DNA of 32,737 nucleotides. Origin: Oscillospiraceae bacterium. Lineage in GTDB: Bacteria > Bacillota > Clostridia > Oscillospirales > UBA929. Below the pieces are notes generated by a model. The model worked only from the letters and a program-made list of their open reading frames with translations. It was not told the origin of the DNA and made no database searches. Made by a program: the position numbers and the translations under genes. Below, one piece after another: positions 1 to 32,737 of this stretch (positions within the stretch are counted from its first letter, which is position 1; each line of letters opens with the position of its first letter). The stretch spans positions 1 through 32,737 of the forward strand of contig JAISVI010000133.1 in assembly GCA_031271665.1 (NCBI GenBank), written 5' to 3'.

Positions 1-927
1 CGCGCGATCGACTCCCTTACAATCGAGCGCCGCGCCGCCGAGCGCGCGGCCATCCCCGCCCAGACGCTTGGCGAGCTTAAAGAGTGCCACGTTATCCTCA
101 AGGGGCCCACCACCACCCCCCGCGCGGGCGACAAATGGCCGAACATAGAAAGCGCGAATGTCGCCATGCGCAAAGAGCTTGACCTTTTCGCGAACGTGCG
201 CCCCGTCAAGGTTCCCGACCAAGGCATAGACTGGGTGTTCTTCCGCGAAAATACCGAAGGGGCTTATGCAGCCGGAAGCCTTGGGCTTGAAATCGGCGGC
301 GTAAGCGTGGACTTTACCGTCGTCACCGACGCGGGCTGCGCGCGCATTGTCCGCCTTGCGTTTGAACACGCCAGGAAGACGGGGCGCAGGCGCGTTTCCG
401 CCGTGACCAAGGCCAATATCATCAAAACCACGGACGGGAAATTCCTTTCCGTCTTCAACGAAACGGCCAAGGAGTACCCGAATATCGCGTCAGACGACTG
501 GTACGTGGACATTATGGCGGCCAAGCTTGTTGACGAGAAGCGCCGCCGCGACTTCCAGGTGTTCGTGCTTCCAAACCTCTACGGCGACATCATCACGGAC
601 GAGGCGGCGGAATTCCAGGGCGGCGTCGGCACGGCGGGAAGCGCCAACATCGGCAAGCGCTATGCCATGTTCGAGGCCATACACGGCTCTGCGCCGCGCA
701 TGGTGGAAGAGGGGCGTGCCATATACGCCGACCCATGCTCGATGCTGCGCGCGTCGGTCATGCTGCTTGAGCATATCGGACACGCGGACAAGGCGAAAAA
801 TCTTGAGCGCGCGCTTGACATCTGCATGTTCGAGGAAAAGAGGCTTAAAATCACCGGCCGCGACACCGGCGCGACCTGCGAACAGTTCGCGGACTACGTC
901 ATCAGTCAATTGACAATGAACAATTGA
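1..927 (+). CDS. Isocitrate/isopropylmalate dehydrogenase family protein (3' part, truncated by window start)
   Basis: Frame 1 is open from base 1 (RAIDSLTIERRAAERAAIPAQTLGELKECHVILKGPTTTPRAGDKWPN...). Motifs FFRENTEGAY, KANIIKTTDGKFL, NLYGDIITDEAAEFQGGVGTAGSANIG, FEAIHGSAPR are typical of the family. Confidence 0.92.
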   Translation, partial: RAIDSLTIERRAAERAAIPAQTLGELKECHVILKGPTTTPRAGDKWPNIESANVAMRKELDLFANVRPVKVPDQGIDWVFFRENTEGAYAAGSLGLEIGGVSVDFTVVTDAGCARIVRLAFEHARKTGRRRVSAVTKANIIKTTDGKFLSVFNETAKEYPNIASDDWYVDIMAAKLVDEKRRRDFQVFVLPNLYGDIITDEAAEFQGGVGTAGSANIGKRYAMFEAIHGSAPRMVEEGRAIYADPCSMLRASVMLLEHIGHADKAKNLERALDICMFEEKRLKITGRDTGATCEQFADYVISQLTMNN

Positions 928-985
928 CAATTGTTTTCTCGGCGCGATTCCATAATTGACAATTGTTCATTGTCAATTGTCAATT
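907..985. repeat. AT-rich inverted repeat with 7-bp internal periodicity
   Basis: 907-926 CAATTGACAATGAACAATTG is perfectly complementary to 960-979 CAATTGTTCATTGTCAATTG. Left arm reads as heptads CAATTGA/CAATGAA/CAATTGA/CAATTG. Confidence 0.9.
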
Positions 986-1001
986 AGAAAGGGCGGTTCA
1001 T

Positions 1002-2108
1002 TTGCGAAGAACGATAACGCTTGCGCTGTGCGCCGCGATGCTTGCGGGCGCGGTTGGGGGCGTGTTGGGGTCGGCTTCCGACCCGGCGGTCACGAAGAGT
1101 TATGTGGACGAGGTGTTTGTACCGGGCGTCAGGGACAAGGCGGGCGCGGCGATTGACCTTGCCATTGAAGAGGGCGCGGGCGCGGAAATCGACGCGCTTT
1201 TCGCGCGCATACAGGCACTGGCTCTGCCGTCTGATACGGATGCAAGCACACTTGCGCGCGAGGCGTCAAGACAGCTTGTCTTCCGCGCGGGCGGCTTTCT
1301 CTCGCTTACTCTTGAAATGGGCGAAACGCTTCAGGGCGGGGACGGTACGATGTTTGTCGTGCGCGCCGGCAATATGCAGTCCGGCGGCGAAATAACCGAC
1401 CTTACACAGGGGATGGCGCTTTCCGCGGGCAACCTTGTCCCGCGCGGAGCCGCCCTTTTTGCCGCGGACGGCGGAAGCCTTACGGCAAGAACCCGGTGCG
1501 AGGTTCTTGTTAAGGGCTACTTCCGCTATATACTGCCGCCCGGCAACGTGGCCGCCGAACGCGCGCAGGCGCTTCAGACGATGGGGCTTCTGGCCGGAAC
1601 AGCCGCCGGGATGGAGCTTTCGCGGCCCGTCACCCGCGCGGAGGGAATCACCGTTATGCTTCGCCTGTTCGGCGAGGGGGACACGGCGCTTGCCTTTACC
1701 GGGACGCACCCGTTCGCCGACGTCCCCGCCGGAAACTGGGCGTATCCCTTTGTGGCGTACGCCAACAGCAAGGCGTACACCGCCGGCACCGGGCCCGCTA
1801 CGTTTTCGCCGGAGCTTGCCCTAAGCGGCGACATGTTTATAACCTATGTGCTTGTGGCGCTGGGCTACAGCTCAAGCACGGATTTTTCGTGGGACAAGTC
1901 CATGGAATTTGCCGTAAGCATCGGCCTTATCACACAGGCGGACATGGCGAAGGCGCGCGACCTTTTCACCCGCGACCAGATGGTATACTTCGCGTACAGC
2001 GCGCTTAACGCGAAATATAAAAACACGGACGACACCCTGCTCCGGCGTCTTGTCGCGCTTGGGATTATCGACGCGGCGGCGGCAGAAACCGCGATGGGGG
2101 AAACATGA
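1002..2108 (+). CDS. SLH (S-layer homology) domain-containing secreted protein
   Basis: TTG start after RBS gaaaggg (987-993); hydrophobic signal sequence; C-terminal HPFADVPAGNWAYPFVAYANSKAYTAGTGPATFSPELALSG resembles an SLH motif. Confidence 0.8.
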   Translation: MRRTITLALCAAMLAGAVGGVLGSASDPAVTKSYVDEVFVPGVRDKAGAAIDLAIEEGAGAEIDALFARIQALALPSDTDASTLAREASRQLVFRAGGFLSLTLEMGETLQGGDGTMFVVRAGNMQSGGEITDLTQGMALSAGNLVPRGAALFAADGGSLTARTRCEVLVKGYFRYILPPGNVAAERAQALQTMGLLAGTAAGMELSRPVTRAEGITVMLRLFGEGDTALAFTGTHPFADVPAGNWAYPFVAYANSKAYTAGTGPATFSPELALSGDMFITYVLVALGYSSSTDFSWDKSMEFAVSIGLITQADMAKARDLFTRDQMVYFAYSALNAKYKNTDDTLLRRLVALGIIDAAAAETAMGET

Positions 2109-3100
2109 ACATCACTGTATACGGAAGCGGGCGCTGGGCCTCGTTCCTTGCGTGGTACGCGTCAAGCGCGGGTCACAGCGCCCTGCTTTGCGGGCGCGGC
2201 GGCTCGGCGTCCTATGAATCGCTTAAGGAAACGCGCAGAAACGCGTTTCTGAAACTGCCCGATTCGGTCAGTTTTACCTCTGACCCACTGGAGGCGTGGG
2301 AGTTTTCCGACATCGCCCTTGTGGCGATTGGCGCGCAGCAGCTTCGCTCTTTCTGCGAAACGCTTAAAGACGCGGTTCCGGCGCTTTCGCGCGCGGCGGA
2401 GGCGGGCGAAGGTGCCGGGAAGACTTTTGTTTTGTGCATGAAGGGTCTTGAGGAAAACACCGGACTGCGGCTTACGCAGGTGCTTAACGAGACGCTTTGC
2501 GGCGCGGTTGACGCGGCGGTATGGGTCGGGCCGGGACACCCGCAGGATTTTGTCGGCGGCGTCCCGAACTGTATGCTTATCGACAGCGTTTCGTCCGCGC
2601 TTACACGCCGCCTTGCCGACGCGTTGGCAAGCCCGCTTATACGTTTCTACTACGGCGAAGACCTTATCGGAGCAGAGGTGGGGGCCGCAGCCAAGAACGT
2701 GGTCGGCATCGCCGCCGGGATGCTTGACGGCCTTGACGTCGGGGCGCTTAAGGGCGTGCTTATGGCGCGCGGGGCGCGCGAGGTGTCGCGGCTTGTCGGC
2801 GCGCTGGGCGGAAGCGAGCTTACCGTATACGGCATCTGCCATCTGGGCGACTATCAGGCCACGCTGTTTTCCCCCTACGGGCATAACCGCGCGTTTGGCG
2901 AGTGCATAGTAAAAGAGCTTCCGTACCCCTATCTTGCCGAGGGCGCGGCCACCGCGTTCTCGCTTCTGCGCCTGTCCGAGCAGACCGGGGTCGAGCTTCC
3001 TATATGCCAGGCCGTTGCGCGCGTCATACGCCGCGAAATGCCCCCGCGCGACATACTAAGCGGGCTTTTTTCCAGAAGCACCAAGGCGGAATTCTATTAG
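2105..3100 (+). CDS. NAD(P)H-dependent glycerol-3-phosphate dehydrogenase-like protein (divergent GpsA)
   Basis: N-terminal VYGSGRWASFLA Rossmann motif, CMKGLEENTG, GAEVGAAAKNVVGIAAGMLDGL, YGICHLGDYQATLFSPYGHNRAFG. ATGA overlap with the upstream gene. Confidence 0.8.
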   Translation: MNITVYGSGRWASFLAWYASSAGHSALLCGRGGSASYESLKETRRNAFLKLPDSVSFTSDPLEAWEFSDIALVAIGAQQLRSFCETLKDAVPALSRAAEAGEGAGKTFVLCMKGLEENTGLRLTQVLNETLCGAVDAAVWVGPGHPQDFVGGVPNCMLIDSVSSALTRRLADALASPLIRFYYGEDLIGAEVGAAAKNVVGIAAGMLDGLDVGALKGVLMARGAREVSRLVGALGGSELTVYGICHLGDYQATLFSPYGHNRAFGECIVKELPYPYLAEGAATAFSLLRLSEQTGVELPICQAVARVIRREMPPRDILSGLFSRSTKAEFY

Positions 3101-3133
3101 AAAAAAGCGAAATACAAGAAAGGGAACGGGATT

Positions 3134-3589
3134 ATGGGGCGCGTTGACAAAGAGAACTATTATCTGAACATCGCGGAGGCGGTGTTGGAGCGCAGTACCT
3201 GCATACGGCGCAAATACGGGGCGGTCATCGTCAAGAACGACGAAATCGTCTCCACAGGGTATAACGGCGCGGCGCGCGGGTGCGGGAACTGCGTTGACAT
3301 GAACGAGTGCCTGCGCGAAAAACTGGGCGTCCCGCCGGGCGAGCGGTACGAGCTTTGCAGAAGCGTCCACGCCGAGGCAAACGCCATTATCGCCGCGCCG
3401 CGCGAGCAGATGCTTGGCGCGACGATGTACCTTGTCTGCCATGACCGCAACGGGCTTGCGCCCGCGGAGTCCTGTCGGATGTGCCGCCGGCTTATGATAA
3501 ACGCGGGAATCCAGCGCGTTATCAACCGCACGTCTCCGGGCAAATACAGCGTTATCCCCGTGCGGGACTGGGTCGCGGAGGAACGCTGA
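3134..3589 (+). CDS. Deoxycytidylate/cytidine deaminase family (dCMP deaminase, ComEB-like)
   Basis: VHAEANAIIAA plus ESCRMCRRLMINAGIQRVI zinc deaminase motifs. Confidence 0.92.
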   Translation: MGRVDKENYYLNIAEAVLERSTCIRRKYGAVIVKNDEIVSTGYNGAARGCGNCVDMNECLREKLGVPPGERYELCRSVHAEANAIIAAPREQMLGATMYLVCHDRNGLAPAESCRMCRRLMINAGIQRVINRTSPGKYSVIPVRDWVAEER

Positions 3590-3590
3590 G

Positions 3591-5195
3591 ATGAAGATAA
3601 CATTTCTCGGCGCGGCGCACGAGGTCACGGGAAGCGCCACGCTTTTAGAGGCCGGGGGCAAAAAGATACTTGTGGACTGCGGCATGGAACAGGGAAAGGA
3701 CACCTTCGAGAACCAGACCCCGCTTCCTATCGCGCCGGAGGTTGACTGCGTGCTTCTTACCCACGCGCATATCGACCACTCGGGCAACCTGCCCCTTCTG
3801 TACAAAAACGGGTTCAAGGGGCCGGTCTACGCCACCGAGGCGACCTATCACCTGTGCGAGATAATGCTTATGGACTGCGCGCATATCCAAATGGCCGACG
3901 TCGAGCGACAGAACCGCAAGGGCAAGCGCTCGGGCGACGCGCTTTTGGAACCGCTTTACGATACAGCGGACGCGCAGGGCGTTTTGGCAAAATTCCGCCC
4001 ATGCGACTATAACCGCGAGGTTCAGGTCTTTGAAAACCTTACCGTGCGGTTTCTTGACGCGGGGCATCTGCTTGGCTCGTCAAGCATAGAGATATGGCTT
4101 AGTGAAAACGGCCAGACGCGCAAAATCCTTTTCAGCGGCGACGTGGGCAACTCCGGCAAGCCCATCGTCGGCGACCCCCAGACTTCGGACGGGGCGGACT
4201 TTGTCATAATCGAGTCCACCTATGGAAACCGCCTTCACCACAAAGAGCGCCCGGACTACTATAACGAGCTTCTTACATATGTCGAGCGCACGCTTTCGCG
4301 CGGCGGCAACGTGGTGATCCCGTCCTTCGCGGTGGGGCGCGCGCAGGAGATGCTTTACCTGTTCCGCGAGATAAACAACGAGCGACGCGCAAACGGCCTT
4401 GCCGCGTTCCCCGTCTACCTTGACAGCCCCATGGCCGGGGACGCCACCGGCGTGTTTTTACAGTGCGACATATCCTATTTCGGCCCGGAAACCCGGTCGC
4501 TTTTAAGCAAAGGCGTAAATCCCCTTATGTTCGAGGGGTTCAATATCTCCGAAAGCACCCAGGATTCCCGGGAAATCAACGACGACGCCACCCCGAAGGT
4601 GATAATCTCCGCAAGCGGCATGTGCGAGGCCGGGCGTATACGCCACCACCTTAAACATAACCTGTGGCGCGCCGACTCGCTTATACTCTTCGTGGGGTAC
4701 CAGGCGAACGGCACCCTTGGCCGCCTTATTCTGGACGGCCTTAAAAAGGTAAAGCTGTTCGGCGAGGAGATAAGCGTACACGCCGAGATCGGCTTCCTTA
4801 ACGGCGTAAGCGGCCACGCGGACAAACAGGGGCTTTTGGACTGGATAAACGCGATAGGGAAAAAGCCGGGATGCGTCTTTGTCAACCACGGCGAGGACGA
4901 GGTCTGCACCGAGTTTACTTCCTGCCTGCGCGAGGAGTACGGCTATAACGCCTTCGCGCCCTACAGCGGTTCCGAGTTTGACCTTGTAACCGGACTTCCG
5001 CTTGTAAGCGCGCAGGGCGTCCCCGCCGAAAAGCGCGGCGGCCGCGACACCCGCGCCGCAAAAGCCTTCGCGCGCCTTATGTCCGCCGTCCGCCGCCTTT
5101 CAAATATAGCAGGCGGCTGCGAGGGGATGCCGAACAAGGAGCTTGCGAAGTTCGCAGACCAGATTGACCAGATAAGCAACAAGCTTTCAAAATAA
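3591..5195 (+). CDS. MBL-fold/beta-CASP RNA-processing-type metallo-hydrolase
   Basis: LTHAHIDHSGNLPLL, beta-CASP region VIPSFAVGRAQEMLYLF, IISASGMCEAGRIRHHLKHNL, C-terminal GFSGHADKQ-like NGVSGHADKQGL. Confidence 0.94.
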   Translation: MKITFLGAAHEVTGSATLLEAGGKKILVDCGMEQGKDTFENQTPLPIAPEVDCVLLTHAHIDHSGNLPLLYKNGFKGPVYATEATYHLCEIMLMDCAHIQMADVERQNRKGKRSGDALLEPLYDTADAQGVLAKFRPCDYNREVQVFENLTVRFLDAGHLLGSSSIEIWLSENGQTRKILFSGDVGNSGKPIVGDPQTSDGADFVIIESTYGNRLHHKERPDYYNELLTYVERTLSRGGNVVIPSFAVGRAQEMLYLFREINNERRANGLAAFPVYLDSPMAGDATGVFLQCDISYFGPETRSLLSKGVNPLMFEGFNISESTQDSREINDDATPKVIISASGMCEAGRIRHHLKHNLWRADSLILFVGYQANGTLGRLILDGLKKVKLFGEEISVHAEIGFLNGVSGHADKQGLLDWINAIGKKPGCVFVNHGEDEVCTEFTSCLREEYGYNAFAPYSGSEFDLVTGLPLVSAQGVPAEKRGGRDTRAAKAFARLMSAVRRLSNIAGGCEGMPNKELAKFADQIDQISNKLSK

Positions 5196-5211
5196 CAGGG
5201 GGGCGGGCACT

Positions 5212-5619
5212 TTGGAGAATATTCACGGACACTGCGTTTGCGGGGCGGTTGAAATCGTCATTAAAAAATACGGCGACGTCGTCTATACCTGCCACTGCGA
5301 CACCTGTCGCCGCATGAATTCGGGGCCGGTGCTGTCGGTTGACCCCGGGCCGAAGGAGAATGTGATCTTTGCCGCCGGTGTCGAAAAAATCACGATATAC
5401 AACGACGAAGACGTCGAGCGCGGCTTCTGTTCGATCTGCGGAAGCACGCTGTTTTGGCACGACCCGGAGAAGAACCACTACTGTATGAACGCCGAGCTGT
5501 TCGACGATATTGTCAAAGCCGCCGCGTTTAATTTAGAGCTGTTCTACGACATGAAGCCCGGGTATTACGCCTTCGCGGGCGAAAGGAAAAGACTTGACCG
5601 GAATTTCCGCGAGATGTAA
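5212..5619 (+). CDS. GFA (glutathione-dependent formaldehyde-activating/CENP-V) family protein
   Basis: GHCVCGAVEI, CHCDTCRRMNSGP, GFCSICGSTLFWHD cysteine motifs; TTG start after a GGGGGG-type RBS. Confidence 0.87.
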   Translation: MENIHGHCVCGAVEIVIKKYGDVVYTCHCDTCRRMNSGPVLSVDPGPKENVIFAAGVEKITIYNDEDVERGFCSICGSTLFWHDPEKNHYCMNAELFDDIVKAAAFNLELFYDMKPGYYAFAGERKRLDRNFREM

Positions 5620-5632
5620 GCGCCGGAATTTC

Positions 5633-5696
5633 GCGGGGGACGCGTAACGTCTCCCTCCGTTTCAGTCTGACGACAAATCCGTAACCTCAGACGCCG
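5633..5696. repeat. Copy A of dispersed repeat: GCGGGGGACGCGTAACGTCTCCC ... CTCAGACGCCG
   Basis: 23-bp block 5633-5655 is identical to 27053-27075; 11-bp block 5686-5696 is identical to 27093-27103. Confidence 0.9.
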
Positions 5697-5732
5697 CCGC
5701 CTTAATAATCACCGCAATCTTTGACGCCGCCC

Positions 5733-7940
5733 TTACGCGTCCTTGCGCAGCACCTCGAGAACGCCGGATATCTGCAAAATGCGGTTCATGATATGGGTAA
5801 GCTGCTCTAGGTTCTCAACGACAAGACGCAGGCCGACAATCGCAAAACCGTCCGCGACCGACTTCGCGCCGACGGAATGGATTTTAATCTTAAACGCGCT
5901 AAGGGCGTTCATAACGTCAACCAAAAGCCCCGGCCTGTCGTGACAGCGCGCGGTAAGACTTGACTGGAAAGTCTCTTTAATGCCGTCGCACCACGATACC
6001 CGTACGCTTCTGCCCGAATCCGCGGCAAGCGACTCGATTACGTTCGGGCAGTCGCGCCGATGGACGCTTACGCCATAGCCGCGCGTTACGTACCCGATTA
6101 TCGGGTCGCCCGGAACCGGGGCGCAGCAATGCGCGAATTTGACAAGGCAGTTATCCAAATCCTCGACGATAACGCCGGATACGGCTGTCCTTGGTTTTTT
6201 TGGCGCGGCTGCGGCGGTCTTTTCAATCAGGTCTTCGTCGGTAAGCTTCCCGCGGCTTTGGCGCGCGATCTCGTCGCGCAGACGCCCCAGCACACGCCGG
6301 ACGGACACGCCGCCATAGCCTATCGCGGCAAAAAGGTCGTCGGCAGAAGCAAAGGACATCTTTTTAAGCGCCAGAGAGAAAATGTCCTCTTGCATCACGC
6401 CTGCCATTGTCATGCCGCTTCGCTTAAGCTCGCGCTCGAACTCCGCGCGCCCCTGGACGACATTGTCCTCGCGGCGTTCTTTTTTGAACCACTGCTTTAT
6501 CTTGCTTCGCGCCTCGCTTGTTCTAACAAGCTTCATCCAGTCGCGCGAGGGGCCGTGGGTGTTTTGGGTAAGCACCTCGACAACGTCGCCGCTTTCAAGC
6601 CGGTAGTCAAGGCTTACAATGCGCCCGTTGACCTTCGCGCCGGAAAGGCGGTTGCCCACGGCGGAGTGTATGGAATAGGCAAAGTCCACCGGCCCCGCCC
6701 CGGCGGGGAGGTTTATAACGTCGCCCCTTGGGGTGAATACGAACACCTCGTCGGCAAACATATCGACCTTGATGGCGGGAATGAAATCCTCGGCTTCGGT
6801 GTCCTGCTGACTTTCCAAAAGGCTTCGCACCCACGCCAGATGCTCTTCCGCGCCGGAGGAGTCCGGGCGGTCTATGCCCTGTTTGTACTTCCAGTGCGCG
6901 GCGATGCCGTATTCCGCCGTTGCGTGCATTTCCCATGTGCGTATCTGTATTTCAAAGGGCTGACCCTCTTTACCGATAACGGTGGTATGCAAGCTTCTGT
7001 ACATATTGGGCTTGGGCGTGGATATATAATCCTTGAACCGCCCCGGGATGGGGCGGTACAGGTCGTGCATAAGCCCAAGCACGTTATAGCAGTCGGACGT
7101 ATCGGAAACAATGACGCGGAAAGCGTACATGTCATATATCTCGGTGATTTCCTTATGCTGTCCCATCATCTTGCGGTATACGCTGTAGACATGCTTTATG
7201 CGGCTTTCGATGTTCGGCTCTTTTATACCGCCTTCGGCAAGCTTTTGGGCAATCTGATTGCGGGTCTTCTCTAAAAAGCCACCGCGCTCGGCGCTTATTT
7301 CGTCAAGCCTGTGCATAATCTCGCCGTAACCCACCGGGTCAAGCTGGCCAAGCGCGACATCCTCAAGCTCCCACTTGATTTTCTGCATACCAAGGCGGTG
7401 CGCTATCGGGGCGTATACCTCCATTGTCTCAAGCGATATCTCGCGCCGCCGCCGCTCGGGCTGGAAGGCGATGGTGCGCATGTTGTGAAGGCGGTCCGCG
7501 ATTTTAATAATAATCACGCGGATATCCCGCGCCATAGCAAGGAACATCTTGCGCAGATTCTCCATCTGCGCCTCTTCAAGCGAGGGATAGTTCACGCGGG
7601 ACAGTTTGGAGACCGCTTCCACAAGCTCGGCGATGGTCGTGCCAAAACGGCTTTTTATATCCGCGAAAGTGAATTTTGTATCCTCGATTATGTCGTGCAG
7701 CAGCGCGGCGGCAATCGAGGCTATGTCCATGTTCATCTGCGCGATTATTATCGCGACCTCAACCGGGTGGATAATAAAAGGCTCGCCCGAACGGCGCGTC
7801 TGCCCGGAGTGCGCCTCGACGGCAAACTCAAAAGCCTCCAGAAGGAAGCGCTCGTCAAGACTTGGCATATACGCGCGCGCAAGACCAAGCAGCGTCTGGT
7901 ACCGCCGTTCCAGAATCGCGCGGTATTCCGCCTCCACCAA
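5733..7940 (-). CDS. relA: RelA/SpoT family bifunctional (p)ppGpp synthetase/hydrolase
   Basis: HD domain (ALLHDIIEDT), synthetase (YDMYAFRVIV, DYISTPKPNMYRSLHT), TGS (EVFVFTPRGDVINLPAGAGPVDFAYSIHS), ACT. TTG start at 7940 after GGGAG; the ORF-track N-terminal extension to 8072 looks spurious. Confidence 0.96.
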   Translation of the reverse strand: MVEAEYRAILERRYQTLLGLARAYMPSLDERFLLEAFEFAVEAHSGQTRRSGEPFIIHPVEVAIIIAQMNMDIASIAAALLHDIIEDTKFTFADIKSRFGTTIAELVEAVSKLSRVNYPSLEEAQMENLRKMFLAMARDIRVIIIKIADRLHNMRTIAFQPERRRREISLETMEVYAPIAHRLGMQKIKWELEDVALGQLDPVGYGEIMHRLDEISAERGGFLEKTRNQIAQKLAEGGIKEPNIESRIKHVYSVYRKMMGQHKEITEIYDMYAFRVIVSDTSDCYNVLGLMHDLYRPIPGRFKDYISTPKPNMYRSLHTTVIGKEGQPFEIQIRTWEMHATAEYGIAAHWKYKQGIDRPDSSGAEEHLAWVRSLLESQQDTEAEDFIPAIKVDMFADEVFVFTPRGDVINLPAGAGPVDFAYSIHSAVGNRLSGAKVNGRIVSLDYRLESGDVVEVLTQNTHGPSRDWMKLVRTSEARSKIKQWFKKERREDNVVQGRAEFERELKRSGMTMAGVMQEDIFSLALKKMSFASADDLFAAIGYGGVSVRRVLGRLRDEIARQSRGKLTDEDLIEKTAAAAPKKPRTAVSGVIVEDLDNCLVKFAHCCAPVPGDPIIGYVTRGYGVSVHRRDCPNVIESLAADSGRSVRVSWCDGIKETFQSSLTARCHDRPGLLVDVMNALSAFKIKIHSVGAKSVADGFAIVGLRLVVENLEQLTHIMNRILQISGVLEVLRKDA

Positions 7941-8166
7941 GAACACTCCCTTCACTGTCTGCGGGGACGCGCGTTGCGCGTCCGCCGGGTTTCGCCGTAT
8001 ACATCGGGCGGCGCAACGACCGCCCCTGACTGACGACATAGTCGTGCAGCCATGCGCCGTTTTGCCCGGCAAGTGTGAAAAACTTCACAAAACTGCGGTT
8101 TTGCTCCAGTTTTCCAAACTTGACAACTCGCTGCGCTCGGGGCAAAACGGCTTTGTCCGCAACCTG

Positions 8167-10206
8167 CTACATCAATGCGTCCAGTCTTTTTAAAATCCCG
8201 GATTCCGACGCGTCTGTCTTCTCCTCCGGCTCCGGACGGGCGCAGACGCGCCAGATGTCCCCTTTTTCAATCATTATAAGATTATATTCCGCGAATACGT
8301 CAAGTGCCACCCACACCATACCAAGCGGCACTCGGTGGTCATACGACCCGGCAAGCTCCCGCGCGAGCGCGAGCGCCGTTCCCTCGGCGTTCTTCCTTTC
8401 GCGTATACGACGCCACACCGTCCCAAGTTCGCGCCGCGAGGGGCGCAGAAGGCGCGCTTCCCCGGTGTCAACGCAACCCCCGCGGCAGAAGCGGGAATAC
8501 GAATCCCATTCCTGTGTATCCCGTTCAAGCTGTACGGCCGACGGGCGTATATCCACAAGATGAAGCTGTACAACCTCACGCGAGTAGTATTTGTTAATTT
8601 CCGGGGTAAACAGTATATCCGCCTTCTCGCCGGAGCCTATGTCAAGCGTTTCCGCTTCGACGCCGAACCATACGGCGTGGAACAGCATACCGGCGCAGTC
8701 AAGCGTAAAGCGCGTGTGTTTTCCGCTGCCGATGGGCGAAACCTCGCGCAGATGGACGTTTTCAAAGATAAAAACAGGCTTGGGATTCTCCGCGCCGAAC
8801 GGTTCAAGCTTGTCAAGCCTTCGCACCGCGTCCGTCACGGCCCGCGAGGGGTGTATCACGGCGTCCGCGGAGAAGACGCGCCTGCCCGCGTCCGCCGCGT
8901 TCTTTTCAAAAAACGCGGTAAGCGCGTCCCGAAGAGGCGGTATGTTTTCCCTTGGCACGGTGAAACCCGCCGCAAGTTCGTGTCCGCCGTAATCCTTAAG
9001 CAGCCCGGCGCTTTCAGACAGCGCGCGGACAAGGCTTTCGCCCCGGGTACTGCGCGCGCTGCCTTTACCCGTGTCCCCCTCCAGAGAGATCATAAACACC
9101 GGCACACGCAGCTTTTCCGCCAAACGCCCGGCGACGATGCCGGTGACGCCCGGATGCCAATCCTCGCCGGCAAGCACCGCCACGGGAAGGGACTCCGTCT
9201 TTTCAAGCGCCGCAAGCGCCTGGGTAAATATTAAGTCTTCGGCGGCGCGCCTTTCCGTGTTAAGCTCGCCAAGCCGCGCCGCAAGAACCTTTGCCCGTTC
9301 CCCGCCGTCGCAGAGCAAAAGCTCCAGGGCAAGCTCCGCCCTGCCCATACGCCCCGCGGCGTTAAGCCGGGGGGCAATGCGAAAACCAACATCATGGGCG
9401 CGTATACTCTTAATCCCGATATCCGTTATAAGCGCGCATATCCCCGGGCGTCCGCCCAAGCGCATCGTCTCAAGCCCGCGCCGTATCAGCCGCTTATTCT
9501 CGTCAAGACACGGCATAATATCCGCCACCGTGCCAAGCGCCACCAAATCCCCAAAGCGCGAAAGCATGGCTTCCTGCGTCTGTCCGCTTAACGCGCAGGC
9601 AAGCTTAAACGCCACGCCGACGCCGGCAAGCCCGTCAAACGGATATGTACAGCCGGGCGCTTTCGGGTCTATAACCGCGCACGCGCGCGGAAGGCTTTCC
9701 CGGCACTCGTGATGGTCGGTTATGATAAGGTCAAGACCCATCGCGGCGGCTTCCCCGGCCTCGGCAAGGGCGGTGACGCCGGTGTCAACCGTGACGCACA
9801 GGCTTGCGCCCTGCTTTCTAAGAGCGTCAAGGGCTTCCGCGCGCAGACCGTATCCGTCTTCAAGCCTGTTGGGGATATAGGTTATACAGTCCGCGCCCAT
9901 GTCCGTAAGCTGAAGGTACATAAGCGCGCAGGCGGTAAGACCGTCGGCGTCGTAATCGCCGTATACCGCGATTCTTTCCCCTGCGGCTATGGCCGCCTTA
10001 ATCCGCGCGACCGCCTTGCCCATGTCCGAAAACAAAAAGGGATCATGCAGACTTTCCGGCGGGCAGTCAAGAAACGCGGACTGTTCCTCGCCGCCGATAA
10101 CTCCCCGCGCGGCAAGCGTGGTTTTCACAAGGAAATCCGCGTCTGCGCCCCCCGGCGGACGCTGGCTTAAATCGCGTATAGCGGCGAACCATTCGTCATA
10201 CTTCAC
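8167..10206 (-). CDS. recJ: Single-stranded-DNA-specific exonuclease RecJ
   Basis: DHH motif AVYGDYDADGLTA, TVDTGVTALAE, ITDHHECRESLP, RLNAAGRMG. Start uncertain: GTG 10206 with GAGGG RBS, or ATG 10236. Confidence 0.93.
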   Translation of the reverse strand: MKYDEWFAAIRDLSQRPPGGADADFLVKTTLAARGVIGGEEQSAFLDCPPESLHDPFLFSDMGKAVARIKAAIAAGERIAVYGDYDADGLTACALMYLQLTDMGADCITYIPNRLEDGYGLRAEALDALRKQGASLCVTVDTGVTALAEAGEAAAMGLDLIITDHHECRESLPRACAVIDPKAPGCTYPFDGLAGVGVAFKLACALSGQTQEAMLSRFGDLVALGTVADIMPCLDENKRLIRRGLETMRLGGRPGICALITDIGIKSIRAHDVGFRIAPRLNAAGRMGRAELALELLLCDGGERAKVLAARLGELNTERRAAEDLIFTQALAALEKTESLPVAVLAGEDWHPGVTGIVAGRLAEKLRVPVFMISLEGDTGKGSARSTRGESLVRALSESAGLLKDYGGHELAAGFTVPRENIPPLRDALTAFFEKNAADAGRRVFSADAVIHPSRAVTDAVRRLDKLEPFGAENPKPVFIFENVHLREVSPIGSGKHTRFTLDCAGMLFHAVWFGVEAETLDIGSGEKADILFTPEINKYYSREVVQLHLVDIRPSAVQLERDTQEWDSYSRFCRGGCVDTGEARLLRPSRRELGTVWRRIRERKNAEGTALALARELAGSYDHRVPLGMVWVALDVFAEYNLIMIEKGDIWRVCARPEPEEKTDASESGILKRLDALM

Positions 10207-11767
10207 TAATCGCGCCCTCGCCGTCTGCTTTAACATCCTCGTCCTGCGCTTCGGGTACCGGGGGCAGTCGGCGGTAAACATCCGTGACGCGGCGGAGCAT
10301 ACCCGCCACATGGGCGTTAAGCGCCTCTTGGCGTATACGCCAGCGCCAGTTGCGCCCGCCAAGGGTGGAAGGGGTATTTATGCGCGAGTCCGCGCCAAGC
10401 CCAAGCACGTCCTGAAGCATGGCCATGGAAAGCCACGCGTGCGTCCCCCACACTGACTTCACCGCGCCCCAGCCGACGCCCTCGTTTACGTTAAGGCGCA
10501 TGTACTCGCGCGCAAACTCGCGCTCGTCGTCCGTCGCCTCGTTATGGAACCAGTTTACGAAGGTGGGGCTGTCGTGCGTCGAGGTATAGGCCACGGTCTC
10601 GCGGCCGACGTTATGGGACATATAGACGCTGTCGCCGCACGGGTCAAAGCCGTAAAGCGCGACGCTCATTCCCGGCATACGCGTTTCGCGGATAAACTTA
10701 ATAACGCTTTCGTCAAGGTCGCCAAGATCCTCGGCGAAAAGCGTAACGTCTGGAAGCTCTTTTCTCAGTGTGTCTATAAATTCCATGCCCGGCCCCGGTT
10801 CCCACCTGCCGCCGGATTCCGCGGACGCGTCGGGCGCGCCGCGGGGGACGCTCCAGTAATTGTAATAGGCGCGGAAATGGTCGATACGTATCGCGTCGAA
10901 CAGGCGCGCCGCGTGACGCAGACGCCCTATCCACCACGCAAAGCCGTCTTTTTTATGTACGGGCCAGTTGTATAAAGGGTTGCCCCAAAGCTGACCGTCA
11001 CTGCTGTACAAATCCGGCGGCACGCCCGCCACCCGGACGGGGACAAGGTCTTCGTCAAGCACAAAAAGAGACGGAGCCGCCCAAACCTCCACGCCGTCTT
11101 CCGCCGAGTAGATCGGTATATCCCCAATGATTCCTATTCCCTTACCGTTTGCGTATGCTTTAAGGCTTTCCCACTGGCGGAAAAACAGCATCTGGACAAA
11201 TTCATAAAACTCTATTTCTTTGGCAAGCAGTGTTCTGTAGGTTTCAAGCGAAACCTTTTCGCGCCTTAGTATGCCTTTGTCAGGCCACTCTTTAAGCGGA
11301 AGCATGTTGAAATAGGCCTTCACCGCCATAAAAAGCGCGTAGTCCGCAAGCCAGTCGGCGTTCTCCGCGCGGAACGCGTCAAGTTCCTTGGAAAGCGCGG
11401 ACGCGCCGCGCTGCCAAGCTTTGCGCAGGATGCCCATACGCACGCGGTATATAGCGCCGTAGTCCACCAGGTCGGGATGCTGGCCGTAATCGGCGAAGCG
11501 GTAGTCCTCTTCAAGCAGAAGACCGTCCGCCTCCAGAAGTTCCAGATCGATGAAATAGGGATTCCCCGCGCGAGAGCAGCAGCTTTGATAGGGGCTGTCG
11601 CCAAAGCCTGTGGGCGACAGAGGCAGCACCTGCCAATAGCTCTGCCCCGCAAGCGCAAGGAAGTCCACAAAGGCAAACGCCCCCCGGCCCATCGTCCCGA
11701 TACCCTGCGGCGAGGGCAGCGAGAAGACCGGAAGCACAATTCCCGCGCGCCGTCCGTTATCTTTCAT
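10196..11767 (-). CDS. malQ: 4-alpha-glucanotransferase (GH77, MalQ)
   Basis: FSLPSPQGIGTMG, FDAIRIDHFRAYYNYWSVP, LFAEDLGDLDESV, AYTSTHDSPTFVNWF. Confidence 0.95.
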   Translation of the reverse strand: MKDNGRRAGIVLPVFSLPSPQGIGTMGRGAFAFVDFLALAGQSYWQVLPLSPTGFGDSPYQSCCSRAGNPYFIDLELLEADGLLLEEDYRFADYGQHPDLVDYGAIYRVRMGILRKAWQRGASALSKELDAFRAENADWLADYALFMAVKAYFNMLPLKEWPDKGILRREKVSLETYRTLLAKEIEFYEFVQMLFFRQWESLKAYANGKGIGIIGDIPIYSAEDGVEVWAAPSLFVLDEDLVPVRVAGVPPDLYSSDGQLWGNPLYNWPVHKKDGFAWWIGRLRHAARLFDAIRIDHFRAYYNYWSVPRGAPDASAESGGRWEPGPGMEFIDTLRKELPDVTLFAEDLGDLDESVIKFIRETRMPGMSVALYGFDPCGDSVYMSHNVGRETVAYTSTHDSPTFVNWFHNEATDDEREFAREYMRLNVNEGVGWGAVKSVWGTHAWLSMAMLQDVLGLGADSRINTPSTLGGRNWRWRIRQEALNAHVAGMLRRVTDVYRRLPPVPEAQDEDVKADGEGAISEV

Positions 11768-11796
11768 TTTGATTTCATCCTTTCAGAACCCGGGGG

Positions 11797-13533
11797 TTAA
11801 ACCTTTACCTCTAAACGAAGTTCGTCAAGCTGTTTCTTGTCCACGGGGGAGGGGCAGCCCATCATCGGCTCGATTGCCTGCTGGGTTTTCGGGAACGCCA
11901 CAACGTCGCGTATATTGTCCGTTTTGCAAAGCAGCATTACAAGCCGGTCAAGGCCGAAGCCGATACCGCCGTGGGGCGGCACACCGTAGGAAAACGCGCG
12001 CAGCAGATGCCCGAAGCGCCGCTGCGTCTCGGCCTCGGAGAAGCCCAGAAGCGAAAACATCTTCGCCTGGACGTCGGGGTCGTGTATGCGGATAGAGCCC
12101 GAGCAAAGCTCATAGCCGTTGCAGACCATGTCGTACGCCTTTGCGCGGCACAAGGAAAGGTCTTCGCCGTCCAGAAGCGGCACATCCTGCTCCATCGGCA
12201 TACAGAAGGGGTGGTGCTGGGCGACGAACCGCCCCTCTTCCTCGCTGTACTCGAAAAGCGGGAACTCTGTCACCCACAGGAAGCGGTAATCGCCCGGGTC
12301 AAGCAACCCAAGCTTCCGCGCGCATTCTGTGCGAAGCGCCCCAAGGCACGTTTTGACAAGCGCGTCCTTGTCGTCCGCCACGCAAAGCATAAGGTCGCCC
12401 GGTTTCCACCCCGCCCGGCCCGTCACGGCGGCAAGTTCGTCTTCGGAAAGGAATTTCGCGAAAGACGAGCTTTCGGCCCTGTGCCAAGCAAGCCCCTTCG
12501 CGCCAAGCCCCCGGACAAACGCGGTAAGCGCGTCGATGTCCTTGCGGGTGAATTTGTCCGAAGACCCGTCTATTACTATCGCGCGGACGCTTAAAGCGCC
12601 GGAAAACACGGCGAAGCCGCAGTTTCTGGTTACGTCGGTAAGGTCTTTAAGCTCAAAGCCGAAGCGCAGATCGGGCTTGTCGCTTCCGAAGCGCTCCATG
12701 CACTCTTTCCACGTAAGGCGCGGCATTGGGGGAAGCTCTTTGCCGAGTATGTCTCGCCACAGGGTTTGTATCATGCGCTCGTTTACAGAAAGTATATCCT
12801 CGATGTCAACAAAGCTCATTTCCATGTCTATCTGCGTGAAATCCGGCTGGCGGTCGGCGCGCAAATCCTCGTCACGGAAGCAGCGGGCAATCTGGAAATA
12901 GCGGTCGGCGCCCGAAACCATAAGAAGCTGTTTATACTGCTGCGGCGACTGGGGAAGCGCGTAGAACGCGCCGGGGTGCAGGCGGCTTGGGACAAGGTAG
13001 TCCCGGCTACCCTCCGGGGTAGAGGCGGTCAGCACGGGCGTTTCAATCTCCCAAAAGCCGTTGGCGTCAAAAAAGCGGCGTACGCTCATCATCGCGCTGT
13101 GGCGCGTGCGCATGGCGGACTGAAGCGACGGGCGGCGCAAATCCAGATAACGGTACTCAAGGCGCAGAAGCTCGTTTGCCTTCGTGTCGTCGGTTATCTC
13201 AAAGGGCGGCGTCTGCGCGCGCGAAAGCACGTCAATACTGTCCACCGCGATTTCCACTTCGCCCGTGGGGATTTTCGCGTTTGCCGTGGCGCGGGCCAGC
13301 ACCGTCCCGGTAACGCAGAGTACAGACTCGGGTTTAAGGCGCTGCGCCCCGGCGAACAGTGGGCTTGACTCGCCGACCACGCACTGGGCGATTCCCGCGC
13401 GGTCGCGAAGGTCGATAAAAACAAGACCCGCGTGTACCCGCGTACGGTCCACCCATCCGCAAAGGGTCACGCTTTGGCCGATATGCGCGCTTCGCAGTTC
13501 CCCGCAGTAACATGTGCGCTTGTTGTATGGCAT
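11797..13533 (-). CDS. aspS: Aspartyl-tRNA synthetase
   Basis: [74 protein letters not shown] upstream of ATG. Confidence 0.97.
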
Positions 13534-13562
13534 TTTCTCCCGCCTCCGTCAGATTTGCCGTC

Positions 13563-13591
13563 ATTATACGCTTTTGGCGGTTCTTTGTCAA
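13563..13591 (-). promoter_or_regulatory. Consensus sigma-A promoter for aspS
   Basis: On the minus strand TTGACA (13586-13591), 17-bp spacer, TATAAT (13563-13568); upstream of aspS start at 13533. Confidence 0.85.
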
Positions 13592-13633
13592 TGAAGATAA
13601 GTCATGCGGCTGTTATACCGCAGTATATAGACA

Positions 13634-13662
13634 TTGACGCGGCGCGGCAATAATGGTATTCT
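13634..13662 (+). promoter_or_regulatory. Sigma-A-like promoter for gltX-glnS
   Basis: TTGACG (13634-13639), 17-bp spacer, TATTCT (13657-13662), about 70 nt upstream of gltX. Confidence 0.65.
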
Positions 13663-13730
13663 GAATCGGGCGGGAGTAACCCCGTATGACCCCGTAAACA
13701 GCTCGCGCGAAGCGAGAGGTGGGAGGATTT

Positions 13731-15397
13731 TTGGTTTTGGACACGGCGTTTAACAGTCATAACTTGGCGGATTTGCTTTTCCCGGACACAGAAGACGGGA
13801 CGCAGGCGCTTGAGGCGCGCTTCCCCCCCCGCGCCTTGCCCAGCGGGGCGATGGTGACGCGCTTCGCGCCAAGCCCCACGGGTTTTCTGCACCTTGGCAA
13901 CCTGTACGGCGCGCTTGCGGACGAGCGGCTTGCCCACAGAAGCGGCGGGGTGTTCTATCTGCGCGTGGAGGATACCGACGAAAAGCGCGAGGTGCCGGGC
14001 GCGCTTGAAAAAATACTGGAGATGTGCGGTGAGTTCGGCCTTGCCCTGGACGAGGGCGCGACCGCTGACGGCGACGCGGGCGTTTACGGCCCGTTCAGAC
14101 AGCGCAGACGGGCGGAGATTTACCATATCTGCGCGAAAGAGCTTGTGCGCAAAGGGCTTGCCTATCCCTGCTTCTGCACGGAGGAGGCGCTTGACGAGAT
14201 AAGGGAAAAGCAGGCGTCCGTCAAGGCGAACCCCGGCTATTACGGCGCGTGGGCGGTGCATCGCGATATGCCGCCGGGCGCGGCGGCAGAGCTTGTAAGG
14301 GCGGGGAAGCCCTATGTCCTGCGCCTGCGCAGCCCCGGCGACCCGGCAAGGCGCGTTAAATTCACCGACCTTGTCAAAGGAGACACGGAGTTCCCCGAAA
14401 ACGACCAGGACGTTGTGCTTCTTAAAAGCGACGGCATACCCACCTATCATTTCGCGCATGTGGTTGACGACCACTTTATGCGCACCACCCATGTCGTTCG
14501 CGGCGACGAGTGGCTTGCCACGCTGCCCATACATGTCCAGCTTTTCTCCCTTATGGGCTGGCCGATGCCGGAATATCTGCACACCGCGCCGATAATGAAG
14601 ATGGAGGGCGCGTCCAAACGCAAGCTTTCCAAGCGCAAGGATCCGGAGCTGGCGCTTGACTTCTACAGGGCAAAGGGCTTCTGCCCGGCGGCGCTTAAAG
14701 AGTATATTCTGACCCTGCAGAACTCAAACTTTGAAGAGTGGCGCGACCAAAACCCCGCCGCGCCGCTTTCGGATTTCCCCTTCTCCTTTAAGAAGATGAA
14801 CCCCGCGGGGGCGCTTTTCGACATGGACAAGCTTATGGACGTGGCGAAAACGGTCATGTCGCGCCAAAGCGCCGAAGAGGTTTACGGCGGGCTTCTGGCG
14901 TGGGCGGAGGCGTACGAGCCGGAATTCGCGCTGATGCTGCGGCGTGACGAAGGCTACGCGCGCGGCATACTAAGCATCGGGCGCGGCGGCCCCAAGCCCC
15001 GGAAGGATTTCGGGACGTACAGCGAAGCAAAGGAGTATATGGCCTTTTTCTATGACGGGCTTTTTGAGATTATCGGCGCGTATCCCGAAAACATGGGCGC
15101 GGAGCTTCTGAAAACTGTGTTCGGGCGCTTTGCGGAAACCTATGACCCGCGGGACGACAACAGCGTCTGGTTTGAAAAGGTGAAGGCCGTGGCCGCCGGA
15201 ATCGGCTTCGCGGTCAACATGAAGGACTATAAGAAAAACCCGGACGCGCACCCCGGCAGCGTGGGCGACGTGGCAATGGCTTTGCGTATCGCGGTAACGG
15301 GACGCGCCCAATCCCCCGACCTTTGCGAGGTTATGCGCCTTCTGGGCGAAGTGCGCGTACGGGAAAGGCTTAATACCGCACAGGGAGTGACGCACGA

Positions 15398-15401
<4 letters not shown>
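13731..15401 (+). CDS. gltX: Glutamyl-tRNA synthetase
   Basis: TRFAPSPTGFLHLGNLYGALADERLA (HIGH-like), YLRVEDTDEKRE, SKRKLSKRKDPE (KMSKS-like). TTG start at 13731 or 13737 after GGGAGGA. Confidence 0.93.
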
Positions 15402-17065
<1,664 letters not shown>

Positions 17066-17087
17066 GAGCGTAACAGAGCCACTGCTC

Positions 17088-17118
17088 GCGGGCTAAAGCG
17101 CCTTTTGCCCGCTTTTAG
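17088..17118 (+). terminator. Putative intrinsic terminator after glnS
   Basis: GCGGGC (17088-17093) pairs with GCCCGC (17107-17112), followed by TTTTA. Confidence 0.6.
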
Positions 17119-17122
17119 GGCA

Positions 17123-17223
17123 TGTTGAAAATTGCCCGCTCCGGCTTGCGATGCCGCGCCATAGACGCCTGTTCGCAAGCGCTGCGCTCGTTCGCCTTGC
17201 AGGCGAACACGCAATTTTCAACA
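17123..17223. repeat. 101-bp palindromic element with 13-bp perfect terminal inverted repeats
   Basis: TGTTGAAAATTGC (17123-17135) / GCAATTTTCAACA (17211-17223). Contains hairpin GTTCGCCTGCAAGGCGAAC (minus strand) and blocks shared with 32630-32714. Confidence 0.88.
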
Positions 17224-18387
17224 CTTCGTTTTATATTTTTCGATGATGTTCCCATACCTGTCTACGGCGCGGGAAACAATATCATCCCACGAAACGTATA
17301 CATGCTCGGCGGCGTTGTCCGCCACAAGGTTAAGCAAAGCTTTGTCGCTTACCGCGCGGCGCACTGTTTCCGCAACGCTTTCCGGGGTCTCTGCGGCAAA
17401 AAAGCCGGTTTCGTTATCAAGAAGGATTTCCGCCGTAGAGCTTCCGTTTATGACGACCGCCGGGCAGCGGCAGGCCGCCGCCTCGCGCACGACAAGCGGC
17501 GCGTTGTCGAACACGGACGGGAATATCATTAAGTCCGCGCGCGTAAAATACGCCCTAAGCCTTTCCCTGTCGCTGATACGCCCGGCGAAATGAACATGTC
17601 CGCCCATATCCATTTCGTTTGCGAGAAGCTCTATCGCGCTTAAATCCGGGCCGTCGCCCACCATAAGCATGTCAAAGGCAAGCCCGTTAGAGCGCAATAT
17701 GTCAAGCGCCCGGAATATAAGGCGGATATTCTTGTACCACATCATGCGACCTACGAAAAGAAATACCGGTCTTTCGTCATTTAATCCGAAACGCCCGTTA
17801 AGCTCGCGCAGAAGGGACGGGTCGGCGTCGCCGCGCGTGAAATCGGTGCCGTTTTCCATTACAATCGACTTAAATTCGCCAAAGCCGCGCTCGGACATGT
17901 GTTTCGCGGTGCTGCGGCTTACCGACCACACCTCGTCCGCCGCCGATATATTGCCGTAGACAAGCCTTTCCACGGGCTTTCGCAGATAGCGCGGGAAAAT
18001 ACGCGCTATGTCATACTCCCATTTCGTATGCTGAGTGACGACAACCGGCACTTTAAGAAGCATTCTCAGCTGGCGCGAGATGGTCATTGCGGTGAACGGG
18101 CTGTGGGCATGCAGTATGTCTATGTTAAGCTTTTTAAGCTTTGCGGCAAGCGTCGGCACAAACGGGTATCCCGCGCGGTAGGCGACCTTTGGTATCGGCA
18201 TGGACGGATAGGTCAAAACCGGATACGGATACTGGGAATACTGCCCCCCCGGCATTTTCTGCGTGACTACGGCGCAGGATCCGTCCCGGCGGAAATTGAG
18301 GATGCGCGCGTAGTTAAGCACGCAGTTGCACACCCCGTCGATAATCGGCGGAAATGAATCCGTTATCAATGCTACATTGGGCTGCAT
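17218..18387 (-). CDS. Glycosyltransferase family 4 protein
   Basis: DSFPPIIDGVCNCVLNYARIL, DILHAHSPFTAM, FVGRMMWYKNIRLIFRAL, FPSVFDNAPLVVREAAACRCPAVV; RBS AAAGGAAG upstream of ATG. Confidence 0.93.
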   Translation of the reverse strand: MQPNVALITDSFPPIIDGVCNCVLNYARILNFRRDGSCAVVTQKMPGGQYSQYPYPVLTYPSMPIPKVAYRAGYPFVPTLAAKLKKLNIDILHAHSPFTAMTISRQLRMLLKVPVVVTQHTKWEYDIARIFPRYLRKPVERLVYGNISAADEVWSVSRSTAKHMSERGFGEFKSIVMENGTDFTRGDADPSLLRELNGRFGLNDERPVFLFVGRMMWYKNIRLIFRALDILRSNGLAFDMLMVGDGPDLSAIELLANEMDMGGHVHFAGRISDRERLRAYFTRADLMIFPSVFDNAPLVVREAAACRCPAVVINGSSTAEILLDNETGFFAAETPESVAETVRRAVSDKALLNLVADNAAEHVYVSWDDIVSRAVDRYGNIIEKYKTKC

Positions 18388-18404
18388 ATCACACTTCCTT
18401 TAGA

Positions 18405-18483
18405 GCCTGTTGAAAAATTGCGTGTTCGCCTGAAAGGCGAACGAGCGAAGCGGTAAAAGCTGCAGCGGTCAGTTTTAACAGGC
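18405..18483. repeat. 79-bp palindromic element related (inverted) to 17123-17223
   Basis: GCCTGTTGAAAA...TTTTAACAGGC ends. 18408-18452 matches the reverse complement of 17180-17223 at about 42/45 positions. Confidence 0.85.
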
Positions 18484-18485
18484 GC

Positions 18486-19640
18486 TTAAACATCCGCGTC
18501 ATAGTCAACGCCGTCAAGCCCGAAGCCGAACAGGCGCAGGAAATCGTCCCTGTATCCCTGGAGATCGGCAAGCCGGGCGATGTTTTCGCTTGTGACGGCC
18601 TGCCAGCGCCGCTCGACCTCGGCCTGTATATCTTGGCGCATCTCCCAGTCGTCAAGGCGGATACGCCCCTGCGCGTCGGTCGGCGCGGCGCGGTCGCCGT
18701 ACAGAAGCCCGAACAGGCGCGCTGCCTGAGCCTGGCAGTCCTCGTGAAGACCCGCGTCCTTCATAACGCGGTAAAGCAGCGAGATATAAAGCGGCACAAC
18801 GGGAATGGCCGAGGACGCCTGGGTCACAAGCGCCTTGTTCACCGACACGAAGGCTCTCCCGCCCATTGGGGTCAGAAGCGCGTTTATTTCACGCGCGCAG
18901 TTTTGAAGATGCTCTTTCGCCTTCCCTATGGTGCCGTTCTTGTATATAGCATGGGTTTTTTCCGGGCCGATATACGAAAACGCGGCGCTTACGCAGTTTT
19001 CGGCAAGCACGTCTTCTTCGTCAAGCGCGCGTATCCACGCAAGCCAGTCCTCGCCGCCCATGACCTTTACCGTGGCGTCAATCTCGCTTTGCGTCGCCGG
19101 GGCGATTTCAACCTCGGACACCTGCCCGGTTTGAACGTCCACGGATTTCCCCCGGAAGGGCGACCCTACGGGCTTTATCACGGAATTCCACGTAACGCCG
19201 TTTTCCGTTCGGCGCGGCGCGGCAAGGGAATAGATTACAAGGTCAACCTTGCCGCCAAGCGATTTTACCGCCTGTATCGCCTGCGCCTTTGTCTCCGGCA
19301 GAAACGCGTCGCCGTTGATGCTTGCGCCCGCGATTCCCCGGCCTTTGGACATGCGGTCAAAGGCGGCGGTGTTGTAGAAGCCCGCCGTCCCCGTCCTGTC
19401 CCCCAAGGGCGCGCGCTCGAAAGATACGCCCACCGTCTTCGCGCCGCAGGCAAAGGCCGCCTGTATGCGGCAGGCAAGGCCATATCCCGACGACGCGCCG
19501 ATTACAAGCGCAAGACCCGGGCCGCCCCGGATACCTCCCGCGCTTTCGGCCGTTTCGACGTCCAGGCGCACACGCTCGGCGCACCCGGCCGGATGCGCCG
19601 TGGTGCAGATAAATCCCCTTATTCGTGGTTTTATGACCAT
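18486..19640 (-). CDS. fabV: Trans-2-enoyl-CoA reductase / enoyl-ACP reductase FabV
   Basis: MVIKPRIRGFICTTAHPAGC, LVIGASSGYGLACRIQAAF, TVGVSFERAP, VDLVIYSLAAPRR, WKAVTSENI-like WQAVTSENIARLADLQGYRDDFLRLFGFGLDGVDYDADV; ATG at 19640 with AAAGGCGG RBS. Confidence 0.95.
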   Translation of the reverse strand: MVIKPRIRGFICTTAHPAGCAERVRLDVETAESAGGIRGGPGLALVIGASSGYGLACRIQAAFACGAKTVGVSFERAPLGDRTGTAGFYNTAAFDRMSKGRGIAGASINGDAFLPETKAQAIQAVKSLGGKVDLVIYSLAAPRRTENGVTWNSVIKPVGSPFRGKSVDVQTGQVSEVEIAPATQSEIDATVKVMGGEDWLAWIRALDEEDVLAENCVSAAFSYIGPEKTHAIYKNGTIGKAKEHLQNCAREINALLTPMGGRAFVSVNKALVTQASSAIPVVPLYISLLYRVMKDAGLHEDCQAQAARLFGLLYGDRAAPTDAQGRIRLDDWEMRQDIQAEVERRWQAVTSENIARLADLQGYRDDFLRLFGFGLDGVDYDADV

Positions 19641-19675
19641 TACGGTAAATCCGCCTTTCTGCGGGGCGTTACCCC

Positions 19676-19704
19676 TTGACAATGCACATATGTCTTGCTA
19701 TAGT
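19676..19704 (+). promoter_or_regulatory. Sigma-A promoter for cheW
   Basis: TTGACA (19676-19681), 17-bp spacer, TATAGT (19699-19704). Confidence 0.8.
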
Positions 19705-19739
19705 GTAGAAAGTCACAATTAAGAGAAAGGAGCAAGCGT

Positions 19740-20234
19740 ATGCCGGAGCAGGATATTAATCTCACCGAGGAAGAAATGCTTGAAAACACCTCTACGGATG
19801 AGATGAAGAACATGTACCTGAACTTCTGCGTTGCCGATGAAACCTACAGCATTGAGATCCGCTATGTACATCAGATAGTCGTTATGCAGGAGATCAACGA
19901 GATGCCCGAAATGCCCCACTATATGAAGGGGTTCATCAATCTGCGCGGCAATATTATCCCCGTTGTATCCATGCGTGTCCGTTTCCATAAGGAAGAGATT
20001 GAGTATACCGACAGAACCTGTATTGTCGTGACCCAAGTCGCCGACAACGAGGTTGGGCTTATCGTGGACGCGATACGCGAAACCCTTACAATCGAACCCG
20101 AAGACATCGCGCCCCCGCCCACATCCGGGGATTATTCGGGCGTTGGGTATGTCACGGGCGTTGCCAAGCTTGGCGAAGGCAAGACCTCGGTGGTTATAAA
20201 TCTGCAGTCCTTATTCGCGGGAAGCGCGTTTTAA
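19740..20234 (+). CDS. cheW: Chemotaxis coupling protein CheW
   Basis: MYLNFCVADETYSIEIRYVHQIVVMQEINEMPEMPHYMKGFINLRGNIIPVVSMRVRF..., VGLIVDAI; RBS AAAGGAG. Confidence 0.93.
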   Translation: MPEQDINLTEEEMLENTSTDEMKNMYLNFCVADETYSIEIRYVHQIVVMQEINEMPEMPHYMKGFINLRGNIIPVVSMRVRFHKEEIEYTDRTCIVVTQVADNEVGLIVDAIRETLTIEPEDIAPPPTSGDYSGVGYVTGVAKLGEGKTSVVINLQSLFAGSAF

Positions 20235-20243
20235 TTAACTGTC

Positions 20244-20275
20244 GCCGGGCGGGGAGAATCCCCCGCCCGCTTTTT
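20244..20275. terminator. Intrinsic terminator between cheW and the convergent aldolase gene
   Basis: CGGGCGGGG-AGAATC-CCCCGCCCG stem followed by CTTTTT. Confidence 0.88.
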
Positions 20276-20277
20276 GG

Positions 20278-20934
20278 CTACTTTCTTCGGAATGCTTCAA
20301 GAACGGCGGACTCTACCCCGGCGGCGTTCGGGTTTATTGTTTTCGTGACAAACGCCATGTTGGCCACGGCCTCTAAAAACACGGCGTTTTGAACGGCGTC
20401 CGCGCAGTTTGCGCCCCATATGGCCGCGCCGTGTCCGTGTATAAGCGCCGCGGGCACCCTAAGCGGGTCGCCGACGGTTTCGATAACGCGCTCTCCGCAT
20501 TTAAAGTTGAAATCGCCGTCCCCGATGTCCCCGGCGGTAAGCGGGCGCGTGACGGGTACCGGCGCGCCGAAGCAGCGCGCGTGTACGCTTCCAAGCGCGC
20601 CTATCTCCTGACCCGCCTGGGCGAACGCCGTGGCGTACAGGGACTGGGTATGTACTATGGCGCCGACCTGCATGGCCCACGAGCAGTAAAGCGCGCGGTG
20701 AAGCCCTTCGTCCGACGCCGGTTCAAGCCGCCCCTCGACCTTCTGCCCCTCCATGCTCATAACGACCATCAGTTCCGGCTGAAGCTCGTCAAAGGGGACG
20801 CCTTGGGGTTTGATGACGAAAACGCCCATAGACATATCGAACGCGCTTACCGAACCCCAGTCGAATTTCACCAGCCCTTGCTGAACAAGCTCTTTGTTGG
20901 CCTTGCAAACGGCCCGTTTCACGTCGTTAAGCAT
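20278..20934 (-). CDS. Class II aldolase/adducin family protein, AraD-like (L-ribulose-5-phosphate 4-epimerase homologue)
   Basis: GSVSAFDMSMGVFVIKPQGVPFDEL, ASDEGLHRALYCSWAMQVGAIVHTQSLYATAFAQAGQEIGALGSVHA, GHGAAIWG. Confidence 0.88.
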   Translation of the reverse strand: MLNDVKRAVCKANKELVQQGLVKFDWGSVSAFDMSMGVFVIKPQGVPFDELQPELMVVMSMEGQKVEGRLEPASDEGLHRALYCSWAMQVGAIVHTQSLYATAFAQAGQEIGALGSVHARCFGAPVPVTRPLTAGDIGDGDFNFKCGERVIETVGDPLRVPAALIHGHGAAIWGANCADAVQNAVFLEAVANMAFVTKTINPNAAGVESAVLEAFRRK

Positions 20935-21018
20935 CCCGTATGCCTCCTAAAATATAATCAGCCGTTACATTATAACACGTCCGATACCGTGTTGGCAATT
21001 AAGAAAGAAAAAAACCTT

Positions 21019-21047
21019 TTGACATATTCCGAAAGTTAATGTATTCT
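21019..21047 (+). promoter_or_regulatory. Sigma-A-like promoter for the zinc-ribbon membrane protein
   Basis: TTGACA (21019-21024), 17-bp spacer, TATTCT (21042-21047). Confidence 0.65.
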
Positions 21048-21079
21048 ATAATTATATAAAAAGGGAAAGGAAGTTTTTT

Positions 21080-21970
21080 ATGCCTTTTTGCGGAAAATGC
21101 GGCACAGAACTTGACGCGACGGGAAAGTGTCCCGCCTGCAGTCCGGAAACCCAAACGACTCAACCCCAGACGCCTTATCAGGCGCCTCCGACAGCGCCAC
21201 AAGCGGCTCAAGCGCCCCAGCAAGCGGCGCCAACCTACGGAAACGCGCCCGGCGCACAGCCCGCGCCTCCGCCGGCACAGCCCGCGCCCCCGCCGGCACA
21301 GCCTTCCGTTTTGGGCGGGGAGCTGAAGACGTACTTAAAGGCGCTGTTTTCAAAATCGCCGCTTGACTCGCTTGACGTGGTGTCAAACGCAAAAAGCGCG
21401 CTGTGGGCGCTTCTTCTGGGCGGCGCGTTTGTGCTTTACGCGTTCTCGACTTTCCTTTACAGGCTGTTTGGATACATTGGCAACTCCAGCACGATGTTTG
21501 GCGGACAATTCGGCAGTGCATTTGACGACTTATACGGCTTACTTGGCGGCGGAGGAGGCAGACCGCCCTTTTTCGAGAGCGTCCGTCCCGTTGGCATATT
21601 CCTGGAAACGCTGTTTTACGTCGCGCTGTTCGCCTGTGTGGCGATCATCCTGCACCTGATTTTAAAAAGAGGCGGCGGAATGCTGTCCGCGCTTAAAATC
21701 GCGGCGGGTTCATCGGCGTTTTTAATGATGTATTCTGCGGTAAGGATTGCGCTTTTCTTCACGGCTTTTATTTCCGGAAGCTTTTTTGGCAATTTCTTCG
21801 CCGTGCTTTTCACCGTTGCCATGATTGGCTGCTTCCTGTTTATGTTCAAGGCTTTTGAAAGGTCGGACAATAATCCCGGCAAGCTTATATATCCCTTTAT
21901 TCTTACGGTGTTCGGCTCGCAGTTTGTTTACGAGCTCCTCCAATTGGCGTTTAACGAGATTCCGGCTTAA
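21080..21970 (+). CDS. Zinc-ribbon domain membrane protein with Pro/Gln/Ala-rich linker
   Basis: MPFCGKCGTELDATGKCPAC zinc ribbon, PQAP-rich linker with PAPPPAQ repeats, then several hydrophobic segments; RBS AAAGGAAG. Confidence 0.82.
   Translation: MPFCGKCGTELDATGKCPACSPETQTTQPQTPYQAPPTAPQAAQAPQQAAPTYGNAPGAQPAPPPAQPAPPPAQPSVLGGELKTYLKALFSKSPLDSLDVVSNAKSALWALLLGGAFVLYAFSTFLYRLFGYIGNSSTMFGGQFGSAFDDLYGLLGGGGGRPPFFESVRPVGIFLETLFYVALFACVAIILHLILKRGGGMLSALKIAAGSSAFLMMYSAVRIALFFTAFISGSFFGNFFAVLFTVAMIGCFLFMFKAFERSDNNPGKLIYPFILTVFGSQFVYELLQLAFNEIPA
21257..21298 (+). repeat. Tandem 21-bp repeat x2 inside the linker
   Basis: CAGCCCGCGCCTCCGCCGGCA / CAGCCCGCGCCCCCGCCGGCA (1 mismatch). Confidence 0.9.
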
Positions 21971-22063
21971 TACATAACCGCAAGCGTATATCGCCCCCCT
22001 TTTCGGACAAAATGAGGAAACGGCGCGGCCGTGTCGCTTTTTGAGGAAAAGGGGGGCGCGTTT

Positions 22064-22558
22064 ATGTATTTGTTCGGGATATGCGAAAAAAGCGCCGGGG
22101 CTGCCGCGCTGCTGCGCGGGGCGCGGCTTGACGGCGTAAGCTGGCGCAAGCTTGGCGCGGGCGGGCGGATTGGCGGCATGGACGCGGTTGCGGTGATGCC
22201 GGGTATACCGGAGCCTGCCTGCTTTTCTTCCCCGCTTGTCGTCGCGCCCGCCGACACACAGGCGGCGACCGCCCAGCTTATTACCTACGGCATGGGTGCG
22301 CGCGAAACCCTTACCTATTCAAGCATAAGCCCGGACGGATGCGTACTCTCGCTTCAGCGCGAGATCGTCACGCTTCGCGGCCTTCGCTTAGAGCGGCAGG
22401 ATATACCGCTTGGGTGCGCGCCCGGCGTCTTCGGCGAAGTCCTGCTTGCCTTGGCCGGCGCGCTTCTTGCCGCCGGGATGCCCCCGGCGGCGCTGAACGC
22501 CTATTTCTCCGGCCGCTTTCCGCAAGAAGACGCTTGGCCACAGTCCTCACAGCCGTGA
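22064..22558 (+). CDS. Conserved-looking hypothetical protein
   Basis: ATG after AGGAAAAGGGGGG RBS; coding-like composition; segment ITYGMGARETLTYSSISPDGCVLSLQREIVTLRGLRLERQDIP looks like a structured conserved core. Family not identified with certainty. Confidence 0.65.
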   Translation: MYLFGICEKSAGAAALLRGARLDGVSWRKLGAGGRIGGMDAVAVMPGIPEPACFSSPLVVAPADTQAATAQLITYGMGARETLTYSSISPDGCVLSLQREIVTLRGLRLERQDIPLGCAPGVFGEVLLALAGALLAAGMPPAALNAYFSGRFPQEDAWPQSSQP

Positions 22559-22668
22559 CAGCCGCCCTTTTTGCGTTTGCGCACGATTGAAAACACTGCC
22601 GCCGCCAACGCGCAGACAAGCACAATCCCCACGATTACATCGGCAAGATTTTCCGTAAGCCAGTTCAT
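22501..22668 (-). CDS. Small FeoB-associated-type Cys-rich membrane protein
   Basis: MNWLTENLADVIVGIVLVCALAAAVFSIVRKRKKGGCHGCEDCGQASSCGKRPEK: one TM segment, basic stretch, Cys-rich tail; ATGA overlap with DUF2442 gene stop. Confidence 0.78.
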   Translation of the reverse strand: MNWLTENLADVIVGIVLVCALAAAVFSIVRKRKKGGCHGCEDCGQASSCGKRPEK

Positions 22669-22988
22669 GGGATTTCTGACGGGACACTTTGCAAATAGCA
22701 ACTGTCCGGGCATATGTCAACCCTGTTGTTCCATACAGCGCCGCTGTCCGCATTCGGATCAACATCCCACGCAACGCCCCCGTTTTCATCAACAAAAACC
22801 CTTTTAAACGCCGCTTCAGCCAGAAGAGGTTTGAATACATCCCCCTTCAGATTTTCCTTCATATCGTAAGATCTTGTCTCGCGGTTATCAAACACCAGAG
22901 ACAGTGAAAAATCATCGTTGGCGGTTACGGATACCACCCTTCGCCTTCCGCGCGAAAAATACTCGGAAACGTCATTTGGAATCTGCAT
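22665..22988 (-). CDS. DUF2442 domain-containing protein
   Basis: RRVVSVTANDDFSLSLVFDNRETRSYDMKENLKGDVFKPL...FKRVFVDENGGVAWDVDPNADSGAVWN; ATG at 22988. Confidence 0.87.
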   Translation of the reverse strand: MQIPNDVSEYFSRGRRRVVSVTANDDFSLSLVFDNRETRSYDMKENLKGDVFKPLLAEAAFKRVFVDENGGVAWDVDPNADSGAVWNNRVDICPDSCYLQSVPSEIP

Positions 22989-23001
22989 TTCCCCACTTCC
23001 T

Positions 23002-23262
23002 TTACCTAAGCGGCTCAATCTCGAACAGCTCTTTTTTCTTCTCTGCCAAAACCCAGTTTTCCAACAACTCTTCTTGGTGCAACGCTGCCCACCCAAGCAG
23101 CATTTTCTGCTGCTTAGATGAGATAGCGCCTTCCAAAACTTCGATATCATTTATAGACACCAATACTTCATCACCGCCGTAAGTAGCATGAAAGTGCGGC
23201 GGACGGTGTTCGCTGAAATTCATGTATATTCTTATCCCCCGAAAAAAGCAAATAGTCGGCAT
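23002..23262 (-). CDS. DUF4160 domain-containing protein
   Basis: MPTICFFRGIRIYMNFSEHRPPHFHATYGGDEVLVSI...EGAISSKQQKMLLGWAALHQEELLENW; RBS AAAGGAGG. Confidence 0.92.
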   Translation of the reverse strand: MPTICFFRGIRIYMNFSEHRPPHFHATYGGDEVLVSINDIEVLEGAISSKQQKMLLGWAALHQEELLENWVLAEKKKELFEIEPLR

Positions 23263-23372
23263 AGTGCGCCTCCTTTACATTGAAAGACTATCGGCGCGGA
23301 TTACTTTCTCCTAAACGCCTTGCGCCCGCGCCGCGACGAACGCACCGCCCTTTGCAAGCACTCCACACCCAG

Positions 23373-23402
23373 AGCATACTACCCCGGGGGGCGTATTGTC
23401 AA
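23373..23402 (-). promoter_or_regulatory. Putative sigma-A promoter for the DUF4160-DUF2442-FeoB-associated operon
   Basis: Minus strand TTGACA (23397-23402), 18-bp spacer containing CCCCGGGG, TATGCT (23373-23378). Confidence 0.6.
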
Positions 23403-24148
23403 GAGCCTTCGCCCGTTTTGCGCCACGAGATACAGCCCATTTCCGCGCCGAATATCACAACCACGCTTATGATGTAAAGCCACACCGACAGCGCAAGAAA
23501 CGCGCCGGTGGCGCCGTATCTTTTCGTATAGCTCGCGAAATAGCGTATATAGGTTCCAAAGCCGCAGGTGGCAAGCATCCAAAGCGCGGCGGCGACGGCG
23601 GCGGACACCGCGTTGCGGCGCGGGCGAACACGCTGCTTCTTTGGCGTGAAGCTTAGGTTGTAAAGCGCGAAAAGCAGAAGGAACACCGCGAACCACGACG
23701 CCGCGATTCCAAACCAGCGCCCCAGAACCATAAGCGACAGCGAAAGCGCGAGTACCGCTATAAAGCCAAGCATAAATGCGACGGCGGCGATACGCGCCCA
23801 CGCCGAGGTAAGCCGCCTTCCCGTCTGTGCCGTGTGAACGGCGCGCATAAGCGCCCAGACCGCGGCGGAAGCCGCCCAGACCGAACCCATTATCAGAACT
23901 GGGCCGGAGCTTTCCGGGGGGCGTATGCCGCCGATCATGTCAAGCACTTCAACGGGCAGAAGCCCCTCGGCTCTTGGCATACCCAGATGAAAGCGGTTAA
24001 AGACAAGCGCGCCCAGAAGGCCAAGCGGGAAACAAGCCATCATAAGATAGTACGTTGTCTGCGCCGCGCGCCCGAACATATCCTCTTCCCCGGCAAGCTT
24101 ATTGTATATCTTTATTACGCGCTTTGCGAAGCGCACGATTTTCTTCAT
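23399..24148 (-). CDS. YihY/BrkB family membrane protein
   Basis: AAQTTYYLMMACFPLGLLGALVF, SLMVLGRWFGIAASWFAVFLLLFALYNLSF, YTKRYGATGAFLALSVWLYIISVVVIFGAEMG. Confidence 0.9.
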   Translation of the reverse strand: MKKIVRFAKRVIKIYNKLAGEEDMFGRAAQTTYYLMMACFPLGLLGALVFNRFHLGMPRAEGLLPVEVLDMIGGIRPPESSGPVLIMGSVWAASAAVWALMRAVHTAQTGRRLTSAWARIAAVAFMLGFIAVLALSLSLMVLGRWFGIAASWFAVFLLLFALYNLSFTPKKQRVRPRRNAVSAAVAAALWMLATCGFGTYIRYFASYTKRYGATGAFLALSVWLYIISVVVIFGAEMGCISWRKTGEGS

Positions 24149-24162
24149 AAGGGGGACATCCT

Positions 24163-25080
24163 TTGGATTATATAAAAGTCACCGTCCCGGCCTTGCCGGA
24201 GACGCTTGACGAGGTTGGGGCGGCGCTGTGCGCGCTGGGTCTGGACTCTTTCCAGACAGAGGACGAGCGCGACGTGCTTGCGCAAAGCCCGCACTGGGAA
24301 ATGACGGACGAGGCGCTTCTCGCCCACTATAAGGGCGCGTGCCGCGTTATCGTCTATCTGCCGCGGGAAGACGCGAAAGCGCTTGCGGCGCTTCGCGCCC
24401 TTTTCCCGGACGCGGCAACCGAAACGGTGCGTGAGGAGGACTGGGCGGAGAACTGGAAGCAGTTCTATACGCCCATAGAAATCGGCCGCCTTGTAATCCA
24501 CCCGGAATGGCTTCCCCTTGGGGACTACGCGGGCCGCGCGGTGTACCTCTCCAACCCCGGCGTAAGCTTCGGCACCGGGATTCACGCCTCAACGCGCCTG
24601 TGCCTTGAAATTCTGGCGGCGGCGGACGTATCCGGCGCGCGCGTGCTTGACGTGGGCTGCGGAAGCGGGATATTGGGGCTGTGCGCACTGCTTTTGGGCG
24701 CGCGTGAGGTTTCGGCGGTTGACATTGACCCGCTTGCCGCCGGCATCGCGCTTAAAACGGCGCGGCTGAACGGGCTGTCGGATCGCGTCAGGACGTTCAC
24801 GGGCGACTTCGCGAATGACGCGCGCCTGCGCGGGGATGTCGGCGCGGGCTTTGACCTTATATTCTCCAATATCGTGGCGGATATTATTTTGGCGCTTATG
24901 CCGCATATCCCGCCCCTTCTGAATCCGGGCGGGATATGGATAGTTTCCGGTATTATAGACACCCGCGCGCCGGAAGTCGCCCGCGCCGCCAGTGACGCCG
25001 GGCTTGCCGCCGAGCGGCGCGAAAAGGACGGCTGGGTCGCGTTTAAATTTAAAAAGGGGAAAGCAACGCCCGCAATCTAA
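24163..25080 (+). CDS. prmA: Ribosomal protein L11 methyltransferase
   Basis: FGTGIHASTRLCLEIL, VLDVGCGSGILGLCALLLGA, DIDPLA, FSNIVADIILALMPHIPPLLNPGGIWIVSGI; TTG start after AAGGGGG. Confidence 0.94.
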   Translation: MDYIKVTVPALPETLDEVGAALCALGLDSFQTEDERDVLAQSPHWEMTDEALLAHYKGACRVIVYLPREDAKALAALRALFPDAATETVREEDWAENWKQFYTPIEIGRLVIHPEWLPLGDYAGRAVYLSNPGVSFGTGIHASTRLCLEILAAADVSGARVLDVGCGSGILGLCALLLGAREVSAVDIDPLAAGIALKTARLNGLSDRVRTFTGDFANDARLRGDVGAGFDLIFSNIVADIILALMPHIPPLLNPGGIWIVSGIIDTRAPEVARAASDAGLAAERREKDGWVAFKFKKGKATPAI

Positions 25081-25250
25081 GAACCTGTATTCATAGATAA
25101 GCGACTCCGATACGGCGAGGGATTCTTTCGTCGGGCGAGGCAAATTTTCGCGGGCATAATTTGTTTATGGCAAGAAAATTTAACGAAGCGCGGCGGAATA
25201 ATGCCCGCCGTAGCGGTGGCGCGTTCCGTGAATACAGGTTCTTAGATTGC
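25072..25250. mobile_element. 179-bp MITE-like element with perfect 22-bp terminal inverted repeats
   Basis: GCAATCTAAGAACCTGTATTCA (25072-25093) / TGAATACAGGTTCTTAGATTGC (25229-25250). No coding content; internal GCGGGCATAAT...ATAATGCCCGC and AAATTTTC...GAAAATTT complementarity. Confidence 0.8.
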
Positions 25251-25256
25251 AAAATA

Positions 25257-25331
25257 AGAACCTGTTCCCAAAGGCGCAAGCGCCAACGCGGCGGCAAAAC
25301 CCCATCCGCGAACAGACGGCAAACAGGCTCT
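25257..25331. repeat. 75-bp element with 10-bp near-perfect terminal inverted repeats
   Basis: AGAACCTGTT (25257-25266) / AACAGGCTCT (25322-25331), 1 mismatch; ends resemble those at 18403-18484 and 25072-25250. Confidence 0.75.
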
Positions 25332-26502
25332 AAAGCTCCGCCATGTATGCCTGTGTAAGGCCGGTGCGGTCCGAGGCGAATATCACCTTGCGGTCGGTCC
25401 AGCCGAAGGTGGGGTGGCAGTGGGTGTACGAATAGCTCCACGACGTTCCGTGCCGCGCCAGAACCATGCGTTTGGGCGTGTCGCCGGAGATATCCAGAAG
25501 GACGATGTCGTCAAGCTCGTCGCCCACAAGAAGTTTTTCGTCGGTGGTCGCGTGGTAGTGGTTGCAGTAGAAGGGCATGTCAATAAGCCTTAGTATATTG
25601 CCCGCTTCGTCGGCAAAGCCGACAAGCGGCTTTTTTTCGCCCCCGTGCGCCGCGGTGACTATGGCCTGCGCGCGCGAGGAGGTTATGGTGCCGTCATGCC
25701 CCGCGCCGCGGTTATCAAAGAAGATGCGCCCGCCGCGCGTCCAGAACTCATGCCCCACGCAGTCCTGCGCGTCCTGGCGGTAACAGGGGATGATGCCGCC
25801 CGTATTTACGTTAAGAAGCCATATGCGCTGGGACACAAGATGCCACGGCCCCTCGTGGCAGTACATGGCGATTTCGGGGTTTGTCGGCGAGAACTGGAAA
25901 TGCCCGCCGTGGCAGGACTCTATGCGCACGGTGCGGGAATTAAGCGTCGCGAGGTCTATAACGTCGATGCGGCATGTTTTTATGCGGTAGAACCGCGCCA
26001 TAAACGTGCCGTAGTTGGGCTGGTTCTCCGCAATCGGGACGGGCGGTCGTTCGTTCATAAGTATGCCCACAAGCGTGCGGTCGCTGTTCATTGAAACCCG
26101 CCCGCCGGAAAACCCCTCGGGTATGGTGTAGATAATCTTCCGATTGCCCGTCTTTGTATCGTGCAGAAAAAGCTCGCGGTCTATGACGTAAAGCAGGAAG
26201 CGCCCGTCCCTTGTCTTGGTCGCGCTTTTAAGGGTATGCGGCGGCGTGACCCCGGTCAGGCGGTCGATCTCGCCCGAGCGCAGATCCATATGGAATATGT
26301 TGACGGCGGGGTGAGTATCCCTGCTTGAAAGGAAGTAAATCTCCTCGTCGCCGTCAATAAAAGAGTTCTCGGTGAAATAGAAGTGATAGTTAAGGGTGTC
26401 CTCGCCGGTAAGCCGCCAAAGCTTATAATCCGACTGTCCGTCAGAAATAAGCGTTTTTTCGGAAGGATACTGTCTTTGAAGCGCGCCGATATCACCGATC
26501 AT
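25330..26502 (-). CDS. Oligogalacturonate lyase family protein (PL22-like)
   Basis: FTENSFIDGDEEIYFLSSRD, CHEGPWHLVSQRIWLLN, VGHEFWTRGGRIFFDNRG, CNHYHATTDEKLLVGDE, YTHCHPTFGWTDRKVIFASDRTG. Confidence 0.88.
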   Translation of the reverse strand: MIGDIGALQRQYPSEKTLISDGQSDYKLWRLTGEDTLNYHFYFTENSFIDGDEEIYFLSSRDTHPAVNIFHMDLRSGEIDRLTGVTPPHTLKSATKTRDGRFLLYVIDRELFLHDTKTGNRKIIYTIPEGFSGGRVSMNSDRTLVGILMNERPPVPIAENQPNYGTFMARFYRIKTCRIDVIDLATLNSRTVRIESCHGGHFQFSPTNPEIAMYCHEGPWHLVSQRIWLLNVNTGGIIPCYRQDAQDCVGHEFWTRGGRIFFDNRGAGHDGTITSSRAQAIVTAAHGGEKKPLVGFADEAGNILRLIDMPFYCNHYHATTDEKLLVGDELDDIVLLDISGDTPKRMVLARHGTSWSYSYTHCHPTFGWTDRKVIFASDRTGLTQAYMAEL

Positions 26503-26846
26503 TGCGCCCCGCCTTTCAGCGCTTGCGCGAAGTCCTCGCGGTGCGGCGTGAATATGTCAAGGCAGACGCTTGCGTCCTCAAGCGCGGTAAGGCCGTGCGG
26601 TTGGTTTGCCTGCGCGTAGAAGCAGTCCCCCGCGCGAAGCACGGCCTTTTCGCCGTCCACAACGGCCTCGAAGCTGCCGCTGAGTACATAGCCGCACTGG
26701 CGGTGCGGGTGGGTATGCACTTCGCCCGTCATTCCCTTATTCCAAGTAAGCTCGACCGCCATAAGGTCGTCTGTCCAGCCCTTAACGCGCCGCCTGACGC
26801 CGTTTTCAAGGATTTCCTCTTTGCAGTCACGCGCATATACAAACAC
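26499..26846 (-). CDS. Cupin-domain protein, KdgF-like
   Basis: ENGVRRRVKGWTDDLMAVELTWNKGMTGEVHTHPHRQCGYVLSGSFEAVVDGEKAVLRAGDCFYAQANQPHGLTAL; GTG start at 26846 after GAAGGGGG; ATGA overlap with lyase gene. Confidence 0.87.
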   Translation of the reverse strand: MFVYARDCKEEILENGVRRRVKGWTDDLMAVELTWNKGMTGEVHTHPHRQCGYVLSGSFEAVVDGEKAVLRAGDCFYAQANQPHGLTALEDASVCLDIFTPHREDFAQALKGGAQ

Positions 26847-26956
26847 GCCAAAACCCCCTTCTGTCTGCCGCCTGTCCCGCTTCGCGGAGACGAACAGGTG
26901 AATTATACACCAGACGGAAGGGGGTGGCAAGTATTTAAGAAAAATTTCCCGCGATT

Positions 26957-27103
26957 GTAGGGGGCGAGCGTCCTCAGCCGCCCGTGCGTACGGGATTTTC
27001 CGGGGCGGCGGGAACGACGTCCCGTTTTGTCAACTGCCGCGGCGCAAAAACGGCGGGGGACGCGTAACGTCTCCCGCCGCTTTTTTCGCAATCTCAGACG
27101 CCG
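26957..27103. repeat. Composite intergenic repeat block including copy B of the GCGGGGGACGCGTAACGTCTCCC repeat; 27050-27087 looks like a bidirectional terminator
   Basis: 27053-27075 identical to 5633-5655; GGCGGG(G)GACG-CGTAA-CGTC(T)CCCGCC stem flanked by AAAAACG and CGCTTTTTT; 26957-26986 TGTAGGGGGCGAGCGTCCTCAGCCGCCCGT. Confidence 0.8.
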
Positions 27104-27306
27104 TCTTCCACGCGGCGGGTTTCGCGGTCTCTGAAGAGAAGCGAAATGCACCACACGCCGGCCAGACCGATAATTGTGTAAACAATCCGGCTGAAAACCG
27201 CGCCCTGCCCGTTAAATATCCAGGCAATGACGTCAAAGCGGAAAATGCCGACAATCGCCCAACAAATCGAGCCAAGGATTACGAGCACCAATGCGACTCT
27301 GTCCAT
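27094..27306 (-). CDS. DUF378 family small membrane protein
   Basis: MDRVALVLVILGSICWAIVGIFRFDVIAWIFNGQGAVFSRIVYTIIGLAGVWCISLLF; RBS GGAGGT. Confidence 0.9.
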   Translation of the reverse strand: MDRVALVLVILGSICWAIVGIFRFDVIAWIFNGQGAVFSRIVYTIIGLAGVWCISLLFRDRETRRVEDGV

Positions 27307-27418
27307 GATGACCTCCAAATTTTAAGCGGACTGCGTCGCAGAAGCGGTTGCCCCTGCAAGCACATGTTAGTATGCGCAATGCGACGGGGACTATACAGAG
27401 GGCGGAAACGCGGGGAAA

Positions 27419-28030
27419 TCAGCCGCCCTTCATCGCCTTTATGACTTTAAGGCGCGAGAACTCCTCGCGCTCTTTCTCCTCAAGGGCGTCGGTTATGAAC
27501 TTTACGCTTTGCGTAAATTCGGGGATCATAATGTTTTGAAGGGCGTTGGCGCGCTTCTGCGTTTTTTTGATGGCCACGGCAAGGCGGTAGATGGAAATCT
27601 CCACCTCGGCAAGCTCGCGGGTAAGGCGCTTTACGCGGACAAAGCCCGCCTTTGCCTCGTCAAGGCGGGAGTTTGTAAGCGCGAAGCCGTAGGGGACGGA
27701 CGTCTCCTCGCCCTCCTCGGCGGTGACGGTGGGGATTTCCACGCCCATAACGCTTCTGAAGCGTATTGAAACGGAAATATCCGGCGGGATGCTCGCCGCG
27801 AGATCCATGTTCTGGCCAAGGGTTATGTTGGCCGAGCGCAGCGCGCCGTAAGCGGCGGAGAAGGTGGAGTCTATGCGCCCCTGGATATCCGCCGCGCGGC
27901 CGAGAAGCCCCATTATCTCGCGGATAAGGATATTGCGCTTGCGATCCATAAGGTCATAGCCAAGCCGCGCAAGCGCCAGAGAGCGCTTAAGCGTCATAAG
28001 GTTTCCCTTCGTGGGTATAACGTTCGGCAC
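27419..28030 (-). CDS. atpD: V-type ATP synthase subunit D
   Basis: PTKGNLMTLKRSLALARLGYDLMDRKRNILIREIM; RVKRLTRELAEVEISIYRLAVAIKKTQKRANALQNIMIP. Confidence 0.96.
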   Translation of the reverse strand: MPNVIPTKGNLMTLKRSLALARLGYDLMDRKRNILIREIMGLLGRAADIQGRIDSTFSAAYGALRSANITLGQNMDLAASIPPDISVSIRFRSVMGVEIPTVTAEEGEETSVPYGFALTNSRLDEAKAGFVRVKRLTRELAEVEISIYRLAVAIKKTQKRANALQNIMIPEFTQSVKFITDALEEKEREEFSRLKVIKAMKGG

Positions 28031-28041
28031 GGTATCGCCCC

Positions 28042-29442
28042 CTATACGTTCCCGCGCAGCGCGATCGCGCCGTCTTCCTGATAGTATTTGCGCAGAAGCA
28101 CCTCGTCCACGCGGTCAAGCTCTTCCTTGGGAAGCACGCTTAAAGCCTGCCACCCAAGCTCAAGGGTTTGGTCTATCGAACGGTTTTCCTCGGAACCCTG
28201 ACGCACGAAATAATCCTCGAAAAGCCGTCCGAACTCCATGTATTTTTTATCAAGGTCGCTAAGCTCGTCCTCGCCGATGACGCTTGCAAGGTTTCTTGCC
28301 TCCTGCACGCGGGCGTAGGAGGAAAAAAGCTGATTGCTAAGGGCGGGGTGATCCTCGCGGGTAAAGCCCTTGCCGATGCCGTCTTTCATAAGGCGCGAAA
28401 GCGAGGGCAGCACCGCCACCGGCGGATAAACGCCCGCCTGGTCAAGGCCGCGCTCAAGCACGATTTGCCCCTCGGTAATATATCCGGTAAGGTCGGGGAT
28501 GGGGTGGGTGATGTCGTCGTTCGGCATCGTCAGTATCGGCACCTGCGTCACCGAACCCGCGCCGCCGTGCAGTATGCCCGCCCGCTCGTAAAGCGCGGCA
28601 AGGTCGGAGTACAGATAGCTTGGGTATCCCTTGCGCGAGGGTATCTCCCCCTTGGAGGAGGAGAACTCGCGAAGCGCCTCGCAGTAAGAACTCATGTCCG
28701 TCATGATGACAAGGACGTGGAAGCCGCACGAAAACGCAAGGTACTCGGCCGCCGTAAGCGCGCAGCGCGGGGCGAGAATGCGCTCGATAATCGGGTCGGA
28801 GGCAAGGTTCATAAACATGACAACGCGCTGAAGCGCGCCGGAATCCTCGAAGCTCTTCCTGAAAAAATCGGCGGTGTCGTTCTTTACGCCCATGGCGCAG
28901 AAAATAATCGCGAACTCCCCATCGTCGTCCGGCACATGCGCCTGGCGGACGATCTGTGCGGCCAATTCGCTGTGTTTAAGCCCCGCGCCGGAAAAGATGG
29001 GCAGTTTTTGCCCCCGGATAAGCGTGGACATTCCGTCCACGGCGGAAATGCCCGTGTATATGCACGAACGCGGGTACTTGCGGCTTACCGGGTTTATCGC
29101 GCCGGCGTTGATGCCGCGCCTTTCCTCGGGGTAAAACTCGCCAAGGCCGTCCGCCGGGCGGCCCGCGCCGCTGAACACGCGTCCGAGCATCTCGCGCGAA
29201 AGCGCAAGCTCCATCGGCCTTCCGGTAAAGCTTGTGCGGACGTTTTCAAGGGAAAGGGCGCGCGTACCCTCGAAAAGCTGTATGACGGCGCGCCCGCCGT
29301 CAAGCATGATAACGCGCCCAAAGCGCCTTTCGCCGCCCGGAAGCCTAAGCTCGCACATCTCCTCGTACCCGACGCCCGTCACGCCGTCAAGGACGACAAG
29401 CGGGCCGCGTATCTCCTGAAGCCCGATATATTCCATACGCAT
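28042..29442 (-). CDS. atpB: V-type ATP synthase subunit B
   Basis: [79 protein letters not shown]. Confidence 0.97.
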
Positions 29443-31196
29443 TAACGGTTTGCCTCCAATACCTGCCCCACGGCAGCGTCGATTTCAAGGCGCACGTCGT
29501 CGAACAAAATAAGCTGGTCGTTCGGGATGTCATACTTAATGCGTATCAGCCTTTCAAAAATGCCGGTTTCTTTAAGGCGGTTTATCGGTATGCCGTGTTC
29601 GGCAAGTCTTTTGGCCTCGTCATACAGGTGCAGAATCACGCCCATCATAAGCTTCTGCTTCTCAATCGGTACATAGGTGTCCGTTTCATGATAGGCGTTC
29701 TGCTGAAGAAAGCCAAGTCTGGCGGCGCGCGCGCACTCGATTGTAAGCTTTTGCTCTTCGGGCAGGATGTCCGCGCCGATAAGCTTCACAATCTCCATAA
29801 GCTTCGACTCTTCGCCAAGCAGCCTTGCAAGACGGCCGCGCAGCCCGGCAAACTCGCGCCCAAGGGTTTCCTCGTACCACGGGGCAAGGTCTTCTATATA
29901 CTCCGAGTAAGAGGTAATCCAGTTTATCGCGGGAAAATGCCGCGCGTAGGCAAGCTGGCGGTCAAGCGCCCAGAAGGCGCGCACGAAGCGCTTTGTGTTC
30001 TGGGTGACGGGTTCCGAAAAATCACCGCCCTGCGGCGAAACCGCGCCGATTACGGTGACAGAGCCTTCAAGCCCGCCAAGAGTGACCATATACCCGGCGC
30101 GTTCGTAAAACTCGGCAAGGCGGCTTGGCAGATAGGCGGGGAATCCCTCTTCGGCGGGCATTTCCTCAAGCCTTCCGGATATCTCGCGCAGCGCCTCGGC
30201 CCAGCGGCTTGTCGAGTCGGCCATAACCGCCACGTGATAGCCCATGTCGCGGTAGTATTCCGCGATGGTCATGCCGGTGTAGACCGACGCCTCGCGCGCC
30301 GCCACGGGCATGTTAGAGGTGTTTGCGATAAGCACGGTGCGGTCGAGAAGCGGCTTGCCGCTTTTGGGGTCAAGCAGCTCGCCGAACTCTTCAAGCACTT
30401 GGGTCATCTCGTTTCCGCGCTCGCCGCAGCCGAGATAGACGATGATGTCCGCGTCGCTCCATTTCGCAAGCTGGTGCTGGGTGATGGTCTTGCCCGCGCC
30501 GAAGGGGCCGGGTATCGCGGCGCAGCCGCCCTTCGCCACCGGGAAAAGCGTGTCTATTACGCGCTGACCCGTGATAAGGGGCTTGCGTATGGGAAGGCGG
30601 CTTGCCACCGGGCGCGGCTTCCTTATCGGCCAGCGCTGGGAAAGCGTAAGCTCGTGCGTGTTGCCCCGCGCGTCGCGCAGGGTAAGGATAACGTCGTTTA
30701 CGGTATACTTTCCGCTTGGCGCGGCGGTCACGACCGTGCCGTCAAGCGGCGATATGCAGCGATGCCGGATAATGCCCGTTTCGGGGCAGGAGGCAAAGCA
30801 GCTTCCGGCGGAGATTTCCTCCCCGGCGGACACGCTTACCGTGACGTCCCACTTTTTTTCGCCGTCAAGGGCGCTAAGGTTGACCCCGCGCCCGATAAAG
30901 GCGCCCGTGACGCCCTCTATCGCTTTAAGAGGGCGCGCGATGCCGTCGAAAATATTATGAAGAAGCCCCGGGCCAAGCTGTACGGAAAGCGGCCCTCCGG
31001 CGGCCTGGGCGGCGTCGCCGGGACGAAGCCCCTCGGTGTCCTCGTACACCTGGACGACCGCGTCGCTGTCCGAAATGCCCACAACCTCGCCGATAAGGCG
31101 GGTTTTGCCGACAAAGACCGTCTCCATCATCATAAGGCCGCTTCCGCCGCGCAGCTTTACGACGGGGCCGTTTACGCCGTGTACCGTATAGCTCAT
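29442..31196 (-). CDS. atpA: V-type ATP synthase catalytic subunit A
   Basis: Walker [77 protein letters not shown]. Confidence 0.97.
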
Positions 31197-31816
31197 ACGT
31201 CTTTCTCCCGCGCCTCGTTTTTGCGCATCTCCGGGCCGAAAAGCTCGGAAAACCTTTCGGAAAGCTCGCCAAGGGTGGTGTCAAAGCTTTCGTCGATCTG
31301 CAAACGCTTCTGCGGACACGCCGCGATAATCCCGCCCAAGATAAAGTCGCCCTTGGCGAAGCTTATCCCACATGGCGGGTTTTTAGGGGCGAGCTTACCC
31401 GCGAGGGGCATGTCCTCGTCACGCAGGTAAACGACCGTTTCCGCCGCGAAAGTCTGCGCGGCGCGAAGCGTAAGAGAGCGCAGAAGGTCTGCGTAGGCGT
31501 CGGTCTTTACGAACGCCGCAAGTCTTTCGCGCACCGCGCCAAGCACGCTTTCGCCCATCTCCGCGCGGCGTTTGGCAAGGGCGCGCTTACTCTCCATTAT
31601 CTTCTTTGAAATGCGCCGACCGGACTCGCCGCGTATGCGCGAAACCTCGTTCTTTATATAGCGGAAGGACTCGGCAAGCGCCTCGTCCTCGGCGGAGGTA
31701 AGCATACTCTCGCTTTCAAGGCGGATGTCTTCGTATATCTTTTTGGATTCGTTAAGCGCGTCGGCTCTTATAACCGACGTGAAGCGGTCAAGCTTATGCT
31801 CTCGCTGTTCGGGCAA
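31193..31816 (-). CDS. atpE: V-type ATP synthase subunit E
   Basis: Coiled-coil-like N-terminus, position in V-ATPase operon; ATGA overlap with atpA. Likely TTG start at 31816 with GGGGAG RBS. Confidence 0.82.
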   Translation of the reverse strand: MPEQREHKLDRFTSVIRADALNESKKIYEDIRLESESMLTSAEDEALAESFRYIKNEVSRIRGESGRRISKKIMESKRALAKRRAEMGESVLGAVRERLAAFVKTDAYADLLRSLTLRAAQTFAAETVVYLRDEDMPLAGKLAPKNPPCGISFAKGDFILGGIIAACPQKRLQIDESFDTTLGELSERFSELFGPEMRKNEAREKDV

Positions 31817-31830
31817 GCAAATCACTCCCC

Positions 31831-31850
31831 GGCCGGACGGTAATCCGGCC
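31831..31850. repeat. GGCCGGA-CGGTAA-TCCGGCC hairpin repeat between subunit F and E genes
   Basis: Perfect 7-bp stem; followed by CTACAG (minus strand CTGTAGGGCCGGATTACCGTCCGGCCGGGG). Confidence 0.8.
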
Positions 31851-32159
31851 CTACAGTTTTACGCCGATTGCCTCGCGGACATAGCGCGTGATAGAGTCCG
31901 GGCTTCGTCCCGTGCCGTGCCGCCCGGGAATCTCGACAACCAAAGTGCGCGTATGGCGCAGTTTAAGGTCGTCGATAAGCTGCGGGCAAAGCGCCGCCAG
32001 ATTCTCGCTTATCAGTATAACGCCGACGGACGTGTCCGCGATACAGTCCGCAAGCGCCCCGCGCACAGCCTCCGCGTCGCGCGCGAGTACGCCCTCGACC
32101 CCCGCAAGACGCAGTCCGAGCAGGGTGTCGGCGCTGTCGGAGATAAGGAAGTATCGCAT
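31851..32159 (-). CDS. atpF: V-type ATP synthase subunit F
   Basis: MRYFLISDSADTLLGLRLAGVEGVLARDAEAV...VGVILISENLAALCPQLIDDLKLRHTRTLVVEIPG. Confidence 0.92.
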   Translation of the reverse strand: MRYFLISDSADTLLGLRLAGVEGVLARDAEAVRGALADCIADTSVGVILISENLAALCPQLIDDLKLRHTRTLVVEIPGRHGTGRSPDSITRYVREAIGVKL

Positions 32160-32590
32160 CAGAATCTGGAAAGGATCATAAACGAAATAATCATGCCGTA
32201 AAGCGCGATACCCTCGGCAAGCCCGACGAAGATAAGCGCCTTTCCGAACATCTTCTCGTTTTCGCTTAACGCGCCAAGCGCCGCCGAGGCCGAGGCGGAA
32301 ACGGCGATCCCGCCGCCGATGCCGCTTAACCCCGTGGCAAGCGCCGCGGCGATCATGCCGAAGGAGACGTCGGTAACGCCGCCCAAAGCGCCCGCCGTTT
32401 CCTCGCCCGCCGCGAACGCGCCGGTCATGTTAAGCCCCACAAGCGCCGCGCCCACGCCGAAGAACGCGATTATCTGCATGATAAGCCGGGTCTTCACCGG
32501 CTTTTTTGCCGTGTGCCGCCTGTAAATAAGATACAGCGGCGTAAGCAGTACCGCGACGATCGCGGCGGCGCTGAACATTTCGAATCCCAT
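32159..32590 (-). CDS. atpK: V-type ATP synthase subunit K (proteolipid)
   Basis: GLSGIGGGIAVSASASAALGALSENEKMFGKALIFVGLAEGIALYGMIISFMI with membrane-embedded Glu. Confidence 0.93.
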   Translation of the reverse strand: MGFEMFSAAAIVAVLLTPLYLIYRRHTAKKPVKTRLIMQIIAFFGVGAALVGLNMTGAFAAGEETAGALGGVTDVSFGMIAAALATGLSGIGGGIAVSASASAALGALSENEKMFGKALIFVGLAEGIALYGMIISFMILSRF

Positions 32591-32629
32591 GACTACTACC
32601 TCTTTCTTCTGTCAGTTACCTCTAAAACC

Positions 32630-32737
32630 CCCGCTCCGGCTTGCGATGCTCGATGGCGGCAGACGTCTGCCGCCCCGACGGCAGAGCCGCCTGTTCGCCA
32701 GCGCTGCGCTCGTTTTTGTTCGGCTATGCCGAACAAA
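32630..32737. repeat. Truncated copy of the palindromic repeat seen at 17123-17223
   Basis: CCCGCTCCGGCTTGCGATGC (32630-32649) identical to 17135-17154; CGCCTGTTCGCCAGCGCTGCGCTCGTT (32688-32714) matches 17166-17192 with 1 mismatch; perfect palindrome GGCGGCAGACGTCTGCCGCC (32655-32674); hairpin TTTGTTCGGC-TAT-GCCGAACAAA (32715-32737). Confidence 0.88.

Follow-up and report, generated by a model that had tools for sequence, protein, structure and literature searches.

In an Oscillospiraceae contig, a perfect inverted repeat lies at the 3' end of a prmA-like gene, and this locus raises the question of what the sequence is, how it came to lie there and whether its interior is anything more than filler. 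All positions given here are those of the window, that is, the whole 32,737-nucleotide stretch of DNA that was analysed. The two arms, 25072-25093 and 25229-25250, are 22 nt each and 100% complementary. A sequence-only reading had described the stretch that they bound as a MITE-like element of 179 bp with inner long-range complementarity, a non-coding interior and the prmA TAA in its left end. The arms (22 of 22 complementary), the position of the stop codon and the absence of any encoded protein (none was found in 25072-25250 by inspection of the ORFs) all held, as did the inner complementarity: the 179 bp form an imperfect palindrome throughout, which matched its own reverse complement at 73% (E=1.3e-16). 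The boundaries had to be refined. Homologous copies set the mobile unit at 25081-25241 (161 bp), GAACCTGTATTCA...TGAATACAGGTTC, with a TNA triplet on each side, and the outer 6 nt of each arm were found to be flank. The element, which sits between prmA and a convergent gene, meets the size and end criteria for a MITE, with 167 bp including the TNA triplets, perfect 13-bp terminal inverted repeats (TIRs) and no ORF of its own. The features are as follows.

24163-25080, plus strand: prmA-like ORF with its stop codon in the left TNA/TIR; orthologues in relatives.
25072-25077, unstranded: left flank GCAATC, complementary to the right flank and outside the mobile unit.
25078-25244, plus strand (the RNA-favoured, family-consensus orientation): MITE including both TNA triplets (TAA ... 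TTA), from homologous copies and TNA duplications; 147 bits with covariance model R1.
25078-25080, unstranded: left TNA target triplet TAA, which is also the prmA stop codon.
25081-25093, plus strand: left TIR, GAACCTGTATTCA, from ends common to an IS5-family IS (GAACCCGTATTCA).
25108-25215, plus strand: 108-nt conserved RNA-like hairpin core, in all likelihood common to Correia, BOX and other MITEs.
25138-25140, plus strand: AGG, 5' side of a near-invariant internal loop (57-58 of 59 sequences).
25183-25185, plus strand: ACG, 3' side of the same loop (54-58 of 59 sequences).
25229-25241, minus strand: right TIR, from arm complementarity and homologous copies.
25242-25244, unstranded: right TNA target triplet TTA, which differs from the left triplet.
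25245-25250, unstranded: right flank GATTGC, the reverse complement of GCAATC.
25255-25333, minus strand: probable second MITE-like relic of 79 bp, which has a TAA at either side and lies just beyond the MITE.

A scan of genome contigs for GAACCTGTATTCA-N126..156-TGAATACAGGTTC returned at least 120 stretches from Oscillospiraceae, other Clostridia, several Streptococcus species, Psychrobacter, a Neisseriaceae MAG and Defluviitaleaceae; four further matches were found among viral contigs. The usual copy length was 165-169 bp, counting one TNA per side. At 91 of 127 distinct sites the triplet was identical on both sides (42 TTA, 42 TAA, 4 TCA and 3 TGA). A single copy with no matching TIRs elsewhere would have refuted the MITE-like reading; many copies were found, and that reading is supported by these TIR-bounded copies, by their target duplications and by the IS5-family element with a nearly identical TIR that is described below. 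A divergent TIR-bounded copy (L086) was also seen in a MAG labelled Nitrososphaerota, where it may represent mis-binned bacterial DNA.

No exact target duplication is left in the window copy, in which the triplets are TAA and TTA. When flanks were paired at random, 0.1% of the pairings had a complementary run of six or more nucleotides, and of the 127 sites only the window copy had one; the outer GCAATC/GATTGC is flanking sequence whose complementarity is peculiar to this copy, an oddity and not part of the element. Insertion into palindromes in general, which these hexamers had suggested, was rejected on the same count. The copy at L131:130-296 also has partly complementary flanks (GATATCAC.../...GTGATATC) and the symmetric TAA/TTA seen in the window, possibly a record of template switching between the arms.

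The relic at 25255-25333 has imperfect ends, GAACCTGTTCCC and GAGCCTGTTTGCC, which agree at 11 of 18 positions and resemble those of a sister subfamily in the same genome, and it gave a weak minus-strand match to R1 (17.7 bits, E=0.003). The segment 25078-25333 is likely to hold two MITE insertions side by side, the second of them a relic.

That the sequence might instead be a conserved 3' UTR element or terminator of prmA, the other outcome that would have refuted the sequence-only reading, is all but excluded, and is refuted as an explanation of its origin. In its favour, the element is adjacent to the stop codon of prmA, and the genes on its two sides converge. Against it, no element was found at prmA of relatives, the other copies lie beside genes in any orientation, and there is no T-run after the hairpin. 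Empty sites could not be compared at prmA, since PrmA of the relatives is at most 57% identical and no prmA was detected in the same-genus genome. A DNA search with the whole element found nothing in 57 relatives, since divergence was too high, and profile models were therefore needed. Copies were co-directional with flanking genes in 46 of 97 cases. The orientation bias relative to host genes that would be expected of read-through RNA was accordingly not found, which makes it unlikely that selection depends on one local context, and a role tied to host-gene read-through is not favoured by the placement of the copies.

A candidate mobiliser was identified in the Oscillospiraceae MAG Gx481_bin36 (G394), which also carries the MITEs. 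It is an IS of 818 bp with ends TAAGAACCCGTATTCA ... TGAATACGGGTTCTAA and the target duplication TAA. Its ORFA matched PF13340 (E=3.5e-20); ORFB is frame-shifted, and its DDE match was weak (0.006, below the cut-off). A 3-bp TNA target is typical of the IS1031 group of the IS5 family, and we take the IS with GAACCYGTATTCA ends to belong, probably, to that group. The criterion for an IS5-family, IS1031-like element was met by the PF13340 ORFA, the two frames and the 3-bp TNA duplication, with the reservation about the ORFB DDE match, and the requirement that a MITE have ends in common with an autonomous element was met through this IS, with GAACCCGTATTCA, in G394. The IS and the MITE are alike in their terminal 13 bp and TNA target and are co-resident in one genome, whereas the IS is 818 bp long with transposase ORFs and, by eye, the interiors are unlike beyond the ends. 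In the genome of the window itself, contig C16 begins inside the ORF MRKEEKRERTYPSDLTDTQWEEIK, behind the end TAAGAACCCGTATTCA; this is an IS fragment at a contig end, and no complete transposase was seen in that genome. A candidate TIR with two mismatches on contig C75 of the same genome was dropped, as it had no partner end. Another genome (G024) has a degenerate IS whose ends are similar and whose target duplication is TTA. The mobiliser of the MITE is most likely an IS5-family element, with transposition in trans being inferred and not demonstrated. The guess that a TA-targeting transposase acts in trans was thus nearly right: the target is the 3-bp TNA, and the action in trans remains an inference.

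Folding of the element as RNA, a check proposed in the sequence-only reading, gave a strongly stable hairpin on the plus strand (-97 kcal/mol for the 179 bp, z=-12.4), and none of 200 shuffles folded equally well; the minus strand reached only -74.9. The orientation assigned by homology alone was that of the better-folding strand in 118 of 125 copies, and in 99 of the 101 with a clear orientation. Across 59 aligned copies 54 pairs were predicted, 38 of which showed changes on both sides. Paired cells in this alignment amounted to 93.9%, compared to 39-47% in controls with slid partners, and there were 423 double-change (compensated) cells compared to 112 in shuffles. Between 53 pairs of recent sister copies, in which the polarity of substitutions is unrooted, one-sided changes from Watson-Crick pairs yielded G-U 142 times and A-C 57 times (p=1.5e-9), an excess that was maintained for G-C origins (81:28) and for A-U origins (61:29). 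An unpaired AGG and an unpaired ACG face each other in the hairpin and are kept in 54-58 of the 59 sequences. These results showed that the interior is a strand-specific, RNA-like hairpin with compensatory changes and a strand-specific G-U bias; its function as RNA is inferred, as there are no expression data. No promoter was recognised in the window element.

Two rival explanations bear on this result. In the first, the sequence is an ordinary IS5-derived MITE in which the palindrome is kept at the DNA level only, through cruciform formation, transposase binding or template-switch repair, and the RNA has no role. The anatomy of the TIRs and target duplications would by itself account for the element, and template switching in quasi-palindromes also produces double changes, with which the TAA/TTA and GCAATC/GATTGC symmetry would fit. 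However, maintenance of a palindrome in DNA gives no reason to prefer G-U over A-C; G-T and A-C should be treated alike, and the observed excess therefore counts against this explanation. Furthermore, one strand is favoured across phyla, and the unpaired AGG/ACG is nearly invariant and survives complete replacement of the TIRs. This rival is considered unlikely. In the second, the hairpin is formed by the favoured strand in single-stranded DNA while the element is transposed or replicated, in the manner of integron attC sites or IS200/IS605 ends, and the tolerance of G-T reflects DNA. A single-stranded DNA hairpin would yield an equal strand asymmetry, and there is no expression evidence for RNA. 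However, the 3-bp TNA duplications and the ends of an IS5-type DDE transposase point to double-stranded DNA transposition, and RNase III processes the hairpins of Correia RNA (PMC2649163). Selection on a single strand of DNA, and not on RNA, is very unlikely but cannot be excluded, and the RNA-like hairpin remains the preferred reading.

Within the window's own genome (G000), covariance model R1 detected four further copies, all of 166 bp and with the TIR TAAGAGCCTGTTTAC or close to it (L199-L202, at C133:7223-7388, C147:8463-8628, C100:14731-14896 and C105:21531-21696). They keep the core CAAGGA ... GACGCGGC and constitute a sister subfamily. R1 matched 101 of 295 Oscillospirales genomes, many of the matches spanning only model positions 30-137; the order of this set was assigned from its inclusion of Acutalibacter sp. 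1XD8-33 (G339), taxa of genome groups being taken from the named record at the group centre. The core motif CAAGG...CGCAG...CAAG...AACGC recurred between TIRs or terminal sequences of over a dozen unrelated kinds. It is probably the core, and not the ends, that persists over long times, with different transposons supplying its ends. No family in Rfam 15 exceeded its gathering threshold along the element, whether in the window copy or in those members that were tested, and the matches at E<=10 were rejected as chance only.

Some copies were found in unusual company. In G019, G078 and G061 (L231, L234, L237 and L244) the core hairpin has a second hairpin next to it, core-like but weaker and on the other strand, and copies of these composite repeats are often at contig ends. 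Cores with quite different terminal repeats were seen in G085 (L235/L236; AGGCAGTTCC...GGACTGCCT) and in G156 (L240), where a TPP riboswitch starts about 24 bp after the core.

A second model, R2, was built from the 108-nt core of 39 Oscillospirales and Clostridia copies only, with the window and L199 among its training rows. Its sole match in the window was the core at 25108-25215 (98.9 bits, the window being one of the 39 rows). In this match, in one orientation and with the motif given above, the window element meets the criterion proposed for membership of a superfamily, and it remained well separated (z=14, realigned pair-preserving shuffles) when scored with a profile from which it had been left out. 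E-values from the covariance models are rough, since calibration was short.

R2 matched 33 of 61 Neisseriaceae genomes, with Correia elements at E 1e-7 to 1e-9; 80 of 98 Streptococcus genomes, with BOX elements at about 1e-7; and, at E<=1e-4, 79 of 299 genomes of Pseudomonadota. In 124 kb of Neisseria prophage DNA nothing matched below E=1 except two full Correia elements, both in register. Neisseriaceae loci such as L324, L326, L329, L330, L332, L334 and L335 have the published features of Correia elements, with 108 bp, AAATTTAAA-type arms, TCAGGACAA and GTACCGG-type ends (PMC2649163). In Streptococcus, one genome gave 37 matches, of which all that were inspected are BOX-like, and the identity of BOX rests on the BOX neighbouring L295, which agrees with the BOXA1R primer at 20 of 22 positions; the primer site lies on the 3' arm of the core. 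An exact boxA pattern found no BOX in viral contigs.

The window element is itself neither a Correia nor a BOX element. The Correia repeat (CREE/NEMIS) is a MITE of about 108 bp with a directional core, TCAGGACAA ... GTACGG, that forms an RNA hairpin and falls in the same R2 register. In contrast, its TIR, TATAGTGGATTAA, is unrelated to GAACCTGTATTCA, its length is 104-108 or 153-157 bp compared to 167 bp, its outer stem is shorter, and its long form has an IHF-site insert. BOX (boxA-boxC) of S. pneumoniae and relatives has a core, GCCGCAGG.TGTACTTGAGTACGGCAAGG...GACG, that aligns with the window core; its ends, ACTCAAT...GAAGAGTAT, are unrelated, it has optional boxB modules, and the window element lacks both the boxA/boxC ends and the TATACTC-type termini. 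Correia elements have been described as present only in Neisseria, with an unknown mobiliser (PMC2649163), and BOX HMMs run on N. meningitidis found nothing (PMC3049150). No paper linking BOX with Correia was found in the open-licence literature; an earlier report elsewhere cannot be excluded.

Convergence of hairpin repeats, without common descent, is the obvious rival to homology: all of these elements are imperfect palindromes of similar size with unrelated ends. Homology was separated from mere hairpin shape by shuffling each element with its base pairs kept and realigning every shuffle, using profiles that left out the window and kept L199. An initial pair-preserving test without realignment overstated significance and was superseded. 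When all 108 nt were scored, Correia elements and the streptococcal, Psychrobacter and proteobacterial copies were strongly above the shuffle null; BOX was only modestly above it (8-17 of 1000), which is a point for convergence. Over the central 61 nt, in contrast, BOX reached z 6.5-8.6 and CREE (Correia) 5.9-8.2, and BOX scored with a Correia-only profile reached 7.4-8.9, with 0 of 5000 realigned shuffles as good in every case. Opposite strands and ERIC gave no signal in this test. ERIC/RU-1, like the window element a palindromic intergenic MITE forming an RNA hairpin, was rejected as a further member, since it also had no R1 or R2 match at E<=10. Given in addition the many covariance-model matches at E 1e-7 to 1e-9, convergence is improbable, and the hairpin core of the window element is likely to be homologous to those of BOX, Correia and many other bacterial MITEs. 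A conserved RNA core common to BOX and Correia formed no part of the sequence-only reading.

At thirteen Streptococcus loci (L282, L285, L287-L289, L291, L293, L295, L296 and L298-L301) the core hairpin was observed inside the variable stem of an FMN riboswitch aptamer, on the strand opposite to the riboswitch; the outer stems at this one position are of at least two unrelated kinds, and at some of these loci the riboswitch was recognised by flanking sequence only. This hairpin appears to be a domesticated or repeatedly replaced MITE. Two further streptococcal core hairpins (L290 and L297) lie in another common context, GACAG.GAGCCCCATCTGA...CTCTTTTCTTATAAC, without an Rfam match.

The best explanation of the locus, and a likely one, is a 161-bp MITE that an IS5-family transposase, acting in trans, brought to the stop codon of prmA and that carries an RNA core homologous to those of BOX and Correia; mobility in trans and the RNA role are inferred. 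In the proposed mechanism the transposase would insert the MITE at the TNA of the prmA stop codon, and transcription would arise by read-through from prmA, no promoter having been recognised. The plus-strand RNA would fold into a single long hairpin, and RNase III, or some other protein that binds double strands, would bind or cut it, by analogy with Correia RNA, which is cut by RNase III in Neisseria (PMC2649163). The hairpin would insulate the convergent genes at the transcript level, separating or stabilising the neighbouring messages, and the AGG/ACG internal loop would serve as a recognition site for an unidentified ligand.

A bolder reading, for and against which the case seems to us evenly balanced, is that what selection really acts on is an old, structured RNA core common to a pan-bacterial MITE superfamily that includes BOX, Correia and the window element. 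The core would have a common RNA role in all hosts, for example through RNase III or another conserved protein at the AGG/ACG loop, and would have been re-fitted with the ends of many transposons, by analogy with SINEs, which carry structured RNA heads.

For decades, work on BOX and work on Correia have run apart, each being treated as a lineage-specific repeat whose mobiliser is unknown. The copies inside the streptococcal FMN riboswitch indicate that the core can live in an important regulatory RNA, and the position of the BOX-PCR primers on its 3' arm might help to explain the fingerprinting of such different bacteria. If an RNA core is indeed common to several phyla, the covariance model would annotate thousands of unrecognised repeats, the RNase III processing of Correia RNA would be tied to a general mechanism, and several questions would reduce to a single testable one, namely what binds the core.
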